Assembly (NCBI GenBank): GCA_016789005.1
Contig: JAEURA010000095.1
Location: 1-64,000, forward strand
DNA length: 64,000 bases
Source: Anaerolineae bacterium
Lineage (GTDB): Bacteria > Chloroflexota > Anaerolineae > Aggregatilineales > Phototrophicaceae
Reading direction: 5' to 3'
Of this stretch, positions 1 to 64,000 are shown one piece after another. The notes under the pieces are model-generated. The model did no database searches. It was not told the DNA's origin and was given only the letters and a program-made list of their open reading frames with translations. How positions within the stretch are numbered: the first letter of the stretch is position 1; the number at the start of each line of letters is the position of its first letter. Both the position numbers and the translations under genes were made by a program.

Positions 1-2
1 AC

Positions 3-185
3 CTCCCCGCCGATCCGGCGGCGCTGGAAACCTGGCAGAATCTGCCGCAGAGCCAGCCCACGCCTTCGGCACTGCCGCCCATGACCGGCGGCATGCGCTG
101 GAATCGCCTCGTCGTCTGGGGGTTCGTACTCCTCGCCCTGCTCGCCGTTATCGCCCTGCTCGCTAACCCAGGGGGCGGCAGTTGA
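3..185 (+). CDS. C-terminal end of an unidentified membrane-anchored protein (partial)
   Basis: An open frame enters from the left edge and stops with TGA at 183-185. The visible 60 residues are a Pro/Gln/Ser-rich linker followed by a single hydrophobic helix (about residues 38-55, rich in Leu, Ala and Val) and a short Gly-rich tail. This looks like a protein anchored by a C-terminal transmembrane segment. The frame is the only one open across this stretch with coding-like composition. The bulk of the gene lies outside the window, so no family can be assigned. It precedes rfbA by 37 bp and may be in the same transcription unit. Confidence 0.55.
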   Translation, partial: LPADPAALETWQNLPQSQPTPSALPPMTGGMRWNRLVVWGFVLLALLAVIALLANPGGGS

Positions 186-222
186 TTCCCGTGCGCAAGC
201 GCCTTAACGTCAGGAAAATGCG

Positions 223-1293
223 ATGAAAGGTTTGATCCTCAGCGGCGGCAAGGGTACGCGGTTGTATCCGCTCACTTACACCCGCGCCAAACAGCTCATC
301 CCGGTCGCCAACAAGCCGGTGCTGGTGCGCGTCATCGAGACGATCCGCGATGCCGGGGTAAACGAAGTCGGCATCGTCATCGGTCAGACCGGACCGGAGA
401 TCCGCGAAGCCATCGGCGACGGTAGCAGGTTCGGAGTCCGCATCACCTACATCGAACAGCCCAGCCCAGACGGGCTGGCGCACGCGGTGAAGATATCCCA
501 GGATTTCCTGGGCGATGAGCCGTTCGTGATGTTCCTGGGCGATAACGTCATCGAAGGCGGCATCAGCGCGCTCATCCGCGATTTCACCAACCATCAATGG
601 AACAGCCAGATCGTCCTGAAGCGTGTGCCCGATCCGCGCTCGTTTGGCGTAGCTGTGCTAAAATCGGACCAGTCGATAGAATATCTGGTCGAAAAACCAC
701 AGACTCCGCCGAGCGATCTGGCGCTGATAGGGATCTACATGTTCGATTCGACGGTGTTCCAAGCCGTCAACGCCATCAAGCCGTCGCGGCGCGGCGAATA
801 CGAGATCACCGACGCGATACAGTGGTTGATCGATCATGGCAGCCACGTCCACGCGCATGTCCATGATGGTTGGTGGATCGACACCGGCAAGCCCATCGAC
901 ATGATTGAGGCGAACTGCAACGTGCTCGATGAACTGACGCCGGGAATCGCCGAAGATGTGGTGATTGAGCATTCGCAGATCGACCGGCGGGTCAAGATCG
1001 AACGCGGCGCGCGGGTCATCAACAGCATCGTGCATGGACCGACGATCATCGGCGAAGACTCCCTGCTGGAGAATTGCTACGTGGGTCCTTACAGCAGCAT
1101 CTACCACCATGTGACGCTCGCCAACTGCGAAGTCGAACGCAGCATCATCCTGGAGAACTGCACTATCCGCGACACGGACGCGCGGCTGCACGGCTGCCTG
1201 ATCGGGCGCAACGTCATGGTGCAGCGAAAGCTGGAGAAGCCGCGCACACTCACCCTGAATCTTGCCGACAATAGCACCCTATGGCTGGTATGA
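223..1293 (+). CDS. rfbA: Glucose-1-phosphate thymidylyltransferase, long form
   Basis: Makes dTDP-glucose from dTTP and glucose-1-phosphate, the first step of dTDP-rhamnose synthesis. The N-terminus carries the nucleotidyltransferase signature LSGGKGTRLYPLT (residues 6-18), followed by the KQLIPVANKPV segment. Later motifs include FLGDN, EKP (about residue 156) and WWIDTGKP, all typical of RmlA. At 356 aa it is longer than the classic ~290-aa RmlA. The C-terminal 110 residues have the hexapeptide-like periodicity of a left-handed beta-helix, as in the long RmlA/GlmU-like subfamily. AGGAAAA lies just upstream of the ATG. The downstream gene overlaps its stop codon, and rfbB and rfbD follow, which supports the assignment. 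Confidence 0.9.
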   Translation: MKGLILSGGKGTRLYPLTYTRAKQLIPVANKPVLVRVIETIRDAGVNEVGIVIGQTGPEIREAIGDGSRFGVRITYIEQPSPDGLAHAVKISQDFLGDEPFVMFLGDNVIEGGISALIRDFTNHQWNSQIVLKRVPDPRSFGVAVLKSDQSIEYLVEKPQTPPSDLALIGIYMFDSTVFQAVNAIKPSRRGEYEITDAIQWLIDHGSHVHAHVHDGWWIDTGKPIDMIEANCNVLDELTPGIAEDVVIEHSQIDRRVKIERGARVINSIVHGPTIIGEDSLLENCYVGPYSSIYHHVTLANCEVERSIILENCTIRDTDARLHGCLIGRNVMVQRKLEKPRTLTLNLADNSTLWLV

Positions 1294-2354
1294 GTCACGA
1301 TATGAATGCAACCACAGAACAACTTACGCTTTCCTCCGCTCCGGTCGAGACCAAGCCCATCAAGATCGAAATGGTCGCCATCGACCTGGACGGCACGCTC
1401 CTGAACAGCGCCTCGCAGCTGACCTCGCGCGTCGAGGCTGCCGTCAAGAGCGCCGCTGCGCAGGGGGTCAGAATCGTCATCGCCACCGGCAAGACTCGGA
1501 AATCTGCCGTGCCCTTCCTGGAAAGACTGGGGCTGGATGCGCTGGGCATCTTCGTGCAGGGGACGGTCACCTATAACAGCGACGGCAGCATCCGCCACCA
1601 GCTGACGCTGGATGACTCGACAGCCCGGCAGGTGATCACCTTCGCCGAAGATCGCGGTTTCATGGTCGCGATTTACAGCGGGTCGCGCATTCTGCTGCGC
1701 GCGCCGCACAAAGCCTTCCAGGACAGCATGCGCCATTATCACGAGGTGGTCTCAGAGATCGTCGGTCCCCTGCAGAACCAGGTCGGGAGCCTGCCGATCA
1801 ACAAGATCATCACCATCGGCGACGGACGCGCTACGACGGCGCTGCGCTGGCAGCTGGGCTTGCAGGTCGGCACAACCGCGCGGATGGTCCAGGCGGGTAT
1901 CCCGACCATGCTGGAGATCGTCCCTCCCGGCGCGTCCAAGGGCGCGGCGCTCAAGCGGCTGGCGAGCGACCTGCGCATCGCCTCGGCGGCGGTCATGGCG
2001 ATCGGCGATGCCGAAAACGACGTGGAAATGATCCAGTATGCCGGCATCGGCGTGGCGATGGGCAACGCCGACGATCACGTCAAGTCATCGGCAGATCAGG
2101 TCGTCGCCAGCAACGACGCCGATGGCGTCGCCGAAGCGCTGGAAAGATGGGTGATCGTCAAACCCCCGCCGCCCGCCGCCGACGCGGCAGCACCGTCTGT
2201 GGACGCTGTGCCGGCGTCGAAACCGGCTGAACCTGCGAAGCCCGAAGCGGTGAACGCGCCTGCCGCCGAAAAACCGGTCGCAGCGTCCCCACAGGCTGCG
2301 AAACCGGCGCGGAAAACCAAGCCGGCGGAAGAAAAGCAGGACAAACCGTCATGA
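1290..2354 (+). CDS. HAD-superfamily (Cof-type, IIB) phosphatase with Ala/Pro/Lys-rich tail
   Basis: The sequence shows HAD motif I IDLDGTLLNS near the N-terminus, a Thr in IATGK (motif II), a conserved Lys before the cap end, and motif IV GDAENDVEMI followed by AMGNA. This is the order expected for Cof/HAD-IIB sugar-phosphate phosphatases. The ATG at 1290 makes an ATGA overlap with the rfbA stop, so I prefer it over the in-frame ATG at 1281. The last ~60 residues are a low-complexity Ala/Pro/Lys-rich tail not typical of the family. The position between rfbA and rfbB suggests a sugar-phosphate substrate, but this is inference. The gene ends in another ATGA overlap with rfbB. Confidence 0.85.
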   Translation: MSHDMNATTEQLTLSSAPVETKPIKIEMVAIDLDGTLLNSASQLTSRVEAAVKSAAAQGVRIVIATGKTRKSAVPFLERLGLDALGIFVQGTVTYNSDGSIRHQLTLDDSTARQVITFAEDRGFMVAIYSGSRILLRAPHKAFQDSMRHYHEVVSEIVGPLQNQVGSLPINKIITIGDGRATTALRWQLGLQVGTTARMVQAGIPTMLEIVPPGASKGAALKRLASDLRIASAAVMAIGDAENDVEMIQYAGIGVAMGNADDHVKSSADQVVASNDADGVAEALERWVIVKPPPPAADAAAPSVDAVPASKPAEPAKPEAVNAPAAEKPVAASPQAAKPARKTKPAEEKQDKPS

Positions 2355-3376
2355 AGAACATCCTGGTCACCGGCGGTGCCGGGTTCATCGGCAGCGCATT
2401 CGTGCGCACCATGACTCAGCGCTACCCGAACTACAACATCATCGTCTACGACAAGATGACCTATGCGGGCAACATGGATAATCTCCTGCCCGTCCATGAC
2501 GAACCGAATTTTCGCTTCGAACGGGGTGATATCGCCAGCCGCGCCAGCGTCGCGCGGGTCCTCGGCGAGTATCAGATCGACACTGTTGTCAATTTCGCCG
2601 CCGAAAGCCACGTGGACCGCAGCATCCTGGACGCCGACGCCTTCATGCATACCAACAGTATCGGCGTGTACATCCTGCTGGATGAGGGACGCAAACACGG
2701 TATTGGGCGCTTCTTGCAGGTATCGACCGATGAAGTCTACGGTTCGGTTCCCGTCGGCTTTTCGGTCGAGGGCAGCCCGCTCGCGCCGCGCAATCCCTAC
2801 TCCGCAGCCAAAGCCGGCGGCGAGCTGATGGCGCGCGCCTACTTCGAGACCTACCGGATGGACGTGCTGATCACGCGCGGCAGCAATACCTTTGGTCCCT
2901 ACCAGTACCCGGAGAAGCTGCTGCCTCTGTTCATCACCGAAGCTATCGACGAGCGCAAGCTGCCCGTCTATGGCGACGGCAGGCAGATTCGCGACTGGCT
3001 TTACGTCGAAGATCACGTGAGCGGCATCGACACGGTGCTGCATCACGGCGCTTCCGGCGAAGCCTACAACCTCGCCGGTGAAGATCTGCGCCACAACATC
3101 GATGTCGTACGCGCCCTGCTGGAACGGCTGGGCAAGCCGGAAGCGCTCATCCAGCACGTCCCCGATCGCGAAGGGCATGATCTGCGCTATGCCATGAGCA
3201 GCGAGAAAGCCGCCGCGCTGGGCTGGCAGCGCCGTTTCACCTTCGATGTGGGACTGGCAGAAACAGTGCGCTGGTACGCCGCCAACGAATGGTGGTGGCG
3301 CAAGATCAAGACCGGCGAGTACCTGGAATACTACAAGCGCCAGTATGCTGCCCGCCTGGCAGCGGCGGAGGAATAG
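2351..3376 (+). CDS. rfbB: dTDP-glucose 4,6-dehydratase
   Basis: Second enzyme of dTDP-rhamnose synthesis, converting dTDP-glucose to the 4-keto-6-deoxy sugar with bound NAD. Visible hallmarks are the Rossmann motif GGAGFIGS (residues 8-15), AAESHVDRSI, STDEVYG, the YSAAKAGGE catalytic Tyr-X3-Lys, and the NTFGPYQYPEK segment characteristic of RmlB. Its 341 aa match the family length. Translation is probably coupled to the preceding HAD gene through a 4-bp ATGA overlap. Two small genes lie between it and rfbD. Confidence 0.95.
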   Translation: MKNILVTGGAGFIGSAFVRTMTQRYPNYNIIVYDKMTYAGNMDNLLPVHDEPNFRFERGDIASRASVARVLGEYQIDTVVNFAAESHVDRSILDADAFMHTNSIGVYILLDEGRKHGIGRFLQVSTDEVYGSVPVGFSVEGSPLAPRNPYSAAKAGGELMARAYFETYRMDVLITRGSNTFGPYQYPEKLLPLFITEAIDERKLPVYGDGRQIRDWLYVEDHVSGIDTVLHHGASGEAYNLAGEDLRHNIDVVRALLERLGKPEALIQHVPDREGHDLRYAMSSEKAAALGWQRRFTFDVGLAETVRWYAANEWWWRKIKTGEYLEYYKRQYAARLAAAEE

Positions 3377-3397
3377 CGCCTCTTCGGCGCGCCGCCT

Positions 3398-3790
3398 ATG
3401 CACCCGCCCGCCCGCTTCAAACTCACCGACAGCGAATGGCGCAGCGTCTGCGAAGAGATGTACGCGGAGCTGATCGCGGTGGCAAAGGCGCGCCAGATCA
3501 TCACCTATTCCGATCTGGCGCTGCGCCTGCCGACGGCATATGTGCATCCAGGGTCCTACGCCTTCACCCGGCTGTTGGGCGAGGTGTGCGATGCCGAGGA
3601 AGCCGCCGGGCGCGGCATGATCTGCGCGCTGGTGGTGAGCAAGGCAACCGGCATCCCTGGCGCGGGATTCTTTCGCGGCGCTGCTGCGCGCGGGCGCGAT
3701 GTCAGCGACCTGGATCGCTGCTGGCACGAGGAATGCGAGCGGGTATTCGACGCCTGGGCAGACCCGGAGGCGCGTCATGACGACGAATAA
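3398..3790 (+). CDS. Conserved-looking 130-aa protein of unknown function
   Basis: I do not recognise the family. The protein is soluble and rich in charged residues, with a possible winged-helix-like start (TYSDLALRL, about residues 41-49) and a Gly-rich central segment (GIPGAGFFRG). It has no signal peptide or membrane segment. It follows rfbB by 21 bp and overlaps the start of the PLD-like gene by 14 bp, so it is almost certainly translated in the same operon. The other frames here are shadows; this one has the best codon usage and ends at the start of the next gene. Confidence 0.7.
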   Translation: MHPPARFKLTDSEWRSVCEEMYAELIAVAKARQIITYSDLALRLPTAYVHPGSYAFTRLLGEVCDAEEAAGRGMICALVVSKATGIPGAGFFRGAAARGRDVSDLDRCWHEECERVFDAWADPEARHDDE

Positions 3791-4514
3791 GATGCAGCAT
3801 TTCGATATCGCCTCGCTGCTGCGCTTCATGCCACCGCAGGTCGCCTGTGAGCGCTGCTGCGCCCTGCTGCCTCACCTCGACGGCATCTGCCCGGTCTGCG
3901 GCGTCGAGTACATCCTCACCGAGGAATTCCCGACCTATACCGACTATTTCCGCCAGCGCGGGCTGACCATCCAGTTTCATGATCTGATCGAACACAGCCA
4001 GCGGCTTGCCCGCATCGCCCGGCAGATCCGCGAGTCCAACGGCGGACAGACCAGCAGCTCATACCCGCCGATGCGCGCGCTGCTGACAGCGCTGCACAGC
4101 GCCGAGCGCTTCGTGCATTTCACCACCTACGGCATGAGCGCCCTGCTGCTCGGCGCGCTCAAGCTGACGGCGCAGCGTGTGGATGTGCGCGGCATCGTCT
4201 CTGGCGTGAAGAGCGACATCATGATGCGCGAGATGACCGATTATCAGGATGAAGCGCCGCATCTGCATCTGCGTGCTTTTTCGGGCGAGGAAACCTACTT
4301 CCCGCATCAGAAAATCATCGTCATCGACGGTCTGATGGCGTTCAAAGGCTCTGCCAACATGACCGACATCGGCTGGCGCAAGGCGGCGCGCGGTCAGGAG
4401 ATCATCGAGGTCGTCACCGATGTGGCAGAAGTGGTCGAACTAAACAACCGCTTCTTCAGTCCGGCATGGGCAGGCGATCACGCCGGTGAGCGAATCCTGA
4501 TGACCGCTTACTAG
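3777..4514 (+). CDS. Zinc-ribbon plus phospholipase-D-like domain protein
   Basis: The N-terminus carries paired cysteines (CERC and CPVCG, about residues 23-46), a zinc-ribbon-like knuckle. The C-terminal half contains one HKD-type motif, HQKIIVIDGLMAFKGSANMT, with His, Lys and Asp in PLD spacing. Only one such motif is present, so activity would need a dimer, or the protein may be a non-catalytic member. I chose the ATG at 3777, in the last codons of the previous gene; ATG 3792, just after that stop, is equally possible. A longer frame from 3699 would start inside the upstream gene. There is no signal peptide, so it is likely cytoplasmic. The role in a polysaccharide operon is unknown. Confidence 0.75.
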   Translation: MTTNKMQHFDIASLLRFMPPQVACERCCALLPHLDGICPVCGVEYILTEEFPTYTDYFRQRGLTIQFHDLIEHSQRLARIARQIRESNGGQTSSSYPPMRALLTALHSAERFVHFTTYGMSALLLGALKLTAQRVDVRGIVSGVKSDIMMREMTDYQDEAPHLHLRAFSGEETYFPHQKIIVIDGLMAFKGSANMTDIGWRKAARGQEIIEVVTDVAEVVELNNRFFSPAWAGDHAGERILMTAY

Positions 4515-4528
4515 ACAAGCGAGAGATT

Positions 4529-5380
4529 ATGCGCATCATCGTCACCGGAGCAGCCGGCAGGCTGGGCGGCGCACTGAAACTGCGATTGCAGGATCACGAC
4601 GTGATCGGTGTGGATGTCGATGACTTCGACATCGCCGATTTCGCCGCCGTGCGCGCCTTCGTCAATGCCAAAAAACCCGATCTCATCCTGCACTGCGCCG
4701 CCTGGACCAATGTCGATGGCTGCGCCGGCGACCCGGAGCGCGCCATCCGCACCAACGGCTTCGGCGCGGGCAATCTGGCGCAAGCCGCAGCCAGAGTCGG
4801 CGCAGCGGTGCTCTACATCAGCAGCAACGAGGTGTTCGACGGCAAAGCCGCCCGCCCCTATCATGAATACGACGCCGCTGCCCCGGTGAATGCCTATGGC
4901 TACAGCAAATGGATCGGTGAGCAGGAGACCGTCCGCGCCACGCCGCGCCACTATGTCGTGCGGACCTCATGGCTGTTTGCTCACGGTGGGCGCAATTTCA
5001 TTCAGACGATCATGAATGCCGTGCGTGAGGGAAAGACGCTTCGGGTGGTGACCGACGAGATCGCCTGCCCCACCTATAATGACGACCTCGCCGACGCCAT
5101 CGTTCGGCTGATCGCGGCGGAGCGCTATGGCGTCTATCATCTGGTCGGAGAAGGCTTCTGCTCCCGCTTCGAATTCGCCCAGCACATCCTCAGGCGCAGC
5201 GGTCTGACGGCAGAAGTCCACGCCATTCGCAGCGCAGAGTGGGATCGCGCCTCGACGCCGCCCGCCTACACTCCCCTGCGCAACCTCGCCGGCGCGGCGT
5301 TGGGCATCGTCCTGCCTGATTGGCGGCTCGCCGTCGATACCTTCCTTCGGCGCGAGGGGGCGCTGCTCGAATCTCCATGA
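4529..5380 (+). CDS. rfbD: dTDP-4-dehydrorhamnose reductase
   Basis: Last step of dTDP-L-rhamnose synthesis, an NAD(P)H-dependent reduction. The Rossmann motif GAAGRLGGAL is at residues 7-16. Further motifs are CAAWTNVDGC, NGFGAGNLAQAA, the active-site YGYSKWIGE, and the RTSWLF segment seen across RmlD proteins. Length 283 aa is normal. The gene starts 14 bp after the PLD-like gene and its stop overlaps the next glycosyltransferase by 4 bp (ATGA). The 3,5-epimerase (rfbC) that should act before it is not in the window. Confidence 0.93.
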   Translation: MRIIVTGAAGRLGGALKLRLQDHDVIGVDVDDFDIADFAAVRAFVNAKKPDLILHCAAWTNVDGCAGDPERAIRTNGFGAGNLAQAAARVGAAVLYISSNEVFDGKAARPYHEYDAAAPVNAYGYSKWIGEQETVRATPRHYVVRTSWLFAHGGRNFIQTIMNAVREGKTLRVVTDEIACPTYNDDLADAIVRLIAAERYGVYHLVGEGFCSRFEFAQHILRRSGLTAEVHAIRSAEWDRASTPPAYTPLRNLAGAALGIVLPDWRLAVDTFLRREGALLESP

Positions 5381-6354
5381 TCGCCGGTACGCCTGGGCTG
5401 ACCCAGACGACCGGCAGGGAAGGGCTTCTCTCGGTCGTCATCCCCAACTGGAACGGGCTGAAGTTCCTCGAAACCTGCCTGAATGCGCTCGCCGCGCAGA
5501 CTCATAGCTCGATTGAGACAATCCTGGTGGATAATGCGTCCGACGATGGATCGCTGGCATATATTCGCGAGCGCTACCCCTGGGTCAGACTGATTGCCCT
5601 GGGCGAAAATCGCGGCTTCACCGGCGCCTGCAACGCCGGAATGCAGGCGGCGCAGGGCGAATTCATCTGCCTGCTGAACAACGACACCGAGGCTGAACCC
5701 GGTTGGGCGGCGGCGGTGGTAGATGCCTTTCGCCGACACCCGCAGATCGGCAGCGTCGCCAGCAAGATGCGGCTGTTCGAGAAGCGCGATCACCTGCACA
5801 CTGCCGGCGATTTTTTCACGCGCGACGGTCGCCCCGGCAATCGCGGCGTGTGGGAACGGGACGAGGGTCAGTATGACCGCGAGGAATTCGTGTTCAGCGC
5901 CTGCGGCGGGTCGGCGGTCTATCGCCGCGCCATGCTGAGCGAAATCGGGCTGCTGGATGACGATTTCTTCTTTTCGCTGGAAGATGTCGACCTCGGCTGG
6001 CGCGCTCAGCTTGCCGGGTGGAGGTGTCTTTACACACCTGCGGCTGTGGTGTACCATCATCTTTCGGCAACAGGCGGCGGCGTCACCGCCAGCTATTTCG
6101 TGGGACGCAACACGATCTACCTGCTTGTGAAGGATTTTCCGCTGTGGCACAAGTACGGCTGGCGGGTCGTTCAAGGGCAGGCGCAAACCGCCTGGGAGGC
6201 GCTGCGCGCGTGGCGCGGCGACGCGGCGCGCGCCCGACTGCGCGGCATGGCGGCGGGTGTGCGTGGTATCCCCCTCATGCGGCGCAAACGGCGACAAATC
6301 ATGGCGCAGCGCCGGCTGAGTGATGCCGAAGTAGAACAACTGTTGAGCGCTTAA
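5377..6354 (+). CDS. Family 2 glycosyltransferase (rhamnosyltransferase-like)
   Basis: A GT-A fold sugar transferase. VVIPNWNGLKFLETCL opens the domain, ILVDNASDDGS holds a conserved Asp, and LLNNDTE is the DXD-like metal motif (about residue 110). FSLEDVDLGWR matches the ED motif that positions the catalytic base. This pattern is common in rhamnosyltransferases of surface-polysaccharide clusters. The ATG at 5377 gives an ATGA overlap with rfbD; an in-frame start further upstream is less likely. The C-terminal ~60 residues are basic. The acceptor cannot be predicted. Confidence 0.88.
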   Translation: MIAGTPGLTQTTGREGLLSVVIPNWNGLKFLETCLNALAAQTHSSIETILVDNASDDGSLAYIRERYPWVRLIALGENRGFTGACNAGMQAAQGEFICLLNNDTEAEPGWAAAVVDAFRRHPQIGSVASKMRLFEKRDHLHTAGDFFTRDGRPGNRGVWERDEGQYDREEFVFSACGGSAVYRRAMLSEIGLLDDDFFFSLEDVDLGWRAQLAGWRCLYTPAAVVYHHLSATGGGVTASYFVGRNTIYLLVKDFPLWHKYGWRVVQGQAQTAWEALRAWRGDAARARLRGMAAGVRGIPLMRRKRRQIMAQRRLSDAEVEQLLSA

Positions 6355-6415
6355 CTGATGTCGCCGGCGTCCGAATTATCGCGAGACTCCGGCGCGCCCC
6401 TCGGAGATTGCTGCA

Positions 6416-7162
6416 TTGAGTGTTCGCCCGTTCCTGTCGATCATCATCCCGGCGCATAACGAGGAAACCCGACTCCCGCCGAGCCTCGCCAAGATCGACG
6501 CCTTCCTGAAGACTCAGCCCTATACCGCCGAAGTCATCGTGGTCGAGAACGGCAGTCACGACCGCACCGCTGAGGTCACCCGCGTCTTCGCGGCAGATCA
6601 TCCGTATGTGCGGCTGCTGGTGGTGGACACGCGCGGCAAAGGGCTTGCCGTCAAGGCGGGCATGCTGGCGGCGCATGGCGAGTACCGTTTCATCTGTGAC
6701 ACCGACCTCTCGATGCCTATCGAGGAAATCACCAAGTTCCTGCCGCCTGCCTCTGACAGCTACGACATCAGCATCGCCACCCGCGAGGGCAAAGGTGCGC
6801 AGCGCATCGGCGAACCAGAATACCGCCATCTGATGGGGCGGATCAACAACCTGATCATCAAGGTTTTCGCGGTGCCGGACTTTGAAGATACGCAGTGCGG
6901 TTTCAAGATGTTCTCTGCCGCCGCCGCCGAAGATCTGTTCAGCGTCCAGCAGATGTCGGGCATCGGCTTCGACGTGGAGATTCTGTTCATCGCCAAGCGC
7001 CGGCGCTACCGCGTCCGCGAAGTGCCGATCACCTGGTACTTCGACGCCGACAGCCGCATGCGCCTGGTGCAGGACTCGCTCAATATGCTGCGCGAGATTC
7101 GCGATATCCGCCGCAACTGGGGGCACGGGCTGTATGCCAGGCGAGAAAACGGCGGGGCTTGA
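6416..7162 (+). CDS. Family 2 glycosyltransferase, dolichyl/undecaprenyl-phosphate glucosyltransferase-like
   Basis: LSIIIPAHNEETRLP opens the GT-A domain, VVENGSHDRT and CDTDLSMP (DXD) follow, and TQCGFKMFSA is the conserved segment near the C-terminus. This combination resembles polyprenyl-phosphate glucosyltransferases, which use a nucleotide sugar to load a lipid carrier. No C-terminal membrane helices are seen in its 248 aa. The start is a TTG at 6416 preceded by GGAG at 6403-6406; no ATG fits. The end overlaps rnhB by 29 bp. Confidence 0.85.
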   Translation: MSVRPFLSIIIPAHNEETRLPPSLAKIDAFLKTQPYTAEVIVVENGSHDRTAEVTRVFAADHPYVRLLVVDTRGKGLAVKAGMLAAHGEYRFICDTDLSMPIEEITKFLPPASDSYDISIATREGKGAQRIGEPEYRHLMGRINNLIIKVFAVPDFEDTQCGFKMFSAAAAEDLFSVQQMSGIGFDVEILFIAKRRRYRVREVPITWYFDADSRMRLVQDSLNMLREIRDIRRNWGHGLYARRENGGA

Positions 7163-7850
7163 GCTGGAGCGCGATCTCTGGCGGCGCGGCTTTCGCCGGG
7201 TGATCGGAATGGACGAAGCGGGGCGCGGAGCCTGGGCAGGTCCCGTCATAGCGGGTGCAGTGTGCCTGCCTCCGCAAGACGCGCCCGATGACGCTGCTCA
7301 TGATTTACGCGCCATCCTGGCGGGCGTCCGCGACAGCAAGCAGATGACCGCTCGTGCGCGCGACCGCCTCTTCGACCGCATCACGGCGACGGCGCTCGCC
7401 TGGGGGGTGGGCAGCGCCGACGCGCAGGAGATCGACTCGCTGGGGATCGTACCGGCGACCTGCCTCGCCATGCGCCGCTCTCTGGAAGCCCTGCGCCGGC
7501 AGCCGCCGGGGATCACCCCCGACTTCCTGCTGATGGATCTCATCCGCTGTACCCCGTTCGAACTCTATGCTGGCGAATCCCTGCCCTATCAGTCCTACGT
7601 GCGCGGCGACAGCCGCAGTCTGAGCATCGCCGCCGCCAGCATCCTGGCAAAGGTCAGCCGCGACCGCCACATGATCGAGCAGGAACAGCGCTACCCGAGC
7701 TACGGTTTTGCCGCCCACAAAGGCTACGGCGTGCCATCGCACCGCCGCGCCATCGAGACGCACGGCGCGATTCCTCTGCATCGCATGAGCTTCGCGCCGC
7801 TGCGTGAAGCGCCAAAGCGCGCAGACCGCGCCCAGGACTCCCACCGGTGA
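7134..7850 (+). CDS. rnhB: Ribonuclease HII
   Basis: Cleaves RNA in RNA-DNA hybrids and at single ribonucleotides in DNA. The hallmark GMDEAGRGAWAGPVIAGAV (about residues 25-43) carries the Asp-Glu catalytic pair. RGDSRSLSIAAASILAKV and SRDRHM carry the later conserved residues. The third acidic position lies in LLMDLIRC, where the family usually has a DG pair. The open frame reaches back to 6882, but that lies inside the previous gene, so ATG 7134 is chosen. Its presence in a glycosyltransferase operon looks incidental. Confidence 0.9.
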   Translation: MPGEKTAGLELERDLWRRGFRRVIGMDEAGRGAWAGPVIAGAVCLPPQDAPDDAAHDLRAILAGVRDSKQMTARARDRLFDRITATALAWGVGSADAQEIDSLGIVPATCLAMRRSLEALRRQPPGITPDFLLMDLIRCTPFELYAGESLPYQSYVRGDSRSLSIAAASILAKVSRDRHMIEQEQRYPSYGFAAHKGYGVPSHRRAIETHGAIPLHRMSFAPLREAPKRADRAQDSHR

Positions 7851-7884
7851 ACCCCGCGCCGGCCAAGACTGTGAGCGCAGTTCG

Positions 7885-8991
7885 ATGAAGCTGGCGCTCG
7901 TTCATGACTGGCTCAACCAGCGCGGCGGCGCGGAAGATGTCCTGGAGACGCTGGTCGCGCAGCATCCATCTGCGCCGGTCTATACCAGTATCTTCGCGCC
8001 CGATCTTATGCCGCCATTCTACGGCGACTGGGATATTCATCCCCTGTGGATCGACGCTCTGCCCGGCATTCACCGGCATCATCAACCCTACCTGCCCTTC
8101 TACCCGCTTGCCTGGGATCGCCTCGATCTCTCGGCGTACGATGTCGTCCTGAGCAACAAGAGCGGCTTCTGTCACGGCATCCGACACGGGAGCAGCACCC
8201 TCCACATCTGTTACTGCCTGGCGCCGACCCGCTACGTCTGGGGGCTGGATTCCTATGTCGAGCGAGAGGGGTTGGGACGCGCCGCCCGAATCGCGCTGCG
8301 ACCGCTGATCGCGCTGCTTCAGCGGTGGGACTACGCCGCCGCGCAGCGGGTCCACCATTTCGTCGCCATCTCGACGGAGATTCAGCAGCGCATAAAGACC
8401 TACTACCGGCGGGACTCAGAGATCATCTATCCGCCGGTCGATACCCGGCGCTTTCAACCTTCCGCCAGGGTCGAAGACTACTTCCTGGTCGTCTCCCGCC
8501 TGATCCCTTACAAGCGGATCGATCTGGCGGTGGAAGCGGCGACACAGCTGAATCTGCCGCTGAAGGTGGCGGGCAGAGGGCGCGATCTGGAGCGGCTGAA
8601 GGCGCTTGCCGGTCCGACGGTCGAGTTCCTGGGCTACGTCCCCGACGACGACCTGCCCGATCTGATGGCGCGCTGCAAGGCGTTCCTGTTCCCCGGCTTA
8701 GAAGATTTCGGCATCACCCCGGTGCAGGCGCAGGCGGCGGGCCGCCCGGTCATCGCTTACGGCGGCGGCGGCGCGCTCGACACGGTTATCCCCGGCAGGA
8801 CGGGCGTCCTGTTTTCATCAATGACGGTCGAGAGCCTGATGAGCGCGATGGAGTCGTTCGATGCCGGCGCGTTCGATGTCCGCGTCCTGCGCGACCATGC
8901 CGAGCGCTTCGACACCGGCGTCTTCAACCGAGAGATCGAGGAAACCCTCGACCGCGCCTGGGCGGCGTTTCGCGCCGCGCGACGAAGCTGA
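7885..8991 (+). CDS. Family 4 glycosyltransferase
   Basis: A GT-B fold transferase of 368 aa. The N-terminal domain starts KLALVHDWLNQRGGAEDVLE, a common opening of GT4 enzymes in polysaccharide clusters. The C-terminal domain has VVSRLIPYKRIDLAVEA, then PGLEDFGITPVQAQAAGRPV with the E-X7-E-like motif that binds the nucleotide sugar. ATG 7885 is chosen because the encoded protein begins exactly at the conserved domain start; upstream in-frame sequence overlaps the rnhB end and is not conserved-looking. Sugar and acceptor are unknown. Confidence 0.9.
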   Translation: MKLALVHDWLNQRGGAEDVLETLVAQHPSAPVYTSIFAPDLMPPFYGDWDIHPLWIDALPGIHRHHQPYLPFYPLAWDRLDLSAYDVVLSNKSGFCHGIRHGSSTLHICYCLAPTRYVWGLDSYVEREGLGRAARIALRPLIALLQRWDYAAAQRVHHFVAISTEIQQRIKTYYRRDSEIIYPPVDTRRFQPSARVEDYFLVVSRLIPYKRIDLAVEAATQLNLPLKVAGRGRDLERLKALAGPTVEFLGYVPDDDLPDLMARCKAFLFPGLEDFGITPVQAQAAGRPVIAYGGGGALDTVIPGRTGVLFSSMTVESLMSAMESFDAGAFDVRVLRDHAERFDTGVFNREIEETLDRAWAAFRAARRS

Positions 8992-9106
8992 CTCTTGCGT
9001 CCGCGCGCCTTTTCGATAAGGTTATGGAGCCTGTTGGGCACGGCGATCTCATCCGTTTTTCGTATCTTTAAGGGCGCGGCACATCGCGCTGGCGAGGATC
9101 AAGAGC

Positions 9107-9769
9107 ATGGAACTGCGCATCGTCTGGCGGGTGTTCCGCCGCTGGTGGTGGCTGGCACTCATTCCGGTCGTGATCGCCTCGGTCGTGACTGTGCCCAGCC
9201 TGCTCAACCGCCCAACAACCTCCGGCGGTTTCGCCAGGAGTATCACCTACAGCGCGGCGCAGTCGCTCGAAGCCATCCCGCGTACCGAAGGCGACTACCA
9301 GGACATCTGGCTGTCCTCGGAACTCACCGTCAACGCCTTCACCGACTGGATACGTGGCAGCCGCTTCAAAGAGGAAGTCGCAGCCGCTGCCGGCGTCGAC
9401 GGCGCGCTCTTCGGCATCGCAGCGGATAATGCCCGAAGTGTCGGTCGCATCGATCTGAGCTATCCCACCGCCGAAGGCTTGGAAGCAATCAGCGCGGCGG
9501 TGATCGATGTGCTTTCGACGCGCAGCGCCGACTATTTCGCCCAACTGGGCGGCGAACCTGCCGCTGTGACGCTGCTGGGAGAAACACCCATCACGCCCGC
9601 GCCGCCGCCGCTGACCGACCGCTTCGCGCCGCTGGTGCGGATCGCGCTCGGCGCTGCCGCCGGTGTGCTGCTCATGGCGCTGGCATACTTCCTCGATCCA
9701 TTCGTGCACAGCCGCGAAGAAATCAACGCCGCGGGCATCAGGGTCATCGGCGCGATCCCACGCCGCTGA
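9107..9769 (+). CDS. Wzz/chain-length-determinant-like membrane protein
   Basis: The 220-aa protein has an N-terminal transmembrane helix (about residues 14-32, after a basic and Trp-rich start) and a second helix near the C-terminus (about 177-197). The second is followed by a short tail ending IGAIPRR. Two flanking helices around an extracytoplasmic domain, with a C-terminal GxIP-type ending, are the layout of polysaccharide co-polymerases that set chain length. The position at the end of the glycosyltransferase cluster fits. No tyrosine-kinase domain is attached. Confidence 0.65.
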   Translation: MELRIVWRVFRRWWWLALIPVVIASVVTVPSLLNRPTTSGGFARSITYSAAQSLEAIPRTEGDYQDIWLSSELTVNAFTDWIRGSRFKEEVAAAAGVDGALFGIAADNARSVGRIDLSYPTAEGLEAISAAVIDVLSTRSADYFAQLGGEPAAVTLLGETPITPAPPPLTDRFAPLVRIALGAAAGVLLMALAYFLDPFVHSREEINAAGIRVIGAIPRR

Positions 9770-9773
9770 CAGT

Positions 9774-10055
9774 TCAGCCCTGCCCTTTGCGCCGCGCTTC
9801 GCTGCGAACGAAATAGAGCGCCATCGCCAGCGTACCAATGCTGAACAGCCCACCCACCAGGAAACCGGCGAACAATGCCTGATAGGCGTTGTTACCCTGC
9901 GCTGCGCCGACCAGGGTCATCAGGATGACGCTGACCACGATGCCGACCGCCGACACGATGACCGGTGAGAGCCAGCGCCGGCGGATGGCGAGGTACATCC
10001 CGAAAAGTACCAGCGCGAAAACGAGATACAGCAGCCAGCTTGTCGCATTTGCCAT
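9774..10055 (-). CDS. Small membrane protein, 93 aa, unknown function
   Basis: Three hydrophobic segments (about residues 7-23, 30-52 and 60-82) suggest a small integral membrane protein. A short basic tail follows. I recognise no family. It converges on the Wzz-like gene with only 4 bp between the stops and sits 25 bp downstream of the cyclase gene on the same strand. ATG at 10055 follows a GAAAGAAG-type ribosome site. Confidence 0.65.
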   Translation of the reverse strand: MANATSWLLYLVFALVLFGMYLAIRRRWLSPVIVSAVGIVVSVILMTLVGAAQGNNAYQALFAGFLVGGLFSIGTLAMALYFVRSEARRKGQG

Positions 10056-10080
10056 AGGGTTTCTCTTCTTTCAAGCCCGC

Positions 10081-10713
10081 TCACGTCTCCAGACTGCGCA
10101 GCACCGCCCGCACCGGCGACCCACAGGCGGCGTCCAGCTTCAGCGGCGGGGCGAACAGATCGTACACGCCGTCCGGGACATGGCGCAGGAACAGGTTTTC
10201 CAGGTTGGCGATTCCGTGACGTCCGAGCGCCTGATGACCGGGAAGGTCGGTGCTGGCAGCATCGTCAAACGACGGGGTATCGATGCCGATCAGGACGACG
10301 CCCTGCGCCGCCAGCCAGTCGATCAGCGTCACGTCAGGATAGGGAAATGTCGGGTCCCAGACGGAACCTGCCAGGTCGCTGTAGCGGGTGTGAATGAGCA
10401 GGCGCGGCACGCGCGCCAGGGAGAATCCTGGCGGGAAATCGGCGGGCGTGATCGCTCCGGTCGGTCGGGCGACGGTCACGACCCTCGCCGCGCCGATGTA
10501 TGGCTCCAGAGGCAGCGCCGCCGGGTGCGCTCCGCCGTCACGGTAATGATAGGGGGCGTCGGCATGTGTGCCGATGTGCGGCGTAGTGGTCAGCGTGACA
10601 AGATTTACTGGATCGCCCGCCGACAGCCGAAGCGCCGGCACAGCGCGGTAAGCCGTATCGCCGGGAAAGACGGCGGTCGTCGCGGCGACCGTGCGTGTGA
10701 TGTCGTAGAGCAT
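10081..10713 (-). CDS. Cyclase-family hydrolase (KynB/arylformamidase-like)
   Basis: Metal-dependent amidohydrolase of the cyclase/KynB family. TPHIGTHADAPYHY contains the HXGTHXDXPXH metal motif, and GIDTPSFDD matches the second signature of the family. FPGDTAY near the N-terminus is also typical. I chose ATG 10713 because a GGAGG lies 7 bases upstream and the resulting 210 aa match KynB length; ATG 10755 is an alternative. KynB hydrolyses N-formylkynurenine, but related members act on other amides or cyclic imides and no other kynurenine gene is nearby, so the substrate is uncertain. Confidence 0.8.
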   Translation of the reverse strand: MLYDITRTVAATTAVFPGDTAYRAVPALRLSAGDPVNLVTLTTTPHIGTHADAPYHYRDGGAHPAALPLEPYIGAARVVTVARPTGAITPADFPPGFSLARVPRLLIHTRYSDLAGSVWDPTFPYPDVTLIDWLAAQGVVLIGIDTPSFDDAASTDLPGHQALGRHGIANLENLFLRHVPDGVYDLFAPPLKLDAACGSPVRAVLRSLET

Positions 10714-10867
10714 GCCCCGCCTCCACTCCGGAACGGGCAGGAACAGGATGTCCATTGCCTCGCGTTCAGTATTGTACGTGCGGTCTCGTTTTATTCCCAA
10801 CAGGAGGTTTGCGTGTACAATTACGCTTCGGCAAAGTGGCATTCGCAAGACCTCGAAAGGGAACGAG

Positions 10868-11641
10868 ATGATCACTCCCCTTTTTGATCTGACGGGGAAA
10901 GTCGCCGTCGTGACCGGAGCGTCGCGCGGGATCGGTCAGGCAATCGCCGAAGCCCTGAGCGGAGCGGGGGCAAAGGTCGTGATCAGCAGCCGCCGGCAGG
11001 AGAATCTCGCCCCGGTGGTCGAGTCGATCCGCGCGGCGGGGCGTGAAATCACCGCCGTCGTCGCCCACAGCGGCGACCGCTCGGCGCTGCAAAGCCTGGC
11101 GCAGGCGGCGCTGGATGCCTATGGGCGCATCGATATCCTGGTCAATAACACAGCGACCAACCCTCATTTTGGTCCGATGCTCGACGCCGAAGACAGCCTG
11201 TGGCAGAAGACTATCGAAGTCAACATCATGGGCAACGTCTGGCTGACTCAGGCAGTCGTGCCCGCCATGCGAGTGGTGGGTGGCGGCAAGATCATCAACA
11301 TCGCCTCGGTGAACGGGCTGCGCCCCGGTCACTGGCAGGGGATCTACAGCATGACCAAAGCCGCCGTCATCAGCCTGACTGAGACGCTGGCGATGGAACT
11401 GGCTGGGGACAATATCCAGGTCAACGCCGTCGCGCCGGGGCTGGTCCGCACGAAATTCGCCCGCGTACTTTGGGAGAATGAGGCGCTGTTGAAAGCCGTC
11501 ACCGATCGCACACCGGCGAACCGCATCGGCGAGCCGGAAGACATCAGCGGCATCGTGCTCTACCTGGCGTCCGGCGCGTCGAATTTCGCCACCGGGCAGG
11601 TCTTCGTGGTAGACGGCGGGCTTTCTGTCCCGATGCTTTAG
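10868..11641 (+). CDS. Short-chain dehydrogenase/reductase
   Basis: Classical NAD(P)-dependent SDR of 257 aa. TGASRGIGQAIAE is the cofactor motif, NNTATN stands in the place of the usual NNAG, and IYSMTKAAV holds the catalytic Tyr-X3-Lys with an upstream Ser (NIASVNG). The end ATGQVFVVDGGL is typical. ATG 10868 follows AAAGGGAACG. It is divergent from the cyclase gene. Substrate unknown; an alcohol or 3-oxoacyl derivative would be normal for the family. Confidence 0.87.
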   Translation: MITPLFDLTGKVAVVTGASRGIGQAIAEALSGAGAKVVISSRRQENLAPVVESIRAAGREITAVVAHSGDRSALQSLAQAALDAYGRIDILVNNTATNPHFGPMLDAEDSLWQKTIEVNIMGNVWLTQAVVPAMRVVGGGKIINIASVNGLRPGHWQGIYSMTKAAVISLTETLAMELAGDNIQVNAVAPGLVRTKFARVLWENEALLKAVTDRTPANRIGEPEDISGIVLYLASGASNFATGQVFVVDGGLSVPML

Positions 11642-11681
11642 CGCCTGATTCGATCATTGTAAGGAGGAAGCAACACCGACT

Positions 11682-12176
11682 ATGCGGTTGGACCTGTACA
11701 CGGAAAAGTCGATTGCCGAAAGCCTCTCCGCCCTCAATGCGCGACTGCAAGCCAAAGGGTCGAGTCGCAGCAATCTAGAGGGGTGGATCGAAAAGAGCGG
11801 CACGTTTGCCGTCAGCATCACCACTCCGGTCGCCGGGAAATTCTCCAGGCGCACCACTCTGCACGGCAAGCTGGAGCGTCGCGACGGGCACACGGTCGTC
11901 CACATCGACGTGCCCAGCGGAGCCAACCGCCAGGGAATCGTCCTGATGGTCGGCGCAGTCGCCCTGATCAGCGTGGCGCTGATGGCGAGCAGCAACGTGA
12001 TGCTGGCGCTGGCACTGCTGCCCATCGCCGCCTATCTGTACATCCCCATGCGCGGCGACCACGACAACAGCGCCGCGCTGATCGGCGATGTGCAGCGGAC
12101 TCTGAAAGCGCGAAACACGCCGCCGAAACGCCAGACCGGCGAAAAAGAGTCGGTGCGCGCGCGCGTCAAAAGCTAG
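11682..12176 (+). CDS. Membrane protein of unknown function, 164 aa
   Basis: An N-terminal soluble half (residues 1-88) is followed by two adjacent hydrophobic segments (about 89-103 and 106-122) and a basic C-terminal tail rich in Arg and Lys. No family is recognised. AAGGAGG lies 12 bases upstream of the ATG. It sits between the SDR gene and an enoyl-CoA hydratase with short gaps on the same strand, so it may be cotranscribed. Confidence 0.65.
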   Translation: MRLDLYTEKSIAESLSALNARLQAKGSSRSNLEGWIEKSGTFAVSITTPVAGKFSRRTTLHGKLERRDGHTVVHIDVPSGANRQGIVLMVGAVALISVALMASSNVMLALALLPIAAYLYIPMRGDHDNSAALIGDVQRTLKARNTPPKRQTGEKESVRARVKS

Positions 12177-12198
12177 ACCCTAGATTAAGGACGACATC

Positions 12199-12996
12199 TT
12201 GACTCAAACATCCCCTTCAGAAAAACTGCTCATTGAACGCCGCGAGGCGGTCACCTTACTGACGATCAACCGCCCTGAAGTCCGCAACGCCGTCGATGAC
12301 GAAACGATGAATGCGCTGCGCGCTGCGTTGCAGGGGTGCGCCGATGACGGGACGCGCTGCGTGGTGCTGACCGGAGCGGGCGGAGCCTTTTCTGCCGGAG
12401 CCGACCTGAAGAAAGCGGCGCTGAGCGGCTTCGGTCCCGAAGAAACGTTTCGCCTGCTAACCGACTGCTACGGTCCAACGCTCAAAGCCATCCGGTCCTG
12501 TCCCTGGCCCGTCCTGGCGGCGGTGGACGGCTACGCGGCAGGCATCGGCTGCGACATGGCACTCGCCTGCGACATTCGACTGGTCAGCGCGCGCGGCAGG
12601 TTCGCCGAGTTGTTCATCCGCATCGGCTTGATCCCGGACGGCGGGGGAACTTATCTGCTGCCGCGCATCATCGGGACGGGCAGAGCGCTGGAGATGATCC
12701 TGACCGGCGACGATGTATCCGCCGCCGAGGCGCTGCACATCGGGCTGGCGAACAAGGTCTTCCCGGTCGAGTCCTTCGTGCAGGATGTGCGCGCCTATGC
12801 CGAGCGCATCAGCCGGCAGGCGCCTGGCTCGCTGCGCCGCGGCAAAGCCGCCCTGCTGGAATCGCTGAACAGCAGCTACGAGGATGCCCTGGCGCGCGAA
12901 GCCGCCAACCAGCGCGATATTCTGATGTCCGAGGATGGGATGGAAGGCTTTCGCGCCTTCCTGGAGAAGCGCTCGCCGCGTTGGACGGGGCGCTGA
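12199..12996 (+). CDS. Enoyl-CoA hydratase/isomerase family protein
   Basis: Crotonase-fold enzyme of 265 aa. LTGAGGAFSAGADLKK holds the first oxyanion-hole segment, AAVDGYAAGIGCDMALACD the second, and IGLIPDGGGTYLLPR the catalytic region. The catalytic Glu of classical hydratases is Asp here (IPDGGG), as in PaaG-type isomerases, so isomerase activity is possible. The start is a TTG at 12199 with AAGGA close upstream. It probably acts on short or aromatic acyl-CoA. Confidence 0.87.
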   Translation: MTQTSPSEKLLIERREAVTLLTINRPEVRNAVDDETMNALRAALQGCADDGTRCVVLTGAGGAFSAGADLKKAALSGFGPEETFRLLTDCYGPTLKAIRSCPWPVLAAVDGYAAGIGCDMALACDIRLVSARGRFAELFIRIGLIPDGGGTYLLPRIIGTGRALEMILTGDDVSAAEALHIGLANKVFPVESFVQDVRAYAERISRQAPGSLRRGKAALLESLNSSYEDALAREAANQRDILMSEDGMEGFRAFLEKRSPRWTGR

Positions 12997-13015
12997 ACCC
13001 AGATTACGGCAGGGT

Positions 13016-13041
13016 TCGCCGCGTCAGCGTTGGCGCGGCGA
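13016..13041. terminator. GC-rich hairpin between convergent genes
   Basis: TCGCCGCG (13016-13023) and CGCGGCGA (13034-13041) form an 8-bp perfect stem around a 10-base loop, midway between the stops of the enoyl-CoA hydratase and LMW-PTP genes. No U-tract follows, so intrinsic termination is only a possibility. Confidence 0.35.
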
Positions 13042-13054
13042 CCTTCGGCGTGAT

Positions 13055-13543
13055 TCAAAACCCGCGTTCTGAGCGAATGTAATCGAGGAGCGCCTGGCAG
13101 CCGCGCCGGACCAGCTCATAGACCTGATCGTGCGTGTTATCGTAGTATGGGTCGGGCACTTCATCGATTCCGACCAATCCTGCCGCCCTGGCATAGCTCA
13201 GAAAGAGACCGATCTCCGCCGTGCTGCCCGCCGACGCGCGGCGAATGTAGGACAGATTCTCGCGGTCCATCGCCAGCACATAATCGAAACGATCCAGGTC
13301 GTCGCGCTCGATCTGCCGGGAACGCCCCTCATAGGCTATACCCAACCGGCTCAACACCCGCAGCGTACCGGCGTGCGCCTTCTCGCCGACATGATAGGCG
13401 CTGGTCCCGGCGGAATCGACCTCGATTTTGCCGCTCAGACTGGCATCCTGCACCATCTGACGAAAGACTCCCTCCGCCATCGGCGAACGGCAGATATTCC
13501 CCATGCAGACCATCAGCACCCTTACGGGTCGCGCTTGTGCCAC
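13055..13543 (-). CDS. Low-molecular-weight protein-tyrosine phosphatase
   Basis: The P-loop CMGNICRSPMAEG (about residues 13-25) carries the Cys-X5-Arg-Ser motif, and EVPDPYYDN near the C-terminus supplies the general-acid Asp. At 162 aa it has the usual size for LMW-PTPs and arsenate reductase-like relatives; the DPYY loop argues for a phosphatase. Such enzymes often control bacterial tyrosine kinases that regulate polysaccharide export, but no tyrosine kinase is seen here. The ATG at 13543 gives a start directly before the domain. Confidence 0.92.
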   Translation of the reverse strand: MAQARPVRVLMVCMGNICRSPMAEGVFRQMVQDASLSGKIEVDSAGTSAYHVGEKAHAGTLRVLSRLGIAYEGRSRQIERDDLDRFDYVLAMDRENLSYIRRASAGSTAEIGLFLSYARAAGLVGIDEVPDPYYDNTHDQVYELVRRGCQALLDYIRSERGF

Positions 13544-13639
13544 TTGTCCGCTCCATCCAGATCAACGCAGATCGATCAGAGAGGGCACGACGCATCGCGC
13601 CCTCTGTAACACTTGCTGAAAGCATGCCGGTAGGTTTGC

Positions 13640-14269
13640 CTAATCCGTCGGTTTGTCCGATTCCGTGTCATCGAGGATCAGGGCAGAGTCATCGTTTTCG
13701 CTCGGACTATCGATGATCGCCTCGGCGTCGAGCGCTTCTGTCTCTTCATGCGATGAAGCTGCCAGCGGCTCGGCTGCGGGCGCTGCGTCCTGCGGCGCGC
13801 TGTCTGCCGGCACATCCGACGTCGGGACCTCGGCGCGCACTTCACCGGTGATGTCCGGGCGCGTCATCGTGATCTTGCCGTCGATAAACGCCCCTTCTTC
13901 GGTGGTCAGCGCCTGGGCGTGAATGTCGCCCCAAACCCGACCGGTGCGCAAAATCTGGACTTTCTTGCCGCTGACATTGCCGCGCACCGCACCGGCAATC
14001 GAGATGTTGCGCGCGTTGACATCCGCATTGATGCGCGCCGTTTCACCCACCAGCACATTCCCGGTGATCTCCAGCGTTCCCGTGAAGTTCCCGTCGAGCC
14101 GGACATTCGTGCTGCTGCTCAGCTTTCCTTCAACGACGCTGCTTGCACCCAGCACCGTCTCGAAACCCACCGGCTGCTGGGCAGACACGGTCACCGGCGG
14201 CTTGCGCTCGCTCGACTGCGCCGGGGCAGGCGGAAGATCTACCTGACGACGACTGCCAAAAAACGACAT
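13640..14269 (-). CDS. Bactofilin (polymer-forming cytoskeletal protein)
   Basis: The centre (about residues 33-140) has repeated short beta-strand units such as VVEGKLSSSTNVRLDGNFTG, then GNVLVGETARINADV and GAVRGNV, the right-handed beta-helix pattern of the bactofilin domain. The N-terminus is a short Pro/Gln-rich tail. The C-terminal ~65 residues are acidic and Ala/Ser-rich, probably disordered. Bactofilins assemble into filaments at the membrane and help place cell-wall enzymes. It is 97 bp upstream of the LMW-PTP gene on the same strand. Confidence 0.88.
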   Translation of the reverse strand: MSFFGSRRQVDLPPAPAQSSERKPPVTVSAQQPVGFETVLGASSVVEGKLSSSTNVRLDGNFTGTLEITGNVLVGETARINADVNARNISIAGAVRGNVSGKKVQILRTGRVWGDIHAQALTTEEGAFIDGKITMTRPDITGEVRAEVPTSDVPADSAPQDAAPAAEPLAASSHEETEALDAEAIIDSPSENDDSALILDDTESDKPTD

Positions 14270-14344
14270 GGCTGTTCCCCTCCCAACCCGCAGAATTCGT
14301 CATGGATTATGATCGAACCCGGACGGTGTGTAAATCCACAGTCG

Positions 14345-16045
14345 CTAGAACAATCCGACGATGCTGTCGTCCTCATCCAGATCGATCTTTTCGGCGGCGG
14401 GGTGCTCCGGCAGACCCGGCATGGTCATCATCGTCCCACACAGCGGATAGATGAAGCCTGCGCCGACCGCCGCGCGCACCTCGCGAATCGGCAGGGTGAA
14501 GCCGCTCGGCGCGCCTTTGAGCGTCGGATCATGACTCAGGCTGAGGTGCGTCTTCGCCATGCAGATGGGCAGTCCGCCAAACCCGTTCGTCTCGTAGTTG
14601 GCGATCTGCTGCTCGGCGAGCGGTTCGTAGGAGACATCTGCCGCGCCGTAGATTTCGCGGGCAATCGTCTCGATCTTCCCCTTGATCGACAGCTCCAGCG
14701 GATACAGATGATGGAAGGCGTTCGGCTTGGACGCCGCCGTGACCACCATCTCACCCAGCTCCGCCGCGCCCGCCCCGCCGTCGGTGAAGTGACGCGCGGG
14801 AGACGCGCCAAGTGCGCCGGCTTCGACAGCGATGCGTCGCACCGCTTCGATCTCTTCTGGATAGTCGCCGTCGAAGACGTTGATGCCGACCACCGGCGTC
14901 ACGCCGTGCTTCTTCAGGTTCTCGATATGGCGAATCATGTTCGCCGCGCCGAACTCGACATCAGCGACGTTCTTTTCCAGCATCTCCGGAGGCAGCGGCT
15001 TGCCGGCGACGACCTTGTAGCGCCCGCTGTGCGCCTTCAGCGCGCGGATTGAGACAACGAGGACGGCGGCATCCGGCTTCAGACCGCTGGCGCGGCACTT
15101 GATGTTGAAGAATTTCTCCGCGCCGATGTCCGCCGCAAAGCCGGCTTCGGTGAACAGGTATTCCGCGCTGCGGATGGCGATCTGATCTGCCAGGACGCTG
15201 GCGTTGCCATGCGCAATGTTGGCGAAGGGTCCGGCGTGAACAATCGCCGGGGTATTTTCCAGCGTTTGCAGCAAATTCGGGCGGATGGCGTCGCGCATCA
15301 GCACGGTCATCGCCCCCGCCGCGCCGATCTGCTCGGCAGTCACCGGCGCACCATCGAAGGTCGTGCCGATCACGATACGTCCAAAGCGTTCGCGCATGTC
15401 CTCCAGGGAGGTCGTCAGCGCCAGGACCGCCATCACTTCGCTGGCGACAGCGATGTCGAAACCGGTCGTGCGTTCGTAGCCGTTTTCCACGCCGCCGCCG
15501 ACGCCGACGACGATGCGCCGGAGCGCCCGGTCGCTGACATCAAGCACGCGCCGCCAGGTGATCGCGTCCGGGTTGATGTTGAGCGGGTTGCCGCGCAGCA
15601 GCTTGTTGTCGATCATCGCTGCCAGCAGGTTATTGGCGGCGGTCACGGCGTGAATGTCGCCGGTCAGGTGCAGATTGAAGGTCTCCATCGGCACCACCTG
15701 GGCATAGCCGCCGCCGGCAGCGCCGCCCTTGATTCCAAAGGTAGGACCCTGCGACGGCTGGCGCAGCGTGATCACCGAGGTTTTGCCGAGATGTTTCATC
15801 GCCTGCCCCAAGCCCACCGTCATGGTCGTCTTGCCTTCGCCAAGGGGAGTCGGCGTGATGGCGGTGACCAGGATGTACTTGCCTATTGGGCGGTCTTTGA
15901 GCGTATCCAACGCGCTCAGACGCAGCTTGGCGATATAGGGGGAGCCATAGACATCAAAATCATCTTGAGTTAAGCCCATCTGCGCAGCGATTTCACTGAG
16001 CGGCTTCATCTGAGCGCGTTGGGCAATTTCCAAACTGGACAACAT
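14345..16045 (-). CDS. fhs: Formate--tetrahydrofolate ligase
   Basis: ATP-dependent synthesis of 10-formyl-THF from formate. The motifs ITPTPLGEGKTTMTVGLGQA (P-loop, about residues 59-78) and IKGGAAGGGYAQVVPME are diagnostic of Fhs, and length 566 aa is normal. The start ATG 16045 is followed by a second in-frame Met at residue 13. It supplies one-carbon units for purines or fMet and takes part in the Wood-Ljungdahl methyl branch; no other gene of that pathway is in the window. It is divergent from the MFS transporter. Confidence 0.96.
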   Translation of the reverse strand: MLSSLEIAQRAQMKPLSEIAAQMGLTQDDFDVYGSPYIAKLRLSALDTLKDRPIGKYILVTAITPTPLGEGKTTMTVGLGQAMKHLGKTSVITLRQPSQGPTFGIKGGAAGGGYAQVVPMETFNLHLTGDIHAVTAANNLLAAMIDNKLLRGNPLNINPDAITWRRVLDVSDRALRRIVVGVGGGVENGYERTTGFDIAVASEVMAVLALTTSLEDMRERFGRIVIGTTFDGAPVTAEQIGAAGAMTVLMRDAIRPNLLQTLENTPAIVHAGPFANIAHGNASVLADQIAIRSAEYLFTEAGFAADIGAEKFFNIKCRASGLKPDAAVLVVSIRALKAHSGRYKVVAGKPLPPEMLEKNVADVEFGAANMIRHIENLKKHGVTPVVGINVFDGDYPEEIEAVRRIAVEAGALGASPARHFTDGGAGAAELGEMVVTAASKPNAFHHLYPLELSIKGKIETIAREIYGAADVSYEPLAEQQIANYETNGFGGLPICMAKTHLSLSHDPTLKGAPSGFTLPIREVRAAVGAGFIYPLCGTMMTMPGLPEHPAAEKIDLDEDDSIVGLF

Positions 16046-16313
16046 CCTTGTTTCCCTTCTGAATCTTCAGAACCTTAACGACCATCTTTCATTTGGTCTT
16101 GATTGTACCCCCCTTACGTAAAAATGCTGCACACCGCCTCCAGATGAGACCATCGCAGACCAACCAGTCCACCGCAGGGGAACCGTCGGATTTTGACCTC
16201 TGGACAGCGTTATGGAATATGCTATGCTTCACAAAGGTAATGGTTTACACACCTACACCCACACCCTCATCTTCTTTCGTGAAAAACAGGACTCAGAGGA
16301 ATCACGTCACGCT
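16046..16313. other. Divergent intergenic region between fhs and an MFS gene
   Basis: This 268-bp stretch is noticeably AT-richer than its surroundings. It holds TACAAT-like (minus) and TATGCT-like (plus) hexamers that could serve the two divergent genes, but no convincing -35 partner. I see no hairpin, riboswitch-like fold or small gene. An open frame runs back to 16212 in the MFS phase but has poor coding character. Confidence 0.4.
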
Positions 16314-17591
16314 ATGAGTGCACCGGTCGTCGAGCTGGAACAGACGGAGCATCGTAACTACACGCATCTTGTCTACGACATCGCCTGGTTTGGTCTGGCG
16401 CTCGCCGCAACGTCGCGTTTTCTTTCGGTTTATGCGATTCGCCTGGGAGCGACGCCCGTCGATCTCGGTTGGATCGCTTCGCTTCCGGCACTGGTTCTAA
16501 TGATCTCGGCTTCTTTCGGAAGCCGCTGGCTGCGCCGCTTCAAGAACACCCATGACGCCATGCTGCTGCCGGGGTTCGGCTTCCGCCTGCTCTTCCTGCT
16601 CCCGGTCTTCGCGCCGTTCATGCCGCCGGATATTCAACCGCTCTGGTTGATCGCCTCCGTCACGCTGCCGGCGATCCCTCAGGGCATCGCGGGCGTGGTC
16701 TTCATCATCGCGATGCGCAACTCGATCTTCGACAATCACATTCCTGCCCTGCTGGGACGGCGAGCGCTGGCATTGAATGCGGCAATCGGCGTCGGCGCGC
16801 TCGGTTTTGGGCTTCTGCTGGAACAGGTCGTCTTCCCGACCAATTACCAGCTGATGTTCCTCACCGCCTTCGCCTTCGCCCTGGTCAGCATGTGGCATGT
16901 AAACCGACTGCACATCCTCACCGAACCGCAGCACACCCCTGCCGCGTCCAGCGGCGAAGCAGCGTCCGAGCCGCAATCAACAAGCGCCTGGCGCAACCGC
17001 AAATTCCGCCGGGTCGCCTTCGTGACCGCCGTCATCCACCTGGCTTTCTTCGCCATCGTCCCGATTACACCGCTGTATCTGGTGGACAGGCTCGGCGCTG
17101 ATGAAGGATTTATGGCGTTGTTTGGCATGCTGGAACTGCTGTCTGGCGCGATTGTTTCGCTGGTCGCTCCGCGCCTGATCCGGCGGATCGGCGCGGAAAA
17201 GCTCATCGCCCTGGCGATGGGAGGCACAGCACTCGCGGCGCTGGCGATTGCCGCCGCGCCTTCGCTCCCCTTCACGTTGATCGCCGCCTTTCTCTCCGGC
17301 GGTTCGTGGACCGCGGCAGCCTCCGTTGGGTTGTGGTCGCTCTACATGGAACGCACGCCCTCAGAGCAGCCCGCCAAGTACTCCACTGCGTTTCACCAGG
17401 CGGTGGGAATCTCTGTCTTCATCGGTCCGATGGTGGGCAGCCTGCTGGCAAGTCATGGCGTCAACCTGCTGCTGATCATCCTGCTCGGCGCGGTACTGCG
17501 TATCATCGCCGCAGCGTTGATCGCGTATAACCAGCGCCGTACAACCGACTACCGCAGCACATCGGAGCAGCGGGCGGTTCAGGCAATTTAG
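16314..17591 (+). CDS. MFS transporter
   Basis: About twelve hydrophobic segments in 425 aa, in two halves separated by a soluble loop (around residues 210-240, Ser/Glu/Pro-rich). Charged motifs of the MFS type (RRFKNTHDAML, RLIRRIGAEK) occupy the loops between helices 2-3 and 8-9. ATG 16314 (MSAPVVELEQ) is chosen, with AGAGGA upstream; an extension to 16212 would add 34 residues of non-coding-like sequence. The stop overlaps the convergent gene by 4 bp. Substrate cannot be inferred. Confidence 0.82.
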   Translation: MSAPVVELEQTEHRNYTHLVYDIAWFGLALAATSRFLSVYAIRLGATPVDLGWIASLPALVLMISASFGSRWLRRFKNTHDAMLLPGFGFRLLFLLPVFAPFMPPDIQPLWLIASVTLPAIPQGIAGVVFIIAMRNSIFDNHIPALLGRRALALNAAIGVGALGFGLLLEQVVFPTNYQLMFLTAFAFALVSMWHVNRLHILTEPQHTPAASSGEAASEPQSTSAWRNRKFRRVAFVTAVIHLAFFAIVPITPLYLVDRLGADEGFMALFGMLELLSGAIVSLVAPRLIRRIGAEKLIALAMGGTALAALAIAAAPSLPFTLIAAFLSGGSWTAAASVGLWSLYMERTPSEQPAKYSTAFHQAVGISVFIGPMVGSLLASHGVNLLLIILLGAVLRIIAAALIAYNQRRTTDYRSTSEQRAVQAI

Positions 17592-18223
17592 GCGGCAGGC
17601 GTCAACGTCACCGTAGCCAGCGGCGGCGGTGGCATCGTCGGCGCTGCCAAGCCGGTGTCGGCGGCGCGAGTCTCCGCCGTTGGAGGAACCTGCGGCGTTG
17701 CGCTGGCGGGTTCGGGCGTCGGCGTTGTCGTCGGTGGGAGTGTGCTGGTCGGCGTCGGCGTCGGGTTGACGGCTTCGATGACGCTCTCGTGCATGTATGC
17801 CAGATCGATGCGGCGGGTATTCGGGTTCAAGTCAAGGGTATACCATTCGCTGCCGGCTTCACGCCCCACGACGCACATGATCGTCCCCTGGTTGACCTGG
17901 GTCAGCACCGCGCCGCTGGTCGCCGGCGCCTCACGGACGATGCCGGCAGGGACACTGACGCGAAAATCCTGACAGGTGGGCGGCGGAGTCGCCGTAGGAC
18001 GCAGAGTCGTCTGCGCCTGTGGAATGGCGCGCGTGACGCGGGCAGCCGTCGCGCTGGCGATCACTTCTGCCTGCCGCGTGGCTTCATCCACGCCCAAGCC
18101 GCCTGTGCGAAAATACAGCTGGAGACCGTTGAAGAGGTAGTATGCGCCGAAGACCAGCGCGATGGCGATCAGAAACGCCAGAGGCGACGGTGACCGCGAT
18201 CGGCTGCCGCGATACCTTCCCAT
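17588..18223 (-). CDS. Membrane-anchored protein with bacterial SH3-like domain and Pro/Thr linkers
   Basis: A basic start is followed by one transmembrane helix (about residues 14-33). A Thr/Pro linker leads to a ~60-residue domain that reads as SH3b: VPAGIVREAPATSGAVLTQV, then a Gly and EWYTLDL. The C-terminal 60 residues are a PTPTPTS-type low-complexity tail. The domain order implies one membrane anchor with an extracellular cell-wall or ligand-binding module. It converges on the MFS gene with 4 bp overlap of the stops. Such Pro/Thr-rich secreted proteins are common in Chloroflexota. Confidence 0.72.
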   Translation of the reverse strand: MGRYRGSRSRSPSPLAFLIAIALVFGAYYLFNGLQLYFRTGGLGVDEATRQAEVIASATAARVTRAIPQAQTTLRPTATPPPTCQDFRVSVPAGIVREAPATSGAVLTQVNQGTIMCVVGREAGSEWYTLDLNPNTRRIDLAYMHESVIEAVNPTPTPTSTLPPTTTPTPEPASATPQVPPTAETRAADTGLAAPTMPPPPLATVTLTPAA

Positions 18224-18242
18224 AAGTGGAATTGAGACCTGA

Positions 18243-18608
18243 TCAGCCGATGAAGCGGCGGACCCGCTCGATCAAGCCCTGCCAGCCGTCCGGCTTATGA
18301 TAGTAATCATCGGCTCCGACTTCCTGAGCGCGCTGGAAATCGGTTTTGAGGTTAGAAGCGGTCAGGATGATGATGGGTATCGCCTGGGTCGCCGGATCGC
18401 TTTTGAGCTGCGCACAGACCTCAAAGCCGTCGGGTTCGCCCAGCCGCCCATCCATCAGGATAAGGTCCGGTTTCAGGTTCGGAATCAGTGACAGCGCCTG
18501 ATTGCCGCTGAACGCCGTCTTGGTCGCGTAACCACTGCGTTTGAGGACCGTCTCGATCAAATCACGATTCATCTGGTCATCGTCGACGATCATTACCAGC
18601 TTACCCAT
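18243..18608 (-). CDS. Single-domain response regulator (CheY-like receiver)
   Basis: The 121-aa protein is a receiver domain only. VDDDQMNRD gives the acidic pocket, LILMDGRLGEPDG the phospho-acceptor Asp, ILTAS the conserved Thr/Ser and YYHKPDG the conserved Lys. There is no output domain, so it acts by protein contact or as a phosphate relay. ATG 18608 is preferred because AGGAAG lies 3 bases upstream; a longer in-frame start at 18626 lacks this. A good TATAAT sits upstream at 18646-18651. No cognate kinase is adjacent. Confidence 0.9.
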   Translation of the reverse strand: MGKLVMIVDDDQMNRDLIETVLKRSGYATKTAFSGNQALSLIPNLKPDLILMDGRLGEPDGFEVCAQLKSDPATQAIPIIILTASNLKTDFQRAQEVGADDYYHKPDGWQGLIERVRRFIG

Positions 18609-18645
18609 GCTTCCTGACCTATCCAAGCTTACACGCTAGAGCACT

Positions 18646-18651
18646 ATTATA
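18646..18651 (-). promoter_or_regulatory. -10 element for the response regulator gene
   Basis: TATAAT on the minus strand, 38 bp before the start codon. The -35 position (TTTCAT) is weak, so only the -10 is well supported. Confidence 0.4.
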
Positions 18652-18658
18652 AAGCCTG

Positions 18659-18686
18659 TTGCGGCGGCATGAAACCATGATATATT
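18659..18686 (+). promoter_or_regulatory. Candidate sigma-70-type promoter for the Ca2+/H+ exchanger gene
   Basis: TTGCGG (18659-18664), 16-bp spacer, TATATT (18681-18686), placing the transcription start about 48 bases before ATG 18741. It is divergent from, and close to, the response regulator promoter. Confidence 0.4.
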
Positions 18687-18740
18687 CTCACACCGCTCGC
18701 TTGCATCCTGCGGTCTTGCTCTGAGGAATGGACCGGTCTC

Positions 18741-19862
18741 ATGCGCATCCCCACAATCTACTACATGCTGGTATTTGCGCCGGCGGCGATTATCGCCCGG
18801 TTTGCCAACGCCGATCCGGTGATCGTCTTTCTACTCTCGGCGCTGGGCTTGATACCGCTCGCCAAGCTGATCGGAGAGGCAACCGAAGAGCTGGCGGTTT
18901 ACACGGGACCCAAGATCGGTGGGCTGCTGAACGCCACGCTTGGAAACGCCGCCGAACTGATCATCACAATCTTCGCTATCAACGCCGGACTGCTTGACCT
19001 AGTGCGAGCGTCGATCACCGGGTCGATCATCGGCAACCTGCTGCTCGTCCTGGGGTTCAGCCTGCTGATGGGCGGTCTGCGCAACGGCATGCAGATGTTT
19101 GATCGGCGCACCGCCGGTCTGAACGCCACGCTGCTGGTGCTTTCGGTCCTGGTACTGGCGATCCCTTCGCTCTTTGACCGTGTGCTGGTCGAAGTGCCCC
19201 AGTCTGAACTGTTGTTCAGCGAAGGCGTCGCGCTCATCGCCATCATCCTTTATGGTCTGAGTGTGCTCTATTCGTTCACCTCTGGGACAAGCCAGGATGC
19301 GCAGCACGCGCCGGATAATCACGGCGTCCCCGCTGGGACCGACACCGCCATCATGCGTGCGGCGGCTCCGGTGCACACGGCGCGCTGGACGGTACGCTTC
19401 GCCGTGTCTGCTCTGATTGCCGCAACCGTGTTCACCGCCGTCATCAGCGAGACCCTGGTCGGCGCCGTCGAACCGGTCGTCGAACAGCTGGGTCTGACCG
19501 AATTTTTCCTGGGCATCATCATCATCCCGCTGGTGGGCAATATCGCCGAACATCTGGTCGCGGTTCAGGTCGCCATCAAGAACAAGATGGAACTCAGCCT
19601 CGCCGTCTCTGTCGGGTCGAGCCTGCAAATCGCCCTGTTCGTCGCCCCGGTGCTGGTCTTCGCCAGCGTGCTGATGGGCAACCAGCTGCTGCTGGTCTTC
19701 AACGACTTTGAGCTGATCGCCCTGATCGGCGCGTCGCTGATCACCGCACTGATCGCCCTCGACGGCGAATCCAACTGGCTGGAAGGGGCGATGCTGCTTG
19801 CAGTCTATCTGATCCTGGCGCTGGCGTTCTTCTTCCTGCCGCCGACCATCATTCACTCCTGA
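18741..19862 (+). CDS. Ca2+/H+ antiporter (CaCA family, CAX type)
   Basis: Eleven or so membrane segments in 373 aa. The two signature alpha-repeats are visible: GGLLNATLGNAAELI in the first half (about residues 54-68) and IPLVGNIAEHLVAV in the second (about 252-265). The conserved Glu residues sit in the GNAAE and GNIAE helices that bind the cation. The second half has opposite orientation, as in all CAX proteins. It would export cytoplasmic Ca2+ using the proton gradient. The next gene starts 10 bp after its stop. Confidence 0.93.
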   Translation: MRIPTIYYMLVFAPAAIIARFANADPVIVFLLSALGLIPLAKLIGEATEELAVYTGPKIGGLLNATLGNAAELIITIFAINAGLLDLVRASITGSIIGNLLLVLGFSLLMGGLRNGMQMFDRRTAGLNATLLVLSVLVLAIPSLFDRVLVEVPQSELLFSEGVALIAIILYGLSVLYSFTSGTSQDAQHAPDNHGVPAGTDTAIMRAAAPVHTARWTVRFAVSALIAATVFTAVISETLVGAVEPVVEQLGLTEFFLGIIIIPLVGNIAEHLVAVQVAIKNKMELSLAVSVGSSLQIALFVAPVLVFASVLMGNQLLLVFNDFELIALIGASLITALIALDGESNWLEGAMLLAVYLILALAFFFLPPTIIHS

Positions 19863-19872
19863 CACAGATCCT

Positions 19873-20937
19873 ATGCTTCGGAATCTGCAATCCCTCACGT
19901 TGTGGCAGCGCCGCCTGGTCTTCTTCCTGATGTTCGGCGGCATTCTGATGGCGCTGGTCGCCGTGACCTGGCTCCTGGCGCGCGGGGCGCTGGTCGGCGG
20001 GGAACGCGTTCAGGGCGTTCCGCTCAGCCCAGGGATCGCCGTCCGCGAGCTGGTCGCGCTGCCCGGCGATGATGCCTATCCCGCCACCGTCGCCGCCGGA
20101 CCTGACGGGGTAATCTATACCGGAAGCTATAAGAACGGGGCGATCTGGTCCATCACCCTGGATGAAACACTCGGTGGAACAGCAACCGAGTTGCCCCACA
20201 CGCGCGAGGGCATCGGCGCAGCCAGCGGCATCGCCGTCGCCGCAGATGGCTCCCTATTGGTCGTCGATCAGCACGATGCCGATCCGCGCACGGCAGGCGG
20301 TGATGTCAAGCGAGTCACCACCGAGGGCGTCGCGCTGTTCGCCGAGATCGATGATGCGCAGGGGTTCGTCGCCCCAAACGACATCGTGATCGACTCGCTC
20401 GGCAGGGTTTACGTCAGCGACCCCGGGCGCAACGAAATCTGGCGCTTCGAGGCGGATGGCAGCGGCGGCGCGGTCTGGTGGGTCGCCCCTGACCTCGCGC
20501 CTGCCGAGAGCGGCAGCGCCAGCGCCAGACGGCGCGGTCTGACCGGTCTGGCGTACGATGCGACGCGCGACGCCATCATCGTTACCGATCCGGAATACAA
20601 CGAGATCTTCCGCGTCTCTGTCGCGGCAGGGGGATTGGAACTCCTCTATCAGCATGGGACGCGACAGCGCCCACCCGGTTTCGACGGCGCTACAGTTGCA
20701 CCGGATGGGACACTCTACGTCGCAGCGCTCGGCGTAAACAGCATCGCGCGGGTGCAGGATAATGAACTGGAATACCTGGCATCCGGCTTTCGCGGAGCCA
20801 GCGATGTCGAGTTCGTCGCCCCAAATCGGCTGATCGTCGCCAATTTCGACCAGACCTCGCTGGCTCCGGTCATCGTGCCGCTTTTCGCGCCACAGCTCCC
20901 GTTCGCCCTCGACGTGATCGAGTTGCCTGCGCCTTAG
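19873..20937 (+). CDS. SMP-30/NHL-type beta-propeller protein, membrane-anchored
   Basis: One transmembrane helix near the N-terminus (about residues 18-37) is followed by a propeller-like region with repeats such as AAGPDGVIYTGS, DSLGRVYVSDPGRNEIW and VAPDGTLYVAALG. This repeat spacing fits gluconolactonase/strictosidine synthase-like folds. The length of 354 aa allows six blades. No clear set of metal-binding residues can be assigned by eye, so enzymatic activity (lactonase) or a binding role are both open. It starts 10 bp after the Ca2+/H+ exchanger. Confidence 0.78.
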   Translation: MLRNLQSLTLWQRRLVFFLMFGGILMALVAVTWLLARGALVGGERVQGVPLSPGIAVRELVALPGDDAYPATVAAGPDGVIYTGSYKNGAIWSITLDETLGGTATELPHTREGIGAASGIAVAADGSLLVVDQHDADPRTAGGDVKRVTTEGVALFAEIDDAQGFVAPNDIVIDSLGRVYVSDPGRNEIWRFEADGSGGAVWWVAPDLAPAESGSASARRRGLTGLAYDATRDAIIVTDPEYNEIFRVSVAAGGLELLYQHGTRQRPPGFDGATVAPDGTLYVAALGVNSIARVQDNELEYLASGFRGASDVEFVAPNRLIVANFDQTSLAPVIVPLFAPQLPFALDVIELPAP

Positions 20938-20984
20938 GCAGAGCGGGATACGATCATTCGTTCAGCAGAGCTTCAGCAGGAACA

Positions 20985-21803
20985 ATGCCTATTTCCTCAA
21001 AGACATTCGCTGTTGCATTGATTGCCCTGGCGCTGGGCGGCTGCAACTTCTTCTCGCAGCCGTCAGACATCCAGACAGAGAATTTGCAGAGCGAACTGGC
21101 ACGCACACAGATCGCCGGCATCCGCGCCACGGGAACCGCTGCCGCCGAACGCCTGGCGATCACCATCGAATTCGCTCAGGAAGCCGTTCAGAACGCCGAA
21201 CTGCAGAGCACACGCATCGCCTCGACTCTGATAGCGCAGGGCACGCCGTTCGTCGAACTGCCGGAGTTCGCAGGGGCGGCTGCCACCCCGGAGATCGCCG
21301 GCGGCGATGTGCAGCAGACGCTCCCGACCGACTCCGGGCTGCCCGTGATCCCGAATCCGCTGATCACGCCGGGCGTGATCGTGACCCAGGGGGCGAGCGC
21401 GCGCGGCGACGCTCCTCTGGCGCAGCCGACTCCGACGCCGCTGATCGACGAACAGAGCGAGGGTGGAGGCAGCGCGCTTTCGAACATCCAGGTCAGCGCC
21501 CGCGTCGGCGGGGACGACTGCGCCGTGAATCCATCGACCAGCTTCAGCCAGGGAATCACCGATTTGTACGTGGTGGCGACGGCGAACGTCAGCGCCGGCG
21601 CGACGCTCAGCGCGCGCTGGACACGAGAAGGCGTCGAAGTGGCATACTACGAATGGACTCCCGATTTCAACATCGGCGGCGCGTGCATCTGGTTTCACCT
21701 GCCCGCCAGCGATGCAGATCTTGCCGCAGGAAACTGGGCGGTACAGATGTCGATCAACGACAGCCCGGTCGGTCAGCCGGTGGCATTCACCATCAACGGC
21801 TGA
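20985..21803 (+). CDS. Lipoprotein of unknown function with coiled-coil-like segment
   Basis: The signal peptide ends in a lipobox LALGGC (Cys at residue 20), so the mature protein is lipid-anchored. The next ~65 residues are helical and rich in Ala, Thr and Gln (a likely coiled coil). A Pro/Thr linker (about 145-155) follows, then a ~100-residue beta-rich C-terminal domain with two Cys that could pair. I do not recognise the domain. ATG 20985 follows AGCAGGAAC. It lies between the propeller protein and an ABC exporter, all on the plus strand. Confidence 0.75.
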   Translation: MPISSKTFAVALIALALGGCNFFSQPSDIQTENLQSELARTQIAGIRATGTAAAERLAITIEFAQEAVQNAELQSTRIASTLIAQGTPFVELPEFAGAAATPEIAGGDVQQTLPTDSGLPVIPNPLITPGVIVTQGASARGDAPLAQPTPTPLIDEQSEGGGSALSNIQVSARVGGDDCAVNPSTSFSQGITDLYVVATANVSAGATLSARWTREGVEVAYYEWTPDFNIGGACIWFHLPASDADLAAGNWAVQMSINDSPVGQPVAFTING

Positions 21804-21823
21804 TTACCTGCTCGTATGGGGAG

Positions 21824-21851
21824 TTGAACCCCCGCCAGCATCCCCTATAGT
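21824..21851 (+). promoter_or_regulatory. Candidate promoter for the ABC exporter gene
   Basis: TTGAAC (21824-21829), 16-bp spacer, TATAGT (21846-21851). It would start transcription about 40 bases before ATG 21897. The same stretch read on the minus strand resembles a degenerate tRNA, so the two interpretations compete. Confidence 0.4.
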
Positions 21852-21896
21852 ACAGAGGAACGTCCACCGATTGACCGATAGAGCGAGGTGCCGACG

Positions 21897-23822
21897 ATGT
21901 GGCGCTATATGTATCCCGGCGGCGATGATGACAAGAAACCGGTAATCACCTGGGCGCTGGTCCGGCGCGTGTTCGGCTATGCGACGCCCTATCGCACCCA
22001 GATCATCCTGTCCTTGCTGCTGATCCTGCTGTCGTCGGGTCTGGGCTTGCTGACTCCCCTGATCTTTCGAGATCTGATCGACTACACCCTGCCTAACGGC
22101 TTGGTGGAACGGCTCAACCTGCTGGCGGTGACGCTGGTCCTCCTGCCGGTGCTTACCAGCATCATCGGCATCGCCAACCGGCGGCTCAATGCCGATGTGG
22201 GAGAAGGCGTGATCTACGATCTGCGCCGCCATCTGTACGGACACCTCCAGCGGATGTCGCTGCGCTTCTTCACCAACACGCGCTCCGGCGAACTCATCAG
22301 CCGGCTTAACAACGATGTAGTCAACGCTCAGAGTGCGATCAGCGACACGATTGTTGGAATCGTCACCAACTTCGTCCAGCTCGTCGCCACGCTGGGCGTC
22401 ATGCTCTCGCTGGACTGGCGGCTGACGATCCTGGGTCTGATGGTTTTCCCAATGTTTTTCTATATCGGTCGAGCGATGGGCAAACACCTGCGCGTCATCG
22501 CCCGTGAGGCGATGGACATCAATGCCGAGATGAACGCGATGGTGACCGAGACGCTCAACATCAGCGGCGCGCTGCTGGTCAAGTTGTTCGGTCGGCGTGA
22601 AATGGAAGTCACCCGCTTCGAAGACCGTGCCGGACGTGTGCGCGACATCGGCGTGCGCCGTGCCGTGCTGGGCAGCCGGTTCTGGGCGCTGATCGGTTTG
22701 ACGGGCGTGGTCGGAACCGCTCTAGTCTACTGGGTCGGCGGGCATCTCGTGCTCGGCGGCGTCTTCACTGTCGGCACTATCGTCGCTTTCGCCGCTTACC
22801 TGGGTCAGCTGTACGGTCCGCTGGAATACCTGATCAACGCGCCGGTCAGCTTCAGCACCTCGATGGTCAGCTTCGAGCGCGTGTTCGAGGTCCTCGATCT
22901 CCCCGTGGAGATCGCCGAAAAGCCGAACCCCACCCGCCTTGAAGAGGTGCGCGGCGCGATCACCTTCGAGGATGTCACTTTCCGCTACCCCTCTTCCAGC
23001 GACGGGCTGTTGGAGGAGGTGCGGCGCTATGGCAAGACGGATAACGTCCGGGCGGTGCTGTCCGGGGGTAAGGCAGCTCTTGATATGGGAACGCCCGACG
23101 CCGCCGCTGTGACCCAGGCGCGCGAGCATGCGCTGGAAAATCTGTCTTTCCGCATCGAGCCGGGGCAGCTCGCAGCACTGGTCGGACCGAGCGGCGCGGG
23201 CAAGACGACCCTGACCTACCTCGTCCCCCGCCTGTACGATCCGAGCAGCGGGCGCATCCTGCTCGACGGGCATGACCTGCGCGACCTGCGTCTGGATTCG
23301 CTGACCGATCAGGTCGGCATGGTGACGCAGGAGACTTATCTGTTCCACGACAGCATCTTGACCAACCTGCTCTACGCCAAACCAGCGGCGACGGCGGCGC
23401 AGGTGCAGGCAGCTGCCAGGGCAGCGAACATCCACGACTTCATCATGGGGCTGCCCGATGGATACAACACCATTGTCGGCGAACGCGGCTACCGGCTGAG
23501 CGGCGGCGAAAAGCAGCGGCTCGCCATCGCCCGCGTCATCCTCAAAGACCCGCGCGTGCTGGTCCTGGACGAGGCAACCAGCCACCTCGACAGCCAATCG
23601 GAAGCGCTGATCCAGGACGCGCTGGAGAAGATCATGCAGAACCGCACCAGCATCGTTATCGCGCATCGGCTCAGCACCATCCTTGCGGCAGATCAGATTT
23701 TCGTGATGGATCGCGGGCGAATCGTCGAACGGGGCACACATGACGCACTGCTGGCGCAGGCGGGATTATACGCTCAGCTCTATGACACGCAGTTCAGGGC
23801 GCAGCGTGAACTGACGCTGTGA
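21897..23822 (+). CDS. ABC transporter, fused permease and ATPase (exporter type)
   Basis: Residues 1-320 form a six-helix exporter membrane domain. The ATPase follows with Walker A GPSGAGKT (about residue 430), signature LSGGEKQR (about 534), Walker B VLVLDEATSHLD and the switch His in IAHRLST. About 45 extra residues (roughly 365-410, containing LLEEVRRYGKTDNVRAVL) lie between the first strand of the ATPase and the segment leading to Walker A; most exporters lack them. ATG 21897 is chosen over GTG 21888 because GAGG lies 8 bases upstream. It probably works as a homodimer or with another half-transporter. Substrate unknown. Confidence 0.92.
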   Translation: MWRYMYPGGDDDKKPVITWALVRRVFGYATPYRTQIILSLLLILLSSGLGLLTPLIFRDLIDYTLPNGLVERLNLLAVTLVLLPVLTSIIGIANRRLNADVGEGVIYDLRRHLYGHLQRMSLRFFTNTRSGELISRLNNDVVNAQSAISDTIVGIVTNFVQLVATLGVMLSLDWRLTILGLMVFPMFFYIGRAMGKHLRVIAREAMDINAEMNAMVTETLNISGALLVKLFGRREMEVTRFEDRAGRVRDIGVRRAVLGSRFWALIGLTGVVGTALVYWVGGHLVLGGVFTVGTIVAFAAYLGQLYGPLEYLINAPVSFSTSMVSFERVFEVLDLPVEIAEKPNPTRLEEVRGAITFEDVTFRYPSSSDGLLEEVRRYGKTDNVRAVLSGGKAALDMGTPDAAAVTQAREHALENLSFRIEPGQLAALVGPSGAGKTTLTYLVPRLYDPSSGRILLDGHDLRDLRLDSLTDQVGMVTQETYLFHDSILTNLLYAKPAATAAQVQAAARAANIHDFIMGLPDGYNTIVGERGYRLSGGEKQRLAIARVILKDPRVLVLDEATSHLDSQSEALIQDALEKIMQNRTSIVIAHRLSTILAADQIFVMDRGRIVERGTHDALLAQAGLYAQLYDTQFRAQRELTL

Positions 23823-23839
23823 TCCTGGCGCATCCTCCA

Positions 23840-23878
23840 CTTCCCCCTCAGCCCAGACGGGACCGCTGAGGGGGGAAG
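23840..23878. terminator. Bidirectional hairpin terminator
   Basis: CTTCCCCCTCAGC (23840-23852) pairs with GCTGAGGGGGGAAG (23865-23878) with a single bulge, forming a 13-bp GC-rich stem between the convergent ABC exporter and MFS genes. No long U-tract is present, but position and stability favour a terminator for both. Confidence 0.65.
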
Positions 23879-23880
23879 CA

Positions 23881-25206
23881 TCATAGCGCGCCGCTGGACG
23901 CAGGAGCGGTCTCGGTGGTCTCACGCGGTGAGTGTTCTGCGTGACGCATCGGGTTGCGCATCAGGATCAGCGCTACCACCGCTGTGAGGATGCCCGCCGC
24001 TGCCGCGACGACAAAAGTCGCCTCAAAACCCACAGCATCCGCCAGCCAGCCGCCGAGCATCGGCGCAAACAGCGTCGCCGGAGCCACCAGCGTGTTCGCC
24101 AGACCGATGTAGTACGGGCGATCTTCCTCCGCGCCGAAGTCTACGATCATGGCGTTGGCGACTGTCCAGGCGCCGCCGTTAGAGAGACCGAACAGGATGA
24201 AGACCGGAAAGAACCAGTTCGGGCTGGTCGCGAGCAGCGCCAGGATGGCGCTCGCTCCTGCCAGCAGTCCGGCGATACCAAACATGACGCGGCGGTTCCA
24301 GCGATCTCCCAGCCAGCCGAACAGCGGGTTGCCAATCGTCGCCGAAAGCAGAAGAACCCCGGTGAGCACACCGACTGTTGCCGGGTCCATCTCGAAACGC
24401 CTGACCGCGAACACCGTGTAGAAGGCAGAGCCGATAGACGCCGCCTGAATGAGCATACGTCCAACAATGAACAGTCGGTAGTTGCCGTCCTGGCGCAGGA
24501 TCGCTACAAGGTGCTGGCGAAAGGCTGCCCCGTGCAGGCTCACTTCGCTCTTCGGTTCGGTCGCGGGTTCGCGGGTCATGGCGATGAAGCAGAACGACAC
24601 GAACATCAGCACGCCGGCGATCAGGAAATTGACGGCAAAGCCTTCGCTCGATCCTCCCGACGCCGCAAGGATCACGCCGGCAGCGAGCGCCGCGCCGCTG
24701 CTGAGCAGGTTGGCGGCTGCCGATTGCGACCCGTAGAACGTGCCGCGCTGGTTGGGAGGGATGATCTTGGCGACCATGCTCTGCCAGGCGGTCGCCGCGA
24801 ACCCGCCGCCGAACGCCTGAATCCCGGCGAGCAGGAAGGTCAGCACCAGCGTCAGATCGCGCCCCAGCGTTGGGGAGAACAGCGCCACCAGCGCCAGCCC
24901 AAGGAAGGGCCAGCGTTCATGGACCGTCAGGCGAATCACCATCGGCTTGAAGCGCCACATCCGCGAGACATGGCTCGCCGTCAGAATTTGCGGGAGCTGC
25001 CAGCCGATCAGATGAATCGAGGCAATCATCCCGATCAGCAGTTTTGAATCGGTCAGGGTGTTCACGAACAGCGGGATGATGGTGACAAATGAGGCAAAAC
25101 CCAGCGCCATGCCAAAGAAAGCGCCGTCCGTGACGTTGACGACGAAATTGAAGCGAACGTTCTTCCTGATCTCGCTCAGCACAGTCGATACTGCCTCATG
25201 CGTCAC
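23881..25206 (-). CDS. MFS transporter
   Basis: A twelve-helix transporter of 441 aa with two homologous halves. WLGDRWNRRVMFG (between helices 8 and 9) is the MFS loop motif. GTFYGSQSAAANLLSSGAAL resembles the central segment of drug/sugar efflux members. It ends in a hydrophilic His/Glu/Thr tail. The gene is convergent with the ABC exporter and separated from the methyltransferase upstream by 99 bp. Substrate unknown. Confidence 0.85.
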   Translation of the reverse strand: MTHEAVSTVLSEIRKNVRFNFVVNVTDGAFFGMALGFASFVTIIPLFVNTLTDSKLLIGMIASIHLIGWQLPQILTASHVSRMWRFKPMVIRLTVHERWPFLGLALVALFSPTLGRDLTLVLTFLLAGIQAFGGGFAATAWQSMVAKIIPPNQRGTFYGSQSAAANLLSSGAALAAGVILAASGGSSEGFAVNFLIAGVLMFVSFCFIAMTREPATEPKSEVSLHGAAFRQHLVAILRQDGNYRLFIVGRMLIQAASIGSAFYTVFAVRRFEMDPATVGVLTGVLLLSATIGNPLFGWLGDRWNRRVMFGIAGLLAGASAILALLATSPNWFFPVFILFGLSNGGAWTVANAMIVDFGAEEDRPYYIGLANTLVAPATLFAPMLGGWLADAVGFEATFVVAAAAGILTAVVALILMRNPMRHAEHSPRETTETAPASSGAL

Positions 25207-25305
25207 ATTACAGTCTGAGTTGCCCTATTCCGCTCATTCTAGCATGCGCCGGCGAAACCCGTATAGAGCCGCGAAAAGGTTTACACAGACCGTTCATGCT
25301 GCGAA

Positions 25306-26052
25306 TCAGGGGGCGCTTGGCTCTGTCGTCTTCTCGATGACCAGCACGTGCGACAAGCCGAAGGCATCGAGCGGCGTGCCCTCGATTCCCTGCCAGAAGC
25401 GGCGCAGCAGCTGCCCGGCTGCGCCAAGTCGGTGGACGAGGTTGTCGAATCCGCCGTAGATGCGCTGATGGGCGACCACTCTCACCGGCTGGTCGCGGAA
25501 AAGCGCCAGCAGCCCCCGCCTGGTATAGGCGCGCACATGCGGCGCGAGGCGGTTGCGCAGGGGGTCCGGCAGGTAGTTGATGAACGGAGTATTGCCGAAA
25601 TGATACACCCCTCGCCAGTAGTGCCCGTGCGTCTCGAAGAAATACCAGCGGTTCGGGACGAAGATCACCGCCCTGCCACCCGGCTTGAGCACGCGCACGA
25701 TTTCGCGCGCCGAAAGCCGGTCGTCGGCGACATGTTCCAGGGTCTCATGAGACAGCACGGCATCGAAATAGTTCGAGACATAGGGGAGGTTTTCGTTGGC
25801 GGCGACCGTGACGTGCGGCGTCACTTCGGCAGCTTCGAGCGCCCGCGAGAACTCGTACTCAATGCCGACGACGTTAGAGGAGAAACGCTGGCGAAACTGC
25901 CCGGTATACATGCCGACGCCGCAGCCAGCGTCGAGGATGATCGCGCCGTCCAGACGCACGAATCGCGCGATCATCTGCAACCGGCGTTCCTGCCCGGCGC
26001 GCCAGACGTAGCTAGGCTCACCCCGCAGGGAAGCCAGATCGGAATGGGTCAT
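25306..26052 (-). CDS. Class I SAM-dependent methyltransferase
   Basis: ILDAGCGVGMYTGQF (about residues 37-51) is motif I, VVGIEYEFSRALEAA carries the acidic residue of motif II, and AVLSHETLEHVAD is the loop typical of Methyltransf_11 members. At 248 aa it is a stand-alone enzyme. Its C-terminal half (LRNRLAPHVRAYTRRGL) resembles lipid or sugar methyltransferases, but the substrate cannot be named. It starts 13 bp after the histidine kinase stop on the same strand. Confidence 0.85.
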   Translation of the reverse strand: MTHSDLASLRGEPSYVWRAGQERRLQMIARFVRLDGAIILDAGCGVGMYTGQFRQRFSSNVVGIEYEFSRALEAAEVTPHVTVAANENLPYVSNYFDAVLSHETLEHVADDRLSAREIVRVLKPGGRAVIFVPNRWYFFETHGHYWRGVYHFGNTPFINYLPDPLRNRLAPHVRAYTRRGLLALFRDQPVRVVAHQRIYGGFDNLVHRLGAAGQLLRRFWQGIEGTPLDAFGLSHVLVIEKTTEPSAP

Positions 26053-26064
26053 AGCTCTCCGGTG

Positions 26065-27966
26065 CTAGAAATAGAAATCGCCTTCGCCCTGGCGATCCAG
26101 GTGGCGGTCCAGCGTCGCCCGTTCGACCCGCTGCGCCGCCGCGCGCGCCAGTTTGGTGCGCGGCTGTTTGAAGGCGTTGAGCTGCATGGCTTCCGGAGCT
26201 TTGAGCGGCACAATCAGCGTTATCACCGTGCCGCGTCCGCGAACGCTGTCGATGCTGATCGTGCCATCGAGAAGTTCCGCCCGCTCGCGCATATTGACCA
26301 TGCCCAGGCTGCCGCGTTTGTCGTAACCCGCCTGCACTTCTTCGACATTGAAGCCAACACCATTATCGGCGATCTGGATGATGGCAGCGTCATCCTGCCG
26401 GCGGGCGCTGATACTGATCATCTTCGCCTGGGCATACTTGCGCGCGTTGTTCACCGCCTCTTCGACGACGTAGAAGATCGTCCCCTGCTGGTGCTGGTCC
26501 AGGAAATCTTCGACATCACCTTCAATGCGAACGCTCACCGCCTGCTTGTGCATCTCGTAGAGCTTTTCGGCGAGCTGATTGAATGCCGCAGAAAGCCCCT
26601 GCGTTTCCAGCACGAGCGGGCGCAGCGTGAACAGCATGTGGCGAATCTCTTTGGTCGTCTTGCGCGCCAGATCTTCGACCTTCTTGAGTTCTTCCGGCAC
26701 TTCTTTGGGCGACTTCTGATAGAGCTTCTGAATATAGCTCATCCGCATCGCTATCGCCGCCACACCCTGTGTTGGTCCATCATGCAGGTCGCGCGCCAGT
26801 TTCTTGCGCGCTTCCTCGTCGGCATCGATGATCCGCTCTTTTTCGGAAAGCAGATTGGAGTAGAGGACGGCGTTTTGCAGGGCAATCGTGGACTGCAAAC
26901 CGATAGCGTGCAGGATTTCCCCCTGGTCGGTGCTGAAAGCATTGGGCGTCTCGCTGCCGAAGACGATCACGCCAAACGTGTCAAAACCCGCCCGAAGAGG
27001 GATGCACAGCAGCGATTTGCAGTACTGAAACGCCACCAGGAATTGTAGTTCCGGGTCTTCGTGCGATGCCGAACCGATCACCGGTGAGGCGGTCTTCAAT
27101 GCCTGACCCACTACGCCGGCTTTGCCCGCCAGCGCCCGCAGTTCATCGGAACGGGTGTAGCGGCGCGCCGAGACGACGTGCAGCTGCCCATCATCGACGT
27201 GATACAGGTAAATAGCGGCGATCAGGCTGGAAGCTTCCATATCCGGCAGCCGCAGAGCGAGCCGCCCCGCTTCCAGGGTCGCGTCCAGCACTTTCTTGTA
27301 GTTGAGGGTGGCGCTGAGGGTGAAGGTCAGTTCCGAAAGCGCGTTCGCCCGCTCGCGGGTGTCGGTCAGATGAGTCTGTTTCTCCTCGGCAAGCTGGCTG
27401 ACCTGGCGCGTCAGCGAACCGACGGTTCGATCCAGAAAGTAGGCGACGACGGTGGCGCTGATGCCCAGAACACCGAGCACCAGCAGCGCCGACCCGTTAT
27501 CGACCCATCCAGTCGGGGTTGACGTGATCAGGACCAGCGCACCGGCAGCGGCGACGATTGCACCCTGATAGACCGTCCAGCGCGACCACGAACGCAGCAG
27601 GTTCAGGAACATCACCGCGCCGCAGGCGACCAGCACCAGCGTGGAATTGCCGCGCGCCACAATGCCGAACAGCGCCACGATGATCACGTCGCCGAGGATC
27701 GAAACAAAGGGGAGCGCCGGCTGCCAGCTGCGTGCCGAACCCACGAGAATGACCGCCAGGTTCGCCACCGCGCCCAGGATTCCGGCAAACAGCACGCTGT
27801 TGGCTTCGACGCCTTCGATGTCGCCGCGAAGGGCGAAAAGCGCGACGATCAACCCCGCAAGCAGGAGCATGCGCGCGTAAAAGATCGACCAGAACGAAGC
27901 CGGCGTCTCATCTTGGCGTCGAGTCGGCGGCGCGGCGCGTTCGCGCGTTTTCACGGTTGAGGACAA
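26065..27966 (-). CDS. Sensor histidine kinase, NarL/DesK (HisKA_3) type with GAF domain
   Basis: Residues 27-180 are a multi-helix membrane region. A GAF-like domain follows (about 215-365; IYLYHVDDGQL and LCIPLRAGFDTFGVIVFG). The phospho-acceptor is His in LARDLHDGPTQGVAAIA (about residue 392), the HisKA_3 form. The ATPase has NNARKYAQA and DNGVGFNVEEV (about 531). No response regulator with a LuxR-type output domain is adjacent, so it is an orphan kinase here. A methyltransferase follows at once on the same strand. Confidence 0.92.
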   Translation of the reverse strand: MSSTVKTRERAAPPTRRQDETPASFWSIFYARMLLLAGLIVALFALRGDIEGVEANSVLFAGILGAVANLAVILVGSARSWQPALPFVSILGDVIIVALFGIVARGNSTLVLVACGAVMFLNLLRSWSRWTVYQGAIVAAAGALVLITSTPTGWVDNGSALLVLGVLGISATVVAYFLDRTVGSLTRQVSQLAEEKQTHLTDTRERANALSELTFTLSATLNYKKVLDATLEAGRLALRLPDMEASSLIAAIYLYHVDDGQLHVVSARRYTRSDELRALAGKAGVVGQALKTASPVIGSASHEDPELQFLVAFQYCKSLLCIPLRAGFDTFGVIVFGSETPNAFSTDQGEILHAIGLQSTIALQNAVLYSNLLSEKERIIDADEEARKKLARDLHDGPTQGVAAIAMRMSYIQKLYQKSPKEVPEELKKVEDLARKTTKEIRHMLFTLRPLVLETQGLSAAFNQLAEKLYEMHKQAVSVRIEGDVEDFLDQHQQGTIFYVVEEAVNNARKYAQAKMISISARRQDDAAIIQIADNGVGFNVEEVQAGYDKRGSLGMVNMRERAELLDGTISIDSVRGRGTVITLIVPLKAPEAMQLNAFKQPRTKLARAAAQRVERATLDRHLDRQGEGDFYF

Positions 27967-28027
27967 CTGAATAACCCGCTCATCTCAGGGTCGGGAGATA
28001 ACGAACAGCGTGACCTGTCTGATACGG

Positions 28028-28057
28028 ATTATATGCTGAACCCAAAGAGCGGAGCAA
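28028..28057 (-). promoter_or_regulatory. Candidate promoter for the histidine kinase gene
   Basis: Read on the minus strand: TTGCTC (28057-28052), 18-bp spacer, TATAAT (28033-28028). It lies about 60 bases upstream of ATG 27966. Confidence 0.5.
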
Positions 28058-28111
28058 TTGAGAATGCCGGGCGCTCTATGAATTCGGCATGAAAATGTCG
28101 ATCACATCGCC

Positions 28112-28918
28112 CTATGTCTCGCTCGACTCGCGCGTGAATCGATACGCCAGCAGAATCGGGATGAGCGTCGTGGCGACGACGAACAGCGCGGCGACGTTGG
28201 TCACCGGGCGGTCGCGCGGGCGCTGAAGCTGGCTGAAAATCCAGATCGGTAGAGTCTGCTGCTGCCCAGCCGTAAACGTGGTGACGATGACCTCATCGAA
28301 CGACAGGGCGAACGACAGCATACCCCCGGCGAGGAGTGCCGTAGCGATATTCGGCAGGATGACGTAGCGAAAGGTCTGCCAGATCGATGCGCCAAGGTCC
28401 ATCGACGCCTCGACCTGCGAGTAGTTGGTCCGCCGCAGCCGGGCGACGACGTTGTTGTAGACCGTGACCACACAAAACGTGGCATGACCGATGACGATGG
28501 TCCAGAAGCTGAAATTCAGCCCCGAAAGATTCAGCGCGGAGCGCAGGGCGATGCCGGTGACAATGCCGGGCAGCGCGATGGGCAGGATGATCATCAACGA
28601 AATGGCGTCGCGCCCGAAGAATTTACTCCGGTAGATCGCCAGCGCCGCCAGCGTCCCCAGGACGATGGCAATCATCGTAGAGACGAGCGCAACCAGCAGC
28701 GATAAGCCCAGGGCGCTCCAGAAGTCGTTCCGGTTGAGCAGCACACCGAACCAGTCGGAGGTCAGCCCCGGCGGCGGAAACGTATATGCCGCCTCCTCGG
28801 TATTGAAGGCGTAAAGGAAGATCAGCAGGATCGGAAAATGCAGAAAGATCAGCACCGCTGTCGAGGCGGCGCGCAGCCCGATTCCGGCGCGGTTGATGAA
28901 ACGGTCCTCAGAGCGCAT
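28112..28918 (-). CDS. potC: Polyamine-type ABC importer, inner-membrane permease (PotC-like)
   Basis: Six hydrophobic segments and the permease signature [20 protein letters not shown] (EAA loop, about residues 170-190) identify a PotC/PotB-type subunit of 268 aa. I prefer ATG 28918 (MRSEDRF), which overlaps the potB stop by 11 bp; the frame also opens at 28945. Together with PotA, PotB and PotD it would import spermidine or putrescine, though related systems carry other cations. It is the last gene of the operon. Confidence 0.88.
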
Positions 28919-29852
28919 CGAACGCCCCCAATCGCCGCGCGCCAAGGAGATACACCCCCATGACGAGGATCGGCACGACGGTCATGGCGGCGGCGAGCGG
29001 GATATTGCCCGCTGTCCCCTGCTGCACCAGCACCGCCTGACCAATGAAGTAGCTGGAGTTGCCGAAGACGCCAGGGATGATGTAGTCGCCCAGCGTCAGC
29101 GAAAACGTGAAGATCGAGCCGGCGACCACGCCCGGAAACGCCAGCGGCAGGATGATCCTGCGGAAGGTATAGCCGGGTCGTGCGCCCAGGTCGCCGGACG
29201 CCTCGATCACCGACTTGGGCACCCGTTCCAGCGCCGCGTTGATCGGCAGAATCATGTACGGCAGCCAGATGTATACGAAGACGATGTAGACGCCAACGAT
29301 GGAAAAGGATAGTGACGGACCGCCAATGCCGGGGATCGACAGGATAGCGTCCAGGATGCCGGTCAGCCCCAGGGCGTTCGCCAGCCAGCCGATAATGCCT
29401 TCCTGGGCGAGGATCAGCTTCCAGGCGTAGATGCGCACCAGATAGCTCGACCAGAGGGGCAGCATGACGCCAAGGTAAAGCAGCGCCTTGGTTCGCCCCG
29501 AAGCGAAGCGCGCCATGAAGTATGCCAGCGGAAAGGCGAGCAGCGCACAGGTGAACGTCACCGCCGCCGCCATCACAATCGTCCGAAGAAAAATATCGAT
29601 GTTCTGCTGGAGCAGCAGTTCCTGGTAAGTCCGCAGCGTGAACTCACGAACGATCCGCCCGGTGAACCCATCCAGGTAGAAAAACCCCTGCGTCAGCATC
29701 GCCGTCAGCGAGCCGAGATAGATGACGCCGATCCACAGCAGGATCGGCAGCAGCAGCGCGATGACCGAGAGAAATGGGAAACGATACAGAACGATCGAAA
29801 TGCTGTGCAGAAGTCCCCGACGTTCAGCGAGAGGGGGTGGGGCGCTGATCAT
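28908..29852 (-). CDS. potB: Polyamine-type ABC importer, inner-membrane permease (PotB-like)
   Basis: A six-helix permease of 314 aa with the EAA loop [20 protein letters not shown] (about residues 215-235) and [20 protein letters not shown] after it, as in PotB. The start overlaps potA by 4 bp (ATGA), showing tight coupling. The long first periplasmic loop, which contacts the binding protein in this family, is present. Confidence 0.9.
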
Positions 29853-30916
29853 ACACCCGACTCCTCGACGATCTCGGTGCGCTGAAGCGTTCGGGTGAAA
29901 TCGCGCCGCCAGATCAGTTGAACGCGCTTGCCGCGTATGGTCAGCACGTCCATCGAAGTGGTCTCCAGATTTTGCTGCATCACCGCCAGGTGAGCGCGCG
30001 GCGAAGTCTCCAGCTCGACCAGGTAGCGCGTGTACATGCCCAGATAGACGACGTCCTGAACCGTGCCGTGAATGCTGTAGCTTTCCGGCGGGACCAGCGC
30101 ATCCGGCGCAGACAGGTGAATCTTCTCCGGGCGGATCGAGATGGTGGCGGCTTCACCGACGATTTGCCGCGCCACGCTGGCGTCGATCACGTTGGAAGTG
30201 CCGACGAAGCCGGCGACGAACGTCGTCGCCGGACGTTCATACACCTCGGCGGGAGACCCAACCTGCTCGATCCTGCCATGATTGAAGACCGCCAGCCGGT
30301 CACTCATGGTCAGCGCTTCTTCCTGATCATGTGTGACATAGATGAACGTGATGCCGACCTGCTGCTGAATGTTCTTCAGCTCGATCTGCATCTGCTGGCG
30401 CAGCTTAAGGTCGAGCGCACCCAGCGGCTCGTCGAGGAGCAGCACCGACGGGCGATTGACCAGCGCGCGCGCCAGCGCTACCCGCTGGCGCTGACCGCCG
30501 GAAAGCTGTGAAGGCTTTCGGTTCTCCATGCCCGACAGGCGCACCAGTTCCAGCATTTCGACGACGCGCTGTTCACGCTCCGCCCACGGCACCTTCTTGA
30601 TCATCAGACCGTAGGCGACGTTGTCGCCCACGGTCATGTGCGGGAAGAGCGCATAATCCTGAAAGACGGTGTTCACGTCGCGGTCATAGGGTGGCACTCC
30701 GCTGACATCTGTGCCGTGCAGCAGAATCTGCCCGCCGGACGCCCGCTCAAAGCCAGCGACCAGGCGCAGACAGGTCGTCTTGCCCGACCCCGATGGACCG
30801 AGCATCGAGAAGAACTCGCCGTCGTATACGTCGAGCGAGACATTATCGACCGCTTTGACCTCGCCGAAGTAGCGGCGAACATTGACCAGACTGACGGCGA
30901 CCGATTTCCCGTCCAT
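29849..30916 (-). CDS. potA: Polyamine-type ABC importer ATPase (PotA-like)
   Basis: ATPase of 355 aa. Walker A GPSGSGKTT (about residues 39-47), signature [15 protein letters not shown], Walker B VLLLDEPLGALD and the switch TYVTHDQEEAL-type loop are all present. The C-terminal ~110 residues form the TOBE regulatory domain (VQDVVYLGMYTRYLVELE) usual in PotA/MalK-like ATPases. Its start codon shares one base with the ALDH stop. Confidence 0.93.
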   Translation of the reverse strand: MDGKSVAVSLVNVRRYFGEVKAVDNVSLDVYDGEFFSMLGPSGSGKTTCLRLVAGFERASGGQILLHGTDVSGVPPYDRDVNTVFQDYALFPHMTVGDNVAYGLMIKKVPWAEREQRVVEMLELVRLSGMENRKPSQLSGGQRQRVALARALVNRPSVLLLDEPLGALDLKLRQQMQIELKNIQQQVGITFIYVTHDQEEALTMSDRLAVFNHGRIEQVGSPAEVYERPATTFVAGFVGTSNVIDASVARQIVGEAATISIRPEKIHLSAPDALVPPESYSIHGTVQDVVYLGMYTRYLVELETSPRAHLAVMQQNLETTSMDVLTIRGKRVQLIWRRDFTRTLQRTEIVEESGV

Positions 30917-32361
30917 CAGGCGTTCTTGACCATGACGTGCTTGGTGATGCGGTAATCATTGACCGCCTCGGCAGACAGGTCCTTGCCGAAGCCGGACTGC
31001 TTGAAGCCGCCGTGCGGCGTCTCCGATGCCAGCGGTATGTGATCGTTGATCCAGACGGTGCCGAATTCCAGGTCGCGGGCGATGCGCATGGCGCGCCCGA
31101 TGTCGCGCGTCCACACCGACGCCGCCAGCCCGTAGAGCACGTCATTGCCCAGGCGCACCGCCTCGGCTTCGCCGTCGAAGGCGCTGATCGTCAGCACCGG
31201 TCCGAAAACTTCGTTCTGGATGACCTCGGACTTCTGATCGGCATCGACGATCACCGTCGGCGAAAAGAAGTAGCCTTCCTGCCGGTCGTTCGGAATCATC
31301 CCGCCGGTCAGAATCTTCGCGCCAGAGGCGCGGGCGCGCTCGACAAACCCCTGGACTCGCTCGCGCTGCGTGCCAGAGATCAGCGGACCCATCTGGACGC
31401 CAGCTTCATACTGCGCGCCGACCTTGACGCCGCGCATCCCTTCGACGACCGCCTCCAGGACGTGGTTGTACTGCGACCGTTCGACGTAGACGCGCGTCGC
31501 CGCCGTGCAGTCCTGCCCGGTGTTGAAAGTCGAAGTCAGCGTGGCGACCGCCGCGAAGGTATCGACATCGACATCATCGAAGACGATCAGCGGCGCTTTG
31601 CCGCCCAACTCCAGATGCACACGTTTGAGGGTATCGGCGGCGGTTTTCATGATCTTCTTGCCGGTCCCGGTCGAGCCAGTCAGGCTGACCATGCGCACGT
31701 TCGGGTGTTCGACGAGCGCCTGCCCGGTCTCGTTGCCTCCGGTGACGACGTTGACGACCCCTTCGGGGATGCCCGCCTCGGCGATCAGCTCCGCCAGCAT
31801 GAGCGTCGTGACCGGTGTGGATGGCGCAGGCTTCAGCACGACGGTACAGCCCGCCGCCAGCGCCGGACCCAGCTTCCAGATCGCCATCATCAGCGGGTAA
31901 TTCCAGGGCGTCACCTGCCCGACGACGCCGACCGGCTCTTTGCGGTACATCGACGTGAAACCGGCGGCATATTCCCCGGCGCTCGCGCCGTGTGTATCGC
32001 GGGCGGCAGCGGCGAAGAAGCGGATGTTGTCGATGGCGAAAGGCATGTCCGCGCCCAGGCTGACGAATTCAAAGGGCTTGCCGGTATTATCGGATTCGGC
32101 GCGCGCGAAACGCTGAGCGTTCGCCTGCAGCAAATCCGCCAGTTTCCAGAGGGCGAGCGAACGCTGCGAAGGCGTCAGGCGCGACCAGCGTCCATCATAG
32201 AATGCAGTGTGCGCCGCTTTGACGGCGGCGTCTACGTCGGTGCGCCCGGCGTTCACCACCTGGGCGATAGGCTTACCGGTCGCCGGGTCTTCCACCGTCA
32301 TCGTGCCGCCGTCGATAGTGTTCGTCCAGCGGCCGTTTATCCAGAGTTGATACTGCTGCAT
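30916..32361 (-). CDS. Aldehyde dehydrogenase, gamma-aminobutyraldehyde dehydrogenase-like
   Basis: NAD(P)-dependent ALDH of 481 aa. The catalytic Cys is in NTGQDCTAATRVYV (about residue 286) and the general-base Glu in HLELGGKAPLIVFDD. GSTGTGKKIM is the cofactor loop. The GQDCTAATR form is characteristic of aminobutyraldehyde dehydrogenases (PatD), which oxidise 4-aminobutanal made from putrescine. Its place inside a polyamine importer operon supports this. The putrescine aminotransferase or oxidase that would act first is not nearby. Confidence 0.88.
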   Translation of the reverse strand: MQQYQLWINGRWTNTIDGGTMTVEDPATGKPIAQVVNAGRTDVDAAVKAAHTAFYDGRWSRLTPSQRSLALWKLADLLQANAQRFARAESDNTGKPFEFVSLGADMPFAIDNIRFFAAAARDTHGASAGEYAAGFTSMYRKEPVGVVGQVTPWNYPLMMAIWKLGPALAAGCTVVLKPAPSTPVTTLMLAELIAEAGIPEGVVNVVTGGNETGQALVEHPNVRMVSLTGSTGTGKKIMKTAADTLKRVHLELGGKAPLIVFDDVDVDTFAAVATLTSTFNTGQDCTAATRVYVERSQYNHVLEAVVEGMRGVKVGAQYEAGVQMGPLISGTQRERVQGFVERARASGAKILTGGMIPNDRQEGYFFSPTVIVDADQKSEVIQNEVFGPVLTISAFDGEAEAVRLGNDVLYGLAASVWTRDIGRAMRIARDLEFGTVWINDHIPLASETPHGGFKQSGFGKDLSAEAVNDYRITKHVMVKNA

Positions 32362-32414
32362 GATTCATCCTGAGGCTGAGGGGTTACGGGGCTGCAAGAA
32401 GGCTGTTTCTAACG

Positions 32415-32447
32415 ATTGAGAGGGACGAGCATACTCCGTCCCTCAAT
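32415..32447 (-). promoter_or_regulatory. Intercistronic hairpin downstream of potD
   Basis: ATTGAGAGGGACG (32415-32427) pairs with CGTCCCTCAAT (32437-32447) with a 2-base bulge. It lies between potD and the ALDH gene and has no U-tract, so it is more likely an mRNA-stabilising or attenuating structure than a full terminator. Confidence 0.45.
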
Positions 32448-32472
32448 GCCTGTGTCAGTTTTCGACCTCTCT

Positions 32473-32499
32473 CCGCTTCGCCGATGCCAGACGAAGCGG
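32473..32499 (-). promoter_or_regulatory. Second intercistronic hairpin after potD
   Basis: CCGCTTCG (32473-32480) and CGAAGCGG (32492-32499) form an 8-bp stem, extendable by flanking CTCT/AGAG. It starts 26 bases after the potD stop and would protect the 3' end of a potD-rich transcript. Confidence 0.45.
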
Positions 32500-32524
32500 A
32501 AAGAGATGAGACTCAGCGAAGCTA

Positions 32525-33709
32525 TTAGCGTCCGCCGATTACGCCGATGTAGGCGCTGACCCACTCGTAGTAAGGCACGCAGATGTCGCCGCGCCCATCC
32601 TGGCAGGTAGCGGTCGGCGTGCGCCAGAACTGAATACGGTCGAAATTCTCGAAACCGTTGACCTGGCAGCCCGTCTCGCCGAGCAGGTCATTGCCTTCGC
32701 AGGCAGCCGGCACCGCCGGGACGCTGCCGAACCAGGCGGCAAGGTCGCCCTGAAGGCTGAAGTTCAGGGAGTGTTCCAGCCACATATAGGCGCAGTTGGG
32801 GTGCGGGGCATCGACGTGCATCATGGTCGTATCCGCCCAACCGGTCGCCCCTTCTTCAGGGATGACGCTGCCCACAGCCGCGCCCTGCGACGCGAGCAGG
32901 TTCACCTGGAAGGGCCAGGAGCTGGAAGCGACAACGCCTTCGTTCACGAAGTCGTCGATCTGGATGAAAGCATCATGCCAGTAGCGACCGACCAGCGCGC
33001 GCTGCTGACGCAGCAGGTCGAGCGCGGCATTGAACTGATCGCGATCCAGCGAATAAGGATCGGTGATGCCCAGTTCCGGCTGGTGGTGCATCAGATACAT
33101 TGCCGCGTCGGCGACGTAAATCGGTCCGTCGTACGCCTGCACGCGCCCGGCGTTGCTTTCGCCGTCAGCAAGCGTCTGCTCTTCGAAGACCACGCTCCAG
33201 CTGGTCGGAGCCTGATCGCCAAAGGCGGCGGTGTTGTACATGAGGACATTGGCGCCCCACTGATACGGCACGCCATAGTGTTCCGCTGTACCATCGCCAT
33301 CGACATCGACGGTATGCCAGGGGGCGTTCTGCAGACGCTCATCGATCATGCCCCAGCTGGGGATCAGATCGAGATTGACTGGCTGAACGCGCCCGCCGTA
33401 GATCAGGCGCAGGCTGGCGTCGCCCGACGCCGTCACCAGATCGAACCGCCCTTCATTCATCAGCGCCACCATCTCGTCGGAGGTCGCCGCCGTCTTGACA
33501 TTGACAACGCAGCTCGTCGCCGCTTCAAATTCGGTCACCCAATCATATGCCGGGTCGGTTTCCCCGCGTTCGATATACCCTGCCCAGGCGATGATATCCA
33601 CCTGCCCCTCGCCTTCGCCGACAGCGGTCATCATGCCGTCCTGGGCGAACGCCGCGCTGAGCGGGAGCAGCAGAATTCCAACGATCAGCAATGCCAGCTT
33701 CAACTTCAT
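32525..33709 (-). CDS. potD: Polyamine-type ABC importer substrate-binding protein (PotD-like)
   Basis: The signal peptide MKLKLALLIVGILLLPLSAA ends at FAQD and has no lipobox Cys. The mature part has WAGYIERGETDPAYDW, TSDEMVALMNEGRFDLVTAS and YGVPYQWGANVLMYN, the layout of PotD/PotF-like proteins. ATG 33709 is chosen because AAGGAG precedes it by 7 bases and it begins exactly at the signal peptide; an in-frame start at 33820 would add an unlikely leader. As first gene of the operon with hairpins after it, it is probably the most strongly expressed. Confidence 0.92.
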   Translation of the reverse strand: MKLKLALLIVGILLLPLSAAFAQDGMMTAVGEGEGQVDIIAWAGYIERGETDPAYDWVTEFEAATSCVVNVKTAATSDEMVALMNEGRFDLVTASGDASLRLIYGGRVQPVNLDLIPSWGMIDERLQNAPWHTVDVDGDGTAEHYGVPYQWGANVLMYNTAAFGDQAPTSWSVVFEEQTLADGESNAGRVQAYDGPIYVADAAMYLMHHQPELGITDPYSLDRDQFNAALDLLRQQRALVGRYWHDAFIQIDDFVNEGVVASSSWPFQVNLLASQGAAVGSVIPEEGATGWADTTMMHVDAPHPNCAYMWLEHSLNFSLQGDLAAWFGSVPAVPAACEGNDLLGETGCQVNGFENFDRIQFWRTPTATCQDGRGDICVPYYEWVSAYIGVIGGR

Positions 33710-33767
33710 GTCAAGCTCCTTGAAAAACCTATAAGTGATGTCGGGATACAACCTGTCAACATTACGT

Positions 33768-33773
33768 ATTATA
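33768..33773 (-). promoter_or_regulatory. -10 element upstream of potD
   Basis: A perfect TATAAT on the minus strand, 58 bases before ATG 33709. The -35 region is weak. A TTGACA hexamer further downstream could serve a second start. Confidence 0.4.
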
Positions 33774-33830
33774 ACGGCAATGGGCGGAAGGTGCGAAATT
33801 CTGGCAGTCGAGAGGTCCAAAAGAAAACAA

Positions 33831-33854
33831 ACGCCCCTCGCGGTGGAGGGGCGT
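33831..33854 (-). terminator. Rho-independent terminator of the gntR-dpp-hyu-ldh operon
   Basis: ACGCCCCTC (33831-33839) and GAGGGGCGT (33846-33854) form a perfect 9-bp stem. On the minus strand it is followed by TTTGTTTTCTTTT. It sits 11 bases after the Ldh-family stop and separates this operon from pot. Confidence 0.85.
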
Positions 33855-33865
33855 CTGCCCTGAGG

Positions 33866-34852
33866 CTATTTCGCTGCCACCGCCTGAAGCGCCGACCAGA
33901 GTGAGTCGTCCAGCTCGATCATGCCGCTTTGCTGCACCGCCTCGGCGCGCTGATCGCCCCGTTCGCCGGGCATCAGGATTTCCTCGATCCCGGGCAGGCG
34001 TTTCGAACCTTTGACTCGCCCGACCACCTGTCCAACCCGTTCGATGAAGCCGTCGAAATCGGTCAGCAGCGCCGGATCGAGCGCCAGGAGCAGCGTCCCC
34101 CAGTCAACCTTGCGCCCATCGGCGGCGCGCTCCGTACCGACCAGCGCCCCGGTGAGGATCTCGACGATCAGCGACAATCCTCCCCCCTTGTGCCCCCCGA
34201 AGGTGCGTATCGCGCCCGCCAGCGCAGCAGCGGCGTCGGTCGTCGGCTGACCGGCGGCGTCATAGGCGACATCGGGCGGCAGCGCGCGCCCGGCGGTATG
34301 CGCCTCGACGATGCCGTAACGGGCAATCGCCGAGGTCGCCATGTCCAGGACAATCGGCTTGCCTTTCGTCGGAACGCCGATCGCCAGCGGATTTGTGCCG
34401 AACTGCGCCTCATACGAGCCGTGTGGGGCGACGTATTCGCCAGAACCGGCGAAGACGAAGCCGACCAGCCCCGCCCGCGCCAGGTCGTTGGCGTAGTAGC
34501 CGATCGCCCCTGTTGAAGAGTAAGTGTTGAACACACCAACCAGGGCGATTCCCTGCGCGCGAGCACGCTCGATGGCGATGTCGAGCGCGTAACGAACGGC
34601 GACCATGCCGGCGGAACGTCCGCCGTCGATGCGCGCCGAGATGGGTGTTTCGTGGACGATGCGCGGCGGCTGGCTGTTCGGATCGCGCGGCATCCCCGGA
34701 CCGATCAGCTTGACGACGCCCTGATTGTTACCCCGCATCTGCGCATAAAGCATCACATCGAGCATGGCAGCCGCCTCGTCTTCCGAGTACCCGCTGCCGC
34801 GCAGGATGGTCAGTGCGGTCTGGCGAAGCTGTTCTAACGCGATCCGTGCCAT
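33866..34852 (-). CDS. Ldh_2 (malate/L-lactate/ureidoglycolate) family protein with altered active site
   Basis: Overall fold signature of the Ldh_2 family: VAPHGSYEAQFGTNPLAIGV, IVLDMATSAIARYG and GGHKGGGLSLIVEILTGALVG. Members reduce 2-oxo acids or cyclic imines (malate, sulfolactate, ureidoglycolate, piperideine-2-carboxylate) with NAD(P)H. Two usually invariant His are missing: the RGxxSHG motif reads MRGNNQGVVKL (about residue 40) and the NSxHxG motif reads NTYSSTGAIGYY (about residue 120). ATG 34852 follows GAAGG; the frame opens further up inside hyuB. It is the last gene of the operon. It may be a divergent subfamily with different chemistry. Confidence 0.82.
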   Translation of the reverse strand: MARIALEQLRQTALTILRGSGYSEDEAAAMLDVMLYAQMRGNNQGVVKLIGPGMPRDPNSQPPRIVHETPISARIDGGRSAGMVAVRYALDIAIERARAQGIALVGVFNTYSSTGAIGYYANDLARAGLVGFVFAGSGEYVAPHGSYEAQFGTNPLAIGVPTKGKPIVLDMATSAIARYGIVEAHTAGRALPPDVAYDAAGQPTTDAAAALAGAIRTFGGHKGGGLSLIVEILTGALVGTERAADGRKVDWGTLLLALDPALLTDFDGFIERVGQVVGRVKGSKRLPGIEEILMPGERGDQRAEAVQQSGMIELDDSLWSALQAVAAK

Positions 34853-34877
34853 GATGACCTTCTTTCGCCTGTTCCCA

Positions 34878-36605
34878 TTACGCCGGACGCCGGGCGCTGC
34901 GCAGCGCCTGCGTCGCCGCTGCATCGATGGTCATGGTCGCGGGATCGATCACCACGCCGTAGTCGCGCCGGGCACTTTCAACCGACACGTAGTCGTTCAT
35001 CACGTCCGACAGCACCTTTTGCGGATTGCGCTTGAACGGGTCGCCCCATCCACCGCCGCCGCCCGAATTATTGGAGAGCACATCCCCTTCGTCAAAGTAG
35101 TCGTAGATCGCGCCGGTCACCTGTTCCTGCGGCGTGTCCGGGCGCACGATCACCCGCCCGACCTCGCCTTCATGCCCGCCGGCGATTCCCCAAGGAGCCG
35201 ATTTGGTCTTCTTGACCAGGGTCAGCGCCGTCGTGGGATACATGAACCGGTAGATGCGCGTCACGCCGACGCCGCCGCGATATTCCCCCGCCCCGCCGGA
35301 GTCGCGCCGCATGTGGTAAGTGTCGATCAGCCAGGGAGCCTTGTTTTCCATAACCTCGACCGGGTTATTGCGGCAGCCGGGTTCGGAAAGATGCATGATC
35401 GCATCTTCGCCGTCACTGCCCTCGTACGCGCCGAAGCCGACCGCTTCGTTGGTCGCTTCCAGCCAGGGCAGCCCGGTTTCCGGGTGCATGCCCAAGCCCA
35501 TCACGTCGAACACGTCGCCGCCAGAGCAGGCGGGTACGCGGTCGGGCATGCCCTGCGCCAGCGCCTTCAGGATGACCTCCGGAGCCAGCAGACCGCACCA
35601 GACGGTGAAGGTCGGCGCGGGCGGCAGGGCGTGCATCAATTCGCCGGGAGGCGCTATCACCTTGAGGGGTCGGTAATGCCCTTCGTTGGCAGGGACATCC
35701 GGCGTGGTGATGCCCTTGAACGCCAGCCCGCTGACGCCGAGAGTCAAGCCGATCGGCAGGTTCATCGGTCCCTTGGTACGCCCGTGACTGCCCGTCCAGT
35801 CAACGATGAACTCGTCGTCGGTGACGGTGACAGTCACCTGCATCTTGAGCATCGTATCCTTGTCGATGCCGTCATCATCCGCCCAATCGACCGCCGTCCA
35901 GGTTCCCTTCGGCAGCTCCGCCAGACGCGCCCGCGCCAGACGTTCGCCGTGATCCAGAATCTCTTCGACCGCCGCACGGAAGGTTTCGATGCCGAAGCGA
36001 TCCACCAGTTCCGCCACGCGGCGCTCGCCCGTGCGGCAGGCGGAGATCTGCGCGTTCATGTCGCCGATCACCCGGTCGGGAAGGCGGCTGTTGAAGCGGA
36101 TCAGGTTGAGCAGTTCCTTATCCAGCACGCCTTCTTTGTAGATTTTCACGCCGGGCAGCAGCAGCCCTTCCTGGAAAACGTCGATCGAATCCAGGATATA
36201 GCCGGCGTCCTTCTGTCCCAGGTCCAGCCAGTGCTGCTTGATGGCGGTGAAGCCGATCAGCTCCGAGCGGAAGAAGATCGGGGAGACCGCCAGAACGTCC
36301 AGCGGATGCGCCGACGACCAGTAGGGATAGCTGGTCAGCATGAGATCGCCGGGGCGGATGTTGTCACGTCCCACGAAGTCGATAGTCTTCTGAATGCCGT
36401 AGTCGTTGCCGCGCGTGAATACCGCCAGACCGGGCGATTCTGCCAGCATGCGGCAGCGATCATCATAGATGCCCAGACCGAAGTCGCGGATCTCGTAGAT
36501 GATCGTGTTGTACGAGGTGCGCATCAGGTTGCGCTCCATCTCGTTGGCTGCCGAGAGGAGGTAGTTCCGAATGACTTCTACTGTGATTTGATCCAAATTC
36601 ACCAT
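34878..36605 (-). CDS. hyuB: Hydantoinase B/oxoprolinase family protein
   Basis: The C-subunit-type HyuB of ATP-dependent hydantoinases, 575 aa. RNYLLSAANEMERNLMRTSY near the start, RPGDLMLTSYPYWSSAHPLD, and DSGGAGEYRGGVGVTRIYRF near the end are conserved features of the superfamily. With HyuA it would open N-methylhydantoin, 5-oxoproline or a related lactam/imide at the cost of ATP. ATG 36605 (MVNLDQITVE) is preferred with AGGA just upstream; the frame reaches 36632, inside hyuA. It lies between hyuA and the Ldh-type gene with ~20-bp gaps. Confidence 0.92.
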   Translation of the reverse strand: MVNLDQITVEVIRNYLLSAANEMERNLMRTSYNTIIYEIRDFGLGIYDDRCRMLAESPGLAVFTRGNDYGIQKTIDFVGRDNIRPGDLMLTSYPYWSSAHPLDVLAVSPIFFRSELIGFTAIKQHWLDLGQKDAGYILDSIDVFQEGLLLPGVKIYKEGVLDKELLNLIRFNSRLPDRVIGDMNAQISACRTGERRVAELVDRFGIETFRAAVEEILDHGERLARARLAELPKGTWTAVDWADDDGIDKDTMLKMQVTVTVTDDEFIVDWTGSHGRTKGPMNLPIGLTLGVSGLAFKGITTPDVPANEGHYRPLKVIAPPGELMHALPPAPTFTVWCGLLAPEVILKALAQGMPDRVPACSGGDVFDVMGLGMHPETGLPWLEATNEAVGFGAYEGSDGEDAIMHLSEPGCRNNPVEVMENKAPWLIDTYHMRRDSGGAGEYRGGVGVTRIYRFMYPTTALTLVKKTKSAPWGIAGGHEGEVGRVIVRPDTPQEQVTGAIYDYFDEGDVLSNNSGGGGGWGDPFKRNPQKVLSDVMNDYVSVESARRDYGVVIDPATMTIDAAATQALRSARRPA

Positions 36606-36624
36606 GATCCTGCCTCGTTCTCCC

Positions 36625-38664
36625 TCAATCAACCTTCGCCACGTCGATAATCAGTTCGCCATAGGTTCCGACCAACAGCGTATCGCCGCTGTGGACCATC
36701 GTCGTCGAACTCGGCTCCTCGACGATGGCGGGACCGGCGACCTGGTCGCCCGCGCCGAGCTTAAAGCGGTCGTAGACCTGATAGGTGTGCCAGCCGGTTC
36801 CGCGCCGGTAGACGTTGCGTTCGCCCTTGCGCGCCGCTGCCACCTGCCCCGCCGCGATCTCCCATTTCGGCAGGCTGGGGCGCGGCAGCAGACCCACCGC
36901 GCGCAGACGCAGGGTGACGATCTCGATCGGGTCTTCGTGCATGCTGTGCCCATACTTCTGCTGGTGCAGCGTGTTAAAAGACTCGATGATTCCGCCGACG
37001 TGATCGGGCGTCAGAGTGATGCCCGGCATCGGCACGTTGACCGTATGTTCCTGCCCGCGATAGCGCAGTTCGGCAGTTGGCACGTAGGTGCGCCGCTCGG
37101 GATCAAAACCGTCAGCCGCCAGCGCTTCCCCGCCCTGCGCCGCCAGCTTGGCGTAGACCGCGTTGACCTGGGCAACATCAAGATTCGCCAGACTGGTGAT
37201 CGAGGTCTGCGAGTAATCGTGCACCACATCGACCATCAGCATGCCAAACGCCGAGAAGTTGCCCGGACCCGGAGGGATGATGGCGCGGGGGATGCCCAGT
37301 TCGCGCGCCACGTTCGCCGCGACAAAGGCGCCGCCGCCGCCGAAAGCGCACAGGGCGAAGTCGCGCGGGTGGTAGCCGCGTTCGATGGAGATCACGCGCA
37401 CCGCGCCTGCCATCTTGGCTTCGCTGATGTGGATGATGCCCGCTGCCGTCTCTTCGACATTCATGCCGATCTGATCGCCAATGCGCTGGATCGCCGCCTG
37501 CGCCAGCGACGGATCGATCTGGATTTCGCCCCCCAGGAAGTTGTTGGCGTCAAGGAAACCGGTGACCAGCGCGGCGTCGGTGAACGTGGCGTTCTGCCCG
37601 CCCTTGCCATAGCACGCCGGACCAGGGTCCGCCCCGGCGCTCTTCGGACCTACCTGAAGGTGTCCGCCGGCATCGACCCATGCCATCGAACCGCCGCCAG
37701 AGCCGATGGTGTGAATGTCAATCGTCGGAATGGAAATGGGAAGCGTCTGGAATTCGGCAACGTTCTCGATGCCGGGTTCACCGTTGGCGATCAGCGAGGC
37801 GTCCAGGCTTGTGCCGCCCATGTCGAAGGTGATCAGGTTGGGCTGCCCGATCAGCTTGCCCAGGTATGCCCCGCCGACCACACCGCCCGCCGGACCGGAC
37901 AGGACCAGGTGCACCGGCTGTTCCTTGGCAGAGTCCAGCGTCATCGCGCCGCCGCCGGAACGGGTCATCAGGAAGTGCCCATCGAAACCGCCCCTCACCA
38001 GCTCGTCGTTCAGCCGAGTCAGATAGGTGCGGGTGATCGGCTTGACGTAGGCGTCGATGACGGTCGTGCTGGTGCGCTCGTATTCGCGGTATTCGCGATT
38101 CAGATGGTGCGACAGCGTCACCGAAAGTTCCGGCGCGACTTCTTTGATCGCCTGTTCCATCAGCAATTCGTGTTCCGGGTTGACGTAGCTGTGCAGGAAG
38201 CAGACGGCAACCGACTGCGCCCCGTAGCCCTTGATCTTGCGGGCGACTTCGCGCGCCTGATCATAATTGAACGGCGTCAGGACGTTCCCCTTGTAGTTCA
38301 GGCGCTCTTCGACTTCAAAACATAGATAGCGCGGAACGAGCGATTCCGGCTTGTGGTACTTGAAATCGTACATCGGGCGGCGGTCGGTGCGCCCCAGGAT
38401 GTAGACATCGCGGAAACCCTGCGTCGTGACGATGGCGACCTTAGCGCCGGTTCGGGTCAGCATGGCGTTGATGCCGAGCGTCGTCCCGTGAACGAAGAAG
38501 CGAATGGCTTCCGGGGCTGCGCCTGCCTTCTGAAACCCTTGCAGGACGCCATCCGCCGGATTCGAGGGTGTCGTCTGCACTTTTTCCAACCGGATGCGCC
38601 CGGTGTCCTCGTCCAGAACGATCACGTCGGTGAACGTCCCGCCTACATCTACAGAAACACGCAT
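36625..38664 (-). CDS. hyuA: Hydantoinase A/oxoprolinase family protein
   Basis: ATP-binding partner of HyuB, 679 aa. VDVGGTFTDVIVLDEDTG (N-terminal Hydant_A_N signature), FVHGTTLGINAMLTRTGAK, LSGPAGGVVGGAYLG and FDMGGTSLDASLI identify the actin-like domain. GSGGGSMAWVDAGG and SAGADPGPACYG are strongly conserved in the family. Substrate class ranges from hydantoins and 5-oxoproline to ketones for carboxylases; no carboxylase gamma subunit is here. A dipeptide-type importer is 42 bp upstream in the same direction. Confidence 0.94.
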   Translation of the reverse strand: MRVSVDVGGTFTDVIVLDEDTGRIRLEKVQTTPSNPADGVLQGFQKAGAAPEAIRFFVHGTTLGINAMLTRTGAKVAIVTTQGFRDVYILGRTDRRPMYDFKYHKPESLVPRYLCFEVEERLNYKGNVLTPFNYDQAREVARKIKGYGAQSVAVCFLHSYVNPEHELLMEQAIKEVAPELSVTLSHHLNREYREYERTSTTVIDAYVKPITRTYLTRLNDELVRGGFDGHFLMTRSGGGAMTLDSAKEQPVHLVLSGPAGGVVGGAYLGKLIGQPNLITFDMGGTSLDASLIANGEPGIENVAEFQTLPISIPTIDIHTIGSGGGSMAWVDAGGHLQVGPKSAGADPGPACYGKGGQNATFTDAALVTGFLDANNFLGGEIQIDPSLAQAAIQRIGDQIGMNVEETAAGIIHISEAKMAGAVRVISIERGYHPRDFALCAFGGGGAFVAANVARELGIPRAIIPPGPGNFSAFGMLMVDVVHDYSQTSITSLANLDVAQVNAVYAKLAAQGGEALAADGFDPERRTYVPTAELRYRGQEHTVNVPMPGITLTPDHVGGIIESFNTLHQQKYGHSMHEDPIEIVTLRLRAVGLLPRPSLPKWEIAAGQVAAARKGERNVYRRGTGWHTYQVYDRFKLGAGDQVAGPAIVEEPSSTTMVHSGDTLLVGTYGELIIDVAKVD

Positions 38665-38706
38665 GGATTCATCTCCTTCACATGACGATACCGTAGAGTG
38701 AACATT

Positions 38707-39699
38707 CTATTTCTGGGCGAGCGGCTGCTCATGGAGATGGCAGCGAGCAACATGCCCATTGTCCCCAACTTCGACCAGCGCCGGGTCCACCCGCCTGCAA
38801 ACGTCCATCACATAGGGGCAGCGGGTATGAAAGCTGCACCCCGGCGGCAGGTTGACCGGGCTGGGGATTTCACCGGACGATACGACTTTCGCCGGTCTCA
38901 GCTTCTCCTCTTCTTCCGAAATGACCGGAATCGAGGACAGCAGCATCTGCGTATAGGGATGCTGGGGGTTTTCGAAGAACTGGCGTGTCGAGGCGACTTC
39001 GGCGATGCGCCCCAGGTACAGGATGGCGACTCGGCTGGCGAAATTGCGCATCACGCTCAAATCGTGCGAGATGAACAGATAGGTCAAGCCGAGTTCGCGC
39101 TGCAATCGGATCAGCAGATTAATGACCTTACCCTGCACGGAAACGTCTAGCGCCGAAGTTGGCTCGTCCAGCACGACCAGCGAGGGACGGGTCGCCAGGG
39201 CGCGGGCGATGGCGACGATCTGCCGCTCACCGCCGCTCAGCTGGCGCGGATACTTATGCATCACCTCCGCCGGCAGATCGACCAGATCGAGCAGGCGTAC
39301 CACCTCTTCCAGGCGATTCGCGCCCGCCTGATGAATGCGCAGCGGCAGTTCGAGGATCTGACGGACCGTCTGCCGGGGGTTGAGCGACGAGCTGGGGTCC
39401 TGAAAGACGATCTGGATCTCGCGCTTGAGGTCGAGCGGGCGTTTTTTCTCTCTGAACAGGTCGCGATCACGGTAGTAGATCGTGCCGCTGGTGGGCAGAT
39501 ACATGCCCATCGCGATGTAGGCGATGGTGCTCTTTCCCGAACCTGACTCGCCGACCAAGCCAACGGTTTCGCCGCGCCCGATCTCGAAGCTCACGCCATC
39601 GACCGCCTTGACCGTCACCGGCTCGCGGCGGATCAGCCCTTTGTGGGCGACGACGAAGTGTTTCTTCAGCGCCTCTACGCGCAGGACGATCTCACTCAT
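38707..39699 (-). CDS. dppF: Dipeptide/oligopeptide ABC importer ATPase (DppF-like)
   Basis: ATPase of 330 aa. Walker A GESGSGKST, signature LSGGERQIVAIARAL, Walker B LVVLDEPTSALDVS. The C-terminus has the oligo_HPY-type segment NLPPGCSFHTRCPYVMDVC with Cys that may hold an Fe-S cluster as in other peptide ATPases. The start overlaps dppD by 4 bp. The signature Gln-Arg pair is QIV here, a minor variant. Confidence 0.93.
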   Translation of the reverse strand: MSEIVLRVEALKKHFVVAHKGLIRREPVTVKAVDGVSFEIGRGETVGLVGESGSGKSTIAYIAMGMYLPTSGTIYYRDRDLFREKKRPLDLKREIQIVFQDPSSSLNPRQTVRQILELPLRIHQAGANRLEEVVRLLDLVDLPAEVMHKYPRQLSGGERQIVAIARALATRPSLVVLDEPTSALDVSVQGKVINLLIRLQRELGLTYLFISHDLSVMRNFASRVAILYLGRIAEVASTRQFFENPQHPYTQMLLSSIPVISEEEEKLRPAKVVSSGEIPSPVNLPPGCSFHTRCPYVMDVCRRVDPALVEVGDNGHVARCHLHEQPLAQK

Positions 39700-40724
39700 G
39701 TCAGCCCGCCTTCCTGCTGATAGGCGCGGACGCGCTCCGGCGCATCATACAGGAAGCACGCCGCCTGATGTTCGGCATCCTCGATGGCGAGCAGCGCCGG
39801 TTTCTGGCGCTTGCACACCGGCATGGCGTGCGGACAGCGCGGATGAAAGCGGCAGCCGGTGGGGGGATTCATGTAATCGGGGATTCGACCGGGAATGCCA
39901 TCGCTGATCCCGCCGCCGGAAAGGCGCGGCACTGCCGCCATCAATCCCTGCGTGTAAGGGTGCGATGGCTGGGCGAACAGGCGGCGCGTCGGGGCGACTT
40001 CAACGACGCTGCCGGCATACATGACGTACACGCGGTCGGTGATCTGCCGGACGATGCCGAGCGTGTGGGTGATCAGGATCACCGAGGTATGTTTCTCTTC
40101 GACCAGCCGATGCAGCAGCCGCAGGACCTGATCCTGGATGGTCACGTCGAGCGCCGTCCCCGGTTCGTCGGCGATCAGCAGCTCCGGCTCGGTGCTGAGC
40201 GCCATGCCGATGCAGACGCGCTGACGCATGCCGCCGCTGAGCTGCGCTGGATAGCTGTCCAGCAGCCGCTCCGGGTCCGCCAGCGCCACCTCGGAAAGCG
40301 CGCGAACCGCTCGGCGGCGCACTTCCTGGCGCGGCATCCTGCGGCTCTCCGCCGAGGCGTAGCGGATCGCCGCTTCGAGCTGCTGCCCAACCGTGAAAAC
40401 CGGATTGAGCGCCGCCGTCGGGTCCTGAAAGATCATCGAAATGCCCTGACCGCGCATGTCGGTCAGTTCGCGCTGGCGCATCTTGAGCACCTCGCGCCCC
40501 TTGAAGCGAATCTCACCGGAATTGATGACGGCTGGGGGCTGGGGCACAACGCGCAGGATCGTCTTCATGGTCGTCGTCTTGCCGCAGCCGGTCTCTCCCA
40601 CCAGACCGACTTTTTCACCGGCGTGGACCGTCAGATTGACCCCGTCCAGCACGCGCAGCATGCCGCCATAGACGCGGAAGCTGACGGAAAGGTTCTTGAC
40701 TTCAAGGAGCGGCGTTTCAGCCAT
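39696..40724 (-). CDS. dppD: Dipeptide/oligopeptide ABC importer ATPase (DppD-like)
   Basis: ATPase of 342 aa with Walker A GETGCGKTTTM, signature LSGGMRQRVCIGMAL, Walker B LLIADEPGTALDVT and the C-terminal MNPPTGCRFHPRCPHAMPVC Cys cluster found in DppD/OppD. The usual DEPTTALDVT is DEPGTALDVT. It starts 3 bp after the dppC stop. Confidence 0.93.
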   Translation of the reverse strand: MAETPLLEVKNLSVSFRVYGGMLRVLDGVNLTVHAGEKVGLVGETGCGKTTTMKTILRVVPQPPAVINSGEIRFKGREVLKMRQRELTDMRGQGISMIFQDPTAALNPVFTVGQQLEAAIRYASAESRRMPRQEVRRRAVRALSEVALADPERLLDSYPAQLSGGMRQRVCIGMALSTEPELLIADEPGTALDVTIQDQVLRLLHRLVEEKHTSVILITHTLGIVRQITDRVYVMYAGSVVEVAPTRRLFAQPSHPYTQGLMAAVPRLSGGGISDGIPGRIPDYMNPPTGCRFHPRCPHAMPVCKRQKPALLAIEDAEHQAACFLYDAPERVRAYQQEGGLT

Positions 40725-40727
40725 CGA

Positions 40728-41666
40728 TCACGACTCCTCCGCCGAAAACAGGTCGCGCAAGCCATCGCCCAGCAGATTGAAGCCGAGGACGACCACCACA
40801 ATCGCCAGCGCCGGAAAGATAGCGATCCACCACTGATCAGGCAGGAAGCGCGCCCCGGCAGCGACCATCGTCCCCAGCCCCGGCGTCGGCGGCTGAACCC
40901 CCAACCCGACGAAGCTGAGCATCGACCCGATGATGACCACCCAGCCCATGTCCAGGCTCATCTTGGTGAGGATCGGCGAGACCATGTTGGGCAGAATCTC
41001 GCGGAACAGGATATGTCCTGTGCCCGCCCCGATGGTCTCGGCGGAGACGACGAAATACTCGTTGCGCAGGGCGCTCGCCAACCCATAGACGAGGCGGGTA
41101 TACCAGGGCCACCACATCAGCGAGACGGCAAGCATGGCGTTGGTCAGGTTGGGCTGCAGGACGGAGGCGACCGCCAGCGCCAGGATCAGCGGCGGAACCG
41201 AGAGGAAAATGTCGGTCACGCGCATGATGATGGTATCGATGATCGTCCCCTGGAAGTAGCCGGCGACCAGACCGAGCAGGACGCCGACCGGAACCACGAG
41301 GCTGAGCACCGCCACCCCCATCACCAGCGCATAGCGAAAGCCAAAAATGCAGCGGCTGAGGATGTCGCGCCCGATCTCGTCCGTGCCGAACAGGTACTGC
41401 CCACCCGGCGGCTTACTGGCGTTGGCGAAATCGGTGAACGGTTCGGCGTGCTGCGGATAAGGCGCGACGAACGGCGCGAAGATCGCCATCAGGGTGATCG
41501 TCACGACCATGATCAGCCCCAGCACCGACAGCGGATTGCGCGAGAACTTGTACCATGCCCGTCCCCAGCGTTCACGGCGATTCCTTCGTTCGATCTGGGC
41601 AAGCCGATGGGGATCAATCGCCGACCGCCCCACCGCGTGATCCGGTTGAGAGGCGTTGTTGAGCAT
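40728..41666 (-). CDS. dppC: Dipeptide/oligopeptide ABC importer permease (DppC-like)
   Basis: Six membrane helices in 312 aa. The N-terminal cytoplasmic segment ends FSRNPLSVLGLIMV, a common DppC motif, and GTDEIGRDILSRCIFGFRYAL and HILFREILPNMVSP (EAA loop) follow. ATG 41666 overlaps the dppB stop by one base (TGATG); a TTG at 41669 is less likely. Confidence 0.93.
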   Translation of the reverse strand: MLNNASQPDHAVGRSAIDPHRLAQIERRNRRERWGRAWYKFSRNPLSVLGLIMVVTITLMAIFAPFVAPYPQHAEPFTDFANASKPPGGQYLFGTDEIGRDILSRCIFGFRYALVMGVAVLSLVVPVGVLLGLVAGYFQGTIIDTIIMRVTDIFLSVPPLILALAVASVLQPNLTNAMLAVSLMWWPWYTRLVYGLASALRNEYFVVSAETIGAGTGHILFREILPNMVSPILTKMSLDMGWVVIIGSMLSFVGLGVQPPTPGLGTMVAAGARFLPDQWWIAIFPALAIVVVVLGFNLLGDGLRDLFSAEES

Positions 41667-42718
41667 CAATCGCTCCTTGCCGCGCGCAGGCGGATGCGGG
41701 GGTCGAGCGCCCCGACGACAAGATCGACCACGATATTCATGAGGATGAAGACGACGCCCAGGATAAGGATCACGGCGGTGATGGCGTTCAGGTCCTTGCG
41801 CAGCATGGCGTTGACGCCATAGCGTGAGATGCCGGGCCAGTTGAAGATCAGTTCGACCAGGAAGGCATTGGCGAGGTTTGCCGCGAAATCGAGGGCGAAG
41901 ATCGAGATGGTCGGGATCAGCGAAGGTTTCAGCAGAAATCGCCCCATCACGACGCGCTCCGGAATGCCCAGAGCGCGTTCGGCAGCGATGTAGTCCTTGT
42001 TCAGGTTGTCCGCCATCGTCGCACGGGTGATGCGCGCTTCCTGCGCCATCGACCCCAGCGCCAGGGCGACACCGGGCATGATCAGGTGCTGAAGCGCATC
42101 CCAGAACGTTGCCAGCTGCCCCGCCAGCAGGGCGTCAACGGTGATCAGCCCGGTGACCAGGGGCGGTTTGGGCACGCCTTCGCTCAGCCGACCGATAGAC
42201 GGCAGCCAATCGAGCGCCAGCCCGAAAACCAGCAGGAAGATGATGGCGAAGATGAAGGCGGGCGTGACCACACCGGCATAAGAGAGGATGCGAATCAGGT
42301 TGTCCACCCAGGAGTCTTTGTAGCGCGCGGAAAGCGTGCCGAGCGCGATCCCTCCGACCAGGGTGAGGACGCCGGCAAAGATCACCAGTTCAAGCGACGC
42401 CGGCAGGAATTCGGCGATGTCAGTGGTGACGCTGCGGCGGGTGACCAGCGACATGCCGAAGTCGCCGCGCAGCGCATCGCCCAGCCAGTAGGTGTACTGC
42501 ACCGGCAGCGTGTCGTTGAGATGCATCTCTTCCCGCAGCCGGTCCACCGTCTCCTGCGGCGCGCGCGCGCCAAGCGCAGTCCGTGCCGGGTCGCCGGGCA
42601 GCACGCGCGCGATCGTGAAGATCAGGATCGAAAGCCCGAACAGGACGAAGATCGACTGGACCAGCCGCCTCGCCAGAAATAAGCCCAACCGCCGCAGCGC
42701 GTCCGCTTGTCTTTGCAT
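41666..42718 (-). CDS. dppB: Dipeptide/oligopeptide ABC importer permease (DppB-like)
   Basis: Permease of 350 aa. The N-terminus ARRLVQSIFVLFGLSILIFT and DTLPVQYTYWLGDALRGDFG are typical of DppB. The EAA region reads RATMADNLNKDYIAAERALG. PGISRYGVNAMLRKDLN near the C-terminus is also conserved. The gene lies after the binding-protein gene, from which a strong hairpin separates it. Confidence 0.93.
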   Translation of the reverse strand: MQRQADALRRLGLFLARRLVQSIFVLFGLSILIFTIARVLPGDPARTALGARAPQETVDRLREEMHLNDTLPVQYTYWLGDALRGDFGMSLVTRRSVTTDIAEFLPASLELVIFAGVLTLVGGIALGTLSARYKDSWVDNLIRILSYAGVVTPAFIFAIIFLLVFGLALDWLPSIGRLSEGVPKPPLVTGLITVDALLAGQLATFWDALQHLIMPGVALALGSMAQEARITRATMADNLNKDYIAAERALGIPERVVMGRFLLKPSLIPTISIFALDFAANLANAFLVELIFNWPGISRYGVNAMLRKDLNAITAVILILGVVFILMNIVVDLVVGALDPRIRLRAARSD

Positions 42719-42747
42719 GTTCGACCGTGCGCGTTTCCTGAAGGCAG

Positions 42748-42777
42748 GGGCAGGAGTGCAAAAAGCACATCCTGCCC
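42748..42777 (-). promoter_or_regulatory. Strong hairpin between the binding-protein gene and the permease genes
   Basis: GGGCAGGAGTGC (42748-42759), AAAAA loop, then GCAC-A-TCCTGCCC (42765-42777) with one bulge. It lacks a U-tract on the minus strand, so it more likely stabilises the upstream mRNA and lowers downstream expression than ends transcription. Confidence 0.6.
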
Positions 42778-42793
42778 ACTCGTGCGGACGAGA

Positions 42794-44380
42794 CTAGCTG
42801 TTCACCCCGATCAACGGCAGATAGAACTGATAGCCCATCACCGGGCTGTTCGCCTCCGGCGTCCATTCGACGCGGCTGGAGACGGCATGCTTCTGAAGCT
42901 GATCGTACAGGAAGAGCGACGGTGACAGATCGGCGATATACGCCTGAAGTTCGGCGTACTTGGCGAAACGCTCCCCGGCATCGGCGGTATTGAGGGCGTC
43001 CATGATGCGCGCGTCCAGATCAGGGTCCAACAGCCATTCGTTCTGCTGCCAGGTCGGGGCGGTGCTGCTGTGGTAGCGCTGCTGAAGCATGAGACCCGCC
43101 TCCGCCAGATCAGAGGCGACGTAGATGGTCACGATATGCGAGCTGGTCTCCTGACGGCTGGTGTTTTCGACCACGCTCAGCCAGGGATTGGAGATGACAT
43201 TGACCGGCAGCCCGATGTCCGCCATATTCGCCTGGAAGAGCAGCGCGAAACGCTCTTCAGCCGGCACTTCGGCGATCCACACCACGTCGATCGGGTAGCT
43301 GGCGATGTCCGCGCCGTACTGGCACTGCGCCAGTTCCTCGCGCGCCTTGTCCAGGTCACGGGTGTATACGGTGACATCCGGGTTGTGGCCGCCGACAGTG
43401 CTGGGGACCGGTCCGACCATCTGCTGCGTGCCGGGCCACTCCAGGGCGAGCGCCTGCTGATAGTTGAAAGCATAGGCGACCGCGCGGCGGCAGTGCACGT
43501 CATCCAGCGGAGCCAGACGGTTGTTCATCATGTAGTAGAACGAGGTCATCGTCGGGAAGGTCTTGATGTCCACGCCATCCAAACCGTCGAGCGCCGTCAG
43601 CGCTTCGTTGGTCTGCCACTGATCGGTAATCTCCAGCTCGCCGTCTGCCATGAGCGAGCGCACGGTCGCCGTCTCGGTCGTGCCGATGAAGCGCACGCGG
43701 TCCGCCGCGTTGGGCACGAACGAGGCGGCGTTCCACCAACCGTCATACTTCGCCATCTGGAGGTATTCCGCCAGCGGGAACTCCTCAACCATGTAGGGAC
43801 CGGAACCGGCGTCGTGGGTCAGCAGCCATTCCTTGCCATAATCGCCGTTTTCGCCGTACAGCCCATCCGCCAGAGCGTTGGCGCGCACCAGGTCCTCATT
43901 GACGACGTACAGGCGCACCAGGCTGGGCAGGAACAAGCCGCTGGGCTGTTCCAGCGTGAAGCTGACGGTGGTGTCGTCGGAGGCGGCGACGGTCGCGGCG
44001 GGCAGCAGATAGGCATACCCTTCGCCAATTTCCTTCAGGCGGGTGAAGCTGTACGCCACGTCGCTCGCTAGCAGTTCGCTGCCGTCATGGAACATGACGC
44101 CCTGGCGCAGGGTGAAGGTATAAGTCAGTCCGTCGTCGGAGATCGTCCAGGATTCGGCGAGCCAGGGGCTGACCGTGCCGTCGCCCATCGGAAAGACCAG
44201 CGTGTCGTAGAGGTTCGCCAGCGAGGTCGAGCTGGCGAAGTCACTGCCCACCGCCGGATCGATGTAATTGGGCCACGAGAAGGTGATGCGCAGCGAGCGC
44301 GCCTCATCCTGCGCCGAAACCGCGCTGCCGATCAGCAGCGCCGCCATAAACACCAGCAGAATACGGGATAGTGCTTTCAT
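42794..44380 (-). CDS. dppA: Peptide-type ABC importer substrate-binding protein (SBP_bac_5)
   Basis: A 528-aa binding protein with signal peptide MKALSRILLVFMAALLIGSA ending VSAQD and no lipobox Cys. SLRITFSWPNYIDPAVGSDF, the LAESWTISDDGLTYTFTLRQ segment and GVMFHDGSELLASDVAYSF are the hallmarks of cluster-C (peptide/nickel/opine) binding proteins. CAGGAGGACAG precedes the ATG. The ligand could be a dipeptide, a pyroglutamyl compound or another nitrogen metabolite, given the hydantoinase genes in the operon. Confidence 0.93.
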   Translation of the reverse strand: MKALSRILLVFMAALLIGSAVSAQDEARSLRITFSWPNYIDPAVGSDFASSTSLANLYDTLVFPMGDGTVSPWLAESWTISDDGLTYTFTLRQGVMFHDGSELLASDVAYSFTRLKEIGEGYAYLLPAATVAASDDTTVSFTLEQPSGLFLPSLVRLYVVNEDLVRANALADGLYGENGDYGKEWLLTHDAGSGPYMVEEFPLAEYLQMAKYDGWWNAASFVPNAADRVRFIGTTETATVRSLMADGELEITDQWQTNEALTALDGLDGVDIKTFPTMTSFYYMMNNRLAPLDDVHCRRAVAYAFNYQQALALEWPGTQQMVGPVPSTVGGHNPDVTVYTRDLDKAREELAQCQYGADIASYPIDVVWIAEVPAEERFALLFQANMADIGLPVNVISNPWLSVVENTSRQETSSHIVTIYVASDLAEAGLMLQQRYHSSTAPTWQQNEWLLDPDLDARIMDALNTADAGERFAKYAELQAYIADLSPSLFLYDQLQKHAVSSRVEWTPEANSPVMGYQFYLPLIGVNS

Positions 44381-44487
44381 TGCTTCTGTCCTCCTGACTG
44401 CAAGAGCGTGGTTCTGGCAAAAGCGAAAAGCAGTTCGACTTCTCTGGCTGTGCGCGCCGCTCTCTCCTTTCCTCCTTCAGCGGATGA

Positions 44488-45186
44488 CTAGCCTCTTGCT
44501 GAGCGTTCCGGCGCGGACTGCATCAAGGCATTCAGCAGTCCTTTCGCCGTCGCATCCAACCCGGTGCGCATGACGGCTTCGGCGGCGTCCTCATCACCAG
44601 ACGATATCGTGTCGATCATTCTGGCGTGTTCCTCGATGGTGTTGGCGGCGAGGTGGGAGATGTAGAAATACAGCCGGCGATATTGGCGCGAAAGATCGAG
44701 ATGATTGATGATCATTTCGTACAGGCGCGGCTGCCGCGTCGTCTGGTACATCTGCGCGTAGAAACGACGGTTGACCTCCAGCAGCCCTTCAGGTTCTCCG
44801 TCGTCGTAAGCGCGAACCATCTCGGCATGGATGTCCCAGAGCGCAGCGATTTCCGCCGGTGTGATGTTGCGCGCCACCAGCCGCGCCGCGTAGCTTTCCA
44901 GGGCGATGCGGATGTGATAGATGCCCTCAAGCTCCGCCGGCTCCAGGGAAGCAACCGACGCCCCGCGATAGGGCGATATCGTCACCAATCCTTCCTTCGC
45001 CAGCTGATGCAGCGCCTCGCGAATCGGCGTTCGGCTCACGCCGAGATGTTCAGCGAGATCGTTCTGCACCAGGCGGTCACCGGGTTTGTACTGGCGGCTG
45101 AGGATCAGCTGTCGCAGCTGCGCCACGACGGTCGCCTGTACGGTATCATGAGCCAGCGTAAGCTCGGCTAACGGGTTATGGACCAA
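44488..45186 (-). CDS. GntR-family regulator with FCD ligand domain
   Basis: A winged-helix N-terminus (LRQLILSRQYKPGDRLVQND, then EHLGVSRTPIREALHQL) is followed by an all-helical FCD domain (LEGIYHIRIALESYAARLVA) with conserved metal-binding Asp/His positions. I choose TTG 45186 (232 aa) with AAGG upstream. A longer frame to TTG 45261 would start inside the operator at the transcription start. Its promoter contains a perfect palindrome directly after the -10, also found before the second importer, so it is probably autoregulated. It heads the dpp-hyu-ldh genes on the same strand. Confidence 0.88.
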   Translation of the reverse strand: MVHNPLAELTLAHDTVQATVVAQLRQLILSRQYKPGDRLVQNDLAEHLGVSRTPIREALHQLAKEGLVTISPYRGASVASLEPAELEGIYHIRIALESYAARLVARNITPAEIAALWDIHAEMVRAYDDGEPEGLLEVNRRFYAQMYQTTRQPRLYEMIINHLDLSRQYRRLYFYISHLAANTIEEHARMIDTISSGDEDAAEAVMRTGLDATAKGLLNALMQSAPERSARG

Positions 45187-45251
45187 GTTTGAGGACCTTG
45201 CCGATGGTGTTGCGTTTGCGAAAAAAGGATGACCACAGCCGAAAGTGTATA

Positions 45252-45266
45252 CTGGATACAATCCAG
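45252..45266. promoter_or_regulatory. Probable GntR/FCD operator (CTGGAT-ACA-ATCCAG)
   Basis: A 15-bp palindrome with perfect 6-bp arms and a 3-base centre, adjacent to the -10 of the gntR promoter, covering the expected transcription start. The inner 13 bp recur exactly at 52613-52625. Its form resembles FCD-type GntR sites (TTGTATCC on the other strand). Confidence 0.7.
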
Positions 45267-45295
45267 AGGTAACACGCGGCAGTGCGGTTTGTCAA
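45267..45295 (-). promoter_or_regulatory. Promoter of the gntR-dpp-hyu-ldh operon
   Basis: Minus strand: TTGACA (45295-45290), 17-bp spacer, weak -10 TTACCT (45272-45267). The operator follows directly. Confidence 0.6.
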
Positions 45296-45322
45296 CTTTG
45301 TTCCCAGCGTCACAAACCCCGG

Positions 45323-46372
45323 TCATTGTTCTGCGCCCCACACCTGCCGGAACACGCGCAGCCAGTTTTCCCCCAGAACCGCCGCGATGTCAGAGTCACT
45401 GTAGCCCTTCTCGATCAGGAGCGCCGTGAAGCGGGGCAGTTCTTCGACGTTCTGGCAGTTTGGTATCCAGTTATCGAGCATCGCCGGGCTGAACGGTCCG
45501 TGCACGAAAGCGGCTTTCGCGAGGTCGCGTATCGGTTTTTCCAGAAAGTCCGCGCCGATGCCCACATGATTCAGACCGACCGTGTCGGCGATATGTTCCA
45601 GGTGGCGCAGCAGGTTCTCCAGCGTCGGTGTCTCAGCATGGACGTATCTTCCGTAGAAGTTCAGACCGACCACTCCGCCGGTTTCGGCGATGGCGCGCAG
45701 CTGCGCGTCGGTCAGGTTGCGGGGATGCTCGCAGACCGAACGGGCGTTGCTGTGCGAGGCGATGATCGGCGCGCGCGCCATCCGGATCACATCCCAGAAG
45801 CTCGATTCAGCCAGGTGGCTGACATCGCACAGGATGTGATGCGCGAACATCTCCAGCAGCGCCTGGCGTCCGGCATCGGTCAGCCCGCCGGGATTCCCGA
45901 CTCCCGTGCCATCGGCAAATTCGTTGCGCCGCTCCCAGGTGAAGGCGACAATGCGCACGCCGAGGCGGTACAGCAGGCGCAGTAACGCCGGGTCCCCGCC
46001 CAAGCCATCGCAGCCTTCGAGCGCCAGCACCCCGGCGATTCGCCCTGAAGCCAGCACGGCGTCGATCTCCGCTGCGCTGGTCGCCAGTGCCATGCGGCTG
46101 CCATCGCCGTCCAGATCGCCGAGGACGGCTTCGGCAGCGCGCAGAATTTCGCGCAGCCCCAGCCCAGGCAGGAAGATGTCCTCGATGAATATGGGCAGGA
46201 CCTGCACATCCACCCCGGTTTCGTCCATCCGCGCCGCCCACTCGCCGGAAAGCAGTCCGGTCTTTCCCGCAAGCCGCCGGTGAGCGACATCCATCGCGAT
46301 GTCGTGGTGGCAATCCACGACGCGCAGTCGTTTGTGCAGGTCAAGCGCTTTCTGTAAGCTAGAGTCGTCCAT
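45323..46372 (-). CDS. Membrane dipeptidase-like enzyme (peptidase M19)
   Basis: Zinc dipeptidase of 349 aa. VVDCHHDIAMDV supplies the His-X-Asp ligand pair, ALEGCDGL the bridging Glu, CDVSHLAESSFWDV and IASHSNARSVCEHPRNL the two later His, and GIGADF the catalytic Asp. All ligands of the family are kept. M19 enzymes cleave dipeptides, often with a D-residue at the C-terminus. I use ATG 46372, one codon after a first ATG (46375), for better spacing from AGGTGAG. It is divergent from the FAD oxidase, with 53 bp between them. Confidence 0.92.
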   Translation of the reverse strand: MDDSSLQKALDLHKRLRVVDCHHDIAMDVAHRRLAGKTGLLSGEWAARMDETGVDVQVLPIFIEDIFLPGLGLREILRAAEAVLGDLDGDGSRMALATSAAEIDAVLASGRIAGVLALEGCDGLGGDPALLRLLYRLGVRIVAFTWERRNEFADGTGVGNPGGLTDAGRQALLEMFAHHILCDVSHLAESSFWDVIRMARAPIIASHSNARSVCEHPRNLTDAQLRAIAETGGVVGLNFYGRYVHAETPTLENLLRHLEHIADTVGLNHVGIGADFLEKPIRDLAKAAFVHGPFSPAMLDNWIPNCQNVEELPRFTALLIEKGYSDSDIAAVLGENWLRVFRQVWGAEQ

Positions 46373-46425
46373 CATCTCACCTGTGTGTGTCTGCCGGAAA
46401 AGCCGGTCCAACGAGGAGCCGCCTC

Positions 46426-47544
46426 ATGAAAAGCACTGCCGATGTCGTCGTGATTGGCGCAGGCGTCCAGGGGTTGAGCGCCGCCTATCATCTGGGGGCG
46501 CTGGGCGTGGGCGATGTCGTGGTCGTAGAGCAGGCGTTCATCGGCGCAGGATCTTCTGGGCGTTCGGCATCGATGCTCATGCTTCAGGTCTGGACGGAGT
46601 GGCAGGTGCGCTTCTCGCAGGTTTGTTTCGAGCGCTACATGCGTTTCCAGGAAGAGCTGGGGGTCAGCCCGGAATATCGCCAGATCGGCACATTGTCGCT
46701 GGCGACACAGCAGTCCGCCCCTCAGGAGCTGGCGCTGGCGGAGATGCGCAGGCGGCTGGGCGTGCCCTGCGAGTTCTGGCAGCCCGACGACCTCCGGCGG
46801 CGCTTCCCGGCGCTGCGCACCGACGATCTGGCGTTCGGCGTGTTCGGCGCGGAGGATGGGGTCATCGAGGCGCAGTCGATCATGATGGGCTACCAGGCGG
46901 GCGCGCGGCGGTTCGGTGTGGAGATCGTCCAGGGCGCGCGGGCGACGGGAATCCGCCGCGACGGCGAACATATCGCCGCCGTCGAGACCACCGAGGGCGA
47001 AATTCAGACGCACTGGGTGGTCAACGCCGCCGGGGCGGACGCCGCCCGCGTGGGGCGCTGGGTCGGCGTCGATATCCCCATCGACAACCGGGTCCGCAAC
47101 GTCTTCGTGACCGACGCCTTCCCGGCCGTTCCCGACGAGGAATGTCCCTTCGTCTGGGACGCGGCGGCAGAGTGGTACTTCCGCAAGGAACGCCCTGGCA
47201 TCCTGATCGGCATCGGCAAGCGCGCTCTGCCGGAAGCAGCCCAGGGGGTGGACTGGGCATATCTTGACGAGGTATTCGACAAGGTCGTCCACCGTCTGCC
47301 CGCCGCGGCAGAGGTCGGCATTGCGCATGGATGGAGCGGTATACGGTCGCTGTCGCCCGATCATCGTCCTATCCTGGGTCCAGTAGCCGGCGTCCCCGGC
47401 TTCATCAACTCCTGCGGCTGGGGCGGCGAAGGGATCATGCATGCGCCGATCGGCGGGCAGCTCGTCGCCGAAACAATCGCGTACGGCGCTGCCCGCACCT
47501 TTCCGCCAGAGCCGTTCCTGTTGGAGCGGTTCGCCGGTCGCTGA
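46426..47544 (+). CDS. FAD-dependent amine/amino-acid oxidase (DAO family)
   Basis: VVVIGAGVQGLSAAYHLG (residues 6-23) is the FAD-binding GXGXXG motif, RSASMLMLQVWTE follows the second half, and GWSGIRSLSPDHRPILGPV plus SCGWGGEGIMHAPIGGQLVA complete the C-terminal signature of the sarcosine/glycine/D-amino-acid oxidase family. Length 372 aa is right. The frame is open from 46387, but ATG 46426 follows GAGGAG. It is the only plus-strand gene in this region. The likely substrate is a secondary amine or D-amino acid. Confidence 0.9.
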   Translation: MKSTADVVVIGAGVQGLSAAYHLGALGVGDVVVVEQAFIGAGSSGRSASMLMLQVWTEWQVRFSQVCFERYMRFQEELGVSPEYRQIGTLSLATQQSAPQELALAEMRRRLGVPCEFWQPDDLRRRFPALRTDDLAFGVFGAEDGVIEAQSIMMGYQAGARRFGVEIVQGARATGIRRDGEHIAAVETTEGEIQTHWVVNAAGADAARVGRWVGVDIPIDNRVRNVFVTDAFPAVPDEECPFVWDAAAEWYFRKERPGILIGIGKRALPEAAQGVDWAYLDEVFDKVVHRLPAAAEVGIAHGWSGIRSLSPDHRPILGPVAGVPGFINSCGWGGEGIMHAPIGGQLVAETIAYGAARTFPPEPFLLERFAGR

Positions 47545-47550
47545 GCGCCG

Positions 47551-48660
47551 CTAACCGATGACCAGCAGATCGCGGCTGAAAGTCGATAGCGACTCGCAGC
47601 CATCTTCAGTCACCACCACGTTATCTTCAATGCGAATGCCCACCGAACCGGCGCGGTAAAGCCCCGGCTCGATGGTGAAGACCATGCCCGGTTCCAGCAG
47701 GGTGGCGCTGTCCGGGGAAATGTACGGCGCTTCGTGAATGTCCAGCCCCAAGCCGTGCCCGGTGCGATGGGCGATCAGATCGGAATAGCCGGCGTCGCGC
47801 AGAACCTGCGCGGTCTGCGCATCGACATCTCTGCCGGCGATCCCTGGTCGGGCTGTCTTGCGCCCGCGTTCGTTCGCCGCCAGCACCGCCGCGTAGATCG
47901 CCCGGTGTTCGTCAGAGGGCGCGCCGACAAAGACGGTGCGGGTGATGTCGGCATGATAGCCGCCAACCGTGCAGCCGAAGTCGAACAGCAGCGGGTCACC
48001 TTCGCGAATGGCGTAATCGTTTCGGACTTTGCCATGCGGGCGAGAGGAATTGTCGCCCGCCAGGACGATCGGCTCGAAAGAAAGCCCCTCGCCGCCCAGT
48101 TCCTGCATAGTTCCCACCAGCAGATTGAGGACCTGTCGCTCGGTCATCCCGACCTTGACCTGTTCCAGGGTACGCGCCAGCGCCGTCTCAGAGATCTGGA
48201 TGGCGCGGCGCAGCGAAGCGATCTCCTGAGCATCTTTGCGGAGGCGAATCGACGACAGCGCGTGATGCCCGTCGATCACCTGGACATCAGAGGCGGCGCG
48301 GCGGATGGCTTCCACCTCAAAGAAGCGCATGAGCTGTCCCTCGACGGCGACCGTCTTGCCATCCAGATGCAAATACTGCGCAGCGGCGCTGAACGCCCCG
48401 GCGTAGCCCTGCCCATCCACCCAGGGGAACAGCTCGGTGTCGAAGCCGTGACTGGTGAAAAGCTCCGTCTCCAGGTGCGGGATGACCAGCGCCGGACGTC
48501 CCTGCTTCGGGACGAACAGGACCAGCGGGCGTTCCATCAGAAAGTGGATCGAATCGGTCAGATAGCGGAAGTTGGATCCTGGAACAAGCGCGGCGACTTC
48601 GTAATTTTCGGCATTCAGAACGGCGCGCAGACGATCAAGGCGCTGTGAATTTGCCATCAT
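47551..48660 (-). CDS. M24 family metallopeptidase (Xaa-Pro aminopeptidase/dipeptidase-like)
   Basis: A creatinase-like N-terminal domain (residues 1-130) precedes the pita-bread domain. Metal ligands are visible: two Asp in LLFDFGCTVGGYHADITRT, His in HRTGHGLGLDIHEAP, Glu in FTIEPGLY and Glu in GIRIEDNVVV. With all five ligands it is a peptidase rather than a creatinase, which lacks them. Xaa-Pro activity is likely. It starts 11 bp after the EthD-like gene and converges on the FAD oxidase. Confidence 0.92.
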   Translation of the reverse strand: MMANSQRLDRLRAVLNAENYEVAALVPGSNFRYLTDSIHFLMERPLVLFVPKQGRPALVIPHLETELFTSHGFDTELFPWVDGQGYAGAFSAAAQYLHLDGKTVAVEGQLMRFFEVEAIRRAASDVQVIDGHHALSSIRLRKDAQEIASLRRAIQISETALARTLEQVKVGMTERQVLNLLVGTMQELGGEGLSFEPIVLAGDNSSRPHGKVRNDYAIREGDPLLFDFGCTVGGYHADITRTVFVGAPSDEHRAIYAAVLAANERGRKTARPGIAGRDVDAQTAQVLRDAGYSDLIAHRTGHGLGLDIHEAPYISPDSATLLEPGMVFTIEPGLYRAGSVGIRIEDNVVVTEDGCESLSTFSRDLLVIG

Positions 48661-48671
48661 ATTCCCCTCCC

Positions 48672-48998
48672 CTAGTCGTTCCTGGTCTCGGTCAATATCT
48701 CGCTGATCAGAAAGAGCGGATCGGCAATCTTTGTGAGGTTTTCTGTCAGGTCTGCCTGAACCTGGGGGTCATAGAACCCCTTCTCAAAACTCTCGCGGTC
48801 GGGCCAGTCCGCCGTCGTCATGAAGCGATATGGCAGCGGCAGATCAGCAGGAAAACGCCGTTCAAGGCGGGCGAAGTCGGTCCGTATCACCCCCTCTATG
48901 CCGGCATTGGCGGCTTGGTGATCGGTCAGACGCCATCGCAGAAAGGCATCCTCGTCGCTGCCCGGCGGAAGGTTGTAAAGTACTGTCAAGCGAATCAT
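48672..48998 (-). CDS. EthD-domain protein
   Basis: A 108-aa alpha-beta barrel protein. VLYNLPPGSDEDAFLRWR, then HQAANAGIEGVIRTDFAR and PYRFMTTADWPDRESFEKG match the EthD pattern, a dimeric ferredoxin-like fold of poorly known function found with oxidative catabolic genes. It lies between the ribose-type importer and the M24 peptidase on the same strand. The gap to the importer is 79 bp with no obvious promoter or terminator. Confidence 0.8.
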   Translation of the reverse strand: MIRLTVLYNLPPGSDEDAFLRWRLTDHQAANAGIEGVIRTDFARLERRFPADLPLPYRFMTTADWPDRESFEKGFYDPQVQADLTENLTKIADPLFLISEILTETRND

Positions 48999-49077
48999 GA
49001 ATGCTGTCCTTGAGCTTTGATGTCACTATGTCCTGGGTCACGGGTGATGCGCGCTTGCATCGTGTCTCCTGGCGTCC

Positions 49078-50073
49078 TTACCTGCGGCGGTGGCGCAAGG
49101 CGTCCAGGGCGACCGCAAAGAGGATGATCAGCCCCTGGAAGACATCCTGATAAAACGTATCGACATTGGCGAGGTTGAAGCCATTTTCGATCAATCGCAG
49201 CAGCAGCACACCCAGCACCGTCCGCCAGACTGCCCCTTCGCCGCCCATGATGCTTGTGCCGCCGATGACCACCGCCGCGATGGCGATCAGCTCCAGCCCC
49301 TGACCAGCATCGTTTTGCGCCTTCTGAAACTTCGACGCCGAGATCACGCCGGAAAGACCGGCGGCAAATCCGCTGATTCCGAAGGCAATGGTACGCACCA
49401 GATTGACGTTAATGCCCGCCAGACGAGCGGCTTCGGGGTTATCGCCAGAGGCAAAGATGTAGCGCCCCAGACGGGTGCGGGTGAGCAGCAGAGTCATCAG
49501 CAGCGCGAAACCAAGCCAGAGGAAGATGGTGTTGCGAAAGTCGCCGATGCTGCCGCGCGCCAACGCCTGGAAAGCGTCATCCGGCACGCGCACCTGCTCC
49601 GCCTGCGTGATGATCAGCGCCAGTCCGCGAATGACGATCCCCGATGCCAGCGTGGCGACGAAGGTGTTGATTTGCAGGAAGGTGACCAGCACGCCGTTCA
49701 GCAAACCGAGCAAAGCGCCGGTCGCGATCCCGGCGATCCAGCCGAGATAAGGAGCCGCTCCGGCGAAGGCTTCGACCTGCCCCAGATCGCGCGCCACGAA
49801 CGCCGCCACGACGCCGGACATGGCGAAGATCGCTCCCATCGACAGGTCGAAACCGCCGGCGATGATCACTACCGTCACCGCCACCGCCATCAGCCCGATC
49901 TGATGCGCCTGATCCAGGATATTCAGCTGATTGCGCGGGGTGAGAAATGCCTCGGTCTGAAAGGACAGCAGCATGAACAGCGCCGCGAAACCGATCACGA
50001 TGCCATAGTCGAGCAGGAGCGCGCTGAGGCTGCGCGGTTCCGTGCGCTTACCACGATTCAGCAGGCTCATCAT
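49078..50073 (-). CDS. Ribose-type (CUT2) ABC importer permease
   Basis: Permease of 331 aa with eight or more helices. GGFDLSMGAIFAMSGVVAAF (early) and GFAAGLSGVISASKFQKAQ are signatures of RbsC/BPD_transp_2 proteins, and GTSIMGGEGAVWRTVLGVLL is the conserved late motif. Its start overlaps the ATPase stop by 4 bp. CUT2 systems carry pentoses, inositol, autoinducer-2 or purine nucleosides. Confidence 0.92.
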   Translation of the reverse strand: MMSLLNRGKRTEPRSLSALLLDYGIVIGFAALFMLLSFQTEAFLTPRNQLNILDQAHQIGLMAVAVTVVIIAGGFDLSMGAIFAMSGVVAAFVARDLGQVEAFAGAAPYLGWIAGIATGALLGLLNGVLVTFLQINTFVATLASGIVIRGLALIITQAEQVRVPDDAFQALARGSIGDFRNTIFLWLGFALLMTLLLTRTRLGRYIFASGDNPEAARLAGINVNLVRTIAFGISGFAAGLSGVISASKFQKAQNDAGQGLELIAIAAVVIGGTSIMGGEGAVWRTVLGVLLLRLIENGFNLANVDTFYQDVFQGLIILFAVALDALRHRRR

Positions 50074-51599
50074 TCTTCCTTTTGCGGTGCAGTGGGCGAT
50101 TCCGCGCCGAACGCTGCACGGATGATCGCACCCTGATCGAGCACGCCGTCGACAGAGGGTACTTCGGCGACGATCCGCCCCAGCCGCATGACCAGGACGC
50201 GGTGCGCCAGCCCAAGGATTTCCTCGATCTCCGACGAGATCAGCAGAATCGCCATGCCCTGCTGCGCCAGATCGGCAATGAGCTGATAGATCGCCTGTTT
50301 TGCGCCGACATCGATGCCGCGCGTGGGTTCATCGATGATGAAAACGGTCGGACGGCGCAGCAGCCACTTGCTGAACAGCACCTTCTGCTGATTGCCGCCG
50401 GAAAACCGGCTGACGCGCTGGTTCGGGGCGTGTGGCTGCACATTCAGCGCCTTCAGGATTTCAACCACCTCGCGCGATTCGCGTCGGCTGTGCAGCCACC
50501 CGCCTAGGTTCGACAGTCCGCTTAAATGCGGCAGCGTCACGTTCTGGCGCGCGGTCTGCTTGAGGAGCAGCCCCTGTTCCTTGCGGCTTTCCGGCAGCAG
50601 ATAGATTCCCGCCTTGATGGCGTCCGACGGCGAGCGAATCTGCACGGTCTGCCCGTTGATCGCGATGCGCCCTCCGGTGATCGGCTCCGCGCCGAAGAGG
50701 GTGCGCGCCAGACGCGACCGCCCGCTCCCCACCAACCCCGCCATGCCGACAATCTCGCCGGCGCGGATGTCCAGATCCACCGGCGAGAGGAAGGCGCTGG
50801 TCAGCCCGCTGACGCGGTAGACCAGCGGAGCGTCAGGCGGCGGTGGCGACTTGGACGGGTACATCGTGGCGATGCTCTTGCCAAGCATTGCCGTGACCAG
50901 GCTGTCGGGCGTCTCGTCGGCAGCGCGCGCCGTGCGCACAGTGCGCCCGTTGCGCATGACCGTCACGCTATCCGCCAGGTCTAGGACTTCCTGCAAAAAA
51001 TGTGAGATGTAGATGATCGTGCGCCCCATCGCCTTGAGCTGGCGCACCATCTGCAAAAAGATCACGGTCTCGTTGTCGGGCAGCATGGCGGTCGGCTCGT
51101 CCATCACGACCAGCTCGGCATTGCGCGCAAGCGCCTGCATGACCTCGACTTTTTTCTGATCGGCGGCGCGCAGATCGCGCACACGGGCATCGGGGTCCAG
51201 CGAAAAACCGGTCAGTGCTTGCAGTTCTTCGAAGCGCTGAAGCATCGCCCGCCGGTACAAGACCCCCGCCCGGACGATCTCCTGTCCCAGCAGCACATTT
51301 TCCAGCACCGTCTGGCGCGTGAGCAGCGAGATCTCCTGCGAAATGGTGGTAATCCCGTCCTGCAGCGCGGCGTGCGGATTGGCATACGAGACGGCGCGTC
51401 CTTTGACCAGGAGCGTACCAGAGTCCGAGCGCACGATCCCGCTGATGACCTTACCAAGCGTCGATTTGCCCGCGCCATTTTCGCCAACCAGGGCGTGAAT
51501 CTCGCCCTGGTTGACGATGACACTCACGTCGTCGAGCGCCTGCACCGCCTGAAAACGCTTGGAAAGTCCTCGCGCTTCGATAAACGGCTGGGCAGTCAC
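50070..51599 (-). CDS. Ribose-type (CUT2) ABC importer ATPase with two nucleotide-binding domains
   Basis: Two tandem ATPase domains in 509 aa. The first has Walker A GENGAGKSTLGK and a degenerate signature (LRAADQKKVEVMQAL), the second has GLVGSGRSRLAR in place of Walker A and a normal signature FSGGNQQKVLFSKWL with DEPTRGIDVG. This asymmetry is the norm for RbsA/MglA-type ATPases. GTG 51599 is chosen because the protein then starts at the domain; the frame opens to 51686, inside the binding-protein gene. Confidence 0.93.
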   Translation of the reverse strand: MTAQPFIEARGLSKRFQAVQALDDVSVIVNQGEIHALVGENGAGKSTLGKVISGIVRSDSGTLLVKGRAVSYANPHAALQDGITTISQEISLLTRQTVLENVLLGQEIVRAGVLYRRAMLQRFEELQALTGFSLDPDARVRDLRAADQKKVEVMQALARNAELVVMDEPTAMLPDNETVIFLQMVRQLKAMGRTIIYISHFLQEVLDLADSVTVMRNGRTVRTARAADETPDSLVTAMLGKSIATMYPSKSPPPPDAPLVYRVSGLTSAFLSPVDLDIRAGEIVGMAGLVGSGRSRLARTLFGAEPITGGRIAINGQTVQIRSPSDAIKAGIYLLPESRKEQGLLLKQTARQNVTLPHLSGLSNLGGWLHSRRESREVVEILKALNVQPHAPNQRVSRFSGGNQQKVLFSKWLLRRPTVFIIDEPTRGIDVGAKQAIYQLIADLAQQGMAILLISSEIEEILGLAHRVLVMRLGRIVAEVPSVDGVLDQGAIIRAAFGAESPTAPQKEE

Positions 51600-51606
51600 C
51601 GCGTCA

Positions 51607-52593
51607 TCACCACTGCGGCTCGAATTCCGCGACGTTCTCCTGGGTGATGACTGCGCCGCTGGATGGAATGGGCGGCGACTGGTCATACATGTTGACCGAG
51701 CGGACGATCAGCTCGCCGCTGATCGCCTGTAGCGCCATCTGCCCAGCGATCTGCCCATTGGTGAATGGCAGGTTGGCGATGGTGGCGAACCAGCGACCTT
51801 CAGCAACCGCCGTATAGCCATCCTGGCTAGCGCCGTTGCCGATCAGCTTGACCTGCCCGACCAGTCCGGCATCTTCCACCGCCAGTTCCGAACCGAGCGT
51901 CATTTGATCGCCGACCGATGCGAAGACATCGATGCCGGGATTCGCCTGGAGGATGTCCGTCGAGACTTCGTAGCCGACATCTTCGAGATAGCTCGCTTCC
52001 TGGACGGTGGTGATGGCGATGTTCGGGTAGTCGGCGATGATGCCCTGGATGGCTTCCAGTCGGTCGAGGTCGAGCGGGAAGCCCTGGAACCCGATCAGGA
52101 AGGCGACTTCGCAGGGGTCGATGCCTTCGCATGCCATGACGATGGCGCGCCCGATCTGCTCACCGTCACCGACGCCCGTGCGGGCGATCTGCCCGGCGAC
52201 GTTCTTGTACGGGACCAGCGTGCGGCGGTCGGTATTGATCGGCGCATCCAGGCTGATCACCGGGATGCCGGCTTCGGCGGCAGCATCGACGCCGACGGTC
52301 ACGCCCGCGCCATCAACCGAGTAGATGATGAAGGCGTCGAAGCCGCCAGAAGTGATGGCGTCGTTGATCTGGTTCAGCTGCTCTTCAGGGTTGAATCCAG
52401 CGTCGAACGCCTCGACCGTGCCGCCTGCCGCCTCGACGATGCTGCGGACGCCGAGTTCGGCATTGCGCACGTATTCGTTGTTGCCCAGCGGGTTGAACAG
52501 CGCGATGCGGGGACCGTCGTCCTGAGCGAATGTAATGGATACGGAAAGAATGAGTGCGAGGACAACCAGGCTCAAAAACAAGTACTTTTTCAC
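51607..52593 (-). CDS. Ribose-type (CUT2) ABC importer substrate-binding protein
   Basis: The signal peptide KKYLFLSLVVLALILSVSIT ends FAQDD without a lipobox Cys. The mature domain has VSANNAYVRNAELGVR-type spacing (ALFNPLGNNEYVRNAELGVR), QINDAITSGGFDAFIIYSVD and IPVISLDAPINTDR, as in periplasmic-binding-protein type 1 members. GTG 52593 is chosen with AAGGAG 8 bases upstream; an ATG at 52674 would lie upstream of the mapped promoter. The promoter carries the same 13-bp palindrome as gntR. Confidence 0.9.
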   Translation of the reverse strand: MKKYLFLSLVVLALILSVSITFAQDDGPRIALFNPLGNNEYVRNAELGVRSIVEAAGGTVEAFDAGFNPEEQLNQINDAITSGGFDAFIIYSVDGAGVTVGVDAAAEAGIPVISLDAPINTDRRTLVPYKNVAGQIARTGVGDGEQIGRAIVMACEGIDPCEVAFLIGFQGFPLDLDRLEAIQGIIADYPNIAITTVQEASYLEDVGYEVSTDILQANPGIDVFASVGDQMTLGSELAVEDAGLVGQVKLIGNGASQDGYTAVAEGRWFATIANLPFTNGQIAGQMALQAISGELIVRSVNMYDQSPPIPSSGAVITQENVAEFEPQW

Positions 52594-52612
52594 GTCGCCT
52601 CTCCTTGGATAT

Positions 52613-52625
52613 TGGATACAATCCA
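52613..52625. promoter_or_regulatory. Second GntR/FCD operator (TGGATACAATCCA)
   Basis: Identical 13-mer to the core of the gntR-promoter palindrome, with the same position 1 base past the -10. A TTGGATA direct repeat (52605-52611 and 52612-52618) partly overlaps it. It covers the expected transcription start, which fits repression. Confidence 0.7.
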
Positions 52626-52626
52626 C

Positions 52627-52655
52627 AGTATAACGACATGGCGATTTCATTGCAA
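52627..52655 (-). promoter_or_regulatory. Promoter of the ribose-type importer operon
   Basis: Minus strand: TTGCAA (52655-52650), 17-bp spacer, TATACT (52632-52627). This is one of the best sigma-70-type matches in the window. Confidence 0.7.
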
Positions 52656-52842
52656 CAATTCTGCAAAAGGTCAATGGTGAGGCTTAGGGCCGCCTATTCT
52701 CTGTGGAAGCAGGTCAGGATCGATGTATAGTTGTCTCAGGTCAGAGCATAGCAAAGCATCCCGCAGGCAGCTGGATTATCCATAGAGTGGGTTGTCACCA
52801 AAGTTAAGTGACGAATTTTCTTGGACGAGTGGGAGGTTTGAG

Positions 52843-53613
52843 GTGTTCATAGACGTTGGCGATGCAAAGATTTACGCGACCTCTTTTGGCTCAACTACAT
52901 CGCCCGTCATCGTGGGCATTGGCGGGTGGATTGGCAGTTGGGAGCTATGGGCTGATCCCTTCTCCATCTTGAGTCAGAGTTGGCACACCATCGCTTATGA
53001 CCATCGAGGCGCGGGCGCAACCATCGCGCCGGTGGACTCCATCACTTTCAACACGCTGGTTGACGATGTCTTCGCGCTGCTGGATGCCTACAAGGTTGGG
53101 AAATGTGTGCTGGCGGCGGAGTCTGCTGGAGCGCTCACCGCTCTGGGAGCCGCGCTCAAACATCCGGAACGTATCACGGGGCTGGTCATTGTGGATGGGA
53201 TGTATTTTCGTGCGACATCTCCAGAGAAGGACATGTTCCTTATGGGATTGCGCAAGGCGTATTCCGCCACACTTGACCGTTTCGTTGAAACCTGTATACC
53301 TGAACCAGATTGTGACCACATCAAGCGATGGGGGCGGCAAATCATTGACCGTGCTTCACAGGAGGACGCGATTGCCCTCTATCTCTCCGCCAGCGAGATT
53401 GATCTGCGAAACGAATTGAGCCGCATTTCCCAACCCGCACTGGTCCTGCATGGCGAAGCCGATGTCATCGTACCCATTGAAGATGCCCGCCGACTCACCG
53501 GAATCCTTCCCAATGCGAAATTGACCGTTCTTCCAGGAGCGGGTCATGTCCCAACGATGACACGTCCTGGGGAGGTTGCCCGTGAAATCATGGAATTCTT
53601 TGGATCGGCTTAA
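52843..53613 (+). CDS. Alpha/beta-hydrolase
   Basis: The nucleophile elbow reads LAAESAGALTALG (Ser about residue 91), the acid is Asp in LHGEADVIVP and the His is in GAGHVPTM, the normal catalytic triad order. GGWIGSWELWADPF provides the oxyanion loop. GTG 52843 (256 aa) is preferred because GGAGG lies 9 bases upstream; a TTG start at 52792 is possible. Base composition is visibly lower in G+C than the neighbours, suggesting a more recent arrival. The substrate cannot be named. Confidence 0.85.
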   Translation: MFIDVGDAKIYATSFGSTTSPVIVGIGGWIGSWELWADPFSILSQSWHTIAYDHRGAGATIAPVDSITFNTLVDDVFALLDAYKVGKCVLAAESAGALTALGAALKHPERITGLVIVDGMYFRATSPEKDMFLMGLRKAYSATLDRFVETCIPEPDCDHIKRWGRQIIDRASQEDAIALYLSASEIDLRNELSRISQPALVLHGEADVIVPIEDARRLTGILPNAKLTVLPGAGHVPTMTRPGEVAREIMEFFGSA

Positions 53614-53721
53614 CTATTCACTCTACCGGAAGGTCGGGGTTCGGTGCGGCTGACGGTCGAGGTTCGCGAACTTGATGGCACGCTGCGGGGATTCAACACG
53701 CTCGATCTGGGGGTCTTCTGA
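53614..53721 (+). pseudogene. Possible remnant of the 3' end of a lost gene
   Basis: An open frame from the hydrolase stop to TGA 53719-53721 encodes SVRLTVEVRELDGTLRG and FNTLDLGVF, with the GC-rich third positions of a real high-GC gene. It has no start codon or ribosome site of its own. It reads like the C-terminal end of a protein whose 5' part was lost when the lower-GC hydrolase gene came in. No family recognised. Confidence 0.3.
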
Positions 53722-53787
53722 ACCCGAATCTTGAGAGAAAGCCGCAGGAGGCAAAGGAGAGCGCAGCGGGAAAACCCACTGAAACAA

Positions 53788-53815
53788 AAACACCCGGTGA
53801 CGTTGCCGGGTGTTT
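53788..53815 (-). terminator. Terminator of tRNA-Val(GAC)
   Basis: AAACACCCGG (53788-53797) and CCGGGTGTTT (53806-53815) form a perfect 10-bp stem. On the minus strand it is followed by TTTTTGTTTC, a proper U-tract, 19 bases after the tRNA 3' end. Confidence 0.8.
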
Positions 53816-53833
53816 GAGTGGTGTCCTGGATTG

Positions 53834-53906
53834 TGGGCAGTAGAGGACTCGAACCTCTAACCACTCCCACGTCAAAGGAGTGCTCTACCAATTGAGCTAA
53901 CTGCCC
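53834..53906 (-). tRNA. tRNA-Val (anticodon GAC)
   Basis: A full cloverleaf of 73 nt. Acceptor GGGCAGT pairs with ACTGCCC, the D arm reads GCTC-AATTGGTA-GAGC, the anticodon loop is TTGACGT (GAC), and the T arm is AGAGG-TTCGAGT-CCTCT. No CCA is encoded. Two Val tRNAs in this window share the same strand. Confidence 0.95.
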
Positions 53907-53959
53907 ATCATATTAAATATTCTAGCAGAACGGCGGCGCAATGCAAGGCTGGAGCGCAT

Positions 53960-54796
53960 CTAGGCGACTTGAATACGCGCGATGCGGTCATGTCCCGCAT
54001 AATCCGGCAGGATCTCCACGATAGAACCCGGCAGCCGCGCCCGAACCTCGGCAGTCAGCGCCCCGCCCTGCCCCGCCATGATCTCCATCAGGATGAGCGC
54101 ACCAGCGTCCGCTGCCGCTGGAATCTGCCCCAGAAGCCGCCGGATGATCGCCAGCCCATCGGGTCCACCGTCGAGCGCCAGGCGCGGTTCGTAGCGGCTG
54201 ACCGGCAGGCGGCTAACCTCCTCGCCAGGGATGTACGGCAGGTTCGCCAGGATCAGATGGCAGCGCAGACGCCGCTCGATCAGCGGCTGCAGCAGATCGC
54301 CCTCCAAGAAGGTGACCGGCGCAGCGTGCAGGGCGGCATTCTGCGCGGCGACGGCGAGCGCCTCATGGCTCACATCGGTGGCGTACACCCTGGCGCGAGG
54401 GCGCAGCGCCGCCAGTGTCACCGCCAGCGCCCCGCTCCCCGTGCCGACATCGACCGCTGTGATGGCATCGTCCGCGGAAAATGCCAGCGCCTGCTCAAGC
54501 AGCAGCTCGGTTTCCGGGCGAGGGATGAGCACATCAGGTGTCACGCGAAACTCGCGGTCATAAAATACCCATGTCCCCAGGATGTAGGGCAGCGGTTCGC
54601 CGACCGCCGCGCGCTCCACCAGGTGTGCAAAGGCTTCATGCTGTGACGAATCGAGTTCATGTTCCGGGTGCGCCATCAGCCAGACACGCTCTACCTTCAG
54701 GACGGCGCGCAGCAGCCGCTGTGCATCCGACCCCGGCGTTTCGCTCACACCAGCCAGGCGCGCCGCCGCCCCTTGAAGCGCGTCTCGAACGATCAT
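53960..54796 (-). CDS. prmC: Release factor glutamine methyltransferase
   Basis: Methylates the Gln of the GGQ motif in RF1/RF2. GTWVFYDREFRVTPDVLIPR is the PrmC-specific segment before the SAM domain, ETELLLEQAL follows, VDVGTGSGALAVTLAAL is SAM motif I, and NLPYIPGEE stands at the NPPY position (Leu replaces the first Pro). ATG 54796 (278 aa) is preceded by AGGGAGAG; the frame opens further to 54946. It lies directly upstream of the tRNA-Val gene on the same strand. Confidence 0.88.
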   Translation of the reverse strand: MIVRDALQGAAARLAGVSETPGSDAQRLLRAVLKVERVWLMAHPEHELDSSQHEAFAHLVERAAVGEPLPYILGTWVFYDREFRVTPDVLIPRPETELLLEQALAFSADDAITAVDVGTGSGALAVTLAALRPRARVYATDVSHEALAVAAQNAALHAAPVTFLEGDLLQPLIERRLRCHLILANLPYIPGEEVSRLPVSRYEPRLALDGGPDGLAIIRRLLGQIPAAADAGALILMEIMAGQGGALTAEVRARLPGSIVEILPDYAGHDRIARIQVA

Positions 54797-54925
54797 CTCT
54801 CCCTCTCTTAACCGCCACCGCGCTGGCGGCGTTCCTCCAGTATACCCTGCCCTGCTTGCAGCAGTCGCAAGGGCACACCCCAGCATCGTGAAAACGAGTA
54901 CAATCAAGGCAAATAATACGGGGTC

Positions 54926-56560
54926 ATGCGTTCCATGATGGATCAACCAAAAACGTGGGATTACGTCGTGGTGGGGTCAGGCTTCGGCGGCAGTGTATCC
55001 GCCATGCGTCTGGCGGAAAAAGGCTATTCCGTCCTCGTCCTGGAACGGGGTAAGCGCTTCCGCGATGAGGACTTTCCCCGCACCAACTGGAATGTCTTCA
55101 AATATCTGTGGCTGCCCGTCGCGCGCTGCTTCGGCATCCAGCAGATCAGCCTGCTCAACGACATCATGGTGCTGCACGGAAGCGGCGTCGGCGGCGGCAG
55201 TCTGGTCTACGCCAACGTGCTGATGGAACCTGGAGACGAACTGTTCGACGCGCCGGGTTGGCGTCATCTGGCGGACTGGAAGACGATCCTGCGTCCCCAT
55301 TACGAGACCGCCAAACGTATGCTCGGCGTCGCCCGCAACCCCTTCTTCACACCCGCCGACCGCGTCCTACAGGAAATCGCCGTCGAGCGTAGGAAGGGAG
55401 ATACTTTCCAGCTGGCGAACGTCGGCATCTTCTTTGGCGAACCAGACAGGGTCGTCCCCGATCCGTACTTCGACGGAGAAGGTCCGGCACGCACCGGCTG
55501 CAATGGCTGCGGCGGCTGCATGGTCGGCTGCCGTTATGGATCGAAGAACACGCTGCTCAAGAACTATCTCTTCTTTGCGGAAAAGTGGGGCGCGGCGATC
55601 CAGGCGGAATCGGAAGTGACCGACATTCGTCCACTGCCCGAAAGGCAACCGGATGGCGCGCGCTACGAAGTCGTCTACCACCGTTCGACCGCCGCCCCCT
55701 GGACGCGCTCAAACGAGAAAATCCGGGCGCGCGGGGTGGTTGTATCAGCGCATGCGCTCGGCACGATGAAGCTGCTGTTCCGCTGCCGCGACGTGACGCG
55801 GACGCTGCCTGAACTCTCCCCCTGCCTGGGATCAAACGTGCGCACCAACAGCGAGGCGCTGGTCGGCTCGACATCCTGGGACACCAGCACGGATTATTCG
55901 ACGGGACCCGCCATCACCTCCATTTTCGCGCTGGACGAGATCACCCGCGTCGAGCCGGTGCGCTACCCGCGCGGCTCATCGTTCATGCGCCTGCTCGCCA
56001 TCCCCATGATCGAGACCGCCGACACGCCGTTCAAACGACTGATCAAGACGATCCTGCACGGGCTGCGGCATCCGATGGAGTTCTTCTACGCCAAGTTCCT
56101 GTCACGCTGGTCAGAGCGCTCGACCATCCTGCTGATCATGCAAACGGCGGAAAGCACCATGCGCATGCGCCTGGGCAGACACCTCTTCACAGGCTTCCGG
56201 CGCGGCGTGGTGACCGAAGTGCCGGATGGAACTTCCATGTCGCCAGATGCCGACATCACACACCGGCTGACCCATCGCTTTGCCGAAAAGACCAAAGGCA
56301 TCGCCCAGGATACGATCCCGGAGACGCTGCTCGGCATCCCGGCGACCGCGCACCTGATCGGCGGCGTGCCAATGGGCGCGAGCGCCGCAGATGGCGTGGT
56401 CGATATGCGCTGCCAGGTCTTCAATTATCCAGGGCTGTACGTGATCGACGGGTCGATCATCCCGGCAAACCCCGGCGTCAATCCCAGCCTCACCATCACG
56501 GCGCTGGCGGAATTTGCCATGAGCGGCATTCCTCCCAAGCCGGCTGAGACGACACACTGA
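54926..56560 (+). CDS. GMC-family oxidoreductase (cholesterol-oxidase-like)
   Basis: A 544-aa FAD enzyme. VVVGSGFGGSVSAMRLAEKG (residues 14-33) is the dinucleotide motif, and VIDGSIIPANPGVNPSLTIT near the end is the GMC C-terminal signature with the active-site His/Asn region before it. A Cys-rich segment TGCNGCGGCMVGCRYGSKN (about residues 191-209) matches the pattern of ChoD-like members. It would oxidise a hydroxylated substrate such as a sterol or other alcohol. ATG 54926 is chosen; ATGs at 54935 and 54938 are possible. Confidence 0.88.
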   Translation: MRSMMDQPKTWDYVVVGSGFGGSVSAMRLAEKGYSVLVLERGKRFRDEDFPRTNWNVFKYLWLPVARCFGIQQISLLNDIMVLHGSGVGGGSLVYANVLMEPGDELFDAPGWRHLADWKTILRPHYETAKRMLGVARNPFFTPADRVLQEIAVERRKGDTFQLANVGIFFGEPDRVVPDPYFDGEGPARTGCNGCGGCMVGCRYGSKNTLLKNYLFFAEKWGAAIQAESEVTDIRPLPERQPDGARYEVVYHRSTAAPWTRSNEKIRARGVVVSAHALGTMKLLFRCRDVTRTLPELSPCLGSNVRTNSEALVGSTSWDTSTDYSTGPAITSIFALDEITRVEPVRYPRGSSFMRLLAIPMIETADTPFKRLIKTILHGLRHPMEFFYAKFLSRWSERSTILLIMQTAESTMRMRLGRHLFTGFRRGVVTEVPDGTSMSPDADITHRLTHRFAEKTKGIAQDTIPETLLGIPATAHLIGGVPMGASAADGVVDMRCQVFNYPGLYVIDGSIIPANPGVNPSLTITALAEFAMSGIPPKPAETTH

Positions 56561-56576
56561 CAGGGCGTCAACGAAA

Positions 56577-56612
56577 AAAACAGGTCTCTGGCAGTGCACA
56601 GAGACCTGTTTT
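56577..56612. terminator. Bidirectional terminator between GMC oxidoreductase and tRNA-Val(CAC)
   Basis: AAAACAGGTCTCTG (56577-56590) and CAGAGACCTGTTTT (56599-56612) form a perfect 14-bp stem around an 8-base loop. The A-tract before and T-tract after it provide U-tracts in both directions. Confidence 0.9.
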
Positions 56613-56618
56613 GAATTG

Positions 56619-56692
<74 letters not shown>

Positions 56693-56922
56693 TTGGCGCT
56701 GCATCTATCGGCAACGTTAAGGAAGATTGTACCGATCCGAGGGCGTCGCGTCAAGGCAGCGAAAAGCAAGGCTCGCCAGACGGAACGGCGCACACCCGTG
56801 ACATTCGTCAGGGCGATTGGTCGCAAGTCACACGCGACACCGCAGAGCGTTCGCCGCATGATCATGGTGGTCGCCGTGACAAACGCCGTCTCAAAGGGCG
56901 GCATAGAAAGTCGAAGGAAAAC
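56693..56922. other. Intergenic region between tRNA-Val and the deazaflavin-type gene
   Basis: 230 bp with no gene I can support. Frames open on both strands here but have no ribosome sites, no recognisable domain and unremarkable codon use. The tRNA promoter must lie here on the minus strand, but no clear hexamer pair stands out. Confidence 0.4.
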
Positions 56923-57348
56923 GTGGCGGAAGCTCACAATCGTCCATCACCAGTGTTCAGTTTCCTGGTGAAAATGCAGAATCCGCTGATGGCGTGGCTG
57001 CTCCGGTCTTCTCTGCACAGGTTCGTCAGCCGTATGTATCTACTGATCACGTTCACCGGTCGCAAGAGCGGCAGGGTCTACACGACTCCCGTGCAGTACG
57101 CTCAAGAACAATCGTCTCTTTATGTCGTCACCAGCGCGGGCTACACCTGGTGGAAGAACCTCCGAGGCGGCGCAGAGGTCACCGTCCTTCTGCGCGGGAA
57201 ATCGAGAGCCGGACACGCGCAAGCCGTGACTGATCTCCAGCAAGTCGGGCAGATGCTCGCGAAGGTCTATCCCCGTATGGCCGCGCAGCAAATCGAACGC
57301 TTCGCGCCAGGCAAGGTTGCGATCACCGTCGAACTTCTGGAAGAGTGA
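56923..57348 (+). CDS. Deazaflavin-dependent nitroreductase-like (DDN/FPOR) protein
   Basis: A 141-aa single-domain protein. TFTGRKSGRVYTTPVQY (about residues 43-59), VVTSAGYTWWKNLRGGAEVTV and RFAPGKVAITVELLEE match the DDN-type split-barrel family, which binds F420 in actinobacteria; other members bind FMN. GTG 56923 is preceded by AAGGAA at the right distance. Whether this organism makes F420 cannot be judged here. It is 5 bp upstream of hypA. Confidence 0.8.
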   Translation: MAEAHNRPSPVFSFLVKMQNPLMAWLLRSSLHRFVSRMYLLITFTGRKSGRVYTTPVQYAQEQSSLYVVTSAGYTWWKNLRGGAEVTVLLRGKSRAGHAQAVTDLQQVGQMLAKVYPRMAAQQIERFAPGKVAITVELLEE

Positions 57349-57353
57349 CACCC

Positions 57354-57725
57354 ATGCATGAATTGTCCATCGCCCACAATGTGGTCGAAATCGCGTCACA
57401 CGCGGCGAATGAAGCCGGGATCAACCGCATTCAGGCGGTACATCTGAAGCTCGGTGCGCTTTCCGGGGTGGAAAAGGACTCGCTGCTGTTCTGTTATGAG
57501 ATCGCCGCCGAAGGCACACGCCTGCAAGGGTCGAGGCTGGAGATCGACGAGATTCCGGTGGCGATCTACTGTCCGCACTGCGATGACATCCTGCCGCTGC
57601 CGGGCGTTCAGGCGTTGTGCTGCCCGCGCTGCGGCACGTCGAGCGCCGACATTCGCCAGGGCTACGAGCTGGAAGTGATTTCGCTGGAATACGAGTCCTC
57701 AGATGAGCCTGAACTGTCGCTCTAG
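57354..57725 (+). CDS. hypA: Hydrogenase nickel-insertion protein HypA
   Basis: Delivers nickel to [NiFe] hydrogenase (or, in some species, urease). The N-terminal MHELSIAHNVV places the Ni-binding His at residue 2, and two Cys pairs, YCPHCDD and CCPRCG, form the zinc site. Length 123 aa is normal. The frame opens 9 bases earlier, but the MHELS start is diagnostic. No hydrogenase subunit or other hyp gene is in the window. It converges on the FeoB membrane gene with 4 bp overlap of the stops. Confidence 0.93.
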   Translation: MHELSIAHNVVEIASHAANEAGINRIQAVHLKLGALSGVEKDSLLFCYEIAAEGTRLQGSRLEIDEIPVAIYCPHCDDILPLPGVQALCCPRCGTSSADIRQGYELEVISLEYESSDEPELSL

Positions 57726-59131
57726 AACAAGCGCGCCAGCATCGTCGTCGTGAAGGTCGCCGCTACACCCAACCCCAGGGGCAGCAGCGCTGCGACCAGC
57801 GTCCACTTGCGGCTCTTGGTTTCGTGCCAGATCGTCAGTAGAGTCGTGCTGCATGGGTTATGGAGCAGGCTGAAGAGCAACAGGTTGACAGCGGTGAGCA
57901 GCGTCCACCCTCCGACCTGCGTCAGCACGCTGTAAACCTGCCCCTCATCCAGTTCGAGCATGACGCCGGACTGTGCGCCGGCGATGTTGCGCCCCAGGGT
58001 GAGCGTCAGCATCAGGATGGTGGGGATGACGATCTCGTTTGCCGGGATGGCGACGACGTAGGCGGTCAGGATGACGCCGTTCAACCCCAGAAGTAGCCCC
58101 AGCGGGTTGAGCAGGTTCACCATATGCCCGGCGATGCTGACGCCGCCGATGACGACGTTGCTCGTCAGCCAGATCACCGCGCCGGCGGGTGCAGCCATCA
58201 TCAGCGCGCGCCACAGGACGATCAGGGTGCGGTCAATCACTGAAGTGTACAGAGTTCTGAGTATCTGGGGTGGACGGTACGGCGGCAGTTCCAGGCTGAA
58301 CACCGAGGGCACGCCCTTCAGCCAGGTCTTCGACAGCCCCCACGACACCAACAGTGTCATGACGATCCCCAACCCTGCCACCGCCACGACGCTCAACGCC
58401 GCCACCAGACTCGCCAGCGCTGGCGGAGCGGCTCCGCCGACGAAGATCGTCCCGATCAGGATCAGCGTGGGCCAGCGCCCGTTGCAAATGCTGAAGTTGT
58501 TGGTCAGCGTGGCGATCAGCCGCTCACGCGGGCTGTCGATGATGCGGGTGGCGATCACGCCTGCGGCGTTGCAGCCAAACCCCATCATCATCGAAAGCGA
58601 CTGCTTGCCGTGCGCTCCGGCAGCGGCGAACAATCGATCCAGATTGAAGGCGACGCGCGGCAGATAGCCGAAATCCTCCAGCAGGGTGAAGAGCGGGAAG
58701 AAGATCGCCATCGGCGGCAGCATCACTGAGACTACCCAGGCCGTCGCCAGATACACCCCATCGATCAGCAGTCCAGAGAGCCAGGGGGAAGTGCCCAGCG
58801 CCGACGCGATCCCGTGCAGCAGCGTATAGAGCTGGTCCAGCAGCAGATCGCCGAAAATCCGCGATGGGATATTCGCGCCGGTGATGGTGATCCAGAAGAC
58901 GACGAAGAACATGATCCCCATCGTCAGAAAACCGCCGACCGGATGCGTCAGCGCCCTGTCCAGCGCGCGGTCGAATGATGGGCTGGCGTGCCGGCTGCTT
59001 CGGCTCATGCTGCTTTCGGCGATCTGCGCCGCATCGGCATAGATGGCTTCCATCAGCTTGTCGTGATAGTCCTCACCCAGTTCTGCGCGAAGCCGCTGAG
59101 CCTTCTCCAGGATGGGCAGCGGCGTGCTCAT
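57722..59131 (-). CDS. feoB: FeoB membrane (transport) part of a split ferrous-iron transporter
   Basis: About ten membrane helices in 469 aa. The two gate-like regions are MMGFGCNAAGVIATRIIDS and TNNFSICNGRWPTLILIG; classic FeoB has GCNVP and a CGAR-type Cys in these places. The residues up to ~55 form a cytoplasmic linker. The start overlaps the GTPase gene by 4 bp (ATGA), so the two halves are translated together. It would carry Fe2+ into the cell. Divergent gate motifs leave some doubt about the exact cation. Confidence 0.88.
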   Translation of the reverse strand: MSTPLPILEKAQRLRAELGEDYHDKLMEAIYADAAQIAESSMSRSSRHASPSFDRALDRALTHPVGGFLTMGIMFFVVFWITITGANIPSRIFGDLLLDQLYTLLHGIASALGTSPWLSGLLIDGVYLATAWVVSVMLPPMAIFFPLFTLLEDFGYLPRVAFNLDRLFAAAGAHGKQSLSMMMGFGCNAAGVIATRIIDSPRERLIATLTNNFSICNGRWPTLILIGTIFVGGAAPPALASLVAALSVVAVAGLGIVMTLLVSWGLSKTWLKGVPSVFSLELPPYRPPQILRTLYTSVIDRTLIVLWRALMMAAPAGAVIWLTSNVVIGGVSIAGHMVNLLNPLGLLLGLNGVILTAYVVAIPANEIVIPTILMLTLTLGRNIAGAQSGVMLELDEGQVYSVLTQVGGWTLLTAVNLLLFSLLHNPCSTTLLTIWHETKSRKWTLVAALLPLGLGVAATFTTTMLARLF

Positions 59132-59955
59132 GCGACAACCTCCGCGGGGGCAGCCTTTTCGGTCGATGCCGCTTCAATGTCGCGATTCAGTTCGCCGAGG
59201 CGGTGGTCACGTATCGCCTGCTCAATGCTGGCGTCGGCGTCCAGCAGGCGCAGCGCCACCCAGCGGGCGTTGGGCAACCCAGGATACTCCTGCTCGATCT
59301 GCGCGATCAGTCCGTTGAGCGCCCGTTCCAGCTTCGCGCCAAACTGGTGAACCCGATGCGGTCGCGTCGTGTACAACCCCTTGGCAACCTGCTCGACCGC
59401 CTGCAGCAGCTCCGGAATTCCCTGTAGCCGGCGCGCCGCCATCGGGATAACTGGCACGCCCAGCCGACGCGACAGATGGCGCGCATCGACCTGAATCCCA
59501 TGCCGCTGCGCCTCGTCGATCAGATTCAGCGCCACGACGACACGGTCGGTGATTTCCAGGATTTGCAGTGTCAGATTCAGATTGCGTTCCAGGCGCGTCG
59601 AATCGACCACTACGATGGTCACATCGGGCTTGCCGAACAGGATGAAGTCGCGGGCGATCTCTTCATCGACGCTGGTCGAGAGCAGAGAGTACGTCCCCGG
59701 CAGATCGATCAGCTTGTACTGTCTGTCGTTGAAGTCATAACCCCCTTCGGCGCGCGCGACGGTCTTTCCGGGCCAGTTGCCGACGTGCTGCCGCAGCCCC
59801 GTCAGCGCGTTGAAGATGGTGCTCTTGCCGGTGTTGGGGTTGCCCGCCAGGGCAACGACGTAATTCGCCGCGCCAACTTTCACACCCAGCCGTTTCAGGG
59901 CAGAAGCGTCGTAGGCGGGGCAGGTTTCACAGAGCTTGACGGTCTGGGCGGTCAT
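59128..59955 (-). CDS. feoB: FeoB GTPase part of a split ferrous-iron transporter
   Basis: A 275-aa soluble protein. G1 GNPNTGKSTIFNALTG (about residues 37-52), then WPGKTVARAEG, G3 IDLPGTYSL and G4 NLID are the FeoB G-domain order. The helical GDI-like region follows (about 205-275). It ends where a normal FeoB would enter its first membrane helix. FeoA follows upstream with 4 bp overlap. The N-terminal CETCPAYD may hold a metal. Confidence 0.92.
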   Translation of the reverse strand: MTAQTVKLCETCPAYDASALKRLGVKVGAANYVVALAGNPNTGKSTIFNALTGLRQHVGNWPGKTVARAEGGYDFNDRQYKLIDLPGTYSLLSTSVDEEIARDFILFGKPDVTIVVVDSTRLERNLNLTLQILEITDRVVVALNLIDEAQRHGIQVDARHLSRRLGVPVIPMAARRLQGIPELLQAVEQVAKGLYTTRPHRVHQFGAKLERALNGLIAQIEQEYPGLPNARWVALRLLDADASIEQAIRDHRLGELNRDIEAASTEKAAPAEVVA

Positions 59956-60200
59956 TCGCGCGCTCCCTCTGACAGATCGATCTCGACTTCACGCGCCTGG
60001 CTGCGACGCAAAGCGATCAGCGCGCCGCGAATACGATAGGCGACCGGATCGCCGAGCGGGCTTCGGAATTCTGCCAGCACCAGTGTGCCGGGAAGGAGTC
60101 CCATATCCATCAGCCGATCGCGGATCGCCCCGCCGGCATTGAGCCGCCGCACCACCGCTATGCTTCCGATTTCAAGCTGGTCTAACGTGAGCTGAGTCAT
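59952..60200 (-). CDS. feoA: FeoA
   Basis: An 82-aa SH3-like protein that helps FeoB. RRLNAGGAIRDRLMDMGLLP is the conserved core, and PVAYRIRGALIALRRSQARE the last strands of the FeoA domain. It is the first gene of feoA-feoB(GTPase)-feoB(membrane). DtxR-like and Crp/Fnr-like sites lie upstream. Confidence 0.93.
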   Translation of the reverse strand: MTQLTLDQLEIGSIAVVRRLNAGGAIRDRLMDMGLLPGTLVLAEFRSPLGDPVAYRIRGALIALRRSQAREVEIDLSEGARE

Positions 60201-60238
60201 GCTGATCGATCTCGGTTTTGCAAATTCTTAACTTATTT

Positions 60239-60252
60239 TTAGACCCGCCTAA
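60239..60252. promoter_or_regulatory. DtxR/MntR-like box upstream of feoA
   Basis: TTAGAC-CC-GCCTAA is an inverted repeat with 5 of 6 matching positions per arm, resembling the TTAGG/CCTAA arms of DtxR-family sites. It lies 39 bases before the feoA start, where it would overlap the promoter. Confidence 0.45.
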
Positions 60253-60264
60253 TTTCGAATCACA

Positions 60265-60278
60265 GTGACATTAGTCAC
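60265..60278. promoter_or_regulatory. Crp/Fnr-type site upstream of feoA
   Basis: GTGAC-ATTA-GTCAC is a perfect palindrome matching the GTGA-N6-TCAC form of Crp/Fnr-family sites. A further CGTGACAT half-site is at 60287-60294. An oxygen or redox regulator would fit anaerobic Fe2+ uptake. Confidence 0.45.
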
Positions 60279-60326
60279 CTCTATTTCGTGACATTCGGCG
60301 TCAGACGGGCAGCGACCCGACCGCTG

Positions 60327-61184
60327 CTAGAGGTCGGCGATGAGTTCCAGCGGCATCACGCCCACGCCGACCACTCCAGGACCCGTGTGTACCCCCAGGA
60401 CAGGGGAAATCCGTACCATGTCAGCGCGTCCGACGTTCAATGCCGCGCGCAGCATGGAGTCGAGTTCCGCCGCCTTGTCGGCAAGCTGACCATGTATCAC
60501 CGTCGTCCACACGGGTTTGTCGCCATACACCGATGTCAGATGTCCGGTGATCGTCTTAAGCGCCTGCCCCATCGTGCGCGCTCTGCCCACCGTCGAATAC
60601 TTCCCGTCGTTGGTATCCACATGGATGATCGGCTTAATGTGCAGCAGCGAGCCTGCCAGCGCCTGAACCCGTCCGATGCGCCCGCCGCGCGCCAGATATT
60701 CCAGGGTTTCCAGCGTGAAAATTGCCTCGCTGGCGTGACGTATCTTGTCCAGGCGCTCGACGATCTGCGCAGATGACCACCCCGCCTTGATCGCCATCGC
60801 CGCCGTGAGGACCTGAAAACGCTGCGCCGGCGAGAGGGTATAGGTGTCGATCAGCCTGATCCTGGCATTCGGGACCTGCCCGGAAGCGACCTTTGCCGCA
60901 TTCAGCGTCCCACTCAAGCCCGAGGAGACGTGAATGGACAGCAGTTCCTCGCCCGATGCCTGACTCGCCTCATACCACTCCATGAAAGCGGCGGGCGACG
61001 GCTGCGAGGTGGTCGGCACAGCAGGCGCCATCGCCCGCAAGCGATCATAGAAGTCGTCGGCGCTGATGTCGCTGGAGGATACTTCGCCCTGTGGAAACTG
61101 GATGTTCAACGGGACAACTTTGATGCCCCATGTCTGGATGTCCTGGGCGGTCAGGTCGGCGGCGCTGTCTGTTAGGATGTGCAT
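60327..61184 (-). CDS. DegV family protein
   Basis: Fatty-acid-binding protein of 285 aa. MHILTDSAADL opens the protein, and VPTTSQPSPAAFMEWYE and LSIHVSSGLSGTLNAA supply the Thr/Ser pocket for the carboxylate. LEYLARGGRIGRV is the second signature. In Firmicutes the family feeds fatty acids to FakA kinase; no fakA gene is near. ATG 61184 is chosen because it begins at the conserved TDS motif; the frame opens to 61241. Confidence 0.92.
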   Translation of the reverse strand: MHILTDSAADLTAQDIQTWGIKVVPLNIQFPQGEVSSSDISADDFYDRLRAMAPAVPTTSQPSPAAFMEWYEASQASGEELLSIHVSSGLSGTLNAAKVASGQVPNARIRLIDTYTLSPAQRFQVLTAAMAIKAGWSSAQIVERLDKIRHASEAIFTLETLEYLARGGRIGRVQALAGSLLHIKPIIHVDTNDGKYSTVGRARTMGQALKTITGHLTSVYGDKPVWTTVIHGQLADKAAELDSMLRAALNVGRADMVRISPVLGVHTGPGVVGVGVMPLELIADL

Positions 61185-61348
61185 GTTGAGGAGGTCCTCG
61201 ATGTCGGAAATGAGCGTCCAAGTGTACTGGACAACACTCACCTATCGTGTGGTTCAGCCGAACATTCGCGAAGTTCCTCACCGGTCTATCATTTTTCGCA
61301 TCGCGATTGGGAGATGTGGCGACTGATAGGCGTAGCGCAGGGGTTTTA

Positions 61349-61378
61349 TTGAAGGCATACGCTGCCGGATGTCATAAT
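61349..61378 (+). promoter_or_regulatory. Candidate promoter of the GH65 gene
   Basis: TTGAAG (61349-61354), 18-bp spacer, CATAAT (61373-61378), about 60 bases before ATG 61439. Confidence 0.45.
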
Positions 61379-61438
61379 GGCGGTGCTGCCTAACTGAATC
61401 GCCGGGGCAGGGTTGAGATTTCGCTGAGGACAAAAAGC

Positions 61439-63670
61439 ATGGATGAGAGCTGGTCGCTGATCGAGCCGGAGCCGTTTGACAGCGCCGCCCTGCGCGGATG
61501 GGAAGGTTTGTTCACCCAGGGGAGCGGCTATCTGCACACGCGCGGTTCGCTGGAAGAGCATCTTAGCGGCGCGCCGCAGAACGTGACCTACCTGCGCCGC
61601 CCGGCCAACGTGACCGCCGAACAGTTCCCGCAGATGAAATCCAAGTGGGGGACCTTCGTCCCCGGCATCTATGGCAATCACCCGCTGATGGGCAAGGAAA
61701 TGGCGAATCTGCCATCATTCCTGGGGATCGCACCGTTCATCGACGGCGAACGCCTCGAGCTGGAGACCAGCGCTATCATCATCCACCGGCGGGCGCTCGA
61801 TCTGCGCACGGCGGTCCTGTCTCGCATCGTCCGCTGGCGCACCCACAGCGGCAGCACCGTCGATGTCACCTTCGAACGCTTCGCCAGCGCGGCGCGCCCT
61901 CACCTGTTCGTCCAGCGCATGACCGTGACCTGTGACGCTGCGGCGCAGATCGCCATACACGCCGGCATCGACTCTGACGTGCGCACCAGCGGCTACGATC
62001 ACGCGGCGCGCGTCAGCTTCGAGCGTGTCGCCGGTGACCAGATGCGCTGCGAATTCGCCCTCGATACCGGCGATCAGGTCCAGATAGCTGCATGGGTTTC
62101 GCTCGGCACAGCGGCGGGAGAAACTGACTGGCAATACAATGACGAGAGGCGTGCTGCCTCTTTGTCGGCGACTATCGCCTGTTCAGCCGGTCAGACGATC
62201 CACTTTGAGAAGCGCAGTGCCGTGACCAGCAGCTTCGACCGTCAGCCCGCCGATCTCGATGCCCTGCTCTCGCTCGATACCGGCTTCGATGCACTCTTGG
62301 CTGAACACGAGACGATCTGGCGCAGGCGGTGGGAGGGCGCAGATGTGATCATCGACGGCGATGTCGAGTCGCAGCGCACCCTGCGACTGGCGCTGTACCA
62401 CCTGATGCGCGCCCACCCCGGCGACAACCGCCTCGCCATCGATCCCAAAGCCTACGCCGGAGACGCCTATCGCGGCTTGTACTTCTGGGATACCGAGATG
62501 TATCTCCTGCCCTTCTTCCTCTACACCGAACCTGAGCGCGGGCGAATGCTGACCGATTTCCGCATCGGCGCGCTGGACGGCGCACGAAAAAACGCCGCCA
62601 CCTTCGGCTATGCCGGCGCGCGCTATCCGTGGGAAAGCGACGCTGATGGCGCCGAACAGTGTCCGAACTGGCAGTATCGCGATCACGAAGTCCACGTAAC
62701 CGCCGACGTGGTCTACGGCTTGGCGCACGCGGCGCGCGCCAGTGATGATCTAGGTTATCTGACGCGCGACGCGGCGGCGGTGCTGCGTGAGACGGCGCGT
62801 TACTGGCTGGAACGAATCGACCGGCGACCGGGCGACCCCTATCCGAGCCTGCTCGGCGTGATGGGACCGGACGAGTACGCCCCGATCACGAGCAACAACG
62901 CCTACACCAACCGTCTGGTCGCCTTCGCGCTCGATCAGGCGTCCGCCGCTGCTGAAGGTGATGCGGCGCGGGAACAGTGGATCGCCACAGCCCGTACCCT
63001 GCCCATTGCGCGCCGAGCGGATGGTCTGGTCATGCAGTGCGAGGAATTCGAGCGGTTCGCCGAAGTCGATTTCGCCGCCCTGTGGCGCGACCGAAGCCAG
63101 GGGTTCGCCTCGCAGGTGTCGCAGGAGCGGCTGTATCGCAGCCGCTGCCTGAAACAGGCGGACGTTCTCCTGCTGATGATGCTTTTTCCAGACGAATTCA
63201 GCGATGAGGAAGTCCGCCAGGCGTGGGACTACTATCTGCCCTATACGACGCACGATTCCTCTCTTTCGCCTGGCGTCCACGCCGTCATCGCCCTGCGCCT
63301 TGGCTTGATGGATCAGGCATGGGCGTTCTGGCAGCGCAGCCTGACGCTGGACCTGGACGGCGGCGCGGAGGAAGGCATCCACATCGCCGCCCAGGGGATG
63401 AACTGGCAGATCGCCGTACTGGGTTTCGGCGGGCTGAAGACGGCGATGCAGGCGGATATCCTCACCCTGACGCCGCGCCTGCCGGACCGGTGGGCACGTC
63501 TGGCGTTCCCGGTCCTCTGGAAGGGGCAGCGAGCCTTCGTCGAAGCGACGCACAGCGTCGTGACCGTCGAAAATCGCAGCAACCGACCGCTCGAAGCACA
63601 GGTGAACGTGTTCCGGCGGAGGATTCCAGCGGGCGAGCGGGTCGCTTTTGAACACGGACGCGGGTCATAG
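61439..63670 (+). CDS. Glycoside hydrolase family 65 (disaccharide phosphorylase-like)
   Basis: A 743-aa enzyme with the GH65 order of an N-terminal beta-sandwich, linker and (alpha/alpha)6 barrel. [20 protein letters not shown] (about residues 344-363), [17 protein letters not shown] and [18 protein letters not shown] (acid Glu in GPDEY, about residue 480) are diagnostic. Members phosphorolyse maltose, trehalose, kojibiose or nigerose; the exact disaccharide cannot be told. GAGGAC precedes the ATG. Its end overlaps the convergent ABC gene by 6 bp. Confidence 0.92.
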
Positions 63671-64000
63671 CTCCAGATGTGCGGTGTACAGCGCCGCATA
63701 GGTCCCATCCAGGGCGAGCAGCTCATCATGAGTTCCTTGTTCGGCAATACCCTCATTGGTCAGCACCAGGATACGCTGTGCGTTCCTGACAGTAGACAAG
63801 CGGTGGGCAATCACCAGTGTCGTACGGTTTTGCATCAGCCGTGCCATCGATTCCTGGACAGCGCGTTCGCTCTCATTATCCAGGGCGCTCGTCGCTTCAT
63901 CGAAAATCAGAATTGGTGGGTCTTTCAGGAAGACACGAGCGATGCTCAGGCGCTGCCGCTGTCCGCCAGAGAGACTCACTCCCCGCTGACCTATCTCTGC
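63665..64000 (-). CDS. ABC exporter ATPase, C-terminal part (cut by the window edge)
   Basis: The visible 111 residues carry the signature [16 protein letters not shown], Walker [13 protein letters not shown] and the switch His in IAHRLST, then the usual C-terminal [17 protein letters not shown]. The rest of the gene, including any membrane domain and Walker A, lies beyond base 64000. It is convergent with the GH65 gene. Confidence 0.9.

Follow-up and report, generated by a model that had tools for sequence, protein, structure and literature searches.

Can a protein of the Ldh_2 family lose both of its conserved histidines and still work as an oxidoreductase? Two His are reported to be invariant in a family alignment that includes 1vbi, and the authors of the study on AllD, (S)-ureidoglycolate dehydrogenase, proposed that one of the two serves as catalytic residue throughout the superfamily (PMC3527362). 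His116 is the proposed general base in AllD, and the equivalent of His44 is the proposed general acid in DpkA, delta1-piperideine-2-carboxylate reductase; among the AllD mutants, activity is abolished in H116A and R48A and strongly lowered in H44A and S43A, with some of it left in H44A (kcat of 1.76 against 57 per s) (PMC3527362). The question is raised by one gene in the window (i.e. the whole stretch of 64 000 nucleotides that was analysed), which is read on the minus strand from an ATG at 34852 to 33866, with a Shine-Dalgarno-like AGAAGG 5 nt ahead of the ATG; its ORF translation gives a product of 328 a.a. The preliminary description of this DNA, which left the strand unstated, quoted two motifs of this protein, and both are present: MRGNNQGVVKL (residues 39–49) and NTYSSTGAIGYY (residues 109–120).

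The window protein matches the Pfam family Ldh_2 (PF02615) over the full length of the profile (positions 2–333 of 333) with 279.2 bits and an E-value of 5.9e-83 (gathering threshold 38.8). All NCBIfam equivalogs of the family, however, match it below their own cut-offs (e.g. the AllD equivalog with 146 bits against 496.2, and L-sulfolactate dehydrogenase, NF040650, with 193.6 against 500 bits); it thus belongs to the fold family without being any of the named enzymes. The closest solved relatives by sequence are L-sulfolactate dehydrogenase (2x06, 136.8 bits), 3uoe and AllD (1xrh). The AF2 model has a mean pLDDT of 96.8, and VIA-align superposes 15 family structures on it with Z of 33–40 over 294–324 residues, i.e. 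the model has the three-domain NAD(P)H oxidoreductase fold; the next best fold match scores Z 4.9, and Foldseek-derived matches outside the family (Z under 5) were given no weight. The closest fold is that of the type 2 malate/lactate dehydrogenase of T. thermophilus (1x0a/1vbi; Z 40.1, 319 residues, 1.6 A), but identity to it is 32%, and it is among the enzymes in which both His are reported invariant (PMC3527362). The AllD–NADH–glyoxylate complex (4fju) follows with Z 37.4 (318 residues, 2.2 A), then ComC (2x06; Z 36.2), which is the best PDB sequence match but has both His itself, and DpkA (1wtj/2cwh; Z 35.8). Judged by its sequence, then, the window protein is a homologous member of the Ldh_2 fold family and not a canonical Ldh_2 enzyme.

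The reference alignment comprises AllD (1xrh), ComC (2x06) and 3uoe, and the active-site geometry of the window protein is taken from its alignment to AllD. As the preliminary description had claimed, both family His are missing in this alignment of crystal-structure sequences: N43, Q44, K48 and S113 stand at S43, H44, R48 and H116 of AllD (Table 1). It had also called the remaining motifs intact. This holds for the cofactor residues T153, P155, D170, K222 and G296 (AllD T156, P158, D174, K224 and G306), which are all kept and invariant in the clade described below, but it does not hold for S43 and R48 (replaced by N and K), for the segment of AllD carrying Tyr52 (deleted), or for a Lys that is common outside the clade and is Gly (G180) here. 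S137 and G138 occupy the slots of AllD S140 and D141. Asp308 of AllD is replaced by R298, as DpkA likewise has Arg at its NADPH 2'-phosphate position; by this alignment, R298 suggests that the cofactor may be NADP(H).

Table 1. Coordinates, strand and basis of the features at the Ldh_2-type locus
Feature	Position in window	Strand	Basis
Ldh_2-fold protein without both family histidines	33866..34852	-	translation, Pfam, AF2, VIA-align
Motif 1, RGNNQGVVKL, residues 40–49, in place of RGxxSHGxxR (S43->N43, H44->Q44, R48->K48)	34706..34735	-	AllD/ComC/3uoe alignment
Motif 2, NTYSSTGAIGY, residues 109–119, in place of xNxHxG (H116->S113, one-residue insertion)	34496..34528	-	alignment
GTNP, residues 152–155; T153 and P155 at the cofactor site (AllD T156, P158), kept	34388..34399	-	alignment; roles from PMC3527362
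D170 (AllD D174), nicotinamide-ribose contact; kept, invariant	34343..34345	-	alignment; PMC3527362
K222 (AllD K224), cofactor phosphate; kept, invariant	34187..34189	-	alignment; PMC3527362
R298 at the AllD D308 position, invariant in the clade; DpkA equivalents are the NADPH 2'-phosphate Arg pair	33959..33961	-	alignment; PMC3527362
HyuB/caprolactamase-beta-like gene, 25 bp upstream of the Ldh_2 gene	34878..36632	-	NCBIfam CapB, 246 bits, below cut-off
HyuA/caprolactamase-alpha-like gene	36625..38664	-	NCBIfam CapA, 522 bits, below cut-off
YdcS-like polyamine-type ABC solute-binding protein, downstream; synteny shared with G001	32525..33820	-	NCBIfam YdcS, 578 bits, below cut-off

We found 50 distinct homologues that all have N43, Q44, K48 and T114 and have His at neither site, so the double loss is not a product of chance or sequencing error. 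A clade with the same substitutions, which the preliminary description had envisaged, thus exists, and it lies within one Chloroflexota family. T114 and the GAIG of motif 2 are invariant in it, and the slot of His116 (position 113) holds P in 30 members, S in 18 and A in two. Since this slot drifts and the slot of D141 is variable in the clade, neither offers an acid/base candidate. Nor is any His column conserved among the 50 members, which speaks against another active-site His, the finding that could have overturned the earlier claim. With both His gone and no substitute conserved, acid/base catalysis by His116 or His44 is excluded on sequence grounds; the conclusion drawn earlier, that a normal mechanism seems impossible, stands to this extent but is too strong, as another proton donor or a substrate that needs none is conceivable.

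The limits of the clade are sharp. In a genome-wide scan and in searches of relatives, homologues of the window protein are 51–94% identical to it, after which identity drops from 51% to 36%; the scan of genome contigs relies on exact short peptides, and remote members elsewhere could be missed. The score of the clade profile drops from 505 bits to 216 bits beyond the clade. Of 98 genomes in the family to which the window belongs, 50 gave a profile match, as a single copy each (in genus g17, 33 of 34 genomes carry the gene), and in a draw of 400 genomes from the phylum no His-less member was found outside this family. A wider clade was rejected on this drop in identity and on the lack of further members in the phylum sample. 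The tree comprised 96 sequences; its 23 His-less members group as one clade (support 100/100), the stem of which measures 1.26 changes per column. Loss of both His was seen in none of 74 distinct Ldh_2 sequences sampled outside the clade: 60 have both, ten have Gln at H44 together with H116, three lack only H116, and one is gapped at H44. Our search of the open-access literature found nothing relevant on a His-less Ldh_2 subfamily.

Partial losses occur around the clade. The other Ldh_2 protein of the window genome (L002, G000:C132:13705-14712) has H116 but carries Gln in place of H44 (QGQGVRR), and nine further sampled proteins of the same Chloroflexota family share this pattern, so loss of H44 alone is common there. 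These Gln44 groups resemble the window protein in the replacement of H44 (QGQG motif), but they keep H116, are about 31–34% identical to it and form a separate clade. Three isolated proteins on long branches (L022, L026 and L058) keep H44 and lack only H116 (G, N and R in its place). Natural loss of a catalytic His is also described for LarA homologues, another 2-hydroxy-acid enzyme family; their fold and cofactor are unrelated and one His only is lost (PMC12611868).

The His-less gene is under purifying selection and is conserved in single copy: comparison of the window gene with its nearest orthologue gives a dN/dS of 0.11 (0.029/0.272). Of the 11 active and cofactor sites mapped from AllD, eight are invariant in the clade, against 57 of the 317 other sites (Fisher p = 1.6e-4), and because the mapped sites are invariant more often than the remainder, the pocket is held and not decaying. 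The slots of H116, S140 and D141 vary. The five cofactor sites are expected to stay; the informative invariant sites are N43, Q44 and K48 on the substrate side.

The genomic contexts of the gene are diverse. The preliminary description tentatively linked the protein to a hyu pathway, but among the clade members whose flanks were read, hyuAB adjoins the His-less gene in the window only. In G001, which has a 94%-identical orthologue, an M24 peptidase gene takes the place of hyuAB and no HyuB orthologue was found in the genome (best match 30%); in G002 an 80%-identical HyuB lies on a contig other than that of the Ldh_2 gene. The hyu link is therefore one of adjacency in the window and does not extend to the clade, and a role in a hyu pathway was rejected. 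The best-conserved partner is an IolE-like TIM barrel of the xylose-isomerase type. Of the 33 g17 genomes with the His-less gene, 31 encode this barrel directly upstream on the same strand (e.g. in G823 a gap of 29 bp separates the two matches), and the remaining two have it farther away or on a different contig; in G817, the sole g17 genome without the Ldh_2 gene, the IolE-like gene is missing as well. In genus g13 the His-less gene often follows dppBC and DUF4432 genes and in one case occurs with a LacD-like aldolase gene; in G002 and G013 it comes after an SDR gene and one of the creatininase family, and in G795 and G801 it adjoins a D-threonine-aldolase-like gene. These neighbours are genes of small-molecule catabolism, but the partners differ between genera and so imply no single substrate.

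Other genes around the locus form runs of their own. Positions 28112–33820 of the window, directly downstream, hold YdcS/PotABC-type polyamine ABC transporter genes and an aminobutyraldehyde dehydrogenase gene (687.9 bits, above its subfamily cut-off); this run is conserved with G001 and suggests putrescine catabolism. Positions 34878–42718 hold dppBCDF-type transporter genes and then the caprolactamase-like hyuAB in one same-strand run, possibly an operon for the uptake and hydrolysis of a cyclic amide or lactam. As for other HyuB genes, G002 has three same-strand paralogues within 8 kb (L154 region, G002:C83:64480-72079), one of them the 80%-identical protein, and the window genome has a second homologue (31%; G000:C342:8468-10042) with one in-frame TAG inside a long open frame.

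What does the protein do? The proteins of its clade must either use a different proton chemistry or have a role other than ordinary dehydrogenation. We favour an active oxidoreductase that depends on NAD(P), acts on small polar metabolites and has a rebuilt, histidine-free site, catalysis itself being inferred, and give this reading a probability of about one half. It is preferred on account of the held pocket, in which the substrate-side residues N43, Q44 and K48 are informative. The metabolic neighbour genes (IolE-like, DUF4432, LacD-like, Dpp-type transport, SDR, creatininase-like and D-threonine-aldolase-like) count for it, and so does the residual activity of AllD H44A, although H116A and R48A are dead (PMC3527362). 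Against it count the drifting His116 slot and the variable D141 slot, the Gly at position 180 in place of the common Lys, and the differing partners, which point to no single substrate. A decaying gene or an error of assembly or translation might be suspected in a single draft genome of 352 contigs, but the chance of this is close to nil: the frame is open, the dN/dS and the confident predicted fold argue against decay, and the recurrence of the same changes in 50 distinct sequences from many genomes, with the profile survey of genomes, refutes it.

It is rather unlikely that the protein is a pseudoenzyme, with no chemistry of its own, whose role is to bind NAD(P)(H) or a metabolite and to regulate a partner (e.g. 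the IolE-like protein) or serve as its scaffold. Such a protein could well have lost both His, R48 and the Tyr52 segment and let the His116 slot drift while keeping its cofactor residues, and its gene would have a fixed partner, as is seen within one genus; NAD binding alone, however, would not require N43, Q44, K48 and T114 to stay invariant over about 50% divergence, and a change of partners between genera is unusual for a dedicated regulator. We consider it less probable again that NAD is held as a prosthetic group in an epimerase, isomerase or transhydrogenase-type reaction without net redox, acting on the sugar-like substrate of the IolE-like neighbour. Genes of sugar interconversion among the partners (IolE-like, DUF4432 and LacD-like) are consistent with this, and the malate-lactate transhydrogenase of Veillonella, of the Ldh_2/AllD families, reportedly keeps its NAD bound (PMC13034625), but the clade has no residue that would mark a tight hold on NAD and nothing here indicates non-redox chemistry. 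It is improbable that the protein is an ordinary Ldh_2 dehydrogenase with a different His in the catalytic role. The candidate would be H144, which is His in 37 of the 50 members, but it is Tyr in 12 and Asp in one, and it aligns near F147 of AllD, lining the adenine end rather than the nicotinamide end; position 100 is His in 43 members but Gln in the window protein.

For the favoured reading, an active enzyme with rebuilt chemistry, the following steps can be proposed. The active site would have been remodelled a single time and retained ever since; the simplest placement of this event is in the ancestor of the Chloroflexota family now carrying the gene, or close to it. NAD(P)H would bind in the usual extended mode, and hydride would be exchanged, at the exposed B face, with a small polar metabolite, perhaps a sugar-derived keto or hydroxy compound or a cyclic imine, whose carboxylate or carbonyl K48 may anchor in place of R48. 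Proton transfer could then involve K48, T114 or an ordered water in place of His, or the substrate could be an iminium, or already protonated or enolisable, so that no proton donor is needed; the general acid proposed for DpkA (the His44 equivalent) has no counterpart here. That hydride transfer proceeds without an active-site His by means of the newly fixed Asn-Gln-Lys-Thr set is a tentative reading, to which we give slightly less than even odds, and it would break the published proposal that one of the two His is always used.

The loss of both His in a conserved Ldh_2 clade, apparently under selection, contrasts with the invariance of these residues in the literature, and automatic labels such as 'malate/lactate dehydrogenase' are unsafe for His-less genes. 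New chemistry versus binding is now a question at the level of a clade, with the IolE-like gene as a clear partner. If the proteins are inactive, they would clearly exemplify the conversion of a dehydrogenase into a binding protein; if they are active, the proton-transfer step of the Ldh_2 fold would be more replaceable than has been thought, and direct swaps of these residues could probe it.
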